Shown: positions 1 to 64,000 of the stretch, one piece after another
Position numbering within the stretch: position 1 is the first letter of the stretch
Layout of the letters: each line of letters starts with the position of its first letter
Assembly (NCBI RefSeq): GCF_000020125.1
Contig: NC_010676.1
Span: forward strand, 1,302,001-1,366,000
Direction: 5' to 3'
DNA length: 64,000 nt
Origin: Paraburkholderia phytofirmans PsJN
Lineage (GTDB): Bacteria > Pseudomonadota > Gammaproteobacteria > Burkholderiales > Burkholderiaceae
Made by a program: the position numbers and the translations under genes
The notes under the pieces: generated by a model
What the model saw: the letters and a program-made list of their open reading frames with translations, nothing else
Told to the model about the DNA's origin: nothing
The model's database searches: none

Positions 1-549
1 CTCGCCACGCTTGGAGCGTCAGCGGGACTGGACCCTGAGATTCTTCGACGCTGGGCTGCGAGCCTGATGCTGTTCTTCGGTCTTGTCATGTTATCGGGCA
101 CGCTTCAAAGGGCTTTTTCGCGGCTCAGTTCTGTCATCGGTGCAAAGGGCCAGCAGGCGCTCGACGATGTGAAAGGAAACGGATTGCTCGGGCAGGCGAT
201 GATCGGGCTGTTGCTGGGGTTCGTCTGGACCCCCTGCGTCGGCCCGACGCTGGGTGCGGCAACGTCGCTGGCGGCACAAGGTCAGGACCTCGGCCATATT
301 GCCATCGTGATGGCGCTGTTCGGTTTGGGTGCGGCGCTGCCGCTCGTTTTGCTCGGAACGATCTCGAGAGTTTCGCTCACGAAGGTGCGCGGCACGCTTG
401 CCGCGTGGGGCAAGACGGCCCGCTGGACGCTCGGTGCCCTTTTCGTTGTCATGGGAACGATCGTCATCACCGGCGTCGACCGTCAGTTGGAAACCCTTCT
501 CCTGTCCGTCAGTCCAGCCTGGCTCACTACTCTGACAACATCCCTATGA
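1..549 (+). CDS. CcdA-type cytochrome c biogenesis / thiol-disulfide transport membrane protein (5' end missing)
   Basis: The frame is open to the left edge of the window, so the N-terminus is missing and 182 residues are visible. The residue stretch GFVWTPCVGPTLGAA is the Cys-Pro-containing helix of the CcdA/DsbD membrane domain, followed by hydrophobic helices around AIVMALFGLGAALPLVLLG. Family members pass electrons across the inner membrane to periplasmic thiol proteins. It converges on the HD-GYP gene and lies in the same 12-kb redox island as a full-length DsbD, which suggests a shared role in thiol or metal stress (inference). Its promoter is outside the window, so membership of the ECF regulon cannot be tested. 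Confidence 0.8.
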   Translation, partial: LATLGASAGLDPEILRRWAASLMLFFGLVMLSGTLQRAFSRLSSVIGAKGQQALDDVKGNGLLGQAMIGLLLGFVWTPCVGPTLGAATSLAAQGQDLGHIAIVMALFGLGAALPLVLLGTISRVSLTKVRGTLAAWGKTARWTLGALFVVMGTIVITGVDRQLETLLLSVSPAWLTTLTTSL

Positions 550-613
550 GAACGGGTCTGCGGCACGTCGGCGCAGGGAGCTACTGTCCGCATGACTCGC
601 CAGGCAAGCGGTG

Positions 614-1576
614 TCATGACAAGGTGTGTAGCTGCCCCGTAACGCGCGCAATGAGTGCCAGGTCTGGTGAGGGAGCCAAGTCGGCGGCACTCGCCTTGTT
701 TCCCGTCGGCAGCATCGTGGAGAACATGCCTTTGAATCGGTAGCCTGCTGTGCAGGCTGGACAATATACTTCGGTATCCTTGAGTGTATCCGACCTGACG
801 ACCACAGTTGGACCGCACGTCTGGCAATACTGGAGGGGTATTCCTTCATCGCTATGGCCTGCGATGTGGTACAGGTTGAGGCTCCCACCCAGTGTCAGAA
901 ACATTTCTCCATATTCGCGATTGAACTGCGTGCCGAGATTGTCGCGTACGACAGCAAAGGCATCGTCAATCGGCATTGCCTTACGGTACGGGCGTGTACT
1001 GGTCATGGCGTCAAAGGCGTCGCAGATGCCGATGATTGCGGCCATGGGGGTGATCTCATTGCCAGCGAGGCCTAACGGATAAGCCTTGCCGTCGGGTCGC
1101 TCGTGGTGGGCGTAAACTGCGTCAGCGATGCGTTCGCCGAAAGGGTGCTTCGCAAGCAGTCGTTTGCCGACTTCAGGGTGCGTTCTGATGACGGCATACT
1201 CCGCAGCGGTCAAACGCTCTGTTTTGAGCAAGACCGAATCGGGAACGGCGATTTTGCCCAGATCATGCAGGAATCCACCCACCGAGACGTTCGCCGCATC
1301 GCGATCCGAAAGACCAATCTGTCGTGCCAGCAGACTCGCGTAACGGGAGACTCGCCACAAATGTCCGCCGGTGTAGGGGTCTCGGGCCTCTACCACCCAC
1401 GCAAGTGCGAGCAGACTATCAAGAAGCGGTCGATCCACACTGTGTGCGGATTCCGCCTGGCCGAACAGACGTGAAGCGAGGCTGAGCATCGTTTTTAGAG
1501 TCATGGTCACAATGGAAGCATTTCTCAGGGACATTTCTGGCAAACGGGAAGCCGCTGCAAACGACGGACTGTCCAT
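614..1576 (-). CDS. HD-GYP domain protein with C-terminal zinc-ribbon-like module
   Basis: 320 aa. The HD-GYP domain spans about residues 48-240, with the HD pair at 104-105 (GGFLHDLGKIAVP) and the family motif at 157-167 as HHERPDGKAYP, where the usual GYP is AYP. The metal-binding histidines are retained, so c-di-GMP phosphodiesterase activity is possible but not certain. The C-terminus carries two CxxC pairs (C251/C254 and C272/C275) that look like a zinc ribbon and are not part of a standard HD-GYP enzyme. An exact ECF-type promoter (1627-1652) lies about 50 bases upstream, so it is probably driven by the sigma factor at 5661. The start is not certain because no clear ribosome binding site precedes it; ATG codons at residues 15 and 25 are alternatives. 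Confidence 0.85.
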   Translation of the reverse strand: MDSPSFAAASRLPEMSLRNASIVTMTLKTMLSLASRLFGQAESAHSVDRPLLDSLLALAWVVEARDPYTGGHLWRVSRYASLLARQIGLSDRDAANVSVGGFLHDLGKIAVPDSVLLKTERLTAAEYAVIRTHPEVGKRLLAKHPFGERIADAVYAHHERPDGKAYPLGLAGNEITPMAAIIGICDAFDAMTSTRPYRKAMPIDDAFAVVRDNLGTQFNREYGEMFLTLGGSLNLYHIAGHSDEGIPLQYCQTCGPTVVVRSDTLKDTEVYCPACTAGYRFKGMFSTMLPTGNKASAADLAPSPDLALIARVTGQLHTLS

Positions 1577-1626
1577 TTTGTTTTGTGCGGTCGACGTGTT
1601 ATGCCAGTGCGACCTCGCCCCTTGAA

Positions 1627-1652
1627 TTCGTTCAGAAAGTGCTTCGGGTTAC
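1627..1652 (-). promoter_or_regulatory. ECF sigma (SigF-type) promoter for the HD-GYP gene
   Basis: On the minus strand GTAACC (1652-1647) and CGAA (1630-1627) are separated by exactly 16 bases, matching the known Caulobacter SigF promoter pattern with no mismatch. The predicted transcript start near 1620 is about 45 bases upstream of the HD-GYP start codon. Confidence 0.75.
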
Positions 1653-1734
1653 ACGGAAGAGGGTATTTATTTGCGACGGCAATGCGGTCCAAACCGAGTA
1701 CTGACCTGCGCTCATCTGAAGAAATTGTGTCATG

Positions 1735-3837
1735 TCATCCGGCGGATGAATTGCTTTTCGCTGTTCTGGCGGGCGTGGCGTTGTCGAGCGCATGGAAGAG
1801 CGTCGAAGTTTGCAAGATCTCAGGCAGCAATTGCCCTTGTGGCATGCGAGGCCCATATACCACGTCGAGCGGAATGCCGAAACGACCGAAACGCTGGATG
1901 TAGGCGAGCACTCCGGGGTTATACCGGCTCCAGTCGGCTCGCATGCGCACGATATTGTCCTGTCTGAGCCGGGTGCGCACGGCAGCCGTGTCCAGAACGG
2001 ATAGCTCATTGACCTTGCAGGTGAGACACCAGCTTGCCGTTACGTCGACAAGCACAGTCTTGCCGCTCGCGACCAGCGCGCTGATTGCATTCGGATCGAA
2101 CGCTTGCCATTCGGTCGGCGGAGCGCTTCGGTCTCCTGTGCCGAAAGGGGGGAGCGAGGAAATTGCAATGGCGCAGCACGCGAGGAGCGCAGTCGCTGCG
2201 CCTGACCATCGCGCGGTCCGCAGGCTTCCCCATCGGGTCTCGGCGGCCCGCACGGCAAGCATGGCAATCAGCACGATACTGACGAGTGACGCGACGGCCA
2301 TCCCCGCAATATTCCACAACGACGCAATCAGCCAGATAGAGGTCGTGAGCAGCAGCAGGCCCATGATCTTGCGCAACTGGATCATCCACTGGCCGGGGCG
2401 CGGAAGCCGCGTCGCGAGCGACGGCGCCAGTACCAATGTCAGGAAGGGAAGTGCCATTCCTACCCCGAGCGCGAGAAGCACCGCCGTAATCTCGAGCGGC
2501 CTACGTGCCAATGCAAAGCCGACCACGGTGCCGACGAGCGGAGCCGAGCACGGTGTGGCAAGAAGCGTAGAAAGCATGCCGCCGAGGAACGCCTCGACAA
2601 GCGGCCCCCGATTGGTTGCACCGCTCGCACCTCCGGAAAGGAATGGCGGAAGACCGATCGGGAGCCAGTCAAAGAAGCTTGCCGCAAACAGCGTCGTGAC
2701 GACGGCCATGCCTGCGAGGAACCACGGTTGCTGGAACTGTATGCCCCATCCAAGCGACGCACCCGCGAGTTTGAGGATGGACAGCACGGCGGCAAGCAAT
2801 CCGAACGAAGTGACGATTCCCAGGGCCGTTGCGAGCGCCACCCGCCTTGCCGTTTTGCGTCCGGTGCTTGCGGCTTTCACTACCGAGAAAACCTTGATTG
2901 AAAGAACGGGCAACACGCATGGCATGAAGTTCAGAATCAGGCCGCCAAGCAGCGCCAAGCCCAGAATGACGACGATGCCGTGACCGTCGTCTCCCGTGGG
3001 GACGACTGATGCGGTCATGAATTCGGCCGCTCTGGATCCGTCCACCACCGTCAGGCGCAGCGGCTCTTTCGCTGCAGCGGCAGGCGGCAATTCGACTTCC
3101 AGTGCAGCCCGGTGGCCGTGGTTTGAGAGGTGTACGTGTGGCGCTGCGGGCAGACCGGCCTCGGCTCCTTCGACGAACAGGTCGGGCGACAGAAACGGGG
3201 TGCCCTCGCTGCGCAGATCGACCTTCAGGCGCCGGCCGGCGGAGGTTTGCTCCAGCGTGCTATGCACCACGCCGATTCCGGCCTCTGCGGGCGTCTGCGG
3301 CACCCTTTGCGCCGCTGCGGCGATAGCTGCGGCTTCGCTTGATGGTCCGTCCATGCCCGGCGGCAAGGTGAGCGCCACCTCCGCATGTTCGGGCACGCAA
3401 ACATTCGCGCAACTCGCATAGTCGAGCGTCAGCGCAATGCGGGTCGCCTCGTGCGGATGGTCCAGCTTAAGGCTCACCGGCAGAATCAGATCGCCCGTAT
3501 AGACACTGTTTTGCAGACCCGAGATAACGAGGCGGGACGGCGCCGGCCAGGACACGGATGCCGATGCGACATTCCGGGACCGGGACCAGTCGAAAATCGG
3601 CGCGATGCCGGCATCGCCAGGGGTGCGCCAGTAACCATGCCAGCCGTTCGGATAGCGAAATTCGACGCCTATCTGCAGCGTGTTCCCGGCTACGCCGTCG
3701 GTTGCCGTGATGATGCGCACACTGGCGCGCTGATCGCCGGCCCAGTTCGAGGACGCCGCACGAGCCTCGAACGATGGAGCAAGAAGAAGCGTTGCGACGA
3801 GGACGAAGAAGGCGCCAACACGAGTGAATCGGGGCAT
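1735..3837 (-). CDS. Thiol:disulfide interchange protein, DsbD/ScsB-like
   Basis: 700 aa from the chosen ATG, which has a strong GAGGAG site 7 bases upstream; an in-frame start 19 codons earlier has none. There is a signal peptide (ending near ARA, residue 27), then an N-terminal periplasmic domain with the CANVCVPEHAE cysteine pair. A DsbD membrane domain follows, with NFMPCVLPVLSIKVFS and LATPCSAPLVG supplying its redox Cys-Pro helices. A C-terminal thioredoxin domain carries WCLTCK near 603-608. DsbD proteins carry electrons from cytoplasmic thioredoxin to periplasmic partners. The N-terminal domain resembles ScsB-type (copper-sensitivity suppressor) proteins rather than E. coli DsbD. It follows the DUF1223 gene by 77 bases on the same strand, so the two probably form an operon. 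Confidence 0.9.
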   Translation of the reverse strand: MPRFTRVGAFFVLVATLLLAPSFEARAASSNWAGDQRASVRIITATDGVAGNTLQIGVEFRYPNGWHGYWRTPGDAGIAPIFDWSRSRNVASASVSWPAPSRLVISGLQNSVYTGDLILPVSLKLDHPHEATRIALTLDYASCANVCVPEHAEVALTLPPGMDGPSSEAAAIAAAAQRVPQTPAEAGIGVVHSTLEQTSAGRRLKVDLRSEGTPFLSPDLFVEGAEAGLPAAPHVHLSNHGHRAALEVELPPAAAAKEPLRLTVVDGSRAAEFMTASVVPTGDDGHGIVVILGLALLGGLILNFMPCVLPVLSIKVFSVVKAASTGRKTARRVALATALGIVTSFGLLAAVLSILKLAGASLGWGIQFQQPWFLAGMAVVTTLFAASFFDWLPIGLPPFLSGGASGATNRGPLVEAFLGGMLSTLLATPCSAPLVGTVVGFALARRPLEITAVLLALGVGMALPFLTLVLAPSLATRLPRPGQWMIQLRKIMGLLLLTTSIWLIASLWNIAGMAVASLVSIVLIAMLAVRAAETRWGSLRTARWSGAATALLACCAIAISSLPPFGTGDRSAPPTEWQAFDPNAISALVASGKTVLVDVTASWCLTCKVNELSVLDTAAVRTRLRQDNIVRMRADWSRYNPGVLAYIQRFGRFGIPLDVVYGPRMPQGQLLPEILQTSTLFHALDNATPARTAKSNSSAG

Positions 3838-3914
3838 CGCTTGCTCCTCATCGAGAAGATTGTAAGTACATCGGGTTTTCACAAGGCGTCCCACCGAGAC
3901 GGAGGGAGCGCACG

Positions 3915-4607
3915 CTAAGGCTCATCTGTCACGCGGGCAGCGCCGACAATGTGTCCGTCCGGGGCCTCGAGCAATACCGCGGTCTTCTCGCCCACAGGGA
4001 CCTGGGGGTTGAACATAGCCGGTTTGCCAGTCCATTGACCAATCGGCTCGAACGAGCGAACGATGTTGGACTCCTTCAGCGTTCGCCCTCCGTTTTCGCC
4101 ACGCCCGACGGCGGTCACGTGCTGCGCGTCGTAACCCACCAGAATCACCTGCGCGCTTCCGGAGCCGGCACCGACCGAAACCATAATGGCGTTGCCTTTG
4201 CGCACCGCGGACAACGGCGCGGACGTTGAATCCGCAGCCTTCGCTTTCTGAATCGCGACCTCGGCGGACGAGCGGTCCGAACCCACGAGGGCAGTTGTTC
4301 CGTCGACGACCATTTCGGGTGTGTAGGAGCCGTCGCCGAAGCGTCGCCCGTATTCAGCCTGACGTTGAGTGGCGATATCGAGGGAAAAAGGGTCCTTCCA
4401 TCCGAGGCTGTTCCAGTAGGTGACGTGAAAAGCCAAAGGGAGAATGTCGCTTCGCTGCTGACTTAACTCCGACAGATAGGCGTCAGCCGGCGGACAGGAT
4501 GAACAGCCTTCGGACGTGAAAAGTTCGACAACCACCGGTCGGGGCATTGCTGCAGCAACCGGGAGAGCCACAAGCAGTGAAATGGAAGCAAGCAGACGGG
4601 ATAGCAT
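3915..4607 (-). CDS. DUF1223 secreted thioredoxin-like protein
   Basis: 230 aa with an N-terminal signal peptide (cleavage near VAAA, about residue 20). The motif VVVELFTSEGCSSCPPADA and the later THVTYW-like and YTPEMVVDG stretches are diagnostic of DUF1223, a thioredoxin-fold family with a CxxC-type cysteine pair. The biochemical function is not established. The position directly upstream of the DsbD/ScsB-like gene suggests it receives electrons from that membrane reductase (inference). No exact ECF promoter was found upstream of it. Confidence 0.85.
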   Translation of the reverse strand: MLSRLLASISLLVALPVAAAMPRPVVVELFTSEGCSSCPPADAYLSELSQQRSDILPLAFHVTYWNSLGWKDPFSLDIATQRQAEYGRRFGDGSYTPEMVVDGTTALVGSDRSSAEVAIQKAKAADSTSAPLSAVRKGNAIMVSVGAGSGSAQVILVGYDAQHVTAVGRGENGGRTLKESNIVRSFEPIGQWTGKPAMFNPQVPVGEKTAVLLEAPDGHIVGAARVTDEP

Positions 4608-4879
4608 GAGTTGACTCCTGGTGAGGATCTTTCATGCATTGGTCGCGGTGGGGCAGGCGATATGACAGCCCGACGAGAAAAAGCTGAGGGGCCTCTTAAG
4701 CAGCGTCGTTGTTATTGGGAACCCTGAAAGGGGGAACAATTCCGGTTATATCTCGTGTCATCTTTGGCGCCGAGCCACGACCAAAGGACGGAAGGTAAGT
4801 GTCCGTTGTAGTCAGGTGAAGCGTTGCCTTTCCGCTATTTGCCGAGCGGTGGGCAGACGTCGAACCGGAGAACCCTGTC

Positions 4880-5560
4880 ATGTCATTGCAGAAACGTCTC
4901 GATGCCTTCAAGGCGACATTCGAGTCCGGGCTACCTCCTTACAATGTGCACCGTTCTGCCGTCGATACGCTCCAGCGGGCGACCGACGAACTGATCGAAT
5001 CCGGTCTTGCTGAGCGAGCAAAAAAGGTCGGCGACGTTGCGCCGTGTTTTATCCTGAAGGATCCAGACCACTGGCCGATCGGTTCGCGCAAGCTGATTGC
5101 CGACGGTCCGCTGGTACTGACGTTCTATCGCGGCGTGTGGAGCCCATACTGCAATCTGGACCTTCAGGCGCTGCAGGCGGCACTGCCCGACATCGTCGCC
5201 CGTGGAGCGAGCCTGATGGCAATTTCGCCGCAGAACGCGGTCAATAGCCGCAGGACGATCCATGAGAACCGCCTCAGTTTCCCGATACTCGGCGACCCAC
5301 GCGGTGAACTTTCGGCAGCCTACGGACTGCGCGTCGCGTTGCCGGACTATCTTGTCGAACTGTACCTGACCACATTCGGGACCGACCTGTCGTCATTTAA
5401 CGACGACCCCTCGTGGACGCTGCCGATGCCGGCGAGGTTCGTCATCGACCAGGACGGCATCATCGCTTACGCCGAGGTGAGTCCGGACTTCACGAAACGT
5501 CCCGACCCCGCCGAGCTGCTTCCGGTTCTTGATGGACTTGTCGCCGGAGGCCGGGCATGA
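4880..5560 (+). CDS. AhpC/TSA-family peroxiredoxin-like protein with Ser at the first active-site Cys
   Basis: 226 aa. It aligns by eye with the peroxiredoxin-like protein at 18001: both have an N-terminal helical segment, then a thioredoxin-fold domain with FYRG and a PYCN stretch. The family normally has WCPYC; here the motif is WSPYC (Ser88, Cys91; the codon is AGC at 5141-5143). Loss of this Cys should abolish or alter ordinary peroxidase chemistry. It lies just upstream of the ECF sigma gene on the same strand. A weak two-to-three-mismatch version of the ECF promoter (4795-4820) is not convincing. Confidence 0.85.
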   Translation: MSLQKRLDAFKATFESGLPPYNVHRSAVDTLQRATDELIESGLAERAKKVGDVAPCFILKDPDHWPIGSRKLIADGPLVLTFYRGVWSPYCNLDLQALQAALPDIVARGASLMAISPQNAVNSRRTIHENRLSFPILGDPRGELSAAYGLRVALPDYLVELYLTTFGTDLSSFNDDPSWTLPMPARFVIDQDGIIAYAEVSPDFTKRPDPAELLPVLDGLVAGGRA

Positions 5561-5644
5561 GATTTTTGCACCACGGCTCCAGGAGGGAAACATTTCTTTG
5601 CTATCCGCGTAAATGTTTATCACGCAGTTTATTTGGTGCCAACT

Positions 5645-5670
5645 GTAACCCGAACCCGCAATGAACCGAA
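5645..5670 (+). promoter_or_regulatory. ECF sigma autoregulatory promoter overlapping the annotated sigma start
   Basis: GTAACC (5645-5650) and CGAA (5667-5670) are separated by exactly 16 bases with no mismatch to the SigF-type consensus. The -10 element lies inside the first codons of the sigma ORF that begins with ATG at 5661. A transcript from this promoter would therefore begin downstream of that ATG. Confidence 0.65.
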
Positions 5671-6233
5671 CTACCGAAAATGGACCGGCGAGTCCCGTCG
5701 AAGAGAGACTGAAAGCTCTCTTCGTGCGCGGTCTGGATGGGAACGCGGCGGCTTATCAGGCGTTTCTCAGCGACCTGACCGGGCATCTGCGCGGATTCCT
5801 GAGAAAGCGTCTCTTCTATCTGCAAGACGATGTCGAGGACCTGGTCCAGGAGATTTTGCTGGCAGTGCATAATGGACGCCATACCTACCGTCCGGACCAG
5901 CCGTTGACGGCCTGGGTGCATGCGATCGCCCGCTATAAACTGGCGGACTTTTTTCGCGCACGCTCGCGCCGGGAAGCCTTGCACATGCCGCTGGACGATG
6001 AACTCGAGATCTTCGCCACCTGTGATGTCGAACCTGCGGAGGCCCGGCGTGACCTGAGCAAGCTGCTCGAACAGTTGCCCGACCGTCAGCGCCTGCCGAT
6101 TCTGCACGTCAAGCTGGAAGGGCTGTCGGTGACTGAAACCGCAAAGCTCACTGGCCTGTCGGAGTCGGCGGTCAAGGTTGGCGTGCACCGCGGTTTGAAA
6201 GCATTGGCACTGAAGTTTCAAGGCACATCATGA
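5661..6233 (+). CDS. ECF RNA polymerase sigma factor, SigF/NrsF-partner type
   Basis: 190 aa. Region 2 is seen as [15 protein letters not shown] followed by [17 protein letters not shown]; region 4 as [16 protein letters not shown] plus the helix-turn-helix [21 protein letters not shown]. It overlaps the anti-sigma gene by 4 bases (ATGA), the usual arrangement of an ECF sigma with its membrane regulator. The ATG at 5661 gives the longest frame, but the ECF promoter runs through it. A shorter product starting near CTG 5709 or GTG 5724, just before conserved region 2, is possible when that promoter is used. The five-promoter set in this window is its likely regulon. Confidence 0.9.
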
Positions 6234-6871
6234 AGACAGAGGATCTTGTTTCACTGCTGGCCGCGGGGGTGCCCGCGATCGATCATAACCTTTCGGCAAA
6301 GCGATTCAGCTGGGCGATGTTATGCGGCGGTGTCGGTTCCACGGTGCTCATGGCAATCGTTTATGGCGTTCGCCCCGATATCGGCGCGGTGATTAAGACG
6401 CCGCTGTTCTGGATCAAGCTGGCTCTTCCGCTGTGCCTCGCATTCGCTGCGTTGCTGGCGACGGCGCGACTATCCCGGCCAGGATCTGCGGTAGGCCGCG
6501 CGTGGGCCGCGCTTGCCGCGCCTGTGCTCACCGTGTGGATTGCGACGCTCGTCCTGTTGTGGTTGGCCCCTCCCGATGCGCGCTTGCCCCTCGTAATGGG
6601 CAATACGTGGCGCGTATGTCCACGTAATATCGCGTTGCTTTCCGTGCCAGTTTTCATCACGGTATTCTGGGCTATGCGAGGTCTGGCACCCACGCGTCTC
6701 AGGCTGGCCGGTGCCGCAGGCGGCCTGCTGGCGGGAGCGACTGCCGCGGTTGCTTACTGTTTCCACTGCCCCGAGATGGGTGTGCCATTCTGGGCAGTCT
6801 GGTATCTCCTCGGCATGCTGATCCCCACGCTTGCTGGCGCGGCGCTGGGGCCCCGGTTGCTAAAGTGGTGA
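6230..6871 (+). CDS. nrsF: NrsF/DUF1109 membrane anti-sigma factor
   Basis: 213 aa with about six hydrophobic membrane segments and no periplasmic domain, typical of DUF1109. Two cysteines, Cys130 (NTWRVCPRN) and Cys180 (FHCPEMG), sit in the positions conserved in Caulobacter NrsF, where cysteines are needed to sense chromate or cadmium and release SigF. It is translationally coupled to the sigma gene by an ATGA overlap. The expected role is to hold the sigma factor at the membrane until a thiol-reactive metal or oxidant signal arrives (family knowledge). Confidence 0.88.
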
Positions 6872-6979
6872 GTTGGACCGCTGGAAGGTCAAACTGTGTT
6901 CAGCCAGCGCTATGCAGAGGTGCGTGCTGAACACCTGGCGCCGCGTACCTGAAACCCAACCTTACTTTTTGCGTGTTCT

Positions 6980-7005
6980 GTAACCAATCCGGGCCAATAG
7001 GCGAA
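6980..7005 (+). promoter_or_regulatory. ECF sigma promoter for the DUF4148 transcript
   Basis: GTAACC (6980-6985), a 16-base spacer and CGAA (7002-7005): an exact match to the SigF-type pattern. The predicted start near 7012-7014 coincides with the beginning of a perfect hairpin and a small ORF. Confidence 0.75.
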
Positions 7006-7012
7006 ATACCTT

Positions 7013-7147
7013 ATGAAGCACAGGTATAAGCCTGTGCTTGAGCGATCGACGCCGGGAATGCCGGACGACCTGGAGCGCCAGGATTGGTTGGCATTCGGGC
7101 AGGTCGACCAATACTCCGATCAATACCCCTTTGGGAGAGTATTGTGA
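7013..7147 (+). CDS. Possible 44-aa leader ORF upstream of and overlapping the DUF4148 gene
   Basis: An ATG at 7013, 8 bases after the -10 element, opens a 44-codon frame that ends in TGA at 7145-7147 and overlaps the GTG start of the next gene in a GTGA junction. The product would be soluble and charged, beginning MKHRYKPVLE. If transcription starts at the predicted site the mRNA would be leaderless for this ORF. There is no recognisable family. It may be a translated leader that couples to the secreted peptide, or chance. Confidence 0.3.
   Translation: MKHRYKPVLERSTPGMPDDLERQDWLAFGQVDQYSDQYPFGRVL
7016..7039 (+). promoter_or_regulatory. 5'-terminal mRNA hairpin
   Basis: AAGCACAGG (7016-7024) and CCTGTGCTT (7031-7039) form a perfect 9-bp stem with a 6-base loop. 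It would be the first structure in the ECF-driven transcript. No U-tract follows, so it is not a standard terminator; an mRNA-stabilising 5' stem or a regulatory leader is more likely. Confidence 0.5.
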
Positions 7148-7389
7148 AAGTGAACAAGTTGGTCATTATCATGGCCGTGGCAACTCTCGGCATGTCGGCG
7201 CTGGCGAGTGCGCAGCCTGTGCAGGGCGCTGATGGAAACTCAATAGCGGCAGGATCGAATCAAGGTCCGAAGACTCGCGAGCAGGTGCGTGAAGAACTGG
7301 CTCATGCGCGCATGAACGGTACTATCCCGCGTTTCGGCAATCCCGATCCTTATGGGCCTGGCGGCACACCGAATTCCATCCGGCGCTAA
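7144..7389 (+). CDS. DUF4148-like small secreted protein
   Basis: 81 aa from GTG 7144, chosen because GGGAG lies 6 bases upstream and because it places the signal peptide (KLVIIMAVATLGMSALASA) at the N-terminus. The mature peptide is about 58 residues, with TREQVREELAHAR matching the short helical segment of DUF4148 proteins that are common in Burkholderiales. Function is unknown. An exact ECF promoter lies about 130 bases upstream, so it is probably an envelope stress peptide under the local sigma factor. Confidence 0.7.
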   Translation: MKVNKLVIIMAVATLGMSALASAQPVQGADGNSIAAGSNQGPKTREQVREELAHARMNGTIPRFGNPDPYGPGGTPNSIRR

Positions 7390-7866
7390 ACGGAGGGCAG
7401 GGAATAGCCAGGAAAACTGACCGTCGAGGTTCAATCCGTTCGCGGTAGTAATGCGGCTACGGAGGATCATGACGTGAGGCACGTCTCGTGGTATGCGAAA
7501 ACCAGGTTCCGGTCGGAATGAGTCGGGTGTCGTATATGGTTATCCTAATGATTGGCTGTTGAGAAGGAAACTGAAGATCCAATACCAACGATGCAGACGG
7601 CGACGAAGCGCGAGCGCGAGTTGATGCAAATGCAAAACCGGTTGCTGGAACTTTCCAAAATGCACTGATACTGTCCCGTGCGTCGTTCCCGATTCTGCCT
7701 TGTGTGCGATTTCGACATTCCCACAAGCAGCGGTTCGGCAACCGGATGTGAGGCGGTCGGCTCCATCCGGGCGACGTCGTTGTGATCGGACCACCTGTCA
7801 TTGGTGCGAGTTCGCTCGATGAGTCATGGAGAACGGACCCGGTATTACACGGCAGCAGAGGCAGAC
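7390..7866 (+). other. Intergenic stretch, nothing recognised
   Basis: About 480 bases between the DUF4148 and patatin genes. Short overlapping frames exist on the minus strand but show no family similarity or ribosome binding sites. No ECF-type promoter was seen. Confidence 0.5.
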
Positions 7867-8751
7867 ATGTCTACTTATCCGAATTTGTCCGCTCCACCCG
7901 GCTTGACCGCCTTTGTGTTCGCAGGCGGCGGCAGCCTCGGCGCGATCGAAGTTGGCATGCTGCGCGAGTTGCTCGATCATGGTGTGCATCCGGGTTGCGT
8001 GATCGGCGCATCCGCCGGTGCGATCAATGCGGCGTATTTTGCTGGCCGGCCCGACGGCGATTGCGTAGCTATGCTCGAATTACTGTGGTGTCGGATCAGG
8101 AGGCGGGACATCATGCCGCTCACCATGTTCGGGTTGCTCGAGATGGTTCTGAGTCGGCGCTCCCACCTTGTCGAAGCCACAGCGCTGCGCATGCTGCTGG
8201 AAAAGAATTTGTCGTATTCCCGGGTGGAGCATGCGGCCATACCACTTCACATTGTCGCGACGGACATGCAAAGCGGCAAAGAAATTATCCTTTCGTCTGG
8301 CCCGCTGGTGGATGCCGTCCTCGCGAGCGCTGCGATTCCCGGTGTGTTCCCGCCGGTGCGCATTGATGGGGTGGATCTGGTCGACGGCGGCGTGGCGAAC
8401 AATACGCCGATCTCCGTGGCCGTCTCACTTGGTGCGACACGCGTCATTGTGCTTCCGGCCGGGTTTGCCTGCGCAATGCGCAAGCCGCCCGGTAATGCAA
8501 TCGCGCAGGCCATGCACGCGCTGACACTTCTCATTGCGCGTCAGCTTGTGCGCGATCTGGAATCCTATTCATCCCGCGCAGAGATCTTTGTAGTGCCGCC
8601 ATTGTGTCCGCTCGATGTGTCGCCTTACGACTACACGCAGTGCGACCGCCTGATTGAGCGTGCGGCTGCGAAGACGCGTGCATGGTTGAACGAAGGCGGT
8701 CTTGAGCGCGGAGTAATCCCGGGTGAGCTACGCGAACACAAGCATGCGTGA
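7867..8751 (+). CDS. Patatin-like phospholipase / esterase
   Basis: 294 aa. The oxyanion loop GGGSLGAIEVG, the nucleophile elbow GASAG (GxSxG with the catalytic Ser) and the catalytic Asp in DGGVANN are all present, so the Ser-Asp dyad is complete. Family members hydrolyse acyl chains from membrane lipids in or near the cytoplasmic face. The ATG at 7867 is preferred because the conserved patatin domain begins about 15 residues later. TTG 7801 and ATG 7819 are in-frame alternatives that would add an unrelated charged extension. Confidence 0.87.
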   Translation: MSTYPNLSAPPGLTAFVFAGGGSLGAIEVGMLRELLDHGVHPGCVIGASAGAINAAYFAGRPDGDCVAMLELLWCRIRRRDIMPLTMFGLLEMVLSRRSHLVEATALRMLLEKNLSYSRVEHAAIPLHIVATDMQSGKEIILSSGPLVDAVLASAAIPGVFPPVRIDGVDLVDGGVANNTPISVAVSLGATRVIVLPAGFACAMRKPPGNAIAQAMHALTLLIARQLVRDLESYSSRAEIFVVPPLCPLDVSPYDYTQCDRLIERAAAKTRAWLNEGGLERGVIPGELREHKHA

Positions 8752-8844
8752 CTAGAGCGAGCGGAGGCGCTAGACGACAGTGGCATCGTTGCCGTGATTC
8801 TGTCGCCCTCTCACGTAGTCGTGCATCGCCATGAAATCACCCGA

Positions 8845-9309
8845 TCACGACCTGGGCGACCTGTCGCCAAGCAGATAGTCAATCGATATCAGGCCAGGCC
8901 CCCAGGCTGCAATTCCCAGTGCCATTGCCAACCAGGTCAGATGGATGGGCCAGCCGTCCGGTACGGTCAGCTCAACGATGCATGTCATCAATATCAGGCC
9001 GGCCGCGGCGAACCGGGTTCCGAGGCCAAGCACGAGCAGCACAGGGAATGTCACCTCGCCGAGCCCCGACAGAAACGCAAAAACAGCTGGCGCGGGAAAC
9101 GGATACGGACCACCTGGGAGGTGCAACTTGAACTCGTCCGTGAACAGGTCGATCGCCGTATCGCTCAGTTGAAGGAAGCCGTGCCATTTGAGAATGCCCG
9201 ACTTCCAGAACGGCACAGCGAGGGCAAGCCGCAGGACGAGTTGAACGAGCCACGGTTGTGCGAGCTGCTGGATCAACCGCCTCGCCGTGCCAATCGCAGA
9301 TACGACCAC
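8845..9309 (-). CDS. DoxX-family membrane protein
   Basis: 154 aa with four hydrophobic segments and the DoxX landmarks PFWKSGILKW near the N-terminus and PIHLTWLAMALGI...GPGLISIDYLLG near the C-terminus. DoxX proteins often accompany bufferin (DUF2282/DUF692/DUF2063) operons and other redox stress genes. It is 268 bases downstream of the DUF2282 gene on the same strand, so cotranscription from the ECF promoter at 9943-9968 is plausible. The start is a GTG with no strong ribosome binding site; an in-frame stop 11 codons upstream limits extension. Confidence 0.82.
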   Translation of the reverse strand: MVVSAIGTARRLIQQLAQPWLVQLVLRLALAVPFWKSGILKWHGFLQLSDTAIDLFTDEFKLHLPGGPYPFPAPAVFAFLSGLGEVTFPVLLVLGLGTRFAAAGLILMTCIVELTVPDGWPIHLTWLAMALGIAAWGPGLISIDYLLGDRSPRS

Positions 9310-9333
9310 GTCCGGAATCGGCAGTTTTACGTT

Positions 9334-9546
9334 CTATAGGTTCGACATCTCTGTGAATCTCCAAGTTGGACGGCGACAAATACGCCGGCTGGGATCGTCC
9401 CTGCCAGGTTGGCCAGTCACGTCCGCGAGGCTCGCACGCAGGTGCTGATGCCTGAAACGGGTCCAGGCAAGCCCGTGTGCGACAGGCATCGCGTGGAGGG
9501 GGCGGTCTGTCCGGCCAACTGCCGTTGTCATCGTGGACCTGCCCAT
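9334..9546 (-). CDS. Uncharacterised 70-aa ORF between the bufferin and DoxX genes
   Basis: The ATG is preceded by a good GAGGAAGGGG site, and the frame follows the DUF2282 stop by 30 bases. The product is basic, starts MGRSTMTTAVGRTDRP and lacks membrane segments or cysteine motifs. It does not resemble DUF692 or DUF2063 proteins, which normally occupy this place. It may be a small real gene or a decayed remnant. Confidence 0.25.
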   Translation of the reverse strand: MGRSTMTTAVGRTDRPLHAMPVAHGLAWTRFRHQHLRASLADVTGQPGRDDPSRRICRRPTWRFTEMSNL

Positions 9547-9576
9547 GGCCGCCCCTTCCTCGTGTGGTTCGCCGAA

Positions 9577-9888
9577 TCAGGACTTCAACGGGGTGAGCGA
9601 GCCGTGGCCGCCACCCGGCACTTGGATGCTCGTGCAGGTGCCGCCCTGAACGAACTTCCACGAGTTACCCTGGAAATCCATCGCGGATGTGCCCTGACAC
9701 GTGGTACCGGGACCGGCGGCGCAGTCGTTTTGCCCCTTCAGGGCAACGCCGTAGCACTTCTCCTTGTGCGCGGCGACAGCAGCGGCTCCTTCGGCGGGTG
9801 TAAGTGGTGCTGCATGGGCGACTGATGCAAGCAGGCTCGCGACAACGCCGGCGAGGAGGGTGGAGCTGACCGTGATCTTTGTGGACAT
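9577..9888 (-). CDS. bufA1: DUF2282 bufferin precursor (BufA1-like)
   Basis: 103 aa from ATG 9888, with GGAGA upstream; a longer frame exists but adds no conserved residues. It has a signal peptide to about residue 27 (VAHAAPL) and four cysteines in the order [21 protein letters not shown] and GGTCTS, which is the DUF2282 signature. BufA1 proteins are precursors of bufferins, peptides modified by a DUF692 (MNIO) enzyme with a DUF2063 partner and implicated in copper sequestration in the periplasm. Neither partner gene is adjacent here. An exact ECF promoter lies 55-80 bases upstream. Confidence 0.85.
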
Positions 9889-9942
9889 GGAATTTCTCCA
9901 GTAGTTGGGATGGAAGGTACCCGTGATGGATACGTGATCTAA

Positions 9943-9968
9943 TTCGTGGGCAGTAGATGTCTGGTTAC
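9943..9968 (-). promoter_or_regulatory. ECF sigma promoter for the bufferin gene
   Basis: On the minus strand GTAACC (9968-9963) and CGAA (9946-9943) are exactly 16 bases apart. The predicted transcript begins near 9935, leaving a leader of about 47 bases before the bufA1-like ATG. Confidence 0.78.
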
Positions 9969-10293
9969 AGGGGAATCGCTTTTTTTTGCTTTCGACGTGT
10001 GGAGCGATGATGTCTGCCAGAAGCGCCGTGGTCCAACCGCTCGCAGTAGTTCGCTGCCGGTTGCCAGCCGGTTGCAGCACACTGCCGTTTTTTTTATCGA
10101 CGGTCGACGCGCTGAAGTGGTTCCAGTCGTCGGGCACGAACGGACCGCGTGAGTGCCACCCGGGTTCGGGACAGACTGGACGGCCTGAGTTTTGCATGTT
10201 TATTTTGTATTGCTAAACAAAAAGGACGATTACGCACATCCAATGTTTCCTCCAGCCTGGCATCTGAGCGGCGAAGAAGATTCTTCGACCGCC
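9969..10293 (+). other. Intergenic region between divergent ECF promoters
   Basis: About 325 bases between the bufferin promoter (minus) and the NDH-2 promoter (plus). It contains T-tracts near 9979-9988 and 10088-10095. No convincing gene or RNA was seen. Confidence 0.5.
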
Positions 10294-10319
10294 GTAACCG
10301 TGTGGCCGCCGGAGACGAA
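10294..10319 (+). promoter_or_regulatory. ECF sigma promoter for the DoxX/NDH-2 fusion gene
   Basis: GTAACC (10294-10299), a 16-base spacer and CGAA (10316-10319), an exact match to the SigF-type pattern. It lies 193 bases before the start codon, giving a long leader that contains a 9-codon ATG ORF at 10331. Confidence 0.7.
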
Positions 10320-10511
10320 CTATCAGTCGGATGTGGACGGTAGTGGTCTCGGAGAGCCGTTGACGTCTTGCGGGCAGCCAGACACGGGCAGGCGCTACGA
10401 CTGGCTTGCCGTCCTGAGCCAATACGTTACCCCACGAACCGGTGCGGCGGTCCGCTCTCTGTCCGCAGCGGAACTCCGAACCGTTCATGGATAGTCGGAC
10501 GATCGATCCCT

Positions 10512-12602
10512 ATGTTACGAAAGACCCTTAAACGTGCCTGCGGTTTCGGCCTCGCGCTGCGCGTGCTATGTATGCCCTGGGTGCTGTTGTTTGCCCGGAT
10601 CTGGTTTGGACAGGTCGTCTTCGTGCATCAGATCATGACGATGGCAGAAGGCCCAAATGATGGTCTGTTTTCCGGCGGCCTGCATGTCCCGTCCGGGCTC
10701 GATGCAGCGCTGCACAGTGTGGTGCCGTTGCTGCTTACCATGGGGCTGCTGGCTCGTCCTGTTGCGCTGGTGCTGCTCATCGAAACAATCGCCGACAGTC
10801 ACGGTGCGCTGGCGGTGGGCGCACAGGGAGCCAAACTCGCGCTCCTTTCATGGCTCATCGTAAGCGGGGCGGGGGCCATGTCGCTCGACAATCTTCTGGG
10901 GCGCGGCGTGTCATGGATTCCATTTCGCCCGATAAGGCTCACGCGTGGGCTTTATGTCTGGTTCGAACGCTATCTGGGTCCGCTTCTTCAGTTTGTTATT
11001 CGTGCCGGGCTTGCCACTTCACTCGTTAACTTCGTATTGCCAACGGGTTCGTTGTTGCAGAAATCGATGTTGGGCGCCGCGGCGACTTCTCCTGTTCACC
11101 CAGCCTGGTGTGCGGCGGCGCTCGCGTTGGCGCTGACGCTTGGCTGCGCGACGCGCTTTGCCGCGCTCGTCATCGCGGTGATGGTGCCAGTGGCCGGTAT
11201 CGCCATGTCGACCGACGACCGGCTGGCAGTCCTGCTTCTTCTTTTGGTGCTTGTGGTCGCAGGCGGTGGCGCATTTTCCGTCGATTGGCTGCTCGACCGG
11301 TGGACGGGCACCAAATCGCAGGAAGACGATTCCGACCCAGAGGATCTGCCGCATGTCGTCGTAGTCGGGGGCGGCTTTGGCGGCGTCGCAGCCGCGCAGG
11401 GACTGCGCAATGCGCGCTGTCGGGTCACGCTGATCGACCAGCGCAACCATCATCTGTTTCAGCCGCTGCTCTATCAGGTGGCTACGGCCGCGCTGTCGCC
11501 CGCGGAGATCGCCACGCCGATCCGCAGCCTGTTCCGGCGGCAGCGCAACGTTCAGGTCATGCTGGGGCAGGTGACGGGGGTGGATGCGGTCGCGCGCGAG
11601 GTACACGTTGGTACGCTAGCCGTGAAATTCGACTATCTGGTGCTGGCGACAGGCGCTCGCCACAGCTATTTTGGCAAGGACAGTTGGGCGCCTTTTGCAC
11701 CGGGCCTGAAGAGTATCGAAGATGCGACCGATGTGCGCAGTCGCCTGTTGCGGGCGTTCGAGGAAGCGGAAAGCGCGGCGAGCGAGACCGAGCGGGCCGC
11801 GTGGCTGACTTTCGTGATCGTCGGCGGCGGTCCCACCGGCATCGAACTGGCGGGTGCCATCGCCGAACTGGCCCGGCACGGGATGGCCGAGGAATACCGC
11901 AAGATCGATCCGGCCCGCGCTCGCGTGATCCTGTTGCAGTCGGGCCCGCGCATCCTGCCCACTTTCGCCGCTACGCTATCGGGCGCGGCAGAACGCTCAC
12001 TGCAAGCGCTCGGGGTCGAGGTGCGGCTCGACACCCGGGTGCTGGGCGTCGACAGCGAGGGTGTCGACATTGGAGGGCAGCGCATCGCCGCACGTACCGT
12101 TCTATGGGCGGCGGGCGTGGCAGCGTCGCCTGCGGCTCAATGGTTGAACCGGACCGCTGATCCGTCGGGACGGCTTGCCGTGGGCGCCGACCTGTCCGTG
12201 CCGGACCTGCAAAGGATCTATGCGATAGGCGATACGGCATCCTGTCTGGGATGGCGCGGCGCAGTTGTTCCTGGTCTCGCACCCGCGGCCAAGCAGCAGG
12301 GCCTGTATGTGGCCGGCGTGATCGCGGCCAGTCTTTCGGGGCGGCGCCCGCCGCCGCCGTTTCGCTACCGGCATTTTGGCAGTCTTGCCACGATCGGGCG
12401 TCAGGCGGCTGTTGCCGAGATCGGCAAACTTCGCGTATGGGGGGAGCCCGCGTGGTGGTTTTGGGGCGCAATTCATATCGCCTTCCTCGTCGGTGGACGG
12501 AACCGGGCCATCGTTGTTCTCGATTGGCTCTGGGCGTATCTCACCTACCGGCGCAGCACCCGGCTCATTACAGGCGATACGCGAGACAAGATGATGGATT
12601 GA
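10512..12602 (+). CDS. DoxX domain fused to type II NADH dehydrogenase
   Basis: 696 aa from ATG 10512. Residues up to about 300 are hydrophobic, with two DoxX-like halves. From about residue 320 there is a pyridine-nucleotide disulfide oxidoreductase domain with a first dinucleotide fold VVVVGGGFGGVAAAQGLR, an NADH fold VIVGGGPTGIELAGAIAEL and the FAD-binding RIYAIGDTAS. NDH-2 enzymes oxidise NADH and reduce quinone without pumping protons. The fusion would tether the flavoprotein to the membrane through the DoxX part. An ECF promoter upstream places it in the stress regulon. The upstream in-frame extension to TTG 10368 is unlikely coding because it is low-complexity and precedes the membrane start. 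Confidence 0.88.
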   Translation: MLRKTLKRACGFGLALRVLCMPWVLLFARIWFGQVVFVHQIMTMAEGPNDGLFSGGLHVPSGLDAALHSVVPLLLTMGLLARPVALVLLIETIADSHGALAVGAQGAKLALLSWLIVSGAGAMSLDNLLGRGVSWIPFRPIRLTRGLYVWFERYLGPLLQFVIRAGLATSLVNFVLPTGSLLQKSMLGAAATSPVHPAWCAAALALALTLGCATRFAALVIAVMVPVAGIAMSTDDRLAVLLLLLVLVVAGGGAFSVDWLLDRWTGTKSQEDDSDPEDLPHVVVVGGGFGGVAAAQGLRNARCRVTLIDQRNHHLFQPLLYQVATAALSPAEIATPIRSLFRRQRNVQVMLGQVTGVDAVAREVHVGTLAVKFDYLVLATGARHSYFGKDSWAPFAPGLKSIEDATDVRSRLLRAFEEAESAASETERAAWLTFVIVGGGPTGIELAGAIAELARHGMAEEYRKIDPARARVILLQSGPRILPTFAATLSGAAERSLQALGVEVRLDTRVLGVDSEGVDIGGQRIAARTVLWAAGVAASPAAQWLNRTADPSGRLAVGADLSVPDLQRIYAIGDTASCLGWRGAVVPGLAPAAKQQGLYVAGVIAASLSGRRPPPPFRYRHFGSLATIGRQAAVAEIGKLRVWGEPAWWFWGAIHIAFLVGGRNRAIVVLDWLWAYLTYRRSTRLITGDTRDKMMD

Positions 12603-12878
12603 TAGGCAAGCTGTACCAACATGTGCTGTGGTGTGAGACCCGGAGATTAACTCCTGGTCGATCCTGAAAACGGATCCTGTCAACGAGACGGGACCCGTGC
12701 ACTGTTCGACTACAAGATGAATAGATGACGTCGTCGGGAAAGCGAGGCAGCTCTACAGAAGTTGCCTCGGCCGCGAAGCGCACACGTGGATTTAGTCAAT
12801 ACGATCCATATTGTTCTGCCAGTAAGTGAGCCGGACGCGCGGCGCGTCGCGGGAATTGATGTGTAATTGAGCGTGTCT

Positions 12879-14528
12879 TTATGACGCGGCGCGAAGTTTA
12901 CGAACAACGCTTGACTGGCTCAGTCCGAGCAGGCGAGCAGCATCCCTCGTATTTCCAACCTGACGCATTGCATCTTCAACGAGGCGGCGTTCGAACCGCT
13001 CGACTCGTTGTCTGAAGGAATTGGGTTCGGCGTCCAGCACTTCCCGTGGCAGGACGCCGTCCAGGAATTCGGGATCGATAACATCGCTTTCACACGTCAC
13101 AATGAGCCGCTCGACAACGTTCCGGAGCTCACGAACGTTTCCCGGCCAGTCATAGGCGATCAGCAACGCCAGCGTCTGTTCTGACATCGTTCTATGACAG
13201 CCGTAACGTTCGTTGAACTCCCCGACGAACTGATGCACCATCGGAGCAACGTCGTCCTTGCGGTCGGCAAGCGACGGAATCGGAATGGGAATTACGTTGA
13301 GGCGATAGTAAAGATCGTCGCGGAATGTCCGGGCCTCGACCATGCTCTTCAAGTCCCGGTTAGTCGCGGCGATAACTCTTACGTCGACCGCAGCCGCGCG
13401 CGTACCACCGACCCGCACAACCGTCCGGTCCTGCAGCATCTGAAGCAGCTTGACCTGAAGATCCAGAGGCATATCGCCGATTTCATCCAGAAACAACGTG
13501 CCTTTGTTGGCCAGCTCGACCAGGCCGCTTTTGCCGGTACGCTGTGCGCCGGTGAAGGCGCCGGGTTCGTACCCAAACAGTTCGGATTCGAGAAGGTCAT
13601 GAGGTAAAGCGCCGCAATTGATCTTGATGAATGGGCCTGCCGAGCGCGCGCTGTGACCGTGAATCATGCTCGCGATCACGTCTTTGCCCACGCCAGATTG
13701 TCCTGTTATGAGTACGGTCGCGTCAACCCGCGCGACGCGCATCGCCAGTTCAGCAACGCGTCTCATTGGTTCGCTGCGAACGACTACATGTTCCACCTGC
13801 AGGTTCTGCAGTCGCAGCGCCTCGTTTTCTTCGTCGACCTTTCGGAGCTTTTCCCGAGTCTGTGCCAGTGCGTCCTGCAGTTGGCGTAGCTCGGTCGTGT
13901 CGCGGGAATTGATGATGACCTTGCGAACAGTGCCTGCCGCGTCGACCAGCGGTATGCCAGTGACGAGAATCGTTTTTCCAGTGTGAGTATGCTGCGTCGT
14001 CGAGATCCGCTGGCCGGTTCGTGCAACCTGGGCCGCAACCACTGGCCGGATCCAGCCGGCTTTCTCGAACTCCGAGACGTGACGGCCGATCATGTCCGCG
14101 GCGCTGAGATCGTAATTGCGCTCGCAGCCTTCGTTGACCATGAGTGTCATACCTGCACCGTCGGCAACGAAAATGCCGTCGAATGAGTTTCGAAAAATTT
14201 CTTCGAAGTCAAGGGCGGACTGTTGAAGCCGGTCCAGGCCGGGGAAGACTCGCGTGCTATCTCCGTAAGGAACCAGCATAAGCAAAGCCTCACGCTCCTT
14301 TCGGTACACGCTGAGCGCGTAAGTTTGCGCCCCGGCCACGAGGACTCCGCGTCCATCAGCGTTACTGACTTCCTGCAAAGCTTCTAAACAGGCGCGCGAC
14401 ACTGTCGTGTCGGTCGCTTCGAGAAGCGAACGTGCAACAGCGTTCAGCCATACCAGTTCGCCTGCGCGTTGCCATGCCATCCCCACCGGATGAGTTTCGA
14501 GCAGGTCAGCAAGCGAATTCTCCTTCAT
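12879..14528 (-). CDS. Sigma54-dependent transcriptional activator with PAS domain
   Basis: 549 aa from ATG 14528, which has GGAGG 9 bases upstream; an in-frame extension to 14711 has no support. An N-terminal PAS-like sensor is followed by a PAS domain ([19 protein letters not shown]), then a central AAA+ domain with Walker A GQSGVGKD, the sigma54-contact loop GAFTGA and Walker [12 protein letters not shown]-terminal Fis-type helix-turn-helix contains [19 protein letters not shown]. It is divergent from the symporter/dehalogenase operon, whose sigma54 promoter and inverted repeats lie between them. The sensed ligand is unknown; a haloacid is the obvious guess from context. Confidence 0.9.
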
Positions 14529-14542
14529 TGTCTGAGGCCTCC

Positions 14543-14559
14543 ATGCTGTCAGACAGCAT
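14543..14559. promoter_or_regulatory. Perfect inverted repeat, candidate activator site near the regulator start
   Basis: ATGCTGTC (14543-14550), one base, GACAGCAT (14552-14559): an 8-bp perfect inverted repeat 15 bases upstream of the activator ATG. It could be an autoregulatory operator and an upstream activating site for the divergent sigma54 promoter about 200 bases away. Confidence 0.55.
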
Positions 14560-14609
14560 ACACCAGCACCCATCAACGAAAAATGCCTTCGTTCCACGCT
14601 GTTGAAAGG

Positions 14610-14627
14610 CGAGTCAAATCTGACTCG
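14610..14627. promoter_or_regulatory. Second perfect inverted repeat in the divergent region
   Basis: CGAGTCA (14610-14616), AATC, TGACTCG (14621-14627). It lies about 130 bases upstream of the -24 element, a typical distance for an enhancer-like site. Its sequence differs from the first repeat, so at most one may be the activator site. Confidence 0.45.
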
Positions 14628-14756
14628 TTGCGATCCGAAACTGGTTCGAACAGCCGGATTAACGCATCCACCGACAGGTATCGATGTGCGCAAGCTCCCC
14701 TTGAGCGGCAAGCCTGGCGCTCCCTTACAAAGAACGTGGGCCTGCTAAGGGCGGCA

Positions 14757-14772
14757 TGGCGTAGACCTTGCA
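14757..14772 (+). promoter_or_regulatory. Sigma54 (-24/-12) promoter of the haloacid operon
   Basis: TGGCGTAGACCTTGCA has the invariant GG (14758-14759) and GC (14770-14771) exactly 10 bases apart, with TTGC at -12. Transcription would start near 14783, about 80 bases before the DUF485 gene. Confidence 0.75.
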
Positions 14773-14864
14773 ATCAACGTCTCTATCACCGGACGCTATA
14801 GCGCGAAGTGGTACGCAACATATGCAGCAGCAAGCCAAACTCAAAATGAAATCTGGAGACAACC

Positions 14865-15242
14865 ATGACTGAGCTTATGAGGACTGTGCCACTCATTGAT
14901 CCGAATGCGTTATTCATCGATAAGGTCAAAGTCGATGGTCCCGCGCGTACGGTGCTGCAATCAGCGTCGTTCCGCCATCTGATGTCAGTGAAGCGTCGCG
15001 CGATTGTGCCGCTACTTGGCACGAGTCTTCTGTTCACCTTCATGGTTGCGTTGCTGGCCGGTTATGCGCCGGGCTTCATGGCTTCGAGGGTAGCCGGTTC
15101 GTTCACCCTTGGCTACCTGCTCGTCCTGGGGATCTACCTCGCATGCTGGATTGTCTCGATAATCTACGTTGTACTGGCGAACAGAAAGTTTGAAGTGCTG
15201 GCGCTTGAGGTCGCCCGCGATCACCGGGGAGAGCCAAAGTGA
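14865..15242 (+). CDS. DUF485 membrane protein (symporter partner)
   Basis: 125 aa with two membrane helices (around VPLLGTSLLFTFMVALLAGY and LGYLLVLGIYLACWIVSIIYV), the DUF485/YjcH layout. These proteins are encoded next to ActP-type solute:sodium symporters, as here, where the genes overlap by 4 bases (GTGA). GGAGAC lies 4 bases before the ATG. The N-terminal tail is longer than in typical YjcH. Confidence 0.85.
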   Translation: MTELMRTVPLIDPNALFIDKVKVDGPARTVLQSASFRHLMSVKRRAIVPLLGTSLLFTFMVALLAGYAPGFMASRVAGSFTLGYLLVLGIYLACWIVSIIYVVLANRKFEVLALEVARDHRGEPK

Positions 15243-16789
15243 AGCTACTTACCATCGTGATTTTCATGATCATTCTGGCGGTTACGCTGATGATCACTTA
15301 CTGGGCCGCACGCAGGACACGGACGACATCGGAGTTCTACGCAGCCGGCGGGAACCTCAGCGCAAGGGAAAACGGGTTCGCACTTGCCGGCGACTGGATG
15401 AGTGCCGCTGCGTTTCTGGGATTTTCGGGGCTGGTTTCGCTATATGGCATGGACGGTTCGCTGTATGCGGTCGCTGCGCTCGCTGCGTTTCTCGTCGTAC
15501 TCATGCTGATCGCCGAGCCGGTGCGTAACACGGGACGTTACACCTTTGGTGACGTTATCGCAGAGCGGATGAAACGGCCGGGCGCGCGCCTCGCCACTAT
15601 TGTAGGAACGGTGGTGGTCAATCTTGCCTACATGGTGCCGCAGATGGCCGGGGCCGGCGCGTTGATCAAACTGATGCTGGGCGTCCCCTACGACGTCGCA
15701 GTCGTCCTCGTCGGCATTGGCATGATCGTCTATGTTCTGTTCGGCGGAATGATTGCGACCACGTGGGTGCAGATTGTGAAGGCGATGCTGCTTCTTGTTG
15801 CCGCGTGCGTTCTTGTCTCGATGCTGCTGGCGGCTGTGCGGTTCAACCCGCTTGCACTGTTTGCATCTGTCGAAAGACTCTACGGATCAAAAATGCTGGC
15901 GTCCGGCGGCTACTTCCATCATCCACTGGACACGATGTCGCTTTTCATTTCGTTCATCTTCGGTGTTGCCGGACTTCCTCACATCATGACGCGATTTTAT
16001 ACGGTCCCAGACGCAAGGACTGCCCGGAAATCGGTCCTATGGCTCATGTTTCTAGCCGGCAGTTTTTTCATGGTCACCACGCTGATTGGGTTCGCTTCCG
16101 CGGTGTTCGTCGGCCAGGACGCAATACGCGCCGCGGACAAGGGGGGCAATCTCGCACTTCCATTGCTCGCGCAGTATCTCGGCGGCGGAGCGGGCTCGCT
16201 GGGCGGACAGATCTTTCTCGCCAGCATCTGCGCGATAGCTTTTGCCGCAATACTCGCAGTTGTCGCCGGGCTCACGCTCGCTTCCTCTGGCGCTATAGCC
16301 CACGATCTTTATGTGAATGTCCTGCGTAAGGGGGCTGTCAGCGACGCTGAACAGGTCCGGGTCGCGCGTATCGCAACGGTTGCCGTGGGGATAGCCGCAA
16401 TCGGTCTGAGTCTTCTCGCCCAGGGCCTGAATGTCGGCGTTCTCGTTATTCTCGCCATCTCGGTCGCGGCCTCCTCGAATTTTCCGATCATCCTGCTTTC
16501 GATTTTCTGGCGCCGTTTCAATACGGCCGGCGTGATCGGTGGCGTCATTGGCGGGCTTACCTCATCGGTTGCCCTTGCGTTCGTCGGTCCTGCTTTCATG
16601 GGCAGCCATGCGCTCTTTCCGATCGTCAATCCGGCGATCGTCAGTCTGCCGATCGGACTCTTCAGCGCGTGGCTTTGCACCATGCTGTCAAGGCCCACAC
16701 CTACGCAGGATGGCGACTTCGAAGCGTTCTACCTGCGTGCGCAAACGGGCATCGTGTGTGATGCCACATCATCCAGATCTTCGCGGTAA
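15239..16789 (+). CDS. ActP-like solute:sodium symporter (monocarboxylate/haloacid uptake)
   Basis: 516 aa with about 13 membrane segments and SSS-family landmarks (FYAAGGNLSARENGFALAGD, FLGFSGLVSLYG, FGVAGLPHIMTRFYT). It starts at a GTG overlapping the DUF485 stop. ActP proteins import acetate and related short monocarboxylates. The downstream 2-haloacid dehalogenase suggests the natural substrate is a halogenated short acid such as chloroacetate or chloropropionate (inference). Confidence 0.88.
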   Translation: MKLLTIVIFMIILAVTLMITYWAARRTRTTSEFYAAGGNLSARENGFALAGDWMSAAAFLGFSGLVSLYGMDGSLYAVAALAAFLVVLMLIAEPVRNTGRYTFGDVIAERMKRPGARLATIVGTVVVNLAYMVPQMAGAGALIKLMLGVPYDVAVVLVGIGMIVYVLFGGMIATTWVQIVKAMLLLVAACVLVSMLLAAVRFNPLALFASVERLYGSKMLASGGYFHHPLDTMSLFISFIFGVAGLPHIMTRFYTVPDARTARKSVLWLMFLAGSFFMVTTLIGFASAVFVGQDAIRAADKGGNLALPLLAQYLGGGAGSLGGQIFLASICAIAFAAILAVVAGLTLASSGAIAHDLYVNVLRKGAVSDAEQVRVARIATVAVGIAAIGLSLLAQGLNVGVLVILAISVAASSNFPIILLSIFWRRFNTAGVIGGVIGGLTSSVALAFVGPAFMGSHALFPIVNPAIVSLPIGLFSAWLCTMLSRPTPTQDGDFEAFYLRAQTGIVCDATSSRSSR

Positions 16790-16861
16790 GCGGCAGTGCC
16801 GTTCCCATACCATGGGCGTCCGTGGCTACCCATTCCAGGCGATCTACTCAAAGGAACAATC

Positions 16862-17548
16862 ATGAAACCAATCAAGGCTCTCGTTTTTGATCTTTACGGC
16901 ACGCTTTACGACGTGCACTCCGTTGCCGGCGCGTGCGGTGAGAGGTTCCCGGGGCGGGGCCTCGAGATCAGCATTCTCTGGCGACAAAAGCAGCTCGAAT
17001 ACACATGGTTGCGTACCCTCATGGGCGACTATGTGCCATTCGAGAAAGCGACGGACGATGCGCTTGACTTCGTCGCATCGCACCTGAAACTTTCATTGAC
17101 CACGGCGGCGCACAAGGATCTGTGCGACGCTTATCTCCGGCTTCAACCCTATCCCGGTGTTGAAGCGACGCTTACGAGCCTGCGGGAAAGGGGGCTACCG
17201 CTTGCAATCCTGTCCAACGGATCGTCGTTCTCGATCGGCTCGGTCGTGAAGAATTCGGGCCTTGACCATCTTTTTGACCACCTGATCAGTGTCGAAAGCA
17301 CCAAAGTCTTCAAACCTCACGACGCCGTCTACAGGCTCGCGGAAAATGCACTCGGTTGGTCAAGGGACGAGATCCTTTTCGTGTCGTCGAATGGATGGGA
17401 TGCCTGTGGAGCGCGACACTTCGGGTACCAGGTATGCTGGGTCAACCGTAACGGGAATACGCTCGATGTGCTGGGGCAAAAGCCAGACTTCGCCGTTACC
17501 GATCTGCGGGAATTGCCCGACCTCGTCGGCAATGCCGTGATGTCCTGA
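16862..17548 (+). CDS. (S)-2-haloacid dehalogenase, type II (HAD superfamily)
   Basis: 228 aa from ATG 16862, with AAGGA upstream. Motif I is VFDLYGTLYD with the Asp10 nucleophile, followed by LSNGS (motif II Ser and Asn region) and SSNGWDACGARHFGY (motif III/IV), the pattern of L-2-haloacid dehalogenases. They hydrolyse the carbon-halogen bond of (S)-2-haloacids with inversion to give 2-hydroxyacids. It is the last gene of the sigma54 operon, 72 bases after the symporter. Confidence 0.88.
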   Translation: MKPIKALVFDLYGTLYDVHSVAGACGERFPGRGLEISILWRQKQLEYTWLRTLMGDYVPFEKATDDALDFVASHLKLSLTTAAHKDLCDAYLRLQPYPGVEATLTSLRERGLPLAILSNGSSFSIGSVVKNSGLDHLFDHLISVESTKVFKPHDAVYRLAENALGWSRDEILFVSSNGWDACGARHFGYQVCWVNRNGNTLDVLGQKPDFAVTDLRELPDLVGNAVMS

Positions 17549-18000
17549 CGACGACTGAAGCGCGGCTGCCTGATGCCGCGCCGCCAAGGACGCCGTGAAA
17601 GCGGTCGCAGCGCACGGGCAGCCGTCTCCCGCAAGAACTCATAGCCACTGAGGAGGTATGCGCCACTTTATGCCAGCAACTATTCCAGACCACCTCCGCG
17701 ACCGGCTGTCTGATATCGATGTAGTGCGGCTTTCCATCGAAACGATTGGCCGTGCCCTGATTACAGGAACGCATAACCAAACCGCCAAAAGCACTGGGTC
17801 GTCGCATCCAGCACTTTCTGTTCGTCAAATTCCCGGCGCCTCGCCATTCTGTGTCACCTGTCCATTCATCGCGCAACGCACTTGCGAGTTTCGCTCCGCT
17901 GAGCAATTATAGAGCGAATGATCTAAAATGAGAGGACGGCGCAAACGCAGCCGTGGGCATATGAACTTTGGGAAAGGTTTGCTCTGAAGAGGAGAGAGCC
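17549..18000 (+). other. Intergenic stretch, nothing firmly recognised
   Basis: About 450 bases. An 84-codon frame at 17658-17912 follows a GAGGAGGT sequence, but the spacing to its ATG is too short, and neither it nor the minus-strand frame matches a family I know. It may contain decayed coding sequence. Confidence 0.4.
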
Positions 18001-18654
18001 GTGGGACTGCAGGAGCAATTGGACACCTTCAGGGCCGACTTTGCGCGCACTGCGCCGTCGGGGCGCGTCGTGCTCTATGAGGCCAGGATCGAAGAACTGC
18101 GCGCCAGCTTCGCGCTGGGGGAAGCGGTGAGAACCGGCGATAAGGCACCTGACTTCTCGTTGCCGGATGTAGGAGGCAATCCAGTTTCGCTGTCTGATCT
18201 GTTGCTGCGTGGTTCCGTCGTCGTCACGTTTTACCGCGGCGGATGGTGTCCGTATTGCAATATCCAGTTGCGTGCCTACCAGACAATCCTTCCAGAGATG
18301 GGTGCGCTGGGTGCCCGGTTGGTCGCGATTTCGCCGCAGCTTCCCGACGGTTCGCTCAGCACCGCGCAGACAAACGCACTCACCTTCGATGTCCTCAGCG
18401 ATGTCGGCGATGCCGTCGCACGCCGCTACGGGCTTGTTTATGCACTCCCCGAGGACCTCCGCGATGCGCTGCGCTCTAACAACAAGGCACTCCCCGTAAT
18501 CAATGGCGACGGGAGCTGGGAACTGCCGCTCCCTGCCACGTACGTGATTGGCCCCGATGGGCATATTGCGCTTGCCAGTATTGAGGTCGATTACCGGAAG
18601 CGGCTCGAGCCGGATGCGATCCTCGCCGCGGTGAAGTCGCTTCGGGCGGTGTGA
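18001..18654 (+). CDS. AhpC/TSA-family peroxiredoxin-like protein with intact CxxC
   Basis: 217 aa from GTG 18001, chosen because a GAGGAGAG ribosome site precedes it; a longer frame to 17968 reads through that site. The active-site motif is GGWCPYCN (Cys83, Cys86), intact unlike the paralogue at 4880. It probably reduces peroxides using a thiol donor. It opens a tight operon with an EamA exporter and two glutathione transferases (gaps of 3, 10 and 29 bases), consistent with thiol-linked detoxification. Confidence 0.87.
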   Translation: MGLQEQLDTFRADFARTAPSGRVVLYEARIEELRASFALGEAVRTGDKAPDFSLPDVGGNPVSLSDLLLRGSVVVTFYRGGWCPYCNIQLRAYQTILPEMGALGARLVAISPQLPDGSLSTAQTNALTFDVLSDVGDAVARRYGLVYALPEDLRDALRSNNKALPVINGDGSWELPLPATYVIGPDGHIALASIEVDYRKRLEPDAILAAVKSLRAV

Positions 18655-18657
18655 TCG

Positions 18658-19641
18658 ATGGCCAACGGCAAGGTATCAGACGCGATGGCCGTTGACGCCG
18701 AGCCGACGACGCAGCGAGGTGCCTCACGCGCACGTTTGGCGGGGTTCGCCTGCGCGGCGCTTACCGTCATGATCTTTTCGGGCTGGTTTGTTGTGACACG
18801 TTTCGGTGTCACACGCGAGCTTCGCATCTGGGATATTGCGGCGCTCCGGTTCGGCATTGGCGCCATGCTTCTCGCTCCGGCGGTCGTGCGCCGGGGTTCG
18901 CGCCTGCCCATCGCAGCCTGGGGCGAAGGTCTGTTATTCGCCGTGCTCTGGGGCGTGCCTTTCGTGCTGCTCGTCGCGCTCGGGTTGAAGCTGACTTCTG
19001 CGGCTGAGGCCGCATCCGTTGCGCCAACGTTGATGCCTGTCTTTGCTGGCGTGTTTGCCTGGTGTTTCCTGCGCGAGCGGCAGGGAAGCTTACGCTGGCT
19101 CGGGTATGCGGCGATCGTCACCGGCCTTGTCTGCCTGGTGAGTGCCGGTGCGGCAGCCCGCGGCGCGCCGGACCTCTGGGGTATCGCCGCGCTGGCCGCA
19201 GCGGCCGTCATGTGGGCTATCTATACGCTGCTTTTTCGCCGTAGCGGGCTGACACCGGTCCAGTCCGCCGCACTGATCTGCGTCTGGTCTGCGGCACTCT
19301 ATCTTCCGGCTTATCTGCTCCTGGGTCTCAGCCGGTTCAGCCTGGCCTCACAAGGCGAGATCGCGCTGCAGGTCTGCTATCAGGGCGTGCTGATGAGCGG
19401 CGTCGCGCTGATCACCTATAACCGTGCCGTCTCCCTGCTCGGTTCTTCGGCTGCGACCGCTGTCATTGCGCTGCTCCCTGCTGTTGCCTCGATTCTCGCC
19501 ATCCCTGTTCTCGGCGAAATACCGTCGCTGGCCGAAGGGATGTCGATCGCCGTCATCGTTCTCGGCGTGCTGCTCGCTTCCAGGCCAGCGGCCGCGGGCC
19601 GAGCATCCACGCGCCCTTCATCCACCCGTCCGCAAGCCTGA
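18658..19641 (+). CDS. EamA/DMT-family transporter
   Basis: 327 aa with ten hydrophobic helices in two EamA repeats. These families export metabolites and drugs; the substrate cannot be read from sequence. It starts 3 bases after the peroxiredoxin stop and is followed by two GST genes, so it may export conjugates or a stress metabolite (inference). Confidence 0.87.
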   Translation: MANGKVSDAMAVDAEPTTQRGASRARLAGFACAALTVMIFSGWFVVTRFGVTRELRIWDIAALRFGIGAMLLAPAVVRRGSRLPIAAWGEGLLFAVLWGVPFVLLVALGLKLTSAAEAASVAPTLMPVFAGVFAWCFLRERQGSLRWLGYAAIVTGLVCLVSAGAAARGAPDLWGIAALAAAAVMWAIYTLLFRRSGLTPVQSAALICVWSAALYLPAYLLLGLSRFSLASQGEIALQVCYQGVLMSGVALITYNRAVSLLGSSAATAVIALLPAVASILAIPVLGEIPSLAEGMSIAVIVLGVLLASRPAAAGRASTRPSSTRPQA

Positions 19642-19651
19642 GAATACCGCC

Positions 19652-20356
19652 ATGATCCGTTTTTATTTCCACCCGACGCCAAACCCAGCCAAGATAGCTC
19701 TGTTTCTTGAGGAGACGGGTCTGCCCTATGAGGTGGTTCCCATCGATACGAGCAAGGGCGAACAGCACACAGCGCAATTCCGCGTGATCAATCCCAACGG
19801 CAAGGTGCCCGCCATCGTTGATACCGAAGGGCCGGGCGGCAAGGAGGCGCGCGTGTTCGACTCCACCGCGATCCTGCTCTATCTGGCGGAGAAGACCGGC
19901 AATTTGCAGGGCGCGCCGCAGGACAGGCCAGAACTGCTTTCCTGGCTCCTGTTCCTCGCCTCGGGCCTCGGCCCGTTTTCGGGCCAGGCCGTGCACTTCC
20001 AGTTCGCCGCGCCCGAAGGACTCGACTATGCGGTGAACCGTTATCGACGCGAGGCAGAGCGCCATTATCAGGTTCTGAACGATCATCTGGAAGGGCGATC
20101 GTATATCGTCGGCGAAACGTACACGATCGCGGATATCTCGGCCTGGGGATGGCTCGATCGCGCCTCGCGCGTGCTCAAAGGCGCAGACGATCCGCTGGCG
20201 GCGTTTCCGAATCTCAGGCGTCTGTTCGAAACGGTCGATGCACGTCCCGCGGTGGCCCGCGCCAGAGCAGTCGGCAAGGACCACGAGTTCAAGAAGGTCA
20301 ACGACGAGGAGACCCGACGTGCGCTTTTCCCGTCCAACTATTCCCCGGTGGCCTAG
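19652..20356 (+). CDS. Glutathione S-transferase (GstB/YfcG-like)
   Basis: 234 aa from ATG 19652. The N-terminal thioredoxin-like domain has FYFHPTPNPAKIALFLEE, the cis-Pro motif NGKVPAIVD and DSTAILLYLAEK (glutathione-binding). The C-terminal helical domain carries SYIVGETYTIADISAWGW. It is in the peroxiredoxin-EamA-GST-YghU operon. It likely acts as a glutathione-dependent transferase or disulfide-bond reductase. Confidence 0.88.
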   Translation: MIRFYFHPTPNPAKIALFLEETGLPYEVVPIDTSKGEQHTAQFRVINPNGKVPAIVDTEGPGGKEARVFDSTAILLYLAEKTGNLQGAPQDRPELLSWLLFLASGLGPFSGQAVHFQFAAPEGLDYAVNRYRREAERHYQVLNDHLEGRSYIVGETYTIADISAWGWLDRASRVLKGADDPLAAFPNLRRLFETVDARPAVARARAVGKDHEFKKVNDEETRRALFPSNYSPVA

Positions 20357-20385
20357 GCCGACACTGAGCAGCGATGGAGAACAGC

Positions 20386-21264
20386 ATGGCAGATTCTCAC
20401 GACTATATTCCCCCGAAGGTCTGGACCTGGAACAAGCCCAGCGGCGGCGCCTTCGCGAACATCAACCGGCCAATCGCCGGGCCGACGCATGAGAAAGTGT
20501 TGCCGGTCGGGCGCCACCCGCTGCAGCTTTACTCGCTGGGCACACCCAACGGCGTGAAGGTCACGATCCTGCTGGAGGAACTGCTCGCGGCCGGCTATGC
20601 CGGCGCCGAGTATGACGCATGGTTGATTAGGATCGGCGAGGGTGAGCAGTTCGGCAGCGGTTTCGTGGACATCAATCCGAACTCGAAGATCCCGGCACTG
20701 CTGGACCGCAGCGGGCCGAAGCCGGTCCGCGTGTTCGAATCGGGCTCGATCCTGCTGTATCTGGCCGAGAAGTTCGGGGCGTTCCTTCCGAAAGACGTCG
20801 AGACCCGTACCGAGACGCTGAACTGGCTGTTCTGGCAGATGGGCAGCGCGCCGTATCTGGGCGGCGGCTTCGGCCACTTTTACGCCTATGCGCCGATGAA
20901 GATCGAGTACGCGATCGACCGTTTCGCCATGGAAGTAAAGCGCCAGCTCGACGTGCTCGACCAGCGCCTTGCTGGCAACGAGTATCTTGCCGGCGATGAA
21001 TACACCATCGCCGACATGGCGGTGTTTCCCTGGTACGGCGGTCTCGTCAAAGGCTGGCAATACGGTGCGGCGGAATTCCTGTCCGTGCAGGACTACGCGA
21101 ACGTTCAGCGCTGGGCCGACATGCTTCTTGCACGGCCAGCCGTGAGACGCGGCCGCATGGTCAACCGGACGAGCGGCGATTTATCCGGCCAGCTTCGCGA
21201 GCGGCACGACGCCAGCGATTTCGAGACCACGACTCAGGACAGGATAGAAGGGGTGCACCCATGA
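20386..21264 (+). CDS. yghU: Nu-class glutathione transferase YghU (organic hydroperoxide/disulfide reductase)
   Basis: 292 aa. The sequence is very close to E. coli YghU throughout: VWTWNKPSGGAFANINRP, HPLQLYSLGTPNGVKVTI, NPNSKIPALLDRSG and the C-terminal ERHDASDFET. YghU binds two glutathiones and reduces organic hydroperoxides and small disulfides. The start at 20386 is preferred over 20374 because GGAG lies 6 bases upstream. It ends the thiol-detoxification operon. Confidence 0.92.
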   Translation: MADSHDYIPPKVWTWNKPSGGAFANINRPIAGPTHEKVLPVGRHPLQLYSLGTPNGVKVTILLEELLAAGYAGAEYDAWLIRIGEGEQFGSGFVDINPNSKIPALLDRSGPKPVRVFESGSILLYLAEKFGAFLPKDVETRTETLNWLFWQMGSAPYLGGGFGHFYAYAPMKIEYAIDRFAMEVKRQLDVLDQRLAGNEYLAGDEYTIADMAVFPWYGGLVKGWQYGAAEFLSVQDYANVQRWADMLLARPAVRRGRMVNRTSGDLSGQLRERHDASDFETTTQDRIEGVHP

Positions 21265-21406
21265 AGGTCGAAGGCCTAAGAGCACGGCGGCGAGCCGTCT
21301 CGTAACGGGTGACTCGCACCGCAATCTCATTCAGGTGTTGCTGACGATGACTGGCTTTTGGCTTACGCAAAACGTGCTCGGCCTTTTCGCGCCAAGCGGT
21401 GTCTTG

Positions 21407-21700
21407 TTAAAGACACTCCATCTCACGCCATTTCAAATGACCGTCGCCGTTGATGCGAATCCGGACTAGTTGCTGACGCGTGCCGGGGCTGGGTGGCTTC
21501 CCAGATCGCCGCTGCGTCAGCCGCATCATTCTTGTTCGACTTGACGAACGGTCGCATGAACTAGGCTGCGATGAGCCGCCCGTCGTAGCACACGACGGGC
21601 GCTGCCGCAGGGTTCCATGACGAGGGTCTGGTATCCAAACGATGCTGCCATCATGGGTTCGTCCATGGACCCACACAGAAATGTTCTGACCACTATCCGG
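21407..21700 (-). pseudogene. Remnant of an IS110-family transposase
   Basis: Translated on the minus strand, two pieces in different frames match the N-terminal part of IS110 transposases: VMEPCGSARRVLRR (family MEACGSAHHW region) and LIAA-stop-FMRPFVKSNKNDAADAAAIW (family VRPFVKSNKNDAADAEAIW). A stop codon and a frameshift interrupt them, so it is inactive. Confidence 0.75.
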
Positions 21701-21787
21701 CGTCCTGCGGAAAGGCGGAAAACGCGTGTATCTCCTGTTGCGTAAGTACGGCCGACATTACAACGATCACAACCAACGGCAGTAGCT

Positions 21788-22684
21788 CTAGCCCGGTCCG
21801 TCGCTCGCGGCCGCCAGAAGTGGCACGACAAGATCGCTGATCGGTGTGGGAATGCCGTGCAATCGACCGCGCTGCTGCACGACCCCATTCCGGCTCTCCC
21901 ATTCGAGAGGACGTCCACCTAGGCGGTCGGCGAGGATGGACGTACCCAGGTCGGGCGGGGAGTCACGAAATCCATCGACGATCTCTTGCGGGACCTCGTC
22001 GCCCAACGTCGCACCCTCCGCGCGGGCAACCTCAAGACATTCACGTAGATAGGCCAGAGACAGCGTGGTGATATCGGTTCGGGAAAACATACCCGCGCGG
22101 CGACCTGTCAGAACCATTAAACCCGCGACAGCGTTCTGTAGAAGCTTCCGCCATGCCACGGACGTGAAATCCGCCGCTATGTCGACCGAAACTCGTGTGC
22201 CGCGCAGCGCCGCCAACACGACGGCGATTCCCGGCGTGTCCGGCAGCGTGAGGCGCGGTTTGCCGCGCAGCCACACCGAGGCGTCCGGATCGCGTTGAGC
22301 GGGAAACCATACCACCGAAGGCAGCACCGGGTTGCCGGACAGATATGGCGCGACGAGCGCTTTCTGGTCGACACCGTTTTGCAGCATGCAAACGACCGTC
22401 TTGTGACTGCATAGTGCAGAAAACCACGGGGCCGCCGCTTTCACCTGTGTCGACTTGACTGCAACGAGAACAAGGTCGAAGGTATTTTTGATCTCCGCCG
22501 GATCGGTCTGCGCCGGACCCGGTACAACGATACGGCCGCCGTCGAAGCGCAGTTCGAGGCGCTCGTGCGCCGTGCGTCCGCAAACCGTCGGTGTGCGTCC
22601 GGCCTCATGGAGCGCTGCCGCCACGGTCGTGCCGATTGCCCCCGGACCAACGACGGCGACGCTTGGATTTTCAGAGATCGTCAT
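21788..22684 (-). CDS. 2-dehydropantoate 2-reductase family oxidoreductase (PanE/ApbA-like)
   Basis: 298 aa from ATG 22684. The NADP-binding loop is VAVVGPGAIGTTVAAALHEAG, followed by the ketopantoate-reductase core LVAVKSTQVKAAAPW, MLQNGVDQ and the C-terminal WRKLLQNAVAGLM. The family reduces 2-oxoacids with a branched hydroxymethyl group. As the last gene of a catabolic operon it may act on another 2-oxoacid rather than serve pantothenate synthesis (inference). Confidence 0.85.
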   Translation of the reverse strand: MTISENPSVAVVGPGAIGTTVAAALHEAGRTPTVCGRTAHERLELRFDGGRIVVPGPAQTDPAEIKNTFDLVLVAVKSTQVKAAAPWFSALCSHKTVVCMLQNGVDQKALVAPYLSGNPVLPSVVWFPAQRDPDASVWLRGKPRLTLPDTPGIAVVLAALRGTRVSVDIAADFTSVAWRKLLQNAVAGLMVLTGRRAGMFSRTDITTLSLAYLRECLEVARAEGATLGDEVPQEIVDGFRDSPPDLGTSILADRLGGRPLEWESRNGVVQQRGRLHGIPTPISDLVVPLLAAASDGPG

Positions 22685-22883
22685 TACTATACTGTCCTGA
22701 TCTGGGTGGCCCACCGCCTTGTCGCTTCGCGAACTTCCGTCGCTGTATAACTTCGCACGCACCGCGCCGCTCGCGTGGCCGCCTGTGACATCGCGGGACA
22801 CGCCGGCGCAACGCCCGTCGGATATAACTGGTCAGGCCTTCGATCCGAGTGCGGCGCGACGGTGAACCCGGTGGCTCTATAGA

Positions 22884-24218
22884 TCATCGGCTGTTCATAG
22901 CCGTCGCCGGGGCGTCCGGCGCCGCGATTTTCCCACTCAGTGCCTTCAGCCCGAACGTCGCCACGAACGTTAGCAACGCACACGCAACCATGAAATAGCC
23001 CGGCGCGGCTAGATCGCCTGTACGACTGATCAGCCATGTGCCGATTAACGGCGCGGTGCCGCTGAAGAGGGTGAAGCTGAGATTGAATGCGAGCGCGACG
23101 CCGCTAAAGCGCACGCGCGTAGGGAACATATCCGCGATGATGCAGGCAAAAGTACCGTTGATCAGCGCCGCGCCCAATCCGCCAAGCAGCATCAGCACGA
23201 TCAGATCCATCTGGTGACTGACTGCCGCGTGATAGAACGGCATCGTCAGGATGATCAGCAGCAGAGCGCCTGCGCGCATCAGATGGCGGCGCGGCATGCT
23301 GTCCCCGATCCGCCCGACGATCAGAATGCCGATCGACGCAGTCGCCAGCGCCACGTTCTGACCTAGCGCGACCTGGTGCGGATCGTAGTGCAGCACCTTG
23401 TCCAGATACGCGGGCATGTGCGCGAACAGCAGGCCGTTGTAGCCGGCCGTCGCGCACGTCGTCAGAATGCCCAGCACCACGGGCCGCCAGTGCTCGCGCA
23501 GCAGTTCGGCAAACGGGTGCTTCGAGGCGAACTGCTTCATATGCGCGAATTCCGGCGTTTCTTCGAGCTTGCGGCGCAGCCAGAAACCGAGCAGCCCGAT
23601 CACGCCACCGAAGATGAACGCGAAGCGCCAGCCGTAAGCCGCGACGTCATCCGGCGTCAGGACGGCATGTACGCCCAGGTTCACGGCCGCCGCGAGCAAC
23701 ACGCCAGAGTTGACGCAGAAGAACACGATCCCGCAGACGAAGCCCGCGCGCCGCGGGACGGTTTCGACCACGTAGGTAATCGACCCGGGCAGTTCGCCGC
23801 CAAGACAGAATCCCTGCACGAGCCGCAGCAGGATCATCGTGAAGGTTGCGGCGATGCCCCAGCTCGCGTAGGTCGGCACGAGCCCCATGCCGATGGTCGA
23901 CAGCGACACGATGATCACCGAGACAATGAACACGCGCCGTCGCCCGAAGCGGTCGCCGAACCAGCTGAGCACCGCGCCGCCGACGGGCCGCGATAGATAG
24001 CCGATCGCGAACACCGCGAACGACAGCAGCAAGGCCATCATCGGATCGAGCATCGAAAAGAACGCGCGGCCGATGAATTGCGCGAACACACCATAGACGA
24101 CGAAGTCGTAGAACTCCAGCGCGCCGCCGAGACTCGCGAGGATAATGAGCCGCCACTGACCCGCCGTCAGGCGGTTGAACGAGGCACTGCGTACGTTGAC
24201 CGCTTCGAGGTTCTGCAT
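22884..24218 (-). CDS. MFS transporter, metabolite:proton symporter (MHS) type
   Basis: 444 aa with 12 membrane helices and the MHS signatures GALEFYDFVVYGVFAQFIG and GDRFGRRRVFIVSV, with LRLVQGFCLGGELPGSITYV in helix 4-5. MHS carriers import organic acids with protons. It is in the minus-strand operon that runs from the MFS/SDR pair down to the PanE-like gene. Confidence 0.88.
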   Translation of the reverse strand: MQNLEAVNVRSASFNRLTAGQWRLIILASLGGALEFYDFVVYGVFAQFIGRAFFSMLDPMMALLLSFAVFAIGYLSRPVGGAVLSWFGDRFGRRRVFIVSVIIVSLSTIGMGLVPTYASWGIAATFTMILLRLVQGFCLGGELPGSITYVVETVPRRAGFVCGIVFFCVNSGVLLAAAVNLGVHAVLTPDDVAAYGWRFAFIFGGVIGLLGFWLRRKLEETPEFAHMKQFASKHPFAELLREHWRPVVLGILTTCATAGYNGLLFAHMPAYLDKVLHYDPHQVALGQNVALATASIGILIVGRIGDSMPRRHLMRAGALLLIILTMPFYHAAVSHQMDLIVLMLLGGLGAALINGTFACIIADMFPTRVRFSGVALAFNLSFTLFSGTAPLIGTWLISRTGDLAAPGYFMVACALLTFVATFGLKALSGKIAAPDAPATAMNSR

Positions 24219-24309
24219 CGTGTCTCCAGATGCATGGCTTATCTATAGATCCGGCGCGTCTGCCATGCAGCGACGGCCGGTGTTCGCTAGAAACCAGAAA
24301 CCCGCTCTG

Positions 24310-25203
24310 TCATTCGGGCGTGGCCGTTTGTAATCCGACCGTCGCGATCTGCGAAATATCGGCGTCGCCGAGACCTTGCTCGACCGCCTGCGTCAGCCAG
24401 CGCCGCACTAACGCTGCGACCGGCAGCGTCGTATCGCTCTCGCGCGCCAGCGACTCGACGGCATCGAGGTCTTTCAGCATCGTGCGGATCGTGCCGGAGG
24501 CCTGCGCAGGTGGCACGATCATGCGCGGCATCAACGTTTGCAGCAGTACCGAATCAGCCCAGCCGCCGGCGAGCGCGGCGGGAATCCGCGCCGTGTCGAT
24601 GCCGGCATGGCGGGCGAGGCGGGTCGCTTCGGCGAGCGCCGCGATGGTCGTCATCACGATGGTCTGATTCGCCAGCTTCGTGGCCTGTCCCGCGCCGCTG
24701 CCGCCCATGCGCGTGACGCGCGCGGCGTAACCACGAAGGATCGGCGTCAACGTCTCGATCAGCGTGGCGTCGCCGCCCGCCATGATCGCGAGCGTGCCTG
24801 CCGCAGCGCCGGACGTGCCGCCCGACACCGGCGCGTCGATCCAGTCGCCGCCGGTCTGTTCGCGCCAGCGCCGTGCGAAGGCTCGGGTTTGCGACGGCGC
24901 GAGCGTCGAATGATCGACCAGCGTGGCGCCGCGGCGCGCGCGGTTTGCGAGTCCGTCGACGCCGAACGCCACCGCCTCGACCGCCGCCGCGTCCGCCAGA
25001 CATAGCATCACGATGCCGGCGCCGGCCGCGACCTGAGCCGGCGACTCGCATGCCACGCAATTCGTCGCCGACGCCTGCAATGCCGCAGCCTTTTCGTTCG
25101 AACGATTCCACACTCGCAGCGCGTGACCCGCATCTGCGAGACGCTGCGCCATCGGCCAGCCCATCTTGCCGAGCCCACAAAAACCGAGGCGAGCGCTGGT
25201 CAT
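24310..25203 (-). CDS. NAD(P)-dependent 3-hydroxyisobutyrate dehydrogenase-like oxidoreductase
   Basis: 297 aa from ATG 25203, whose ATG overlaps the stop of the dehydratase gene (ATGA). It has the Rossmann motif [20 protein letters not shown], the substrate loop [16 protein letters not shown] and the catalytic-lysine helix [10 protein letters not shown], all family features. The family oxidises beta-hydroxyacids (3-hydroxyisobutyrate, tartronate semialdehyde, 6-phosphogluconate relatives). Following an IlvD/Edd dehydratase it suggests a hydroxy- or sugar-acid pathway. Confidence 0.88.
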
Positions 25204-26966
25204 GCGGCGGCTCCGTCGTCGCCGGGCGTGGGTTCGTCGTATGGCCATTCAACGTTGCCCGAATGCGTCACCGCGCCGAGATGCGCGGGCCGCACCAACG
25301 CTTCGTATTTTTCGAGCACCCCCGCGAGCCGGCGCGACGCGCGCGCTGGCGCGTCGGCGCGGCGACGGGCGAGTTCGTCGTCGGACAGGTCGACGCGCAG
25401 AATGCCTGCGCGCGCGTCGATATGCACGCGGTCGTCATTGCGCAACAGGCCGATCGGGCCACCCGCCGCCGCTTCCGGGCCGACATAGCCGATGCACATG
25501 CCACGTGTCGCGCCCGAAAACCGACCGTCGGTCAACAACGCCACTTTCTCGCCCATGCCCTGACCGTAGATCGCTGCTGTCACACCCAGCATTTCGCGCA
25601 TACCGGGACCGCCTTTCGGCCCTTCGTTACGGATCACGAGCACGTCGCCTTCGCGGTAGTCGCGCGCCGCGACAACCGCCATGCAGTCTTCTTCGCATTC
25701 GAATACACGCACCGCGCCCGTGAACGAAAGCGATTTGAGCCCGGCGATTTTCAGACATGCGCCGTCCGGCGCGAGGTTGCCACGCAGGATCACGAGTCCG
25801 CCGTTTTCGCCGAGCGGCTCGTCGCACGGACGCACGACGATGCCGTCCGGTCCGCTGAACGCGCTCAATGCTTCGGCGAGCGTGCCGCCGCCGAACGCGG
25901 GCACATCGCCATGCAGGAAGCCGCCTGCCAGCAGCGCGTTCAACACGGCCGGCACGCCGCCCGCGTGATGCAGATCCTGCGCGAGATAGCGGCCGCCTGG
26001 TTGCAGATCGCCGATCAGCGGAATTTTCGCGAACACGCGTTGCACGTCGTCCAGCGCGAAGCGAATGCCGGCCTCGTTCGCGATGGCCGGAATGTGCAGC
26101 GCGGCATTGGTCGAACCGCCGGTCGCGGCAACTGCCGCGCAGGCGTTCTCCAGGCTTTCCATCGTAACGAGATCGCGCGGCAAGGGCCCGCCTTGCGTCA
26201 GGATACGCATGACTGTCTCGCCGGCGCGGCGCGCAATCGCAATCCGTTCGCTGTAGACGGCGGGCACCATCGCGGAGCCCAGCGGCGCGAGGCCAAGCGT
26301 TTCCGCGACCATCGCCATGGTATTCGCGGTGAACTGGCCGGGACACGATCCGGCAGTCGGCGTGCATTGTTTTTCGATGGCGTCAAGTTGCGCGCGGCTC
26401 ATGTCGCCACGCTGCGTGGTGCCGACCGCTTCGATTGTCGTGAGAATCGTCGACTGGCGTTGCAGGCCGGTGCCGGCGCCGCCGGGCAACTGACCGGGTG
26501 CGACGCCGGGCAGCATTGCGCCGCCGAACAGGAACACACCGGGCACGTTGACGCGCACCATGCCCATCAGGATGCCGGGCAAGGTCTTGTCGCAACCGGC
26601 GACGCCGATCAGTGCGTCGTAGTTATGCGCACGCACGAACAGTTCGACGCTGTCCGCGACCACTTCGCGCGACACGAGGCTCATCCTCATGCCGGAGTGA
26701 TTCATCGACGTGCCGTCCGACACCGAGATCGCCGAGCCGCGGATCGGCACGCCACCGCCCGCTGCAATGCCGAGGCGCACGTTGTCGGAGACCTGGTTCA
26801 GCGACATCGAACACGGGGTGTTCTCGCCGAACGTATCGACGATCGCGACGAACGGCTTTTGCATGGATTCGTCGTCGAGGCCGGTAGCGCGAAGGAACGC
26901 GCGATGCGGCGCGCGGGTGACGCCGTCGGTCACCCTGCGCGAGCGATGTTTGTGCAGATTGGTCAT
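25200..26966 (-). CDS. IlvD/Edd-family dehydratase
   Basis: 588 aa. The iron-sulfur ligands typical of IlvD are present: Cys52 (ENTPCSMS), Cys125 ([10 protein letters not shown]) and the [17 protein letters not shown] segment (Cys201, Cys208). The C-terminal signature [13 protein letters not shown] is intact. These enzymes dehydrate 2,3-dihydroxyacids or sugar acids to 2-oxoacids. Sitting in an inducible-looking operon with an SDR, a hydroxyacid dehydrogenase and two carriers, it is more likely catabolic than the housekeeping branched-chain enzyme (inference). Confidence 0.88.
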
Positions 26967-27077
26967 GTGGGAAAGTCCGTTTTCTCTTGAAACTCGTGCA
27001 GTGCTCAGGCGATGGTTCGTTCAACTGCGCGCACCGCCAACTGCCGTCCGTTGCCGCTCAACTTTGCTCAACTTCGC

Positions 27078-27884
27078 TCAACCGCCGTTCAGCAGCAAGC
27101 CGTTTTCCGCGGCGATCACCTGGCCGGTCATGGCGGGCGCCTGCGTCGCGAGAAACCAGGCCAGGTCCGCGATTTCGGCGGGCATCGACACCCGTTTGAG
27201 CGGCGCCTGTTCGGTCATTCTGGCTAGCACGCCGTCATAGGCTTGCGGGTCGAGCACGCGCAGCAACAGGCCGTCGTCGACCATGCCGGGCGCGATCGCG
27301 TTGACGCGGACATGCGGCGCGAGACTGCGCGCAAGCGAGAGCGTCAGCGTATTCACCGCGCCTTTCGACGCCGCATACGCGATCGACGACCCGGTGCCGT
27401 TCAGGCCCGCCAGCGACGAAATGTTGACCACGCTGGTACTGCGTTTCACCGTCGATAGACCGGCCGATTCGCGCAGCAACGGCACTGCTGCGCGGGTCAT
27501 CTGATACAGCCCGATCAGGTTCACGCGGTACACGCGCTCGAACTCGACAGCGTCGATCTCGTCGAACGCGTTGTGCGCAATCACGCGGGTCGTGCCCGCG
27601 CAATTGATCAGCGCGTCGACACGTTGCCAGCGGCTCGCCACGGTGTCCATCGCGCGGCGGCAGTGCGCATCGTTGCCGACATCCGCGTCGAAAATCAGCG
27701 TAGACGCGCCGGCGTCGCGGCAGGCCGCTTCGACGGACAGCGCTGTTTGGCGCGTGCTGTCGTCGAAGTTGCCTATGGCCACCGACCAGCCCGCCTGCGC
27801 GAAGCGCAGCGCGGTCGCCGCGCCGATGCCCGAAGCCGATCCCGTCACCACGCAGACGGGGCTGCTCGATTGCGTCATATTCAT
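27078..27884 (-). CDS. SDR-family oxidoreductase
   Basis: 268 aa classical short-chain dehydrogenase. The cofactor loop is VVTGSASGIGAATALRFAQAG, then NCAG, and the active site VNISSLAGLNGTGSSIAYAASKG (Ser, Tyr and Lys spaced as YxxxK) is complete. The product likely oxidises or reduces a sugar or hydroxyacid. It overlaps the upstream MFS gene by 4 bases (ATGA), so the two are translated together. The gap to the dehydratase is 111 bases. Confidence 0.88.
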   Translation of the reverse strand: MNMTQSSSPVCVVTGSASGIGAATALRFAQAGWSVAIGNFDDSTRQTALSVEAACRDAGASTLIFDADVGNDAHCRRAMDTVASRWQRVDALINCAGTTRVIAHNAFDEIDAVEFERVYRVNLIGLYQMTRAAVPLLRESAGLSTVKRSTSVVNISSLAGLNGTGSSIAYAASKGAVNTLTLSLARSLAPHVRVNAIAPGMVDDGLLLRVLDPQAYDGVLARMTEQAPLKRVSMPAEIADLAWFLATQAPAMTGQVIAAENGLLLNGG

Positions 27885-29239
27885 GTCCTCTGTGGAATGC
27901 TGGAATTAGGCGCGCTCGCCGAAGCAGCGCAAACGCGCTTGAGTGGCATGCGCAGCACGATCGCCGCGCCGATCAACAACGCCACGGCGATAGCGAGCAT
28001 TCCCGGCAACAGCTTGCCGCCGCTCAGATCGGACAGCCGTCCGACGATGAACGGACTCACGAAGCCGGCCAGGTTGCCGGTGCAATTGATCACGGCGATC
28101 CCTGCCGCCGCGCCAGCACCGCCGAGCAGAGCGGTCGGAATCCCCCAGAACACCGGCGCGATCGAATTGATGCCGATAGCCGCGACGACCAGCGCCGCGA
28201 TCGACACCGCGACGTTCGACGCAAACAGCACTGAAGCAAGCAAACCGAGCGCGCCGATCGCGCAGCAGACCGCGACATGCACGCGGCGTTCGTCGTGGCG
28301 ATCAGCGTGGCGGGCGATCAGCACCATCGCGACCACGCTGATCAGCGAGGGCACCGCCGACAGCCATCCGATGTTGGCCAGGCTGGCAACACCGCTTGCC
28401 TTGATGATGGTCGGCACCCAGAACGCGAGGCCATAGTTGCCCATTGCGATGCAGAAGTACAGCAGCCCGAGCAGCCACACGCGCTTGCTGGCAAAAGCGC
28501 CGCGCGCTGAGGTTTCGGTGCGCGTGATCGCGTCGCGGGCGAGATCGGCGGCAAGGCGCGATTTTTCGTCGGCGTTCAGCCAGCGCACGTTATCGATCCG
28601 GTCGTGCAATACGAAGAACGCCGCAATGCCGACCGCCAGCGAGCCGATTCCCTCGACCAGAAACAGCCAGCGCCATCCGGCAAGACCATAGGTGCCCGCG
28701 AAATGCGCCATCAGCCAGCCCGACAACGGACCGCCGATCGCGCCGGACACCGGAATCGCGGTCATGAACAGCGCGATGATCTGCGAGCGCCGTGTCGAAG
28801 GAAACCAGTTGGACAGATACAGCAAAATGCCCGGAAAAAATCCCGCTTCGGCGACGCCGAGCAGAAAGCGCATGACGTAGAACGATGTCGGACCGTTGAC
28901 GAACATCGTCAGGCCCGACACGAGTGCCCACGTGACCATGATCCGCGCAATCCAGCGGCGCGCGCCGACGCGGTTGAGGATCAGGTTGCTCGGCACCTCG
29001 AAGAAGAAATAGCCGACGAAGAAAATGCCCGCTCCCGCGCCGTACACCGTTTCGCTCAGCGAAAGGTCGCTCAACATTTGCAGCTTGGCGAAGCTGACGT
29101 TCACGCGGTCGATGTACGCAACCACGAATGCGAAAAACAGAAACGGCACGATCCGCCGCGTCAGTTTCGCGTAGAGCAGGGCGTTGTGAGGATCGGCCGA
29201 TGCAAGGCACGGCTCGGGTCCGAAAGAAGGGACGCTCAT
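27881..29239 (-). CDS. MFS transporter, anion:cation symporter (ACS) type
   Basis: 452 aa, 12 helices. The start at 29239 (MSVPSF) is preferred over 29272 because a GGAG sequence is nearer and the extra 11 residues are not conserved. Family motifs include AYIDRVNVSFAKLQM, GYFFFEVPSNLIL and LGVAEAGFFPGILLYLS, typical of ACS carriers for glucarate, tartrate or phthalate-like anions. It is the first gene of the operon and divergent from the LysR gene. Confidence 0.88.
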   Translation of the reverse strand: MSVPSFGPEPCLASADPHNALLYAKLTRRIVPFLFFAFVVAYIDRVNVSFAKLQMLSDLSLSETVYGAGAGIFFVGYFFFEVPSNLILNRVGARRWIARIMVTWALVSGLTMFVNGPTSFYVMRFLLGVAEAGFFPGILLYLSNWFPSTRRSQIIALFMTAIPVSGAIGGPLSGWLMAHFAGTYGLAGWRWLFLVEGIGSLAVGIAAFFVLHDRIDNVRWLNADEKSRLAADLARDAITRTETSARGAFASKRVWLLGLLYFCIAMGNYGLAFWVPTIIKASGVASLANIGWLSAVPSLISVVAMVLIARHADRHDERRVHVAVCCAIGALGLLASVLFASNVAVSIAALVVAAIGINSIAPVFWGIPTALLGGAGAAAGIAVINCTGNLAGFVSPFIVGRLSDLSGGKLLPGMLAIAVALLIGAAIVLRMPLKRVCAASASAPNSSIPQRT

Positions 29240-29443
29240 GGTCTGTCTGTCTCCAATGCGCGTGCTCGGCACGCGGTCTCATCATTTGTGTGCGGTCCTC
29301 GTTTTAGACCGACGGGACCGTTGCCTTCTGGCGGCAGTGTCGAAAGGGTAGTCGTGTTGCAGGTATTGCCGCAAATCACGATTTCGGAGACAGTTATAAC
29401 CGTAGAGTTATGTCGAGCCGTATTTTCGGGGAAAACCCTTGTC

Positions 29444-30418
29444 ATGCAAAACAACGATCCGATCGAACGTTTCTTTCGCAGCGGGCTCAAGCTGCCGCAT
29501 CTGCGCATCCTCGTAAGCCTTGCGGAGCTTGGTCAGGTCACGCGCGTCGCGGCGGCGTTTCATGTGACCCAGCCTGCCATCTCGAAGCAGATCGGGGAAA
29601 TCGAGGAGGCGCTCGGCGTGCAGGTCGTGAATCGAGTCGGTAATGCGCTGGAGTTGACCGGGATCGGCCAGGTGATCGTGGGGTGCGGGCGCGAAGTCTT
29701 GCGCCATATTGAACTCGCGCGCCGCGATGTCAGCGCGCTTGCGTCCGGCACCGGCGGCCATGTCCGGGTCGGCGCCGTGGTGACGATCCCCGAGCCGCTG
29801 GTCACTAACTCGGTGCAACTGTTCATGCGGCGCGCGCCGTCGGCGTCGCTTTCGTTCGCGGAAGCCACGCTCGACCGGTTGATCAAGATGCTGGATGATG
29901 GCGACCTCGACATCGCTCTTGGCCGCAACCGGATTGCGACCACGCAGAAGACGTTGCGACAGGAGGTGGTCCATCGCGAGCCGTTTGTATTCGTGGTCGG
30001 CGCGCATCACCCGTTGGGAGATCTCGGGCGCCAGGTGACGTGGGATGATTTAGGCGCGGCTCGCTGGATCACGCCGATGCACGGGTCCCCGGCGTACGCA
30101 ACATTGGTCGAGACGCTTGCCGCGAACGATATTGCAGTGGGCAGCGGCGCGGTCGAATCGAGCGCGTTGGCGTTGAATATTGCCTTGATACGCAGCGGCG
30201 ATTTTGTTTCGATCTTGCCGATGTCCATAGCGAAGCCTCACGCAATGCGCGGCAGCATGCGGGTGCTCCCGTTGCCGCCGTTGGAGCCGCTGGGTGAAAT
30301 CGTGGCTTACTGGCGCGACGATTCGAGCTCGCCTGCAGCGAAGTTATTCAGTGCGTGCCTGAGAGAGGTGGCCGGGGAGTTGATGAATGAGCCGGGCGCG
30401 ACGGTGCGGCTCGAGTGA
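29444..30418 (+). CDS. LysR-type transcriptional regulator
   Basis: 324 aa from ATG 29444; the frame extends far upstream as a shadow of the MFS gene. The N-terminal helix-turn-helix is GQVTRVAAAFHVTQPAISKQIGEIEEALG, and the rest is the periplasmic-binding-like effector domain. It is divergent from the six-gene catabolic operon, with about 200 bases between them, so it probably controls that operon in response to its substrate. No clear LysR T-N11-A box was picked out. Confidence 0.88.
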   Translation: MQNNDPIERFFRSGLKLPHLRILVSLAELGQVTRVAAAFHVTQPAISKQIGEIEEALGVQVVNRVGNALELTGIGQVIVGCGREVLRHIELARRDVSALASGTGGHVRVGAVVTIPEPLVTNSVQLFMRRAPSASLSFAEATLDRLIKMLDDGDLDIALGRNRIATTQKTLRQEVVHREPFVFVVGAHHPLGDLGRQVTWDDLGAARWITPMHGSPAYATLVETLAANDIAVGSGAVESSALALNIALIRSGDFVSILPMSIAKPHAMRGSMRVLPLPPLEPLGEIVAYWRDDSSSPAAKLFSACLREVAGELMNEPGATVRLE

Positions 30419-30441
30419 GTTCAGGACAAGTGGCTGAGCTG

Positions 30442-30560
30442 GCTGTGGTGCAATTCCGATGCACCGATCTGTTACCCTCAATCTTTTGACGGTCACGAGC
30501 CGCGATTAGCAAGCTGAAAGACATCGACGGGTTATTCAACGGACATCATTTCGACCGCGA
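30442..30560 (+). pseudogene. IS6-family left end and transposase 5' fragment (copy 1)
   Basis: Begins with a terminal-repeat-like GGCTGTGGTGCAATTCCGAT and runs into a frame reading KLKDIDGLFNGHHFDRD, the start of an IS6-family transposase. The fragment stops near 30560. A near-identical copy, inverted, is at 39380-39560. It is far too short to be active. Confidence 0.75.
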
Positions 30561-30595
30561 CCGGTCCGCAAGCGCGGCCCTCGATGATAGTCGTC

Positions 30596-30634
30596 GACAT
30601 AGACATAGACATAGACATAGACATCGACATCGAC
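30596..30634 (+). repeat. Hexanucleotide tandem repeat (gacata/gacatc)
   Basis: Four gacata units, then two gacatc units and a partial unit, 39 bases in all. It lies in the non-coding stretch (30419-30773) between the LysR gene and the isocitrate-lyase-family gene, beside the IS6 fragment. No gene was recognised in the rest of that stretch. Confidence 0.8.
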
Positions 30635-30773
30635 GAGCGTGCCGGCGCCGCTGCGGGTTTCCACTCTTGCGGTTCCATCGATGAAATTCGGCCCGACAAT
30701 TCATCGGCCGCTCAAGTCTCGCGCGCTACGCGCAGCAAAAAATGATAGTGACCGCGAGGCGCAGATCGATGTC

Positions 30774-31652
30774 CTAGTCAGCATGTGCGCGATCGAACGC
30801 CCACACTTCGGGGAAACCCATTAATTCGCACATCTCGGAGAACGGATACATTGCGTCAACCGCGGCTACCGTGCTTCTGTGCGCCAGAATTTGTCCGTAC
30901 ATCTCTTTGAGCGCCTTTGCGACGGCCAGGAAGCCCGAAGCAGGATAGATCGCGAGAGAGAAGCCGAGCTTTTCCAACTCACGGGGCGCAAGTTGCGGCG
31001 TGCGTCCACCTTCCACGATGTTCACCAGCAACGGAACATTGAAGGTTCGCCCGATCGTTTCGAGTTCCTCGATACTTTCCGGCGATTCGATGAACAGCAC
31101 ATCCGCACCAGCCTTCGCATACGCCTCGCCACGACGCAGCGCTTCATCGAGGCCTAAGGATGTGCGGGCATCGGTGCGTGCGACGATCTGGAAATCGCGA
31201 TCGCTGCGGCTTTCCGCGGCGACCTTGATTTTGCGCACCATATCGTCGACCGGGATGACACGCCGCCCCGGCGTATGGCCGCATTTCTTCGGGAATTCCT
31301 GATCTTCGAGTTGAATGCCTGCCGCTCCCGCTTGCTCATAACCCCGGACGGTGTGCGCGACGTTCAGTAATCCGCCGTAGCCCGTGTCTGCGTCGCAGAT
31401 CATCGGCGTGTTCGTGCCGCCGCAGAATGCCGCGACGCGGTTGACCATGTCGGTGTAAGTCGCGAGGCCTGCATCGGGCAGACCGAGATACGACGCTACG
31501 GTGCCGAAGCCCGTCATATAGAGGCACTCAAAGCCCATCGAGTCGGCGATCTTCGCGGAGATCATATCGAAGATGCCGGGCGCGGTGACGATCTCGTTGC
31601 GCGCGAACCGCGCTTTCAGCGCTTGACGCTTGCTTTGCTGTGTGACGCTCAT
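30774..31652 (-). CDS. Isocitrate lyase/PEP mutase family enzyme (2-methylisocitrate or dimethylmalate lyase-like)
   Basis: 292 aa from ATG 31652, with AGGA 5 bases upstream. The family motif is KKCGH (Lys122-His126) with the catalytic Cys124; the Mg-binding region is DADTGYGG and ARTDA. The C-terminus fits PrpB-type or 2,3-dimethylmalate lyases rather than true isocitrate lyase. It should cleave a 2-alkylmalate or methylisocitrate-like acid to pyruvate or succinate. It is the last gene of the GntR-MFS-lyase operon and follows the MFS gene by 31 bases. Confidence 0.85.
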   Translation of the reverse strand: MSVTQQSKRQALKARFARNEIVTAPGIFDMISAKIADSMGFECLYMTGFGTVASYLGLPDAGLATYTDMVNRVAAFCGGTNTPMICDADTGYGGLLNVAHTVRGYEQAGAAGIQLEDQEFPKKCGHTPGRRVIPVDDMVRKIKVAAESRSDRDFQIVARTDARTSLGLDEALRRGEAYAKAGADVLFIESPESIEELETIGRTFNVPLLVNIVEGGRTPQLAPRELEKLGFSLAIYPASGFLAVAKALKEMYGQILAHRSTVAAVDAMYPFSEMCELMGFPEVWAFDRAHAD

Positions 31653-31683
31653 ACGTGTCCTGTTTAACGAGTGAAGTGAAGTT

Positions 31684-33096
31684 TCAACGTTGCGATTGAT
31701 GTGAAAGCGAGGACGCCGGTAGTGCATCGTTCGCGTCGATCGCAGGCGCAATGTCCTCGAGTGAGCGTCGATTCGTTTCGATCCCGAACACTGCAAGGAC
31801 GACCGCCAGCACGACCAGCGCGCCGATGATCATCGTCAGCACGTCTTTCACACCGCCCGTGGCGTACATCATGACAACGAGTTGCGGCGCGAAGATGCCT
31901 GTAATGCGCCCGGCGCAACCGGCGATGCCGCTTGCCCGCATGCGGTTCTCCGTGGCAAAGAGCTCTGGGATGTAGGTCGCAATGCCCAGTGCCACCATCA
32001 GATACGTGAGCGTGAACAGCAGGAAGCCGAGCAGCGTCGCCATTTGGATGCCGGTCGAATGCCCGTACAGCCAGCCGACCACCGCCGCGAGAGCGGACAC
32101 CGCGATGAGCCCCTTCTTGCGCCCGATCCTGTCGGCGAGGAGTACGCCTAGCAGTGCGCCTGCGGGTCCGCCGAGCGACATGAGCGCCGTATAGCCCAGT
32201 GAAGACGCCATACCGATGCCCTGTTTCATCAGGAACGTCGGCACCCACACGATGAAGCCGTAGATCACCATATTGATCGCAACCTGCACGACGATCGACA
32301 CGAACAGGCGGCGAATCTGCGAGGGCCCGAAGAGCTCCAGTACGGTGGTTTTCCTGGTAGCGGCGGGCGGCGCACTGACGACGGGCGGCAACGTTGAATT
32401 GCGCGCCGATTCCTCCTCAGCCGCGCGCAGGATCGCTTCGGCTTCCGCGTAACGGCCTTTCGATTCGAGCCAGCGCGGTGACTCGGGCATCTTCTTGCGA
32501 AGGACCCACACGACCATCGCGCCGGCGCCGACGACCGCGAACATGGCGCGCCAGCCGATCGACGGAATGACCAGATAGCCGAGGAAGGTCGAGAAGAACA
32601 GCGCCGAGTTGGTGATGAGCGACAGATACGCTGACCATTTTCCGCGCACGGCGGGCGGCATGAATTCGCCGATCGATCCGTAGCCGATGACGATCTCCGC
32701 ACCGAGGCCGAGGCCCATGAAAAAGCGGCACACAATCAGCCACGTCATGTTCGCCGCAAACGCGCCGGCGATCGACGCCAGACCGAACATGGCGAGATTG
32801 AATTGATACGTAAACTTGCGGCCTTTCGCGTCACCCAGCACGCCGGCGGTAAAAGCGCCAATCAACATCCCGATGAACGTCGACGACAGGAATGCCGCGT
32901 TCAGGTTCATTGTCGACCAGCCGGTCTTTGCGAGCGCGCCGAGCACGCCGCCGGCAAGGTAAATGTCGAACGAATCGAGGAACATGCCCCCGCCGATCAG
33001 CCACAGTACGCGCTTGTGAAAGCGCGAGATCGGCAATCGGTCGAGACGTGCACCGGCGCTTACAGGGCTTACGGTTGGGCTATCGGTGCTCGGCAT
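31684..33096 (-). CDS. MFS transporter, aromatic/organic acid:H+ symporter type
   Basis: 470 aa, 12 helices. The N-terminus RLDRLPISRFHKRVLWLIGGG and FLDSFDIYLAG are shared with the MFS at 36296, so the two are recent paralogues or close homologues. PESPRWLESKGR in the central loop is the sugar/organic-acid symporter signature. It lies between the GntR and the lyase genes (78 and 31 base gaps), so it likely imports the lyase substrate or its precursor. Confidence 0.87.
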   Translation of the reverse strand: MPSTDSPTVSPVSAGARLDRLPISRFHKRVLWLIGGGMFLDSFDIYLAGGVLGALAKTGWSTMNLNAAFLSSTFIGMLIGAFTAGVLGDAKGRKFTYQFNLAMFGLASIAGAFAANMTWLIVCRFFMGLGLGAEIVIGYGSIGEFMPPAVRGKWSAYLSLITNSALFFSTFLGYLVIPSIGWRAMFAVVGAGAMVVWVLRKKMPESPRWLESKGRYAEAEAILRAAEEESARNSTLPPVVSAPPAATRKTTVLELFGPSQIRRLFVSIVVQVAINMVIYGFIVWVPTFLMKQGIGMASSLGYTALMSLGGPAGALLGVLLADRIGRKKGLIAVSALAAVVGWLYGHSTGIQMATLLGFLLFTLTYLMVALGIATYIPELFATENRMRASGIAGCAGRITGIFAPQLVVMMYATGGVKDVLTMIIGALVVLAVVLAVFGIETNRRSLEDIAPAIDANDALPASSLSHQSQR

Positions 33097-33174
33097 GTGT
33101 CGTCTCCAGTATGGTCGTCGTCGCGACTATCGAATGACTGCTCGTAATGCGGTTGCTGCCCGAAGGACGTTGAA

Positions 33175-33879
33175 TCAGGGGGTGGGTTGCCCCCGGTTGG
33201 GGCGGTCGAGCACTGCGTTTTCAGCGGCGAGGATATGGCAACGCATGGCGGCTTCCGTCCACGCGGCGTTGCGCTGCTTGAGCGCGCAAACAATTTCGAA
33301 ATGCTGACGTGCGCTGCGTGCGCGGTCGTCGTCGCTATACGTGCCGAACGTCCACTTGATGAGTGGCGTTTCCTTCATCGACCTGAGCGAGCGGTCGAGC
33401 CGCGAGTTGTTCCCGGCAGCCGTGATAATTGCGTGGAATTCTGCGTTCGCGCTGAACCAGGCTTCGCTGGATTCAGGCGTGGATGGGCGGTGTGTGATTT
33501 CGAGCATTGCGTCGGCCAGCGTCTGCAGACGCTCGATGTCGGAGACGCCGATGGACAACGCCGCGCGTCCCGCGAGATAGGGCTCGACCAGAAGACGCGC
33601 CTCGAATATTTCGCGTGCATCCTGCAAGGTCCACGCTTTCACGCGCACGCCGTAGTTCGGGCGCGTTTCAACCCATCCGTCGGCATCGAGACGCCGTAAC
33701 GCTTCGCGTACCGGCGTGCGGCTCACCCCCAGACTTTTGGCCAGCTGTTCCTCGCGCAGATATTCACCCGCGCCGTATTGGCCGCTGGTAACCGCGTCCT
33801 TGATCGCGGCGTAGACATCGTCCGGCGAACGCGCTGGTTCATCCTTAATTGTATGCAATGTCGTGAGTTTTGACGCCAT
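33175..33879 (-). CDS. GntR-family regulator, FadR-type (FCD domain)
   Basis: 234 aa from ATG 33879, with GAGGG 6 bases upstream; the longer frame to 33921 has no site. The winged helix contains YLREEQLAKSLGVSRTPVREALRRLDADG, and the rest is an all-helical FCD effector domain. It is the first gene of its own operon with the MFS and lyase. Two copies of ATTGTATGCAA flank the start codon, consistent with autorepression relieved by the pathway substrate. Confidence 0.88.
   Translation of the reverse strand: MASKLTTLHTIKDEPARSPDDVYAAIKDAVTSGQYGAGEYLREEQLAKSLGVSRTPVREALRRLDADGWVETRPNYGVRVKAWTLQDAREIFEARLLVEPYLAGRAALSIGVSDIERLQTLADAMLEITHRPSTPESSEAWFSANAEFHAIITAAGNNSRLDRSLRSMKETPLIKWTFGTYSDDDRARSARQHFEIVCALKQRNAAWTEAAMRCHILAAENAVLDRPNRGQPTP
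33848..33859. promoter_or_regulatory. Candidate GntR operator, copy 1
   Basis: ATTGTATGCAAT, a TTG-N4-CAA near-palindrome typical of FadR-subfamily operators. It lies inside the first codons of the GntR gene. Confidence 0.5.
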
Positions 33880-33910
33880 GCAGACCCTCGAGTCGGCTTT
33901 GCTTGACGAC

Positions 33911-33922
33911 ATTGTATGCAAC
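33911..33922. promoter_or_regulatory. Candidate GntR operator, copy 2
   Basis: ATTGTATGCAAC, the same core as copy 1, 63 bases away and upstream of the GntR start codon, where the promoter is expected. Confidence 0.55.
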
Positions 33923-34037
33923 TATTCGATTGGTTCGATGTAGAGGATTTCCCGCAGTACGGGCTTTTACGCTCTGACACGGGGCAATGCCCATAGCTCT
34001 GCATTGTCGAACCCGGCTTGCTCGAGCCAGCCGTCCA

Positions 34038-34574
34038 TCAGGCCTTGAACCCGCGCTCCGGATGGCTTGCAAGAAACACCGGCAGGTCGGTGGCGGGTGG
34101 CTTGGCAGGCACTTCGAAGAACATTTCGCTCGCCCAGCCGCGGTGATACGAAGCGTGATTTACCAGATGCATGAACATCGCGCCGCGCGACATGATGGAA
34201 CGCTCGCCCGATATGAACGCGAACGACAGTTCTTCCGCCAGCGAAGCGTCCGTCTGCGCATCGGCCCACTGTTCGAACCACGCGTTCAGTTCCTGCTGCG
34301 CGCGGCGCAGGTCGCCGAGCTCCGCGTGCATGACTACGTTGCGCGCCTTGAAGCCGTGCTCCTTGCGTTCGAGATGCGCCTTCCAGATCAGATCGACCAC
34401 ATAGTTATGGTTCAACGTACCAATGATCGTTTTGAACAACGTCTGCCGTGTCTTGCCGACTTCACCGGGTGGCAGTGCCTCGGCGGCGTCGAACAGGACA
34501 TTGTCGGCCCATGTCCGGTAGCGGGAAAGAATGCGGGCACTCTGGGTATTCAGCATGACGGGTATCTCGATCAT
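34038..34574 (-). CDS. DinB-family protein
   Basis: 178 aa from ATG 34574, overlapping the GntR stop in an ATGA junction. Four-helix DinB features are seen: YRTWADNVLFDAAEALPP, then GTLNHNYVVDLIW and the HLVNHASYHRGW metal-ligand motif (two His in HASYH plus an earlier His). DinB proteins are metal-dependent thiol-transferase relatives of unknown substrate in most bacteria. Coupled expression with a GntR regulator suggests a role linked to the enoyl-CoA hydratase cluster (inference). Confidence 0.82.
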   Translation of the reverse strand: MIEIPVMLNTQSARILSRYRTWADNVLFDAAEALPPGEVGKTRQTLFKTIIGTLNHNYVVDLIWKAHLERKEHGFKARNVVMHAELGDLRRAQQELNAWFEQWADAQTDASLAEELSFAFISGERSIMSRGAMFMHLVNHASYHRGWASEMFFEVPAKPPATDLPVFLASHPERGFKA

Positions 34575-35380
34575 TCGTCGGTTTCGTTCAACACGTCCAG
34601 CGCTGCGCGGCATGCGCCCGCCAGTTGCTCACGCATCAAATCCTGCACATTCGACGCGCGGTTCACAATCGCATCGCGAATCTTGACCGACTGACCGAAC
34701 GACGCCTGCATGCGGCCACCGCGCGCCATCGCGATACGGCGCACACGCCGCACTGGCCCGATCAGGCCCGCGTGGCTGTCCTGCAGCGTGCGATTGTCGG
34801 CGATGGTCATGACGATCGAGTAGAAGCGGTCCAAGGCGTCGACATAACTCGCCGGATCGTCCGCATTCACGCTTGCCTGCATGGCCGCGACCACGTCGTC
34901 GAGCTGTGCGGTGCCGAGCGCAGTGATGCGCTCGGACGCGAGTTGCACCGCGAGGCATTCGAGCGCGGCGCGAACGGTGTAAATCTCTTCCACGTCGCGC
35001 GCAGTCACCGCGCGCACAAACGCGCCCACGCGCGGCAGCACCGTTACCAGGCCTTCGCGTTCGAGTTGCGCGAAGGCTTCGCGCATAGGCGTGCGGCTCA
35101 CGTTCAACTGCTTCGCGACTTGCACTTCTGAAAGACGGCTGCCCGGTGCGAGCACGCCCTCGACGATCGCCTCGCGCAATGCGGGCACCACTACGCCTTC
35201 GCTCAGCGAGCCGCTGGACGCGTGGATTGTGCGCAAACGCGAATGGTATTTGCTGCCGATCTTGTCGAGCGTGGGAGCGCCCGCATGCGCGGCCGCTCTC
35301 GCGCTGGTTTGCGCACCCTGTGCGCGCTTCGATACGGCGGCGGCCGGCTCGCGTTTCACCGCGTTTTTGCTGGTAGGCAT
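34571..35380 (-). CDS. GntR-family regulator (FCD domain) of the hydratase/MFS/ALDH genes
   Basis: 269 aa from ATG 35380, with GAGGT upstream. An unusual Ala-rich N-terminal tail of about 50 residues precedes the winged helix RLSEVQVAKQLNVSRTPMREAFAQLEREG and the FCD domain. It is divergent from the enoyl-CoA hydratase gene, with 56 bases between the start codons and a perfect CTGTATACAG palindrome in that gap, so one operator may control both directions. Confidence 0.87.
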   Translation of the reverse strand: MPTSKNAVKREPAAAVSKRAQGAQTSARAAAHAGAPTLDKIGSKYHSRLRTIHASSGSLSEGVVVPALREAIVEGVLAPGSRLSEVQVAKQLNVSRTPMREAFAQLEREGLVTVLPRVGAFVRAVTARDVEEIYTVRAALECLAVQLASERITALGTAQLDDVVAAMQASVNADDPASYVDALDRFYSIVMTIADNRTLQDSHAGLIGPVRRVRRIAMARGGRMQASFGQSVKIRDAIVNRASNVQDLMREQLAGACRAALDVLNETDE

Positions 35381-35406
35381 TGACACCTCGTGATCCTGTG
35401 AATACG

Positions 35407-35416
35407 CTGTATACAG
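35407..35416. promoter_or_regulatory. Palindromic operator CTGTATACAG in the divergent gap
   Basis: A perfect 10-bp palindrome with the TGTATACA core common to GntR/FCD regulators, 27 bases upstream of the GntR start and 21 bases upstream of the hydratase start. Confidence 0.6.
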
Positions 35417-35436
35417 ATTATACATGAGGAGACGAT

Positions 35437-36168
35437 ATGGATCGCAGTCCATTGCCGCAGCCGGTTTTGATCGAGCGCGCGGGCGACGTGCTGAGTTTTA
35501 CGCTGAATCGCCCGGAGGCGGGCAACGAGATTTCCGGTCCCATGTTCGATGCCATGGCGGCCGCGCTGCGCAGCGAGGCCGCCGAGCCGAGCGCGCGCGT
35601 TTTGCGCATTCGGGCCAGTGGCGACACGTTCTGCACCGGCCGCGAGCGTGCCGGGCGAGACGCTGTTTCGATCCGGGCGGAAGTCGCGCGGCTGATCGAA
35701 CTGAAGCGCCTCTTGCGCGGCGCCACGATGATTTCGTTGGCTGAAGTGCAGGGCGACGCGCACGGCTTCGGCTTCGGGCTCGCGATTCTCTGCGACTTCA
35801 CGCTGGTCTCTTCGCACGCAACGCTGGCCTTTCCCGAGATGCGCAAGGGCCTGCCGCCCGCCGCGATCATGGCCTACGTGGGCCGTTACGCGTTACCCAA
35901 GGCGCTGTTTCCGATGGTGCTGTTCGGCGACCCGATCACGCCCGCCGCCGCGTTGCAGGCCGGGCTGATCACGCAGGTCTGCGAGCCCGCGGCGCTGCGC
36001 GAGGACGCCGACGCGCTTACCGATCGCATCCTCTCTCTCGACGATGCGGGCGCGCGCCAGTGCAAAGCGTTCTTCCAGGCGGCCGAGGAAAGTTCGATCG
36101 AGCAGAACTTCCGCAGCGCGACCGACATGCTGACTGTCACCAGCCTGCGTTTGATGCAGGCGCGCTGA
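35437..36168 (+). CDS. Enoyl-CoA hydratase/isomerase family protein
   Basis: 243 aa with the crotonase fold: SFTLNRPEAGNEIS, the oxyanion-hole segments GDTFCTGRE and GDAHGFGFGLAILCDFTL, and a C-terminal helical trimerisation region. The usual first catalytic Glu of hydratases is not obvious, so a different reaction (isomerase, decarboxylase or thioesterase) is possible. GAGGAGACG precedes the ATG. It leads the plus-strand unit with an MFS and an ALDH. Confidence 0.85.
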   Translation: MDRSPLPQPVLIERAGDVLSFTLNRPEAGNEISGPMFDAMAAALRSEAAEPSARVLRIRASGDTFCTGRERAGRDAVSIRAEVARLIELKRLLRGATMISLAEVQGDAHGFGFGLAILCDFTLVSSHATLAFPEMRKGLPPAAIMAYVGRYALPKALFPMVLFGDPITPAAALQAGLITQVCEPAALREDADALTDRILSLDDAGARQCKAFFQAAEESSIEQNFRSATDMLTVTSLRLMQAR

Positions 36169-36185
36169 GCGCGAGCATATCGGCA

Positions 36186-36204
36186 GACTGCGAGCATCGC
36201 AGTC
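36186..36204 (+). promoter_or_regulatory. Hairpin between the hydratase and MFS genes
   Basis: GACTGCG, a 5-base loop (agcat), CGCAGTC: a perfect 7-bp stem without a following T-tract. It may shape mRNA stability between the genes. Confidence 0.35.
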
Positions 36205-36295
36205 CAACTACGGCGCGTGCGAAATGAACGGCACGCCCCAAGGCGGCCGCTTTGCGCGGCGCGCCGACAGCAACCATCTTGCATGGGAGCAAGAC

Positions 36296-37696
36296 ATGAA
36301 CGTCAACGCAGGGCTACGGCTCGATCGTTTGCCGATGTCGGGATTTCATCGGCGCATCATGTGGTTGATCGGCATTGGTATGTTTTTCGACGGCTTCGAC
36401 ATCTATGTCGCGTCGACCGTGCTCGGTGCAACGCTCAAAACAGGTTTTTCCACACTCGGGCAGAACGCGTTATTCGTATCGCTGACTTTTGTCGGCATGA
36501 TGCTCGGCTCGCTCGGCACAGGCTTTCTCGGCGATCGCTTCGGCCGCCGCTTTACCTATCAGGCGAATCTCGCGATCTTCGGCCTCGCATCGCTCGGTGC
36601 GGCGCTCGCGCCGAACATGAGCGTGCTGATTGCGTGCCGCTTCGTGATGGGGCTCGGACTCGGCGCGGAGAACGTGGTCGGCTATTCGACACTGACCGAA
36701 TTCGTCCCGCCGCAAAAACGCGGCAAGCTGCAAGGGCTCATGGCCGTGTTCGTGGTGTCCGGCTTGCCGGTTGCTGGGTTGATCGGCCTGTTGCTGATTC
36801 CGGCATTCGGCTGGCGCGCGATGTTCGTTCTGGGCGGGTTCGGTGCGCTCGGTGTCTGGTATGCACGCAAGTCGTTGCCGGAGTCGCCGCGCTGGCTCGA
36901 ATCGGTGGGCCGTCACGCCGAGGCGGACGCGATCCTGCGACGCATCGAAAGCGAAATCACCGACGCGCGCGGCGGTCAACCGCTGCCACCTCTTGCTGCT
37001 GGAAAGACCTCCGCACCGGCCGCTGCATTGATGTCCTTCGGTTCGCTGTTTAGCGGCACGATGCTGCAACGAATGATTGTCGGCTGCGTCACGCTGGTGG
37101 TCATCAATACTCTGCTGTACGGCTTTGTCACCTGGCTGCCGACGTTCTTCGTGCATCAGGGCTTCAGCATCGCAAAGTCGTTCGGCTTCGCGCTCGTCAT
37201 GTCGATCGGCGCGCCGATCGGTTCCGCCATCGGCGCGTTGACGGCGGACTCGTGGGGTCGCAAACCGACCATCATCGGCGCGTCGTTCGCGGCCATCGTG
37301 TTCGGCGCGATCTATCCGTTCGTTTCGAATCCGCTGCTGCTGCCCCTCATCGGCCTGTTGCTGACCATTCCGATCTACGTGCTGGTGGCGCTCCTGTTCG
37401 CAGTCTATGTCCCTGAGCTTTTCCCGACCGAAGTCCGGCTGCGCGCCTCGGGAATCTGCAACACGTTGGGACGTGGTGCGACGATCGTCACGCCGTTCAT
37501 CGTGGTCGCTCTGTATGCGCAGCACGGCATTGTCGGCGTACTGGCGTTGATGATCGGTTTGCTTGCGATCCAGATCGTCGTCGTGGCGTGGCTCGGCGTG
37601 GAGCCGACCGGCCAGCGTCTCGAGGATCTGCAACCCGCCGACTTACACACACACGATGCACTGCACGCCGACGCGCACGCATCGTCCCTCAAGTGA
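36296..37696 (+). CDS. MFS transporter, organic acid:H+ symporter type
   Basis: 466 aa from ATG 36296 with GGGAGCAAG upstream; an earlier frame start at 36224 lacks a ribosome site. Twelve helices; RLDRLPMSGFHRRIMWLIGIG and FFDGFDIYVAS at the N-terminus and PESPRWLESVGR in the loop match the MFS at 31684. It likely imports the acid handled by the neighbouring hydratase and aldehyde dehydrogenase. Confidence 0.87.
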   Translation: MNVNAGLRLDRLPMSGFHRRIMWLIGIGMFFDGFDIYVASTVLGATLKTGFSTLGQNALFVSLTFVGMMLGSLGTGFLGDRFGRRFTYQANLAIFGLASLGAALAPNMSVLIACRFVMGLGLGAENVVGYSTLTEFVPPQKRGKLQGLMAVFVVSGLPVAGLIGLLLIPAFGWRAMFVLGGFGALGVWYARKSLPESPRWLESVGRHAEADAILRRIESEITDARGGQPLPPLAAGKTSAPAAALMSFGSLFSGTMLQRMIVGCVTLVVINTLLYGFVTWLPTFFVHQGFSIAKSFGFALVMSIGAPIGSAIGALTADSWGRKPTIIGASFAAIVFGAIYPFVSNPLLLPLIGLLLTIPIYVLVALLFAVYVPELFPTEVRLRASGICNTLGRGATIVTPFIVVALYAQHGIVGVLALMIGLLAIQIVVVAWLGVEPTGQRLEDLQPADLHTHDALHADAHASSLK

Positions 37697-37716
37697 ACCC
37701 ACTGGAACTGATCTCT

Positions 37717-39228
37717 ATGGACTCGTTGAATCCGCAGCATCTCGACGCGCAGCTTTTCATCGACGGCGAATGGACCCAGGCCGAGACCGGCCGCACGCTC
37801 GACATTGTCAATCCGGCGAGCGGCGAAGTGATCGGCACGCTCGCGGCCGCATCGGCACAGGATGTGGACCGCGCAGTGCACGCTGGCCATCGTGCGTTCG
37901 AAGGCGGTGCGTGGCGCGACATGCCGATCCAGCAGCGCGCGCGGGTGCTGAACCGTTTTGCCGATCTGTTCGAAGCGGACCTCGAACAGTTCTACAAGCT
38001 CGAGACCTTGAACAACGGTCGGCCAATCTCCGAGACCCGCGCGCAGATTTCGCGGCTGCCGCAGTTTTATCGCTATTTCGCGGCGCTCGCGCTGACACGG
38101 CGCAGCGACGTGATTCCGATCGAAGGGCCGTACCTGTGCTACACGCAGCGCGTGCCGCTCGGCGTGGTCGCGCTGATGACGTCGTTCAATCATCCGCTGA
38201 TGATTCTGTCCAAGAGCCTCGCGCCGGCGCTCGCGACGGGCAATAGCGTGGTGATCAAGGCATCCGAACAGACCCCGCTCACAACGGTGCGGCTGGTGCG
38301 TCTGCTGAACGAAGCCGGCGTGCCGAAGGGCGTCGTCAATGTGGTGAACGGCGAAGGGCGCGAGGCGGGCGCGTCGCTCGCACAGCATCCGCTGATCCGT
38401 AAGGTCGTATTCACGGGTGGCACGGAAGTCGGCCGTTCGATTGGCGAGGCGGCGGCGCGCAGCTTCGCGCTGACCACGCTCGAGCTAGGCGGCAAGGGTG
38501 CGGTGATCCTGTTCGATGACTTCGACATGGAGCGCGCGGTGAACGGCGCGGCGTTCGCGGCGTTCATCGGCGCGGGGCAGACCTGCGTGTGCGGCGCCCG
38601 GATTCTGGTGCAAAGGTCGATTTACGCGGAGTTTCTCGAACGTTTTCGCGTCAAGGCGGCGGGCATTCGTGTGGGCGATCCTGCCGATGTAAAGACGCAG
38701 CTCGGCCCGGTCATTTCCGAGCGCTCGCGCCAGCGCATTCTTGCCATGCTGGAGCGCGCGCAGAAGTCAGGTGCGAAGCTGTTGACGGGCGGTGGCGTGC
38801 CGGCCGGTCTGAAGCAGGGATTCTTTATCGAGCCGACCGTGCTGTTCGATGTGGATCCGCATTCGGAGATCGGTCAGGATGAAGTGTTCGGTCCGGTCAC
38901 TGTCGTGATGCCGTTCGACGACGAAGCGCACGCGCTGCGCATTGCCAACGATACGCAGTTCGGCCTTGCCGCTTCCGTGTGGACGCAAGATGTCGCGCGC
39001 GCGCATCGGGTGGCGGGCAGGCTCGAATTCGGCATGGTGTGGGTCAACGATCACCACCGGCTCGATCCCGCTTCGCCATGGGGAGGCTTCAAGAATAGCG
39101 GCGTAGGACGCGAGACGGGTATCGAATCATTCGATCAGTTCAGCGAGCCACGCGCGGTGACGATCAATACGAGCGGTAAAACCGTCGACTGGTATGCGGA
39201 CGATGGGGAGTTGAAGCGCTTGAACTAA
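37717..39228 (+). CDS. Aldehyde dehydrogenase (NAD(P)+)
   Basis: 503 aa from ATG 37717, 20 bases after the MFS stop. The catalytic Glu lies in LELGGKGAVILFD and the catalytic Cys in GAGQTCVCGAR; FTGGTEVGR is the coenzyme-binding turn. It oxidises an aldehyde to an acid in a pathway shared with the MFS and hydratase. The substrate is unknown; the cluster resembles organic or aromatic acid catabolism. Confidence 0.9.
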   Translation: MDSLNPQHLDAQLFIDGEWTQAETGRTLDIVNPASGEVIGTLAAASAQDVDRAVHAGHRAFEGGAWRDMPIQQRARVLNRFADLFEADLEQFYKLETLNNGRPISETRAQISRLPQFYRYFAALALTRRSDVIPIEGPYLCYTQRVPLGVVALMTSFNHPLMILSKSLAPALATGNSVVIKASEQTPLTTVRLVRLLNEAGVPKGVVNVVNGEGREAGASLAQHPLIRKVVFTGGTEVGRSIGEAAARSFALTTLELGGKGAVILFDDFDMERAVNGAAFAAFIGAGQTCVCGARILVQRSIYAEFLERFRVKAAGIRVGDPADVKTQLGPVISERSRQRILAMLERAQKSGAKLLTGGGVPAGLKQGFFIEPTVLFDVDPHSEIGQDEVFGPVTVVMPFDDEAHALRIANDTQFGLAASVWTQDVARAHRVAGRLEFGMVWVNDHHRLDPASPWGGFKNSGVGRETGIESFDQFSEPRAVTINTSGKTVDWYADDGELKRLN

Positions 39229-39379
39229 TCGATCTGCGGCGACTGCAGCAACGTCGCGGACAAGCGTTTCTCTTATGTTGCACAAACAGGTTTGTATATC
39301 AGCCGGCATGAGCCGAATGGAACGAAAACCGTCGACACGGGGTTCGTTCCGCCGCGATACAGATTTTTGAGCAAGACCG

Positions 39380-39560
39380 AGAGATCTCGAAAGCTGAGCT
39401 TGTAACGCAGGTACCACCCCACGCAAAGGATGATCACTTCGCGGTCGAAATGACGTCCATTGATTGAACAACCCGTCGATGTCTTTCAGCTTGCTCATCG
39501 GCTCATGATCGTCAAAAGGTTGAGGGTGACAGATCGGCGCATCGGAATTGCACCAGAGCC
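39380..39560 (-). pseudogene. IS6-family left end and transposase fragment (copy 2, inverted)
   Basis: On the minus strand a GGCTCTGGTGCAATTCCGAT terminal sequence (39560 inward) leads into MSKLKDIDGLFN, then after a one-base frameshift GRHFDREVIILCV and WYLRYKLSFRDL, the IS6 transposase N-terminus. It is broken by the frameshift and lacks the catalytic core. It is inverted relative to copy 1 at 30442. Confidence 0.8.
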
Positions 39561-39689
39561 GTTGTTCGAGCATTTTTGTTTTTTGCCAGTTTTCGCAACG
39601 GAGGAAGATACCATTTATCCAGTCGGCGTTGCGGTCATAACCATCCGTCTGCCATTCCAGACGCAACGCCTGTAAACATACTAGCTGTC

Positions 39690-41360
39690 GAGGCTTTTTT
39701 GAAATGTCGGGGTCTGGGCTAATTAGAAATGTCTGATCTCAGGGGTTGTGTGGGTTCTGTCTTTCACGGGTTTCAACTCATGCAGCGTTGAAGGACTGCT
39801 TATGAACTGGCAGGGCGTATCAGTCCGTTCAGTGAGCCCTTGCAGACCGGCGGGCTGGTTTTGAAGCTGGCTCTGGCTGTTTGGCGTGTTGCGTGGCGAG
39901 CTGCAGGATCGTTTCATTCAGCTCGGCCTGTGTGAACGCGCGCGCCTTCTTCGTGCCGGGCAGGGTTGCCGGTTTGCGTACCGCCGCGCCGCGATTCGTG
40001 CGTGACGGCGAGCCTGAGACACGGCGGTTATCGCGCTGTGCCTGCATCGCCTGCGCGACCTGCAGCACAGGCCCCAGCCGCTTGTGCTCAACCACGGCCC
40101 CCTGGTCGATTTCCGGGAGCTCGTACGGCACACAGGGCAGCGCGACACCGCCGGCACGCAGTTCGATGCGACCGTCCGGATACTCCCACACGTCGATGTA
40201 GTGGCCGATCAGCCGGCGCGTAGCCGGTGTGTCCTCCAGCAGCCAGATCATGAGGTCATTCAGCACCGTCAGCGATTCCGACACCTTGCGCGTCACCCGC
40301 CAGGTCAGGATCGCGTCGAGATCCTCACCGTCACGCAGCGGCCGGTGCGCGTCGAACGTGCTCCGCGGCGGCTTCGCGAAGTGCGCGTTGTAGGCGGCCA
40401 TGAAGGCGGGCGCCCAGGCATTGGCCGCTTCCATGGTCTGGATGCCGCGCAGCCGCAGTTCCTTCACGAGGCGGTCCTGCAGTGTCAGATGCGCGCGCTC
40501 CACGCGGCCCTTGGCGGGGCTTGAGTTCGCGCAGAACGTGTCGATGTTCAGCTGGTACATCGCGCGGCCAAACTGCGTGACGCCCCGCGCGCCGGTGCGG
40601 CTGTACGTTGGCCGGAAGACGCTGGCGCGGTCGCTGTAGAACGCGACCGGTTTGCCGTAGCGTTCGAGGTACGCACGCGTGGCCTCAAAGTAGCTGAAGG
40701 TCGACTCCGTGGCCGTGAAATGCAGCGCCATCAGCCGGCTGGTGGCGTCGTCGACATACACCAGCAGCGTGCAGGCTGGCGCCCGGTCCTCGAACCACCG
40801 GTGGTCGCTGCCGTCGATCTGCACCAGTTCGCCCAGGCACGCGCGCCGGGCACGCGGCTGGTGGATCTTCGGTGGCCGTTGCCGGCGCGGCACCCACAGC
40901 CCGGCATCGCGCATCCAGCGCCGCACGGTTTCCTTCGCCAGCACCAGGCCATGACATTCGGCCAGCTTCTCGCACGCGAGTGTCGGTCCGAAATCGGCGT
41001 AGCGCTCACGCACCAGCGCCATGGCCCGTGCACGCAGATCGATGGGCAACTCGCGATTGCTCGGCTGGCCACGCTTGCCCGACACCAGCCCGGCTGGACC
41101 ATCGGCCTCATAACGCCGGCACAGCCGGCTGATCTGCCGCTCACAGAGGTCCAGCCGCTCGGCTGCCTGAAAGCAGCGCAAGCGGCCTTCAATGACCGCC
41201 TCGATGACCTTGACTCGTTCGAGTTCGCGCATGGTTGCCGTGATCAGGCCACGCCCATTCATGATTGCCCCCTGGGTCAACGCATCGCGACAGCGTGCGC
41301 CTCAGGGCCGCAAATCGGACATTTCTAATTAGCCTGAACCGGACATTACTAAAAAGCTCC
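39690..41360 (-). mobile_element. ISNCY-type insertion sequence with imperfect terminal repeats
   Basis: About 1.67 kb. The two ends read inward as related sequences of roughly 45 bases, both containing the core GGCTAATTAGAAATGTC (39716-39733 and, inverted, 41321-41335) preceded by an AATGTC repeat. One transposase gene fills the interior. Exact ends and a target duplication were not determined. Confidence 0.75.
39829..41262 (-). CDS. ISNCY-family DDE transposase
   Basis: 477 aa from ATG 41262 with an AGGGGG site. The N-terminal helix-turn-helix is RCFQAAERLDLCERQISRLCRRYE. The DDE core includes LVQIDGSDHRWFED (first Asp), FYSDRASVFRP (second Asp) and AKGRVERAHLTLQDRLV (Glu). The pattern fits ISNCY/integrase-like transposases. 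The gene is intact, so the element may be active. Confidence 0.85.
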   Translation of the reverse strand: MNGRGLITATMRELERVKVIEAVIEGRLRCFQAAERLDLCERQISRLCRRYEADGPAGLVSGKRGQPSNRELPIDLRARAMALVRERYADFGPTLACEKLAECHGLVLAKETVRRWMRDAGLWVPRRQRPPKIHQPRARRACLGELVQIDGSDHRWFEDRAPACTLLVYVDDATSRLMALHFTATESTFSYFEATRAYLERYGKPVAFYSDRASVFRPTYSRTGARGVTQFGRAMYQLNIDTFCANSSPAKGRVERAHLTLQDRLVKELRLRGIQTMEAANAWAPAFMAAYNAHFAKPPRSTFDAHRPLRDGEDLDAILTWRVTRKVSESLTVLNDLMIWLLEDTPATRRLIGHYIDVWEYPDGRIELRAGGVALPCVPYELPEIDQGAVVEHKRLGPVLQVAQAMQAQRDNRRVSGSPSRTNRGAAVRKPATLPGTKKARAFTQAELNETILQLATQHAKQPEPASKPARRSARAH

Positions 41361-41362
41361 CA

Positions 41363-41616
41363 CACTAGCTTTGTTGATTCTTGGTATCTATGGTGTGGTG
41401 TTGCGTTGGTTTGGTTTTTCAGATTTTGTTATATTTCAACGGGTAAGGCGGCCGAGTTATCCACAGGATATTCACTTTTCGGATGTTCCCTGTTGCGTGG
41501 CCGTAGCGCTGGCATTTGTTGCGTCGATGCTCATTCGAGCACGCAACAGGGTGTGGCCCGGCAACGTGATGTTGTCGGACTCCGTGTTGCGTTCCAGCTG
41601 GTCCCGTGCTTCCGAC
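41363..41616 (+). other. AT-rich stretch at the right end of the integrative element, with a DnaA-box sequence
   Basis: About 250 bases without a gene. It is clearly less GC-rich than the surroundings. It holds the likely right terminus of the recombinase element (near 41389) and a perfect DnaA-box sequence TTATCCACA at 41457-41465. Confidence 0.45.
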
Positions 41617-42117
41617 TTAGGGTCGGCTTTTCGGTTTCACACCCAGTTCCCAAAGCATGTCGATGTTCTTGAGATACGTAGCGACGTTCTCGGCCGAACT
41701 GTGGATGATGGAATGTTCGCGGCCGTCAGCGCTGTCGACTTTCGCCGACCATGGGTCTTCCAGGCACTGGCAGATGTCGTTGATATCGTCGCGATACTGC
41801 TTCAGGGTTTCAGGGTCCCAATCGCGCACAACATCGGATGCCAGGAGCACCGAGAGCGTGCCTTTCCGCTCGCCGATATAGCGTACCGGCGCGAGCAGGC
41901 CACTGATGTAGAGCACCATAATCGCGTCGATCACGCGATCGTCATGATCCTCATCCCAGATGATAGCGAAGTCGAGGAACGCGCAACGTTCGAGCCGGCT
42001 CATAAACTCGTCGTGCCAGACCGGTGCCCGCAGAACAGAGTAGTGAGTTCCCTTGCCGAGATTGCCCACGGGGCGCGTTTCATCGTGCAGGGTCTGGAAG
42101 AAGGGGCAATAGGACAT
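41617..42117 (-). CDS. Uncharacterised protein, possible cargo of the integrative element
   Basis: 166 aa, acidic, no signal peptide or membrane segment. Visible features are an N-terminal MSYCPFFQTLHDET and central WDEDHDDRVIDAIMVLY. I recognise no family. It lies 98 bases downstream of the small coiled-coil gene on the same strand, between it and the element end, the usual place for passenger genes. Confidence 0.6.
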   Translation of the reverse strand: MSYCPFFQTLHDETRPVGNLGKGTHYSVLRAPVWHDEFMSRLERCAFLDFAIIWDEDHDDRVIDAIMVLYISGLLAPVRYIGERKGTLSVLLASDVVRDWDPETLKQYRDDINDICQCLEDPWSAKVDSADGREHSIIHSSAENVATYLKNIDMLWELGVKPKSRP

Positions 42118-42215
42118 GCGATACTCCTTTCAGGAGATAGGCGGCTTCCACCGCAGAACCGCAGCCATTTCGTGGCTGAGGGGATCAAGCGAACTTTGTC
42201 ACGCCAACTGGACTG

Positions 42216-42713
42216 TCATCGACGCTTTGTTTCCCCCCGACGCTTCGAACTCTCCGCCGGCATTGGAGATACTGTTGCTTCTGGTATCGCGCCAAGCTCC
42301 GCAAGTTTGTCCCGGGCGTCGCGATACTGTTCATAGAACCTGGCCCACTTGCTGAAGCCACCGAGTTCGCCGACGGCGCGCAACATCGCAAGGTGGGAAG
42401 CGGTCAGTAGTTGCACAGTGGCTTCGAGTTCTGCAATCCTGATGTCCTTGTCGGCGAGCGAGGCCGCGGTATCGGCGCCGGAGCGTTTCGCAACGCGGCC
42501 TCGCCAGCGCCGGTATTCGGCTTGCCGCTGCTGATATTCAGCGAGCAGCTTGCTCCGGGATTCGCTACGAGTGATCGACGACGCCGCATTAATGGATGGG
42601 TGTAACCGGGCAACAGCGCGTGCGGTGATATCTTCGTCTTCAGCCAGCAGCGTTTCGAGAATCTCACGCATCTCGTCGTCGCCTGGCGGGGCAATCTCGT
42701 TCAGTTCAATCAT
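42216..42713 (-). CDS. Small coiled-coil recombination accessory protein (Srap/TnpC-like)
   Basis: 165 aa from ATG 42713, which overlaps the recombinase stop by 8 bases. It is highly charged and mostly helical, with a coiled-coil-like stretch (ADKDIRIAELEATVQLLTAS) and a C-terminal GGFSKWARFYEQYRDARDKLAELG region. Tn554-type elements encode a small TnpC and SE elements a small Srap protein in the same position after the large recombinase. The assignment rests on position, size and helical character. Confidence 0.6.
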   Translation of the reverse strand: MIELNEIAPPGDDEMREILETLLAEDEDITARAVARLHPSINAASSITRSESRSKLLAEYQQRQAEYRRWRGRVAKRSGADTAASLADKDIRIAELEATVQLLTASHLAMLRAVGELGGFSKWARFYEQYRDARDKLAELGAIPEATVSPMPAESSKRRGETKRR

Positions 42714-45030
42714 CAAGTACTCCGCGTTGCCGGGGCAGTGACAGGTCAACGCCGTCAGGGAAGGGGCGTTCGCCCGCTGGCGTTGCAAGAAGCTTCTGTA
42801 CGCCGGCCAGCCGCTTCTCTGCATGGTCAAGCTGGTTTTTCCAGCCGATGCTGGTCGATGGTCTGGCCTTGATCGACTCGAGGGCGAGCTTGAACTTGCC
42901 CTCAAGCCGGATCAGGTTCTGCCGGTTCTCCGGCAGATCGGTGCTCGACAGATGGCGGCAGTCCGCGAAGCACTCGAGATGCTTGGGGCAGGGATCGACC
43001 GTAAATGAATTCAGGCAATGCCCATACGGTGTGGCATGGAAACCGTCCGCTTCAGCACGAAGGTACTCGTACGCGGCAGTGTCGCCCTCTGTTGCCTGGA
43101 TGCGCCGGAACGCGTCTACGATCGGGCCATTGGCCTTGCCGCCCTTGATGAGCCTGGCAACCGTGCTGGCTTTTTCGCCCAGCATGATCTCGATGTCCTT
43201 CGGGATCTCGATCTGGTCCAGATCCTCTGCGAGGCTGCGATGGTCGTACTCGTAACTTTGGGCGACGCTGCGCCGATTGAAGCGCTTCGAGATGATGGTG
43301 TCGGCGACGCCTAGCCGGAACAACTCAGTGTTTTGGAGATGTCGCAGCATGTGCGACTCGATCTTCAAGGCCCGGTCTTCGTCGGTCTGTCCATATTTTT
43401 CGAACAGCGACGGCAGGTGCTTCGCGTCGCCGAGTGCCTGTCCGATAAACGATGGATCGGGTCGGTTGATCCCCATGTAGCGGGTCACGTCGCACAGGCC
43501 ATCGTTGCGCTCCTCGGCGAGTGAACGCTTCGGATGCACGAACAGGAACTCCCACGGCTGGACGACCCCGGCCGCCAGCCGCAAAGGCGTGGTGTCCGAT
43601 ACCTTCGTTGGTGTTGTCGTGCGGACATGACTCTCAAGTTCGCCAACGTGCAAGTAAGTGTTATGCCAGCCCATGCGTTCCCGGACCCCGATGACCTCTC
43701 CATTGGCGCGCCGGAAGTGCAATGCAATTTGCCCGTCACGCATTTTGTCCAGTAGGCGCTTGCCGAACTGATACACGGCCATGTCAAGCGTAAGCTGGCC
43801 GGACTGCTGTTTTTCCCGCTGAAGCAGATACAGGTCTGTTAGTACCAAAGGATCGAAGCTCTCTCGATAGCGTTCGATGAACGGCTCTCGTTCAATTTCC
43901 GACCAGAACGGGTTGCCCATTAGGTGCGTATACGCCTCGGTGAAGGGCACGACATCATCGACCCCGTACCACGGGAGCAGTCGGCCAGTCTCGCACTGCA
44001 GCTTCAGCGTCGCGCGTAGCGGATCTGTGAGCTTCACGACATGGTCAAGCGTCTCGGTAAGCAGGGTCCGGAACATGTCGGGCACAGGCTGTGTGTTTTC
44101 ACGCAGGATGCGGCTGTCCGACTCGTCGTCCTGCTGCTTTTCCGCGAAGTGACGGACCATCAGCGACGTTGAGATTCCACCGGCTTCGCCGGCAGGTCGC
44201 CCCTTTGAGTCCAGATATGTCCGTTCGCGCTTCCAGTCGACTGGCAACAGGGCAGCTTCACCCGCACGCATGCCAGTCACGATCATTGCCCGCACGGCGG
44301 AGAACCGCAGATCGTCCATGAACGTGCGTGGTTTCTCGGTCATCACGATGCGGGTCAGTTCCCAGAACGCCCTGCGCTCAGGTAGCCGTTCCTCCCGCTT
44401 GCGCGCCTCCAGGTCGGCGCGCAACTCGTCCTGCGACCAGGTATGTTTCGCCTTGATCGCGCTTTTCATTTTCATGCGCGGAACCGAGAGGGACGAGTAC
44501 AGCTGCCCAGCATCGCAGAGATGCTGGGCATCGAGCACTGTCTTGATGATGCCGACCACCAGGTCTCCCAGCTTTCCTGTGGGCTGGATTGCCTTTCCGA
44601 TACGGATCGCCAGACGCAGATCGTCGACGGTCAGTTCCCAAGGGTCCTTTTCCACGCACGTTGCGACCACTCGTAGCGGCCGCGCGATGTGTTGCAGTAC
44701 GTGTCCGGTGGAGTTCCGCTTGAACAGTAACTGTTCGGCAACTGCCGCCTTGATCAGATCCTGCCATGTTGGCGATAGCGGCTGCCTGGGCAGTGGCGTC
44801 AGGCCGAGCTCGGCACGTTCCGCATTGATGATCGCCAAAGCCTTCACATCAGGCCCGAGGTCTCGGAGGTAATAGTTCGGCGGCGGTACGTCGCTGGCAA
44901 TGACAGTAAGATTCCAGCCGACACCGTCGCAAGCGGCGCCTGTTTCGTCGAGAGGCATGTCCCATGACAGGCCTTTCTCATGGGCCAGCGTTTTGCCCAG
45001 ATCGATGAACGCGGAGTAGTGCGGATTCAT
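42706..45030 (-). CDS. Large tyrosine recombinase (IntB-like)
   Basis: 774 aa. The recombinase catalytic domain is in the middle to C-terminal part: Arg I in VTGMRAGEAALLP, the HxxR box in ESHMLRHLQNTELFRLG and a Tyr in FNRRSVAQSYEYDH. A C-terminal cysteine cluster (GHCLNSFTVDPCPKHLECFADCRHL) looks metal-binding. It overlaps the upstream tfp-like stop by 4 bases (ATGA) and the downstream small gene by 8, so all are cotranslated. In SE-type elements the third gene of the core is this large integrase. Confidence 0.78.
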   Translation of the reverse strand: MNPHYSAFIDLGKTLAHEKGLSWDMPLDETGAACDGVGWNLTVIASDVPPPNYYLRDLGPDVKALAIINAERAELGLTPLPRQPLSPTWQDLIKAAVAEQLLFKRNSTGHVLQHIARPLRVVATCVEKDPWELTVDDLRLAIRIGKAIQPTGKLGDLVVGIIKTVLDAQHLCDAGQLYSSLSVPRMKMKSAIKAKHTWSQDELRADLEARKREERLPERRAFWELTRIVMTEKPRTFMDDLRFSAVRAMIVTGMRAGEAALLPVDWKRERTYLDSKGRPAGEAGGISTSLMVRHFAEKQQDDESDSRILRENTQPVPDMFRTLLTETLDHVVKLTDPLRATLKLQCETGRLLPWYGVDDVVPFTEAYTHLMGNPFWSEIEREPFIERYRESFDPLVLTDLYLLQREKQQSGQLTLDMAVYQFGKRLLDKMRDGQIALHFRRANGEVIGVRERMGWHNTYLHVGELESHVRTTTPTKVSDTTPLRLAAGVVQPWEFLFVHPKRSLAEERNDGLCDVTRYMGINRPDPSFIGQALGDAKHLPSLFEKYGQTDEDRALKIESHMLRHLQNTELFRLGVADTIISKRFNRRSVAQSYEYDHRSLAEDLDQIEIPKDIEIMLGEKASTVARLIKGGKANGPIVDAFRRIQATEGDTAAYEYLRAEADGFHATPYGHCLNSFTVDPCPKHLECFADCRHLSSTDLPENRQNLIRLEGKFKLALESIKARPSTSIGWKNQLDHAEKRLAGVQKLLATPAGERPFPDGVDLSLPRQRGVLDD

Positions 45031-46460
45031 CGATTCTCGCCTTCCAGTTCCTCGATGACTGCCTGTATCTCAGCGATCGTGCGCTGCAATTGCAGATAGG
45101 CCGGCGACCTTGTGTCGCCGCGGGAACTCTGGTCGAAGAAGATCACCACTTCGCGCATCTCGGCCAGCACGCGCTCATGCATCGTCTTGTCGTGCAGGGG
45201 CATGAACTTCCTGCATCCGTAGCACGACGTGACCGGGTTGTAGGGGCAAGCGGGCTGACCAGATTTGCAGCCGCCGATACCGGCGATCGGAATGCCGTGA
45301 GGCACGCCGGCAATCTGTTGCTCACCTTTGAGTTGGGTGAGCTCTTCCGGGGAGATGAACCGGTCGTGCGCAATCTTCGCCACACGCCGGTATATGTCCG
45401 ACGCACCGAGCGCCCGGTTCACCCGCTCCGCGTGGGTGGCCGATGTCGCGTAGTAAACCAGCCCGGTCTGCACATGCGAATGACCCATGAATTCAGCGAG
45501 CTCCTCATGACTGGCACCGGCGTCAACGAGTCGCTGCGCTGCGGTATGACGAAGGTCCATAGCGCAAGCATCGTCGCCGATCAGGCTTGCCACGCGGCGA
45601 GCAATGCGAGAGCCGGCTTCATGATTGGATCTGACGCCGAAGACACGATCATTGCCATCGCGCCCCTGAGAGTCTGCATATGCAACCAGCGCGATGAACA
45701 ATATCCCCCATTCCTGTTTCACACGACGGACCATCGGTCTCTTTCGAAGCTTCCCCTGTTGCTTGACCATGAGAAACGTGAGATGCACGGTCGGCTCGCC
45801 ACTGTGTTCCGGATCCCATATCCGTACGTCACGCATCGTCAGCATCGCGACCTGAATCGGACGCATGGCAAACTGATAGGAACAGAGCACCATCGCTGCA
45901 TCGCAAAGTGCCTCGTATGGAAGACTTGACCAGCCGCTTGTCCTGATGAGGTCCGACGTTTCGTCCAGGTAGCGCACAATCGCGGCTTCCTCGTCAACGG
46001 ACAGAAACACATCGCCTAATCGCACACGGGCATACTTGTCTGTTGCGGGGCCGGGCAGGGAAGTGCTGACATAGGTCAGATATGACTCAGACCAGCCATA
46101 CAGGCGATGCCGGCATAGTAAACGCAGCACAGCCTTGACGAAACGATACGCGTGAACGACTAACTGACGGCCGCGCAGCGTCATCCATATCGTTGATATG
46201 CGGGTTGGCCCGGCTTCGACGATGTGTTCGACATCGTGAACATCAAGGTGCATTGCTGCGTTCAGAACATTGAAGCAGGTCGAGATATGCAGGTCTTCAC
46301 CCAGCAGGAAGACCAGCAGATGCTTCTGGAGGGTGCCGTACGAAGAAGGGTACCGGCTAAGGTCAAGCCGGAACAGGCGACCATTAATGTGAAGCCCGAG
46401 GATATCGGCCTGGCGGACTTCGGGCACTGAGCGCGGCTTGTCGTCGAAGTCGTCGTAGTA
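45027..46460 (-). pseudogene. Recombinase-fold gene (tfp-like), 3' part, split by a transposon
   Basis: Native gene rebuilt as 33 codons at 49988-49890 plus 477 codons from the duplicated TACTAC at 46460 to the stop, about 510 aa. The recombinase-like C-terminal half keeps Arg I (FAMRPIQVAMLTMRD) and a Tyr (GLVYYATS), but the HxxR box reads MDLRHT with Met for His, so it may not be catalytic, as expected for a fold-only partner. A Cys-rich tail (GGCKSGQPACPYNPVTSCYGC) follows. The frame stays open into the transposon on the minus strand; an ATG at 46544 would give a 505-aa chimera with 28 foreign residues. Confidence 0.75.
46455..46460. repeat. Target-site duplication GTAGTA, left copy
   Basis: GTAGTA directly abuts the left terminal inverted repeat of the 3.4-kb transposon; the same six bases abut the right end at 49884-49889. 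Confidence 0.85.
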
Positions 46461-46486
46461 TGAGCGTGAGCACGTAAATCGATGGG
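46461..46486 (+). repeat. Terminal inverted repeat, left end
   Basis: 26 bases identical to the complement of 49858-49883; begins TG as in many transposons whose ends are TG...CA. Confidence 0.9.
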
Positions 46487-46612
46487 AATTCGGGGCGTTT
46501 TGAGCAGCTTGCGTGATGTAGCGGTGGGGGTCTCCCTCAGGCATCTTGCACAAACGACGCCCAAGGGAGAGTCTCGTGTCTGCCAAGAACCGAGACTTCC
46601 AGAGTGTGCCAC

Positions 46613-47182
46613 GTGAGTGCCCGCGATCCCAACTTCTATCACCTGCTGTTACGTATCGATCAGGACTTCGCCGAACAGACCCGCGCGCAGCGTTGTCGCT
46701 GCGGTGGCGTACTCCATAGCGCCCGCTACCCGCGCAAGCCGCGCGGAATTTCATACGAAGCCCGCTGCCACTGCGAGTTCCGCTACAGCTTCTGCTGCGC
46801 CGACTGTCGCCGTCGTACCACGCCATTCTCGGTGCGCTTTCTCGGCCGGCGCGTCTACACCGCCGCAATCATGATTGTCGTCAGCGCCACGCGTGCGAGC
46901 GCCGGTACGGCCGCGGCAATGCGCCAGCTCGATGCGCTGGGCGTGCCACCCTCGACGATCGCGCGATGGCGGCACTGGTGGATGACCGGGTTTGTCGGCA
47001 CACCGTTCTGGGCGCTCGGACGGGCGGCGTTCGTGCCGCCCGTCGAGACCGCACAGGTGCCGGCAAGCCTGCTCGAGCGCTTCGCTACCACGCAGCCTGC
47101 CGAGCCATTGCCATGCCTGCTGCGCTGGCTCTCACCGCTCACCAGCGGCAGCGCCGTGAGCACCCTGCGTGAGGGACGGTAA
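46613..47182 (+). CDS. Cysteine-rich (zinc-ribbon-like) protein of the transposon
   Basis: 189 aa from GTG 46613 (46604 GTG is an alternative). The N-terminal half has a dense cysteine array, QRCRCGGV, then RCHCEFRYSFCCADCRRRT, which could bind one or two zinc ions. A helical region with PSTIARWRHWW that looks like a helix-turn-helix follows. It is the first gene of the element, 98 bases before the transposase. The role may be end recognition or target choice; no function is known to me. Confidence 0.7.
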   Translation: MSARDPNFYHLLLRIDQDFAEQTRAQRCRCGGVLHSARYPRKPRGISYEARCHCEFRYSFCCADCRRRTTPFSVRFLGRRVYTAAIMIVVSATRASAGTAAAMRQLDALGVPPSTIARWRHWWMTGFVGTPFWALGRAAFVPPVETAQVPASLLERFATTQPAEPLPCLLRWLSPLTSGSAVSTLREGR

Positions 47183-47280
47183 CCGCCCGCAGAACTTGTC
47201 GCTCGCCCCCCTCGGACTGCGCCGGTAGTCTCGCCTCTCCCCCGAATCGCGGCGCGGTGCGCCGCATCCCTGGAGAGAGC

Positions 47281-48717
47281 ATGACTGAACTTCACGATTT
47301 ACCCCTGCGGGATCGTTGGGCGCGCCTGCGCTTTGCGGTTGTGGGCCCCTTGCTGGCAGCACCGCCTGAACCCGGGCAGGTGCGCGAACTCATCACCGCG
47401 CTGGCCGCCAAACGCTGGCGTCATCCCGTCACTGGCGACGATGTCCAGTTCGGCCGCTCCACCGTTGAGCGGTGGTTCTACCGGGCCCGCAAGGCGGCCC
47501 ACGATCCGGTGGCGAGCCTGCGCGACCGCAAGCGCCCCAGCGGCGCCGGCGCAAGCCTGTCGCCTCAGGCGGTACAGGCGATTCGCGCGCAGTACCGGGA
47601 ACATCCCGGCTGGACCTGCCAGTTGCACGTCGACAATCTCAAGGTCACGCTCGGCCCGGCGAACCTGCCGTCGTACACGACGGTGCGTCGTTATCTGCGT
47701 GCGCAGGGCCTGTCCCGTGAACGCAAGCCGCGTCATACCAGCGCCGGCGCGATGCTCGCACGCGATCGCCTCGAGAAGCTCGAGGTCCGCAGCTTCGAGG
47801 TCGAGCACGTCAACGCGCTCTGGCATCTCGATTTCCATCACGGCTCGCGCAAGCTGCTCACGCATGATGGCCAGTGGATCACGCCGATGCTGCTGTGCGT
47901 GCTCGATGACCGTTCGCGCGTCGTCTGTCACGCGCAATGGTTTCTCGATGAGACCGCACGTAGTCTGATCCATGGGCTCACCCAGGCGCTCCAGCGTCGT
48001 GGCCGGCCTCGCGCACTGATGACCGACAACGGCGCAGCAATGCTTGCCGAGGAGACGACCGCCGGCTTGCTCGCGCTCGGCGTGCTGCACCAGACGACCT
48101 TGCCATATTCGCCGTACCAGAACGCGAAGCAGGAAACGTTCTGGGCCCGCATCGAAGGGCGCGTGATGGCCATGCTCGAAGGCGAGCCCAATCTCACGCT
48201 CGAACTGCTCAATCAGGCCACCCACGCGTGGATCGAGCGCGAGTACCACCACGCGCATCATTCTGAGATCGGTGGCACGCCGCTCAAACGCTATCTGGCC
48301 GGCCCCGATGTGGGCCGCGAATGCCCGTCGAGTGACGCGCTGCGCGCCGCATTCCGTATCGACGTGACGCGCGCCCAGCGGCGCTCGGATGGCACCGTGA
48401 GTCTGGCCGGCACGCGCTTCGAGATTCCCTCGGCCTACCGGCACCTGCAGCGCGTGCACCTGCGCTATGCGCGCTGGGACCTGAGCGGCGTCGATCTCGT
48501 CGACGCCGGCAGCGGCGCCGTGCTGTGCCCGCTGCGGCCGCTGGACAAGGCCGCCAATGCTGATGGCCAGCGCAGGCGACTCGATGCCGTCAATGTCGAG
48601 CCGCCACCGGCCAGTGCGCCCGGCATCGCGCCGCTGCTACGCCAGATGCTGGCCGACCACGCCGCAACCGGGTTGCCGCCAGCCTGGATTCCCGCCAACT
48701 GGCAGGAGGAGGCATGA
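47281..48717 (+). CDS. DDE transposase (IS481/Tn5053-like integrase core)
   Basis: 478 aa from ATG 47281 with CTGGAGAG upstream. A helix-turn-helix region ([17 protein letters not shown]) precedes the rve-type catalytic core: first Asp in LWHLDFHHG, second Asp in [10 protein letters not shown], Glu in [15 protein letters not shown]-terminal Mu-like beta domain follows. The gene overlaps the ATPase gene by 4 bases (ATGA). Confidence 0.87.
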
Positions 48718-49571
48718 GCCAGCGTCTGCAAGCCCTCTACGGCCTGAAGTGGAACCCGTTCTCGCCGGAGCTTCCCCTCGAAGCGCTGTACGTGCCGCCG
48801 CGCGTCGAGAACTTCTGCTGGCGCATCGAGAACGCGCTCGTGCGCGAAGGCGGCTTCGCGATGATCCACGGCGAGCCGGGGACCGGCAAGAGCGTGGTCA
48901 TGCGCGTGCTGGCCGAGAAGCTCGAGCGACTGACCGATCTGACAGTCGTCTCGATCAATCATCCGCAGAGCAACCTTGCCGACTTCTATCGCGAGATGGG
49001 CGACATCTTCGGTCTGGAACTCCGGCCGCACAACCGCTGGGGCGGCTTCAGGTCGCTGCGCGACCGGTGGATGTCGCACCTGCAAAGCACGCGCCGGCGC
49101 CCAATCCTGCTGATCGACGAAGCGCAGGAAATGAGTCCCGGCGTGCTCAACGAACTGCGGCTCATGGCCAGCGCCCGCTTCGATTCGCAGCCCCTGCTGT
49201 GCGTGGTGCTCGCCGGCGACACGCGCCTGACCGACAAGCTGCGGCGCGACGAACTGCTGCCACTGGGCAGCCGTATCCGTTCCCGCCTGGGGACCGAGAA
49301 GGCTTCGGCCGACGACCTGCTGGCCTGCCTCGAACATCTGCTCGCCAGCGCCGGCGCCCCGCAGCTGATGACACCGCCGCTGCGCCACACGCTGTGCGAA
49401 CACGCGCTGGGCAACTACCGCGTGCTCACCACGCTCGCCAACGAACTGCTCACCACCGCCGCGCAGCGGGAACTGTCCGAACTCGACGAGAAGCTGTACT
49501 TCGAGGTCTTTGCACCATCAACACAGTCCTCGCGCCGCACGCCAGCGCGTCAACCCAACGGAGCCCGATGA
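48714..49571 (+). CDS. AAA+ ATPase (TniB/ExeA-like transposition protein)
   Basis: 285 aa with Walker A GEPGTGKS, Walker [11 protein letters not shown] and sensor-like LVLAGDTRL, the ExeA/TniB/IstB group. The first 20 residues ([20 protein letters not shown]) are the ExeA-type N-terminus. Such ATPases act with the DDE transposase in target selection. It overlaps the transposase gene by 4 bases, and the next gene follows within 2 bases. Confidence 0.87.
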
Positions 49572-49572
49572 C

Positions 49573-49788
49573 ATGTCCCGTAAAGCATCACCTCACAAAC
49601 CCAACGCCTCCCGGAGCTTGCCATTGCCCGAGCTCTCCGACGAGGCAGCCTACATGATGCAGTTCTTCATCGAAGACCTCTATCTGTGGTTCAGCCGCGC
49701 CTACGCCACCCAGATCCGCCGCTATCGCGAGCCCTGGTACCGCGGTCCGACACAGCCGCCACACCAGAGCATTGACGAGCCATTCTGA
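49573..49788 (+). CDS. 71-aa small protein of the transposon
   Basis: ATG 49573 is 2 bases after the ATPase stop. The product has a basic N-terminal tail, a central acidic-aromatic helix (AAYMMQFFIEDLYLWFSRAYATQI) and a Pro-rich end. No family is recognised. It is cotranscribed with the transposition genes and followed by the terminator. Confidence 0.6.
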   Translation: MSRKASPHKPNASRSLPLPELSDEAAYMMQFFIEDLYLWFSRAYATQIRRYREPWYRGPTQPPHQSIDEPF

Positions 49789-49794
49789 AACGAC

Positions 49795-49820
49795 AACGGG
49801 AGCTTCATCGCTCCCGTTTT
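49795..49820 (+). terminator. Rho-independent terminator of the transposon operon
   Basis: AACGGGAGC, loop ttcatc, GCTCCCGTT with following T residues: a perfect 9-bp stem 6 bases after the last gene. Confidence 0.85.
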
Positions 49821-49857
49821 ACTTCGTCCCTCGAACATCATTTATGTTGCTCATTGC

Positions 49858-49883
49858 CCCATCGATTTACGTGCTCACGCTCA
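49858..49883 (-). repeat. Terminal inverted repeat, right end
   Basis: Exact 26-base complement of the left end. Confidence 0.9.
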
Positions 49884-49889
49884 GTAGTA
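49884..49889. repeat. Target-site duplication GTAGTA, right copy
   Basis: Matches 46455-46460. On the minus strand it encodes two Tyr codons (TACTAC) of the interrupted tfp-like gene in the same frame. Confidence 0.85.
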
Positions 49890-49988
49890 GCGCACGATCG
49901 GCGGCAGTTCTGGCAACGACGCCACCATGCTTTCAAGCGCCGATGACTCGACTCCTAGGTGAGTCTCGGACGATGGAGCTTCCTGCAT
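49884..49988 (-). pseudogene. Recombinase-fold gene (tfp-like), 5' part
   Basis: ATG 49988 begins 2 bases after the stop of the first recombinase and opens 33 codons (MQEAPSSETHLGVESS...LPPIVR) that run in frame into TACTAC. After precise removal of the transposon and one duplication they join the 3' part at 46454. The tight coupling to the upstream gene supports this as the native start. Confidence 0.75.
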
Positions 49989-49990
49989 GT

Positions 49991-51208
49991 TCAACGGCCC
50001 TGTGGAAGCGCGCGCAATACAGCCGCACGATCATCGAATTCGTCGTTCCATACACTCGCGAGCCGGTTTTCAAAGACGGCCCTGGCATAGCGCGAGGGCA
50101 TGTCTGATTCTTTTGACCAGCCGAAGAACGTGCGCATCTTCTGTAGTGCTTCGTCCATCGCGTCGCCTCGCTCCAGTAACTGGTGAAGTCGCAGCACAGC
50201 GCAGGTGTGCCGGAGGTCGTGGCAGGTCACCGACTTTTTCCCGGTGCGATCGTGCAGTTCCTGCAGGACCTCGGCTGGCAATGCCTTCGATATCAACGTA
50301 AAGATCTTGGTTAATGACTCTGTGGACAGAGGACCGCCAGTCTGGGCATTAAGCATGAACGAATGGGAAGGTCGGCCCCGGTAATTTTCGCAATAGATCT
50401 GCACGAGCCGCGCCGTCGCATCGCTTACCGGTATCTGCCTGATCGAATGGAGCGTCTTGATGCTCGGTCTCGAGTAGCGGCTATCGCCGTCTGCTTCTTC
50501 ATACCCATTTTGCCGGACGTTCAGCCAGTACCGCGTCCGATTGACCTTGCGGTCGTGGCTGCTCTTGATGGCATCCGCCGTCAGCAGCAACAGTTCGCCC
50601 CGGCGCAGCCCCTGATGGAGCATCAGCACGAATGCAATGAAGACCCGCCAGCGCGTCTGGGGACGCCGGAACGGATTGGCGTCCGACTCTGGATCCAGTA
50701 TCTGATAGAGCCTTTCGACCACGCAGGCAGGCAGCGATCGGACTGTCTCGCTTCGGCCGCCTTGCCGTATGTGCAACTGGCTGTAAAGCGTCGACAGCCG
50801 ATGGATCCGCGCTTCGATCTGCCGCATTTTCGCGTCGGCGGACTTCGAAAGCCAAGTGACCACCGATGTTACGAAGGTCAGTCCGGTCTGCCACCGATCC
50901 TCGTTGCTGCTGGTCGCCGCAGACTGGTTGCGCAGGCTGACAAACCACGATTCGAGAATGTCTGCGAGCTGGGCGTCGTCGAGACTGGACAGCGCGTCAT
51001 CGAGCGCATTCGCCCGGAACGACCGATCAGCGTGTTCATAGAGGTTCTCGATGTACCTTAGCCGCATCGTCTGGGTAGACGTCGCCCATTGTGACGCAGC
51101 GACGACCAGCCAGACTGAGACCCAGTATCGAGGAACGTGATTGCTGTCGGCCAGCAGGACGCCTCGTAGCGAACGCGGCACGGCCTCGGCGCTGATCTGA
51201 ACGAACAT
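49991..51208 (-). CDS. Tyrosine recombinase/integrase (IntA-like)
   Basis: 405 aa from ATG 51208, with a GCGGGG site upstream; the longer frame to 51247 is an alternative. The catalytic set is complete: Arg I in HQGLRRGELLLL, HxxR in TCHDLRHTCAVL, Trp in FFGWSKESD and a Tyr in PSRYARA. It is the first gene of the recombinase operon, next to the left AT-rich end. In SE-type elements the intA gene lies at this edge. Confidence 0.82.
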   Translation of the reverse strand: MFVQISAEAVPRSLRGVLLADSNHVPRYWVSVWLVVAASQWATSTQTMRLRYIENLYEHADRSFRANALDDALSSLDDAQLADILESWFVSLRNQSAATSSNEDRWQTGLTFVTSVVTWLSKSADAKMRQIEARIHRLSTLYSQLHIRQGGRSETVRSLPACVVERLYQILDPESDANPFRRPQTRWRVFIAFVLMLHQGLRRGELLLLTADAIKSSHDRKVNRTRYWLNVRQNGYEEADGDSRYSRPSIKTLHSIRQIPVSDATARLVQIYCENYRGRPSHSFMLNAQTGGPLSTESLTKIFTLISKALPAEVLQELHDRTGKKSVTCHDLRHTCAVLRLHQLLERGDAMDEALQKMRTFFGWSKESDMPSRYARAVFENRLASVWNDEFDDRAAVLRALPQGR

Positions 51209-51380
51209 TAAAACCCCGCAACAGAACGCAACGCCAAAACCTACCATAAATACATACAGCTGTTGCGGTATCTAGGGTCAGAAAGCAGTCCAGCATGCAA
51301 CACCCTAAAACATACCAACAGGGGTGATAATTTATATTATGTCAAATAACAGAAGCGCCGACACAACCACACCGCCACCC

Positions 51381-52754
51381 TCAATGCTTCCCATACACAG
51401 AAAGATACTCCGCCAGTCCCGTCCACTGCGGCGAGCTCAGCAATTGCGGATGATCCCTTGCCACCTGCAGCGCGACATTATGAAAAGCCTGCGTCGTATC
51501 CGACACGCCCGCTTGCACCGCGCTGTTGAATGCAGCCGCCGCGGTCTGTAGCGGCGCACCCGCCAACGCAGGCGGAGGTTGACCCACAGGCTGACTATTC
51601 AAAGCGCTCGCCAGCGAATCGAGCTGCGCGTTGCGAGTGCTGACAGCTACGGAATACTGTTTCTGCGAGTCGAACTTCTCGCCAAGCATCTGCAGCACCG
51701 CTGTGTGATCGAGTTTTCCCGAGAAGACGCCCCCCGGCGTGACATACGGCGACACCAGAAAAGCCGGCACGCGCAGACCGCTGGTCTTGAAAGAATACCC
51801 CGCGATGTCGGCCGCAATGTCCAAAGGCGCCACATGATCGAAGAACCCGCCGTGCTCGTCGTACGTCACGATCAGCAGCGTCTCTTGCCACCTGGTCGGA
51901 TTCGAAATCAAGGTCCGGTAGATATCCGCAATGAACGCCTGCCCTGCGGCCATCCCCGTTGGACAATGATCGTCGTTAGCGGTGTTATGAGGACCGTCGG
52001 TATATTCCGGTTCGATGAAAATCACTTTCGGCAGAATGCTGTTGCCTTGCCAGTCACGAACAAACCTCGAATACCGCCGGAAGTTTCCTCCTGCATCGTT
52101 GAGCGGCAGTGTCAAGGACAGCAGGATTTCCGGCAGCCATTCCTTCATCAGGCTGAAGAACGGAAAGAAGCTCCCCGACTGATAGACGCACCAGGGTATG
52201 CCGCGCTCGCGAAGCCAATCGTACGCAAGTGGCTGATCGGGCAGAAAGCTCAGCCCTTGCACGTTGTCGCTGATGAGGCTGGTCCCCGCCATCGCCATCA
52301 GGCGATTTGCCTGAGTTCCCGAGGGCAATGGAGCAAACCAGTTGTCGCACACAGTGAAGTGTTTCGCGAGAAAGTCGAAGGTGGGCACGGTGCGAGCGTC
52401 GTAATAACCCATCACGTCGGCCAGATTCGACGCCGCCGGTTTACGGGTTGCATAGCTCTGCACGAATCCGCCGAGTTCGGGGCATCCTCCCGGCGCGCAC
52501 GGCGTGTTGATCTGCGTGGCGATTGGGGTGCGGTCGTGAGGCGGATCCGAGATGGCAGGCCCGGCCGGACCCAATGCATGGATGGGATATTGCTTGCCGT
52601 TGTATACGTTGATGAAGTTCGCCTGCCACGCCGGATCTGCGGAAAGGCCGTTGACCTGGCTGCCGTTCAGGCTCAGATAGCCGAGTGCGTGATCGAAGGA
52701 ACGGTTTTCCATCATGACGATCACGATGGTGTCAATCTGGTCCAGAGCAGTCAT
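51381..52754 (-). CDS. Phospholipase C-like phosphoesterase family protein
   Basis: 457 aa from ATG 52754 with AAGGAGCTTCG upstream. The metal-site motif is VIVMMENRSFDHALGYL; later VTYDEHGGFFDHV and PAFLVSPYVTPG are also typical of bacterial PLC/acid phosphatase (phosphoesterase) proteins. No signal or Tat peptide precedes the domain, unlike classic secreted PLCs, and the long C-terminal phospholipid-binding domain is absent. It lies 221 bases downstream of the amidase immunity gene and next to the left end of the integrative element. Confidence 0.85.
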   Translation of the reverse strand: MTALDQIDTIVIVMMENRSFDHALGYLSLNGSQVNGLSADPAWQANFINVYNGKQYPIHALGPAGPAISDPPHDRTPIATQINTPCAPGGCPELGGFVQSYATRKPAASNLADVMGYYDARTVPTFDFLAKHFTVCDNWFAPLPSGTQANRLMAMAGTSLISDNVQGLSFLPDQPLAYDWLRERGIPWCVYQSGSFFPFFSLMKEWLPEILLSLTLPLNDAGGNFRRYSRFVRDWQGNSILPKVIFIEPEYTDGPHNTANDDHCPTGMAAGQAFIADIYRTLISNPTRWQETLLIVTYDEHGGFFDHVAPLDIAADIAGYSFKTSGLRVPAFLVSPYVTPGGVFSGKLDHTAVLQMLGEKFDSQKQYSVAVSTRNAQLDSLASALNSQPVGQPPPALAGAPLQTAAAAFNSAVQAGVSDTTQAFHNVALQVARDHPQLLSSPQWTGLAEYLSVYGKH

Positions 52755-52975
52755 CGAAGCTCCTTGTGCACCTAGCATTCAGCGCAACCCGATTCGTATC
52801 GGACAAGGTAGACGAAAACCATGGCTTTCGCGTCTCGGGTAATTCCCTGGGAGCAACGGGAACGACGCCGGGCCGATATCGCGCGACGGACACGCAGGAG
52901 TCGCGCGTCGCGCCTGCCTGATCTTCAAACGCGTCTCGAACGAGTTGATGATGCAGCGCACTCTCGCAAGCTACC

Positions 52976-53428
52976 TCAAGGCGTGCAGTTCGAGCCCAGC
53001 CTCACCTTGCGCTTATCCAGTTGCAAACGGTTGCCTCTCAGTTTGACCTTGCCGGAAAACGAATCGCTTTTCCACTGGATCTTGCAGGTCGACACATCGA
53101 TCGCATAGACCACCTGCTCGCTGCCGGAATACGTGGAGACGAGAAGCTGCTTGCCGTTCGTATAAAGCGGCCGCTCGACGATGCTGACGTTCGGGTCTAC
53201 CGAACACGATGCGCCACCCGCACGGCTCAACGTGACCGGACCGAGCCAGGCCGTCGGACTATCGGTGCCGTCGCTTTGACCCAGATCGATGGACAGGTCG
53301 CCAACGCTCACCTTGCCCGTGCCGGGATTCACTTCGCTGTAATGACACGGCTGCGCGTTAGCAACCGGCGCCGCAATCAACAGGCCGGCAACGGCCATGA
53401 CCGCTCGCGTGATAAGACTCTGCTTCAT
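52976..53428 (-). CDS. Secreted protein, probable immunity partner (Tai1-like) of the amidase effector
   Basis: 150 aa with a clear signal peptide (cleavage near VANAQP, residue 26) and several cysteines in the mature part. Its ATG overlaps the stop of the amidase gene (ATGA), the standard layout of type VI effector-immunity pairs, where the periplasmic immunity protein blocks the self amidase. Sequence similarity to known Tai1/Tsi1 proteins is weak by eye, so the call rests mainly on size, export and context. Confidence 0.65.
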   Translation of the reverse strand: MKQSLITRAVMAVAGLLIAAPVANAQPCHYSEVNPGTGKVSVGDLSIDLGQSDGTDSPTAWLGPVTLSRAGGASCSVDPNVSIVERPLYTNGKQLLVSTYSGSEQVVYAIDVSTCKIQWKSDSFSGKVKLRGNRLQLDKRKVRLGSNCTP

Positions 53429-53826
53429 GGTTTGATAGCGTAATACTGGACGTTCGCGAGATCCGCATGCGTCCAGGAAAAGTTAATGGCGGTGTTTTTC
53501 CGCCCGACGCCGCCATATCGGCCCCAATACGCGAGCGGATAAGGTTTCGATTGGCCCAGCATGATAATCACGACATGGCCGTGATGTGTCGCCTTCAATC
53601 CGGCAACCACCAGATAACCGAGCCCGGCATAAGCGACGGCCTTATCGGCATCCGAGCCGAGTTGAGTCCACGGTGCACGGCCGATCTTGTCGATAATGCG
53701 ATTCGCATCACCAGTCAGCGTTATATCGAGGTCCGCCGCAACGGCCTTCAGGAAGCCGCTGCAATCGGCTTTCCACTGTGTCCAGTGGTTCTCACACAGG
53801 GTTTTGATGTTTTGTCCGCCAGCCAT
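53425..53826 (-). CDS. Tae1/Tse1-like peptidoglycan amidase (type VI secretion effector)
   Basis: 133 aa from ATG 53826 (a longer GTG frame to 53874 exists). It aligns by eye with Pseudomonas Tse1: WTQWKADCSGFLKAVAADL with the catalytic Cys22, TGDANRIID, LGYLVVAGLK and the catalytic His84 in HHGHVVII. Tae1 enzymes cut the gamma-D-Glu-mDAP bond of target-cell peptidoglycan after type VI delivery. There is no signal peptide, as expected. No VgrG, Hcp or PAAR gene is nearby, so it is an orphan pair. Confidence 0.78.
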   Translation of the reverse strand: MAGGQNIKTLCENHWTQWKADCSGFLKAVAADLDITLTGDANRIIDKIGRAPWTQLGSDADKAVAYAGLGYLVVAGLKATHHGHVVIIMLGQSKPYPLAYWGRYGGVGRKNTAINFSWTHADLANVQYYAIKP

Positions 53827-53874
53827 TATCGTGATCCGTTTTGCATGTGACGTTGTCAGTTTTTCTCCGGCCAC

Positions 53875-54287
53875 AAAAAACCGTGACGTAAGCGTTCGGA
53901 TTATAACGATGCTTACAGAATGTAAATGAATGAATGCCGTAATGCGATGCGGATTAAAAATTGATGCATCAATTCTGAATGCAATCGTGCTCTGTGGTGA
54001 TCCAGGCGGCTTACCAATAAATGCCTCGCTTCATTTAACAAATTGGCGCAATGAGATTCAGTAGTTGTGCGGCTTGCGTCAGACAAGAGAGCTGTATCCG
54101 TCGATTGACGTCGATTGACTTCGGCAACATCCCGAGTATGGCAGCGCCGAAATAACGAAAACGCATGCCCCCAATCCTCCCAAACAACCGATATCCCGCT
54201 CGCCGTGCGCACCGCCTCTTGTTATAATTCTTTCACCAAATCGAACAAAACATAACGCCCCTCCACACACTGCGCGACAGGAGCTCC
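53875..54287 (+). other. AT-rich intergenic region
   Basis: About 410 bases between the divergent amidase and DeoR genes, less GC-rich than its surroundings. It should hold both promoters. An A-rich stretch with AAATCGAACAAAACATAA just before the DeoR ATG is a possible DeoR operator. No RNA or gene is recognised. Confidence 0.45.
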
Positions 54288-55013
54288 ATGCTGAAACCCG
54301 ACCGCCTCCGCGCCCTAGCCGATGCACTGGGCCGGCAAAACGTCATGCGCCTGCGCGACGCCGCCGGCCTGCTGGGCGTTTCGGAAATGACTGTGCGGCG
54401 CGACATCGCAGGCAGTCCCGAGCGATTCACTTATCTCGGCGGCTATATCGTCAGCGCGACCGACGTCCCCAATAACGCCGGCTACTCGCTCGAAGAAGAG
54501 AAAGACCACTTCGCGCAGGCCAAGGCCGAGGCGTCGGCGATCGCGGCGGGACTCATCGGCAACAACGAGACGCTGTTCATCGACTGCGGCACGACGCTCA
54601 CCACACTGGCCAGGCTGATTCCGGTCGAGCGGCATGTCACGGTGGTGTGCTATTCGCTGAACGTCGCGGAGATTTTGCGGCGCAAACCCAATGTGCGAAT
54701 GATTCTGCTGGGCGGCGTTTATGTGCCTTCATCAGATTCGTTCGCGGGCGAGGAAAGTCTGGAGATGTTGCGCCGCATGGGCATCAACAAGGCGTTCATT
54801 TCAGCCGGCGGCGTGGACGCGGCGCGCGGCGTGACGTGCTGGAATTTTCATGAGGTCGCGCTCAAACAGGCGGCCATGGCGAGCGCGGTCGAGCGGCATC
54901 TGGTGGTGGACCAGAGCAAGTTCGGCATGGTGAAAGCCGTGCGTTTCTCGCAAGTGGACGACTTCGACTCCATCATCACCGAGAAAGGCCAGGAGCATCG
55001 CAAGCGCCGTTAG
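54288..55013 (+). CDS. DeoR-family transcriptional regulator
   Basis: 241 aa. N-terminal helix-turn-helix RLRDAAGLLGVSEMTVRRDIAG, then a DeoR sensor domain with LFIDCGTTLTTLARLI and the phosphosugar-binding-like GGVYVPSSDSFAGEE. It converges on the last ABC permease gene of the pentose operon. DeoR proteins usually repress nearby sugar-phosphate genes and respond to a phosphorylated sugar, so deoxyribose-5-phosphate or a similar compound is the likely inducer (inference). Confidence 0.87.
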   Translation: MLKPDRLRALADALGRQNVMRLRDAAGLLGVSEMTVRRDIAGSPERFTYLGGYIVSATDVPNNAGYSLEEEKDHFAQAKAEASAIAAGLIGNNETLFIDCGTTLTTLARLIPVERHVTVVCYSLNVAEILRRKPNVRMILLGGVYVPSSDSFAGEESLEMLRRMGINKAFISAGGVDAARGVTCWNFHEVALKQAAMASAVERHLVVDQSKFGMVKAVRFSQVDDFDSIITEKGQEHRKRR

Positions 55014-55078
55014 GCGCGCTTGTTCACCTCTGCATTGTGCGGCCCCAGCGAGCAACGCGGAGGCCGCAGCTTCAATCT

Positions 55079-56137
55079 TCAGTTCTTGCGCTGCAAGGCG
55101 AACAGCGTCCCGGCGATCAGAATGAACGCGCCGATAATCACCTTCTGCCACGTACTCGGCACGCCCACCAGAATCAGCACGCTATTGATCAGCGTGACCA
55201 GCACCACGCCGAGCAACGTGCCGGCCACCGTCCCCGTGCCGCCCGTAATGCGCGCACCACCCAGAATCACAGCGGCGATCACATCGAGTTCCGTGCCCAC
55301 CAGGTCGAACGGATTGGCGAGCCGGTTGTTCGACACGTGCAGAATGCCCGCGATGCCGGCCAGCATGCCGGTATAGCCGAACACGAACAGATGGATCGCG
55401 CGCAGGTTGTAGCCGAGCCGCTCGGCAATCGCGAGACTGCCGCCCATTGCATAGACGCCGCGTCCCATCATCGTGCGATTCAGCAGCCACCACGTCACCA
55501 CCGCGGCCGCCACCAAGGCCACCACAGAAACCGGCAGCACGGCGCGCAAGCCGTCAGCGGTGTGATAGAAAAACAGCGGAATGCGGCCGAAACGATCCAT
55601 GCTGTGCGGAATGTTCATGAAGAACGTCGTGCCGATAAACGTCAGCAGCAGTCCGCGATACAGATACTGCGTGCCGATCGTGACGATCAGCGAAGGCGCC
55701 TTCAGCCGATGCACCAGCAGTCCGTTCACAATCCCAAGCACGACGCCGCCGAGCGCGCCCGTGATCAGGATCAGCGCGAACGGCGCATCCGGCCACCACG
55801 CGAACACGGCCTTGGTGATGCCATACATCGTCAGCGCGGCAATGGCCGTGAAGGACACGTCGATCCCGCCGGAGGCCAGCACGACGAGCGTGCCTAGCGC
55901 GAACAGCGACATGGTGGTCGCGGAATGCAACAGGTCGAACAGCGTCGCCAGTTGAAAGAAACGCGGATTGATCGCACCGACAATCAGGCACGTCACCGCG
56001 ATCAATGCCAAGGTGAACCATTCGGGATTGCGCGCGAGCTTGGTCCGCAAGCTCGGCGGCTTGACCTCGGGGGCGACTTCGACGACGGTCGGGGTGGTCA
56101 TGGTCTGGTTCAGGCGCGAATCGATGCGCGAGTTCAT
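55079..56137 (-). CDS. Sugar ABC transporter permease (RbsC/AraH-type)
   Basis: 352 aa with about ten membrane helices and family features ASGGIDVSFTAIAALTMYG, NGLLVHRLKAPSLIVTIGT and AVILGGARITGGTGTVAGTLLG. It is the distal gene of the operon, 15 bases after the ATPase gene, and one of two different permeases, so the transporter is a heterodimeric-membrane-domain CUT2 system. Confidence 0.9.
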   Translation of the reverse strand: MNSRIDSRLNQTMTTPTVVEVAPEVKPPSLRTKLARNPEWFTLALIAVTCLIVGAINPRFFQLATLFDLLHSATTMSLFALGTLVVLASGGIDVSFTAIAALTMYGITKAVFAWWPDAPFALILITGALGGVVLGIVNGLLVHRLKAPSLIVTIGTQYLYRGLLLTFIGTTFFMNIPHSMDRFGRIPLFFYHTADGLRAVLPVSVVALVAAAVVTWWLLNRTMMGRGVYAMGGSLAIAERLGYNLRAIHLFVFGYTGMLAGIAGILHVSNNRLANPFDLVGTELDVIAAVILGGARITGGTGTVAGTLLGVVLVTLINSVLILVGVPSTWQKVIIGAFILIAGTLFALQRKN

Positions 56138-56152
56138 AAATGGGAACGTCCT

Positions 56153-57724
56153 TTATGCGGCTTCCGAAAGCAGCGCGTGATACAGATCGGCTTCGCTCAA
56201 CGTGTCGGCCTGGTATTCGCTGGCCACACGCCCTTTCTTCATCATCAGGATACGGTCGCAGTTCTGTAGCAATTCGGGCAAGTCGTCGCTGATCAGAATG
56301 ATGCCGATGCCGCGTTGCGAGAGGCGCTGCATGATGCGGTAAATGATGTCCTTCGAGCCGACGTCGACGCCGACCGTCGGTCCATGCAAAATCAGCACGC
56401 GCGGGTCGATGGCTAGCCAGCGGCCGATCAGCACGCGCTGCTGGTTGCCGCCCGACAGCGATTGCACCGGCTTGTCGACACCCGGCGTGGCGATCTGCAG
56501 ATCCTTCACCGTCTGCTCCGCAAGCGCCTGCGCGCGGACGCGGTCGATCTGGCCGAAGCGGTCGCGCAAGCTGGAGATCATCGCGGTGATCACGTTGTCG
56601 CGAATCGGCTTGTCGAGAAAAAGCCCTTCGTTCAGGCGGTCTTCCGGCACATAGCCGATGCGGTGATTCTTCGCGTCCGAGGGCGTGCGCAGTGAAATCG
56701 ACTTGCCGTCGAGCCTCACTTGCCCGGATTGCGCGGGCGCCACGCCCGCGAGCGCGCGCGCGAGTTCGTTGCGTCCCGAGTCGAGCAAACCGGTAATGCC
56801 GAGTATCTCGCCGCCGTGCAGCCCGAACGACACGTCGCTAAACTGGCCGGCGCGCGTATAACCGCGCACCTCAAGCACGATGTTCGGCTCGTGTGCGCCT
56901 TCGCGATAGCGCTCATTCGAAAGATGCCGCCCTGTCATCAGCTCGCTGATCTGCGCCTTGGTGAATTGCGCGATCGGTCCTTGCGCCATTTTCTGCCCAT
57001 CGCGCAGCACGATCACTTCGCCGCCGATCGCATAGCATTCGTCGAGCTTGTGGCTGACGAACAGCACGGTAACGCCCTGCGCGCGCAGATTCGCTAACAC
57101 CGCAATCAGATTGTCGACTTCCTTCTGCGTGAGCGACGTGGTGGGTTCGTCCATGATGACGAACTTCGCCTCGCTCGCGATCGCGCGAGCAATTGCCACG
57201 AGTTGCCGCGTGGCGAGCGGCAATTGTTCGATCAGCGTGGCCTGAAACTCCGCGTTGCCGGGCAGGCCGACCGCTTCGAGCGCGCGTGCGGCCGTGCGCG
57301 CCAGTTCGCGCCGGTCGAAGGTACGGGCCAGCTTGCCTTGATGCGTGGCAAGTTCCGACGTGAGCGCGACATTTTCGGCCACGTTCATATTGGGCAGCAG
57401 CGAGAGATCCTGGTAGACAGTCTCGATGCCAGCGGCGAGCGATTCGAGCGCGGAGAGCCGCGCATGCCGCACGCCTTCGATCACGAGCTCGCCTTCGTCG
57501 GGCGGCTGCGCGCCGGAAATGATCTTGATGAGCGTGCTCTTGCCGCAACCGTTTTCGCCGAGCAGGTGATAGATCTGACCGCGCTCGAACGACAGGCTCA
57601 CGCCGCGCAGCGCATGCACGCCGGTGAAGCGCTTGTGCACGCCGACAACCTGCAAAAACGGCTGCGACGCTTCAGGCTGCGCTGACTGCCGTGGTGACTG
57701 CGGTGAGGTTGCGTCTTGATTCAT
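56153..57724 (-). CDS. Sugar ABC transporter ATP-binding protein (two nucleotide-binding domains)
   Basis: 523 aa. The first domain has Walker A GENGCGKSTLIK, and the second has the degenerate GITGLLDSGRNELARAL seen in RbsA-type proteins, with signature LSGGNQQRVLIGRWLA and Walker B LILHGPTVGVDVG. Duplicated ATPase domains are typical of CUT2 pentose importers. It lies 77 bases after the substrate-binding protein gene, with a strong hairpin in the gap. Confidence 0.92.
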   Translation of the reverse strand: MNQDATSPQSPRQSAQPEASQPFLQVVGVHKRFTGVHALRGVSLSFERGQIYHLLGENGCGKSTLIKIISGAQPPDEGELVIEGVRHARLSALESLAAGIETVYQDLSLLPNMNVAENVALTSELATHQGKLARTFDRRELARTAARALEAVGLPGNAEFQATLIEQLPLATRQLVAIARAIASEAKFVIMDEPTTSLTQKEVDNLIAVLANLRAQGVTVLFVSHKLDECYAIGGEVIVLRDGQKMAQGPIAQFTKAQISELMTGRHLSNERYREGAHEPNIVLEVRGYTRAGQFSDVSFGLHGGEILGITGLLDSGRNELARALAGVAPAQSGQVRLDGKSISLRTPSDAKNHRIGYVPEDRLNEGLFLDKPIRDNVITAMISSLRDRFGQIDRVRAQALAEQTVKDLQIATPGVDKPVQSLSGGNQQRVLIGRWLAIDPRVLILHGPTVGVDVGSKDIIYRIMQRLSQRGIGIILISDDLPELLQNCDRILMMKKGRVASEYQADTLSEADLYHALLSEAA

Positions 57725-57744
57725 TTTAGCGAGTCACAGGTTGA

Positions 57745-57766
57745 GGCGTCCCCTTTCGAGGACGCC
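57745..57766 (-). promoter_or_regulatory. Intercistronic hairpin between the binding-protein and ATPase genes
   Basis: GGCGTCC, an 8-base loop, GGACGCC form a perfect 7-bp stem without a T-tract. Such structures often stabilise the upstream binding-protein mRNA so that it is made in excess of the membrane parts. Confidence 0.55.
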
Positions 57767-57801
57767 ATGACACATGAAACAAAAACCGGAAGCGGCAAAG
57801 T

Positions 57802-58806
57802 TCAGAACGGATACTGCTTATAGTTCGACTTGTCGACGTTCACCCAGCCCTGCCCGCGCACGATGATGCCCTTGCCCGGACCTTTGGCGACCGTCACCTT
57901 CGTGTAGCCCGGAATGCCGAGGTCCGCGCCGTTTTCGACCGTCTTGCCGTCCACCAGCATCTGCGCGACCTTGTTCATCGCGATGCCCGCGAGCTTCGGA
58001 TCCCAGAACGCGATGCCGTTGATCGCGCCGCTTTCGAGGAACTTGCCGGCTTCTGTCGGCAGACCCGTGCCGTAGACGCAGATCTTGCCCTGCATGCCGG
58101 CCTCTTCCACCGCGCGGCCAATGCCGATCACGTCGAGCGACGACGAGCCCTGGAAGCCCTTCAGGTCCGGATGCTTGCGCAGCACTTCCTTCGCGACTTC
58201 ATAGGCGCGCTCGCCGTCGTTGTTGGTTTCGAGCTTCGGCTCGACGAGGTTCATCTTCGGATACTTGGCCTTGGCGTTGCCGATACCGCCGTCCGCCCAT
58301 TGCACCTGCGAGCGGCTGCCGAGCGAGCCGACCAGCACGGCCCACTTGCCGTCGTCGTGCATGCACGAAGCGAGCCGCTCGTTCAGACCGGCGCCGTAAG
58401 CGGTGTTGTCGAACGCCTCGATGTCGACCATCGTGTTCTTCGCGTTGTCGGCTTCATGCGTGACCACCTTGATGCCGCGATCCATCGCCTTCTTCAGCGC
58501 GGGTTCGAGCGTCGGCGGATCGTAGGGGACCACGGCGATGGCCGTGACCTTCTTGGCGATCAGGTCTTCGATGATCTTCAGTTGCTGCGCCGCGTCCGCA
58601 CGGCCGGGGCCGGTCTGATACGCGTTGATGTTGGGGTTGTCCTTGGCGAACTGCTTGACGCCGTCGTCCATGCGGTTGAACCAGTTGATGCCAGTCACCT
58701 TGACGACCGTGACGATCGTTTCGTTCGTGGCAGCCTGCGCGGCAGCGATCACGCCTACCGTCAGCGCACCTGCCGCTAGCGCGGCACCCAGTCGAGTCAA
58801 TTTCAT
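57802..58806 (-). CDS. Sugar ABC transporter substrate-binding protein (RbsB/RhaS/LsrB-like)
   Basis: 334 aa with a signal peptide (LGAALAAGALTVGVIAAAQA) and the Peripla_BP_4 fold: VVKVTGINWFNRMDDGVKQFA, then ALKKAMDRGIKVVTHEAD and FQGSSSLDVIGIGRAVEEAG. Similar proteins bind rhamnose, autoinducer-2 or deoxyribose. The neighbouring DeoC and kinase genes favour a deoxy-sugar. Confidence 0.9.
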   Translation of the reverse strand: MKLTRLGAALAAGALTVGVIAAAQAATNETIVTVVKVTGINWFNRMDDGVKQFAKDNPNINAYQTGPGRADAAQQLKIIEDLIAKKVTAIAVVPYDPPTLEPALKKAMDRGIKVVTHEADNAKNTMVDIEAFDNTAYGAGLNERLASCMHDDGKWAVLVGSLGSRSQVQWADGGIGNAKAKYPKMNLVEPKLETNNDGERAYEVAKEVLRKHPDLKGFQGSSSLDVIGIGRAVEEAGMQGKICVYGTGLPTEAGKFLESGAINGIAFWDPKLAGIAMNKVAQMLVDGKTVENGADLGIPGYTKVTVAKGPGKGIIVRGQGWVNVDKSNYKQYPF

Positions 58807-58901
58807 GCAATGTCTCCTTTATCGTTCGATGTCGCCCACTTCACCGTCACGGACAGCCTGGGCTCGCTGTCCGCCGCGTACTGAAACTCTATGCAACGCC
58901 T

Positions 58902-59960
58902 CTAACTTTTTGGCGTTGAACTAGCTGGACTCGCCGCATTCGAAGCGCCTGCCCCGCCGCCGAAGCCGAAGATCGCGCGCACCCGTTCGCCGCCCGCAAA
59001 CGCCAGCGACAGCAGCAACAGAAAGCCCCACGCGCAGTCGCCGAAAAACTGCGACACGCCCATCAGATTGAACAGGCTGGAGAGAAACTGCAGCACCGTC
59101 GCGGCGAAGAACACGCAGATGATGCGGCCATGACCGCCGGCGGGATTCACGCCGCCCATCACAGCGATCAGGATCGCGATCAGCAGATAGGAATTGCCAT
59201 AGTCCCACTTCGCGCTGGACGTATGCGTCACGCTGATCAGCCCGGCCAGCGACGCGAGCACGCCGCACATCGCATAGGTGGTGATGAGCATGCGGGCGCG
59301 CGGAATGCCGGCATAAAAAGCCGCCTTCGGATTCGTGCCCATCAGATAGAGACGCAAGCCGAACGGACTGCGTTTGAGCAGCCAGCCGAGCACGATCACC
59401 GCCGCGATAAAGATGCAGAACGCGATCGGCACCTGAAACACCGTGCCGTTGCCGATATTCGACAACGGGTCCACGTAATCGACATGCACCGACGCGCCGT
59501 TGCTGAGCACCACCGCAAAGCCGGTGAACAGCAACTGCGTGCCGAGCGTGCAGAGAATCGGCGTGAGTCTGAGGCGCGCAATCACCACGCCGTTCAGCAG
59601 TCCGCCGAGCAAACCCATCGTCACTACGATCACGCAAAAGAGCGACGTATAAAGCGCGGGCGAGTCGTCTCCATTGACGAAGCGCGGCACGATCAGCGCG
59701 GCTACCATGCCCGACAAATTGGCAAGCCCGACGCCCGAGAGATCGATGCCGCCGTTGCCCGACACCATCGAGAGCATGATGCCGAGCGCGAGCAGGCCGA
59801 GTTCGGGCAACTGGCCGCCCATCGACTGCAGATTGTCGATGTCGACGAATTGGCCGCGCGAGAGCCACGTCGCGACCAGCACGACGAGCACGTTGACGAT
59901 CAGCAGAAAATTCAGTTGCCGGTCGCCGAACAGTTTTCCAGCGGTGAACGCAGACTTCAT
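58902..59960 (-). CDS. Sugar ABC transporter permease (second, RbsC-like)
   Basis: 352 aa from ATG 59960; a TTG start 10 codons earlier is weaker. It has about ten membrane helices, with SGNGGIDLSGVGLANLSG and LAILIAVMGGVNPAGGHGR as family landmarks. It lies between the kinase (39 bases upstream) and the binding-protein gene (95 bases downstream). Confidence 0.9.
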   Translation of the reverse strand: MKSAFTAGKLFGDRQLNFLLIVNVLVVLVATWLSRGQFVDIDNLQSMGGQLPELGLLALGIMLSMVSGNGGIDLSGVGLANLSGMVAALIVPRFVNGDDSPALYTSLFCVIVVTMGLLGGLLNGVVIARLRLTPILCTLGTQLLFTGFAVVLSNGASVHVDYVDPLSNIGNGTVFQVPIAFCIFIAAVIVLGWLLKRSPFGLRLYLMGTNPKAAFYAGIPRARMLITTYAMCGVLASLAGLISVTHTSSAKWDYGNSYLLIAILIAVMGGVNPAGGHGRIICVFFAATVLQFLSSLFNLMGVSQFFGDCAWGFLLLLSLAFAGGERVRAIFGFGGGAGASNAASPASSTPKS

Positions 59961-59999
59961 GGTGACGACACGCTCCTTCGGGCTTCGCAAACGGTCAGT

Positions 60000-60986
60000 T
60001 CAGGATGGCTGGGATACGCCGGCCGCCTGGTTTGGCTGGCTCGGCTGGTTCAGCACTTGGTTCACTTCGTCGAGCGTCGGCATGGAAGGCGCCGTGCCCG
60101 GACGCGTCACGGAAATACCGGCGAGCGCGCAACCGAAACGCAACGCGGTGATCGCATCGTCGCCCCGTGCGAGCGCTGCCGCGAAGCCGCCCGTGAAGCC
60201 GTCGCCGGCGCCGGCGGTTTCCACCACGCGGCCGCAGTGATACGCGGGCACGAGTAGCGATTGATTCGCCGAGTGCAGCAGCGCGCCGCCCTCGCCCAGC
60301 GTGATGATCGCCGTGCCGACGCCTTTGGCGAGCAATACGTCGGCGGCGCGGCGGGCGTCGTCGGCGTTAGCGATCGGCACGCCGGTCAAAGCAGTCGCTT
60401 CGGTTTCATTCGGGGTGATGTAGTCGCACAAGGGGAAGATGGCGTCGTCGAGCGGCATGGCGGGCGCCGGATTGAACACGGTGATCACGCCGTGCTTGCG
60501 CGCCACTTCCAGCCCGCGGCGCGCAGCTGCGAGCGGCTGTTCGAGTTGCGTGACGAACACGCGGGCGGCGGCGATGTCCGCTTCGATCGCGTCGACGTCG
60601 GCGGCTTCCATCGTGCCGGCCGCGCCGGATGCAACGATGATCGCGTTCATGCCGGTGTTGTCGTCGACGAAGATGTGCGCAGCGCCCGTCGACACGCCGT
60701 CGATTACCGACGCGCGCGCCGTGATGCCTTCAGCGGCCCACGTGGCGCGTGCAATGGAGCCGAATGCGTCGTTGCCGATGCGGGTGCAGAACACCACGTC
60801 CGCGCCGACTCGCGCGGCCGCGACCGCCTGATTCGAGCCCTTGCCGCCCGGCCCCATGGCGAACGCCGTGCCCGCGATGGTCTCGCCGATCTGCGGCATG
60901 CGTCCCGCGCGAAACGTCAGATCGGTCACATAGATGCCGAGAATGACGACGCGTCCCTTTCCGTTTAATTGCGCAGGCGTGTTCAT
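60000..60986 (-). CDS. Ribokinase-family (PfkB) carbohydrate kinase, probable deoxyribokinase
   Basis: 328 aa. The N-terminal sugar-binding motif GPGGKGSNQAVAAARVGADV and the C-terminal ATP-site/anion-hole motif ETAGAGDGFTGGFAAALARG with the catalytic Asp are intact. Ribokinase-family enzymes phosphorylate ribose, deoxyribose or nucleosides. With DeoC in the same operon the product deoxyribose-5-phosphate would be cleaved directly, so deoxyribokinase activity is plausible (inference). Confidence 0.87.
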   Translation of the reverse strand: MNTPAQLNGKGRVVILGIYVTDLTFRAGRMPQIGETIAGTAFAMGPGGKGSNQAVAAARVGADVVFCTRIGNDAFGSIARATWAAEGITARASVIDGVSTGAAHIFVDDNTGMNAIIVASGAAGTMEAADVDAIEADIAAARVFVTQLEQPLAAARRGLEVARKHGVITVFNPAPAMPLDDAIFPLCDYITPNETEATALTGVPIANADDARRAADVLLAKGVGTAIITLGEGGALLHSANQSLLVPAYHCGRVVETAGAGDGFTGGFAAALARGDDAITALRFGCALAGISVTRPGTAPSMPTLDEVNQVLNQPSQPNQAAGVSQPS

Positions 60987-61168
60987 GCGTGTTCCCCTTT
61001 TGGCGGGGCAGCCTGATTCAAGGGACGTTGAGTCGATGCTTCACATGCGTACAACACCGCTGTCTGCAACGGCAAATCCAGATTCTTCAGCACGTTGTCT
61101 CCTCCATTTTCTGGTTGGCGTGCGTGTCTTTACTTTAAGACGTTCGGTACGGCTGCCGGATAGGCCGG

Positions 61169-63559
61169 TCAATCTCCGTACGGTATCCAGATGTTCTTCA
61201 CCTGCACCGCCTGACGTAGGAACGGCCGGCCTTCGCTGGCACGGTCGAACCAGTCGAACTGGCGGCCGTAATCGACAAACGTTCGCTTCAGGTTGCCGAC
61301 CGATTCGCGCTCGACCAGCGTCGAATCCGCCGCGCTGCCGAAGCACCAGACCGCGTCGACGTCGTCGTGTTTGACGAGCGCGGGCAGCAACGCGCCGCGT
61401 TCACCGGTGACGATGTTCAGCACGCCGCCGGGCACATCGGACGTCTCGGCCACCTGATAGAAGTCGGTGACCGTGAGCGGCGACGCTTCGCTCGGCAGCA
61501 CCACCACGCGATTGCCCATCGCCAGCGCGGGCGCCGCCAGCGAAACGAAACCGAGCAGCGGCGCTTCATCCGGACAGGCGATGCCGATCACACCGAGCGG
61601 CTCATGCATGGCCAGCGCGACACCCCGCAACGGCGGCGTATGGACGGCGCCGTCGAACTTGTCGGCCCATGCTGCGTACGTGAAAAGACGCTGCACGGAG
61701 GCATCCACTTCGGCACGCGCCGCGGCTTCGGTCGCACCGTTTCGCACGACGAGCTGGCGCACGAACTCATCCGCGCGCACGGCAAGGTTTTCCGCCAGAT
61801 AGAACAGCACTTGCGCGCGGTTATGCGTGCTCGCCTGCGACCATTTCTGCGCCGCGCGTGCCGCTTCGACCGCGTTGCGGATGTCCTTGCGATTGCCCGC
61901 GGCGACTTCGCCGACGGGTGTGCCGTCCGGCGCAAGAACCGGCAGTGAATAGCCGCTGTCAGGACGCGCCTGCTTGCCGCCAATAAACAGTTTCGCGGTG
62001 CGATCGATCGAGGTGACGTTCGACAACGGATCGAGCGCGGCCGCGTCGCGCACGACGTCTTGCGCCGCCCGACGCTCCGCAAGCTTGAGCCACGCCCGGG
62101 GTTTCAGATATTCGTAGATGCCCTCACGCCCGCCTTCGCGGCCATAGCCCGATTCGCGGTAACCGCCGAAGCCGACCGCCGCGTCGAACAGATTCGTCGC
62201 GTTGATCCAGACGACGCCGCTCGCGAGGCGCGGCGCAACATCGAGCGCGCGGCCGATGGTTTCGCTCCACACGCTCGCGGCGAGTCCATAACGCGAGTTG
62301 TTGGCGAGCGCGATCGCTTCGTCGGGCGTGCGGAAGCTCATCGTCACCAGCACCGGGCCGAAGATTTCTTCCTGCGCCAGCGTGGAAGCCGGTGCTACGC
62401 CGGTGACGAGCGTCGGCGGGAAAAAGCAGCCGCCGGACGGGATCGTCGTATCAGGCGACTGCCACACCGAGCAACCTTCACGCCGGCCGGTTTCCACCAG
62501 TGATTGAATACGTTCGAGCTGCACCGGATCGACAATCGCGCCGAGGTCGATGCTCTTGTCGAGCGACGTGCCCACGCGCAGCGTCTCCATGCGCCGTTTC
62601 AGCTTGGCGATGAACCGCGCTTCGATGCCTTCCTGCACGAGCAGCCGCGAGCCCGCGCAGCAGACTTGCCCCTGGTTGAACCAGATTGCGTCGACCACGC
62701 CTTCGACTGCGCCATCCAGGTCCGCGTCGTCGAACACGATGAAGGGTGATTTGCCGCCGAGTTCCAGCGTCAGCGACTTGCCAGAACCAGCCGTGGCCGA
62801 ACGGATCAGCCGGCCTACTTCGGTCGAGCCGGTAAAGGCGATCTTGTCGACTTGCGGATGTTCGACCAAAGCCGCGCCGGTGCGCCCGTCGCCGGTCACG
62901 ACGTTGAGCACGCCGGCCGGCAAGCCCGCGCGATGCGCAAGTTCGGCGAACAGCAACGCGGTGAGCGGCGTGTATTCAGCGGGCTTCAACACGACGCAGT
63001 TACCCGTGGCAATCGCCGGCGCGATCTTCCACGCGAGCATCAACAGCGGGAAATTCCACGGCACGATCTGACCGACCACGCCAAGCGGCGCGTAATCCGC
63101 GAACTCGCTCTCCTGCAACTGCGCCCACCCTGCGTGATGCAGAAAGTGACGCGCGACGAGCGGCACGTCGATATCGCGTGTTTCGCGAATCGGCTTGCCG
63201 TTGTCGAGCGCTTCGAGCACCGCGAACAGCCGGCTATGACGCTGCACCATGCGGGCAAGCGCATACAGATGCCGCGCCCGTCCGGCGCCGCCCAACGCGA
63301 GCCAGCCCGGTTGCGCGGCGCGCGCGGCAGCCACGGCGGCGTCGATATCGGCCGCATCGCCTTGAGCGACCTGTGCGAGTTGCTCGCCCGTCGCGGGCGC
63401 GTTCGAAGCGAAACGCTCACCCGCCGCCGGCGCATGCCACGCACCGCCGATGAAATGCCCGAAGCCATCTTCATGCTGCGCCAGCCAGGCGCGCGCGGGT
63501 TGATCGTCCTCGGGTGCGGGACCGTACTCCATCGATGAAAAATACTCGGCTACGCTCAT
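61169..63559 (-). CDS. Tandem aldehyde dehydrogenase with a second, non-catalytic domain
   Basis: 796 aa. The first 480 residues are a full ALDH: PWNFPLLM, FTGSTEVGR, the catalytic Glu in LELGGKSPF and the catalytic Cys in NQGQVCCAGSR. The last 300 residues are a second, shorter ALDH-like domain (VAAGNRKDIRNAVEAARAAQ, then PLGVIGIACPDEAPL and CFGSAADS) with no catalytic Cys region, like ALDH16-type proteins. In this operon it would oxidise the acetaldehyde released by DeoC to acetate (inference). Confidence 0.88.
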   Translation of the reverse strand: MSVAEYFSSMEYGPAPEDDQPARAWLAQHEDGFGHFIGGAWHAPAAGERFASNAPATGEQLAQVAQGDAADIDAAVAAARAAQPGWLALGGAGRARHLYALARMVQRHSRLFAVLEALDNGKPIRETRDIDVPLVARHFLHHAGWAQLQESEFADYAPLGVVGQIVPWNFPLLMLAWKIAPAIATGNCVVLKPAEYTPLTALLFAELAHRAGLPAGVLNVVTGDGRTGAALVEHPQVDKIAFTGSTEVGRLIRSATAGSGKSLTLELGGKSPFIVFDDADLDGAVEGVVDAIWFNQGQVCCAGSRLLVQEGIEARFIAKLKRRMETLRVGTSLDKSIDLGAIVDPVQLERIQSLVETGRREGCSVWQSPDTTIPSGGCFFPPTLVTGVAPASTLAQEEIFGPVLVTMSFRTPDEAIALANNSRYGLAASVWSETIGRALDVAPRLASGVVWINATNLFDAAVGFGGYRESGYGREGGREGIYEYLKPRAWLKLAERRAAQDVVRDAAALDPLSNVTSIDRTAKLFIGGKQARPDSGYSLPVLAPDGTPVGEVAAGNRKDIRNAVEAARAAQKWSQASTHNRAQVLFYLAENLAVRADEFVRQLVVRNGATEAAARAEVDASVQRLFTYAAWADKFDGAVHTPPLRGVALAMHEPLGVIGIACPDEAPLLGFVSLAAPALAMGNRVVVLPSEASPLTVTDFYQVAETSDVPGGVLNIVTGERGALLPALVKHDDVDAVWCFGSAADSTLVERESVGNLKRTFVDYGRQFDWFDRASEGRPFLRQAVQVKNIWIPYGD

Positions 63560-63575
63560 GGGATCGGTCTTCTGT

Positions 63576-64000
63576 TCAGGCTACGGGGTGACGGTTGAAA
63601 GCGGAGTAACGGCCGCTCACGTAATGTTCGAGCTGGCGTTCGATATCGGCCAGCAGGCTCGACGCGCCGATCCGGAACAGCTCCGGTTCGAGCCACGCAC
63701 GGCCGAGTTCTTCTTTCATCAGGATCTGATACGACAGCACGGACTTCGCAGTCGACACGCCGCCCGCCGGCTTGAAGCCGATCAGCACGCCGGTGCGTTC
63801 CTGGTATTCGCGGATCATGCGCACCATCACGAGCGACACGTCGAGCGTCGCGTTCACGCCTTCCTTGCCGGTGGATGTCTTGATGAAGTCGGCGCCGGCC
63901 ATCATGCAGACCATCGACGCGCGCGCCACGTTCGAGAGCGTGCGAATGTCGCCGGTGGCAAGAATGGTTTTCAGATGCGCCGGGCCGCAGGCCGCGCGGA
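63576..64000 (-). CDS. deoC: Deoxyribose-phosphate aldolase (N-terminal part outside window)
   Basis: The frame is open to the right edge, so the N-terminus is missing. The Schiff-base lysine region is seen as GADFIKTSTGKEG, followed by GFKPAGGVSTAKS with the second active-site lysine. DeoC cleaves deoxyribose-5-phosphate to acetaldehyde and glyceraldehyde-3-phosphate. It is 16 bases upstream of the tandem ALDH gene and heads the visible part of the operon. Confidence 0.9.
   Translation of the reverse strand, partial: RAACGPAHLKTILATGDIRTLSNVARASMVCMMAGADFIKTSTGKEGVNATLDVSLVMVRMIREYQERTGVLIGFKPAGGVSTAKSVLSYQILMKEELGRAWLEPELFRIGASSLLADIERQLEHYVSGRYSAFNRHPVA

Follow-up and report, generated by a model that had tools for sequence, protein, structure and literature searches.

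The window analysed here comprises 64,000 nt of the Paraburkholderia phytofirmans PsJN genome (NC_010676.1, positions 1,302,001-1,366,000), and site and gene coordinates are counted from its start. It contains five exact matches to GTAACC-N16-CGAA, the published SigF/ECF16 motif (PMC3511200, PMC8315932), as compared with a mean of 0.06 in the shuffled window, where none of 100 shuffles reached five. All five had been claimed in a preliminary description, and all match in position and strand. The genes and predicted promoters are as follows.

614..1576, minus strand: HD-domain protein with a degenerate GYP (AYP) and C-terminal CxxC pairs (Pfam HD_5, E=6e-34)
1627..1652, minus strand: predicted SigF-type promoter of the HD-domain gene, exact motif
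5645..5670, plus strand: predicted SigF-type promoter at the sigF start codon, exact motif, ATG 5661-5663 in the spacer
5661..6233, plus strand: ECF sigma factor SigF1 (Sigma70_r2 and r4_2; PRK12536 329 bits, cut-off 250)
6230..6871, plus strand: anti-sigma factor NrsF1 (DUF1109; PF06532 246 bits; Cys130 and Cys180)
6980..7005, plus strand: predicted SigF-type promoter of the DUF4148 gene, exact motif
7144..7389, plus strand: small DUF4148 protein (PF13663 46.9 bits)
8845..9309, minus strand: DoxX-family protein of a shortened bufferin operon (PF07681 60.5 bits)
9577..9888, minus strand: bufferin precursor 1 (DUF2282, 4 Cys; PF10048 77.5 bits)
9943..9968, minus strand: predicted SigF-type promoter of bufferin 1, exact motif, about 80 nt 5' of the gene
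10050..10075, minus strand: second promoter-like site of bufferin 1, distal to the first, with one mismatch (GCAACC...CGAACTA)
10294..10319, plus strand: predicted SigF-type promoter of the NDH-2-like gene, exact motif
10512..12602, plus strand: NDH-2-like flavoprotein, its N-terminal membrane part possibly DoxX-like (Pyr_redox_2 164 bits; NDH2_C 38.9 bits)
C1:1297057 (minus), C1:1301234 (minus) and C1:1301348 (plus): three extra exact sites left of the window

An ECF16-type regulon and its predicted target genes

A local SigF-type ECF regulon had been proposed from the five sites. Such a regulon around sigF-nrsF, with the published motif, is indeed supported, but its size had been understated, as the island holds eight exact sites, two sigF-nrsF pairs and three nrsF genes. 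The second sigma/anti-sigma pair (SigF2-NrsF2) and a third NrsF (NrsF3) lie outside the window, and all three NrsF genes of the genome fall inside the island. The regulon is of the ECF16 type (SigF/NrsF) and takes in bufferin, thiol-redox and NDH-2-like genes. SigF1 consists of sigma regions 2 and 4 only, as ECF16 requires; a DUF1109/NrsF gene is adjacent, its start overlapped by the sigF stop codon; GTAACC-N16-CGAA stands at target genes; and the two conserved anti-sigma cysteines are present in NrsF1 (C130/C180) and likewise in NrsF2. In NrsF3 the first of these cysteines is absent (T in 7/9, A in 2/9). An own promoter before the sigma start codon is common in ECF16, although we did not make it a condition of membership; at sigF1 the ATG instead lies between -35 and -10.

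The sites might be read mainly by SigF2 or another ECF sigma factor rather than by SigF1, given that SigF2-NrsF2 adjoins the bufferin 2 site and that SigF2, which like SigF1 belongs to the PRK12536 family, is 75% identical to it over 170 residues. We regard this as rather unlikely, for three genomes with a single NrsF match (G009, G033 and G045) have a SigF1-type gene with an overlapping site (L151, L150 and L152, respectively), and the site therefore goes with that sigma type even where a second pair is lacking. No exact SigF site was found within 330 nt 5' of SigF2 in the 11 stretches scored (about 8 genomes). The nrsF3 gene is the last gene of a putatively SigF-driven bufferin-2-type operon in nine of the ten stretches having that operon.

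Several annotations of the target genes could be refined. A coupling of the regulon to c-di-GMP-type signalling, as suggested in the preliminary description, is not supported: the HD-GYP family motif is HHExxDGxGYP, whereas the translation of 614-1576 reads HHERPDGKAYP, and the best c-di-GMP link of this protein, the NCBIfam c-di-GMP phosphodiesterase model, scores 92 bits, far under its cut-off of 400. The supposed NDH-2/DoxX fusion holds for its NDH-2 part (Pyr_redox_2 and NDH2_C), but the DoxX part is borderline, the N-terminal piece scoring 23.0 bits against a cut-off of 23.6 and the domain not being listed for the full protein. Bufferin 1 matches NCBIfam BufA2 below the cut-off, and no MNIO or DUF2063 match was found beside it between 9309 and 9577. 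Both MNIO and DUF2063 are present in the second bufferin operon (L015 10971-12663), and an intact bufferin operon lies about 15 kb left of the window's operon.

Clustering and conservation of the predicted promoter sites

Across the whole genome the motif matches exactly 14 times, as compared to 16 times for a reversed control, and genome-wide enrichment was accordingly rejected. The enrichment check put forward in the preliminary description thus fails globally but succeeds locally, since eight of the 14 matches fall within C1:1297057-1312319 (15.3 kb), as against 0.030 predicted from the control rate (P about 1e-17, a descriptive value because the span was picked after the matches had been seen). 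Five of the clustered sites are inside the window and three immediately to its left. Island sites also differ from the other genomic sites around the motif: a T directly precedes it in 7/8 versus 1/6, CGAA is followed by CTA, TTA or ATA in 7/8 versus 0/6 (1627..1652, with TTC, being the sole island site without [C/T/A]TA), and the ten bases at -19..-10 contain 6-9 versus 2-6 A/T. The preceding T, the upstream A/T tract and CGAA[C/T/A]TA had no part in finding the sites. Among 77 loci fetched by sigF similarity there were 196 sites, against 2 reversed-control matches, in 1.48 Mb; over these 196 sites the A/T fraction was 0.70-0.94 at nine consecutive positions, as compared to 0.29-0.53 farther upstream.

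The positions of most island sites relative to their genes are kept in relatives, a count that was unfiltered for motif presence. For example, the 1627..1652-type site lies 75-76 nt 5' of the HD gene in 6/6 stretches scored (two pairs of these being repeats of one genome), the DUF4148 site 152-165 nt 5' of its gene in 8/8 (three pairs being repeats) and the NDH-2-like gene site 98-218 nt 5' in 9/9. The position of the bufferin 1 site is kept among relatives except L194; L024 and L025 have, in addition, a second exact bufferin site lying about 108 nt farther upstream. Four of the loci, L190, L192, L193 and L197, seem to duplicate genomes already represented by L023, L024, L025 and L027. Only 45 of 230 non-motif bases upstream of the NDH-2-like gene are invariant across six species; the invariance of all ten motif bases in the upstream alignments is partly by construction, because motif-less sequences (L023, CxxCxxCC gene) were dropped beforehand, and for sigF1 no sequences passed into these alignments. 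Chance or mere shared ancestry, to which the missing genome-wide excess might point, is extremely improbable as the source of the sites in view of their clustering, of the independent promoter features that set them apart and of their retention despite extensive divergence of the upstream DNA. The five sites are genuine members of a copper-/redox-stress gene island that extends slightly beyond them.

A start codon within the predicted sigF1 promoter

The site at 5645-5670 had been described as upstream of the sigma gene, which is not the case: ATG 5661-5663 sits in the spacer, before the -10 element, giving the layout GTAACC-N10-ATG-N3-CGAA. The same ATG is found in 36/36 orthologs carrying the site at -16, a set that comprises the window and 35 of the 77 sigF-similar loci and was selected for GTAACC at -16. 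Within the 77 loci, 39 alignments start at residue 1: the exact site is present in 35, L090 keeps the layout but reads GTAACG, and L045, L083 and L084 have no site there. ATG occupies this place in 35/35 sigF sites at -16 versus 2/161 other sites. In the aligned orthologs entropy is zero at GTAACC, ATG and CGAA and 0.6-1.7 bits between -35 and the ATG. Of 30 further loci (among 38 listed), several of which repeat species of the 77-locus set, 18 had sigF with the ATG at offset 16, 11 had no SigF and one had another offset. The overlap recurs in Paraburkholderia xenovorans LB400 (L064) and in Cupriavidus. Conjugative plasmids of Stenotrophomonas and Pseudomonas have it too, there with GTAACT, and that ATG is their annotated start. 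In the open-access literature searched there was no account of a Burkholderiaceae ECF16 promoter that encloses a start codon, and no paper pairing NrsF with Paraburkholderia.

The feedback loop of an ECF sigma factor is generally depicted as positive. Since the sigF ATG precedes the -10 element, a message from this promoter cannot include it, positive autoregulation becomes doubtful, and the usual self-amplifying SigF1 loop probably does not work at 5645-5670. In other ECF16 systems positive autoregulation is reported for ecfF of B. japonicum (PMC3420878) and bcrS of Brucella (PMC8315932); Caulobacter SigF and NrsF are both described as copper-induced (PMC8224329), and under Cr and Cd as induced 'not strongly' (PMC3511200). 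Ordinary positive autoregulation could be retained here if translation of SigF1 began beyond the -10 element, at a non-standard or shortened start, which we think unlikely. B. japonicum EcfF-OsrA offers an argument for it: this ECF16 system likewise has thiol/disulfide targets (DsbD-like and thioredoxin), and where its mapped transcription start overlaps the annotated ATG the authors argue for a distal, downstream start (PMC3420878). Here, in contrast, the -10 follows the ATG, and codons 6-21 of the window's sigF1 contain no standard start (ATG, GTG or TTG), as in 18/36 orthologs, the window included. GTG or TTG at codon 10 could serve in 16/36 orthologs, but no downstream standard start is common to all 36 (ATG, GTG or TTG occurs at codons 10, 17, 20 and 22 in 16, 9, 6 and 14, respectively), and no start is conserved at codon 22. 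A non-standard codon has a precedent in Streptomyces SigR, an ECF sigma factor reported with a GTC start (PMC5472188), and in L191 a one-base deletion shifts the ATG out of frame; yet protein constraint is already evident at codons 14-21 (E14, L17 and L20 are conserved), and the ATG persists in every overlap ortholog although the promoter needs none. In the xenovorans-type group, most of the variation in codons 5-13 is at third positions (8/16/63), a pattern less distinct in the remaining three groups (17/8/20, 27/46/47 and 79/52/128). The layout was examined in 20 of 32 distant loci, those with sigF on the plus strand. A relaxed motif stood near sigF in 13 of them, and in 11 of these 13 the start codon follows the -10, as positive autoregulation would have it; the other two are members of the overlap group.

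Possible signs of feedback at sigF1

It is likely, in our judgement, that ECF16-type SigF promoters switch on a copper/thiol-stress island and that the overlap at the sigF1 start leaves a loop without positive gain. SigF, held by the membrane anti-sigma factor NrsF, would turn on two bufferin operons, a periplasmic thioredoxin with CcdA, a CxxCxxCC protein, the HD protein, DUF4148 and the NDH-2-like enzyme. A SigF-initiated sigF1 message without the ATG would bring no simple self-amplification from that site; the most likely net effect would be a loop lacking positive gain, with the SigF1 level set by an upstream basal promoter. SigF-RNA polymerase at the sigF1 site would then either block basal transcription or yield a message usable for NrsF alone. 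The analysis demonstrates the sites themselves, with their clustering, conservation and overlap; that they act as promoters, which start codon is used and which sign the feedback has are inferred.

In the latter case polymerase would start inside sigF and only NrsF1 would be translated, a built-in brake that we hold to be somewhat doubtful and for which the tests were mixed. The sigF start codon would lie outside the message; among 204 sites, nrsF is the first gene behind the site at 11 loci and a second nrsF has its own site at 7 loci, in other lineages; and nrsF3 is within the presumed SigF-driven bufferin 2 operon. Against this, the sigF stop is overlapped by the nrsF start in 35/35 overlap-group loci scored, and the nrsF ribosome site is weak (-3.0 in the window, 0 to -1.1 in L028-L033). 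A stronger nrsF ribosome site in the overlap group would have favoured an NrsF-only message, but the comparison came out opposite, at -4.7 kcal/mol versus -8.6 in the other group. The weak site and the overlap with the sigF stop suggest translational coupling, which makes an NrsF-only message less likely; for sigF a ribosome site is nearly absent (mean -1.1), the values for sigF in the other group being the best among several candidate starts. NrsF3, moreover, may not be a working brake, because it lacks the cysteine reported to be needed for sigma binding in B. japonicum (PMC3420878).

Alternatively, SigF-RNA polymerase on the site, which covers the start of the sigF gene, could block sigF-nrsF transcription arriving from upstream, amounting to plain negative autoregulation. 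A precedent comes from Caulobacter, where sigF is reported to be served by SigF and a second regulator that apparently compete within -37 to +37 (PMC3511200), and rpoQ-rsqA of C. metallidurans is reported to be RpoD-dependent (PMC10304878), although its rpoQ has the ordinary layout. Occlusion seems less than even in its prospects and fairly improbable to us, as a sigma-70 scan of 4700-7400 found no basal promoter in front of sigF1, a result that also tells against the loop without positive gain as outlined above. The conserved TTTATTT/AATAAA upstream of sigF was not taken for a basal promoter of its own, since the 196 sites as a rule have an A/T tract in this position.

Returning to a loop without positive gain, we tentatively propose that an ECF16 autoregulatory promoter may have become a built-in brake, both in a wide group of Burkholderiaceae and on certain conjugative plasmids. 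If so, sigma-driven transcription would never make more sigma factor but would stop the basal message and/or supply only anti-sigma factor, with additional anti-sigma genes brought under promoters of this kind. Excluding the sigma start codon by means of its own conserved promoter would offer an easy route to inverting a loop's sign. Caulobacter SigF-NrsF, the ECF16 prototype, shares the promoter, the sigma/anti-sigma pair and a DUF2282-DUF692-DUF2063-DoxX bufferin operon among its described targets (PMC3511200, PMC8224329). Unlike it, the island has two pairs and a third NrsF together, extra targets (NDH-2-like, HD protein, DUF4148, thioredoxin-CcdA) and a sigF start codon inside the promoter. 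In Cupriavidus metallidurans the copper-/gold-induced gigPABT, a bufferin-type operon, is divergent from the ECF16-like rpoQ-rsqA, and gig is reported to go up, not down, upon rpoQ deletion, for which the authors invoke compensation (PMC10304878). The CH34 expression data proved unusable as a test of the overlap, since CH34 rpoQ has in-frame starts only after the promoter, in contrast to other Cupriavidus. Bufferin RiPP clusters as described (PMC12452194) have, as here, a DUF2282 precursor, a DoxX partner and ECF/NrsF neighbours; the window's operon differs in lacking MNIO and DUF2063, although precursors without a neighbouring MNIO have been described in the same source. The island adds new candidate targets to those of SigF, together with an orphan bufferin whose maturation, if any, would have to occur in trans.

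A local cluster of SigF-type sites

The preliminary description had proposed a local regulon of the ECF sigma factor SigF from five exact copies of GTAACC-N16-CGAA, and all five are present in the window, at 1627 (-), 5645 (+), 6980 (+), 9943 (-) and 10294 (+), as compared to a mean of 0.06 matches in shuffled window sequence. Genome-wide enrichment was not seen: across 8.21 Mb in three contigs there are 14 motif matches and 16 matches to the reversed motif used as control, with no global excess. Eight of the 14, however, fall within 15.3 kb (contig coordinates C1:1297057-1312319), where 0.030 would be expected at the control rate (P about 1e-17); for the interval first described the expectation is 0.017 against five seen (P about 1e-11), and both P values are descriptive only, because both spans are bounded by the matches themselves. 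Around sigF relatives in other species (77 loci, 1.48 Mb) we found 196 exact sites and only 2 reversed-control matches.

Features that played no part in the motif search separate the eight island sites from the six other genomic matches. The base before the -35 is T in 7/8 island sites versus 1/6 others; CTA, TTA or ATA follows CGAA in 7/8 versus 0/6, the single exception being TTC at the HD-gene site; and the A/T count from -19 to -10, over ten bases, is 6-9 at island sites versus 2-6 elsewhere. The A/T tract recurs at the 196 sites of the 77 loci (0.70-0.94 A/T over nine positions). These features offer independent support for the island sites as predicted promoters.

The regulon is real, local and of a known type, and is larger than had been described. 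The minus strand left of the window carries sigF2 and nrsF2, followed by a site, bufferin 2, MNIO, DUF2063 and a third nrsF; to the right of this operon a CxxCxxCC gene and a thioredoxin-CcdA pair stand back to back, with one site each. The window contributes the HD gene, DsbD, DUF1223, an AhpC/TSA-like protein, sigF1-nrsF1, DUF4148, a patatin-like protein, DoxX, bufferin 1 and an NDH-2-like enzyme. The genome has three NrsF genes, and each of them is inside the island. Its theme is periplasmic metal and thiol/oxidant stress, which is shared by the ECF16 or ECF16-like regulons of Caulobacter (PMC3511200; copper, PMC8224329), Bradyrhizobium (PMC3420878), Brucella (PMC8315932) and Cupriavidus (PMC10304878). 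The suggested link to c-di-GMP was not supported.

Conservation of sites at predicted target genes

Across the DNA stretches scored, several of which repeat one genome, orthologs mostly hold the site at a similar distance from the gene.

Site positions before target genes in the stretches scored
HD gene: site 75-76 nt before the gene, 6/6 stretches
Thioredoxin gene: site at 81-84 nt, 6/6 stretches
DUF4148 gene: site at 152-165 nt, 8/8 stretches
NDH-2-like gene: site at 98-218 nt, 9/9 stretches
Bufferin genes: site at 72-78 nt on the scale used, every stretch except L194
CxxCxxCC gene: site at 109-114 nt, 4/6 stretches; missing in L023 and L190 (one genome)

In the stretches scored no SigF site precedes the AhpC/TSA-like gene, DsbD, DoxX or sigF2, and DUF1223 has one in 3/7, the window not among them. 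After removal of motif-less sequences, which affected only the CxxCxxCC gene, all 10 motif bases were invariant upstream of the NDH-2-like gene (six sequences) and of bufferin 1 (eight sequences), versus 45/230 and 59/230 non-motif bases, respectively, in flanking DNA that has diverged.

Relatives' DUF1223 genes with SigF sites occur in L025 (8854), L195 (7299), L034, L035, L037 and L039-L044; those of Caballeronia are 36-39% identical. The bufferin 1 operon of the window has neither MNIO nor DUF2063 between bufferin and DoxX (9309-9577); in L197 both are near full length behind bufferin, and only fragments remain of both in L195 and of DUF2063 in L190. Farther out from bufferin 1, at 10050-10075, lies a second promoter-like site that departs from the motif at one base, and exact second sites at about the same distance in L024 and L025 form putative tandem promoters. 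The Stenotrophomonas and Pseudomonas conjugative plasmids L209 and L210 combine sigF-nrsF with genes for a DUF2282 bufferin and an HD-domain protein, and in Pseudomonas sp. K-62 pMR68 (L213) an exact site at 2792-2817, directly after a sigF-nrsF pair, lies ~170 nt 5′ of a MerT-family mercury transporter gene.

A start codon within the predicted sigF1 promoter

The start codon of sigF1 is situated between the -35 and -10 of its own SigF site, a conserved overlap at the sigma gene that the preliminary description had not noticed. A site lies at -16 from the aligned sigF start in 35/77 loci, and all 35 carry ATG at the same spacer place, as compared to only 2/161 other sites; with the window added, this makes 36/36 orthologs. 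Entropy is zero at GTAACC, ATG and CGAA, and 0.6-1.7 bits between -35 and ATG. The protein is constrained from E14 onward, and codons 5-13 of the xenovorans-type group vary mostly at third positions (8/16/63), which together argue that translation would begin at the spacer ATG; the pattern is less distinct in the remaining three groups (17/8/20, 27/46/47, 79/52/128). Codons 6-21 lack any ATG, GTG or TTG in 18/36 orthologs, window included; codon 10 is one of these in 16/36. Against a strict need for the ATG, a single-base deletion behind it shifts the frame in L191, although in that stretch bufferin 1 was not seen and the NDH-2-like gene appeared only as a 45-residue piece.

The layout also occurs in C. 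campinensis, in four genomes apparently of Cupriavidus and, with GTAACT, on Stenotrophomonas and Pseudomonas conjugative plasmids, where the annotated start is this ATG, as it is in P. largidicola. Overlap sequences fall into several groups of the gene tree joined by weakly supported nodes, compatible with one origin or several. Among 13 phylum-wide loci read with the (relaxed) motif, it lies 55-65 nt before the E14 codon in all; two belong to the overlap group, and in the remaining 11 the -10 is followed by a start codon. In the group around P. tropica and P. nodosa the site stands 258-365 nt ahead of the aligned start, and both candidate start codons and ribosome sites follow it.

Implications for autoregulation

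A message starting after the -10 therefore cannot contain the sigF1 ATG. Sigma F may come from an upstream basal transcript, with the SigF site working against that transcript or for nrsF only; alternatively, SigF could be translated from a non-standard codon downstream of the -10. We consider it rather likely, as one joint prediction, that this is a SigF regulon lacking simple positive autoregulation.

The site at sigF1 might act as a brake, restraining rather than amplifying sigma F. Consistent with this, among 204 sites examined nrsF is first behind the site in 11 loci and a second nrsF has its own site in seven, and no exact site falls in the 330 nt ahead of sigF2 in 11 stretches from about 8 genomes. 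Moreover, nrsF3 (L015, an own-genome stretch, 10238-10879), the third NrsF paralog, ends the SigF-driven bufferin operon, and the gap that precedes it there holds no terminator-like site; nrsF3 is last in 9/10 stretches with a bufferin-2-type operon, from nine genomes (L194 lacks it; bufferin 1 is the best match for the L199 precursor, and that of L190 matched only as a fragment). As a brake itself, NrsF3 is put in doubt by absence of the first Cys in 9/9 copies (T in 7, A in 2), a residue needed for sigma binding in B. japonicum (PMC3420878).

Two observations speak against a SigF-driven transcript that would yield just NrsF: nrsF and the sigF stop overlap, and the ribosome site of nrsF has a mean of -4.7 kcal/mol in the overlap group (window, -3.0; L028-L033, 0 to -1.1) versus -8.6 in the other. 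In most of the overlap group sigF has hardly any ribosome site (mean -1.1), which no reading accounts for; the value is -6.1 in L028 and L030-L033. Upstream of sigF2, a gene with an ambiguous start, L015 13804-14773 (minus strand) holds short-chain-dehydrogenase-like fragments, recognized by eye.
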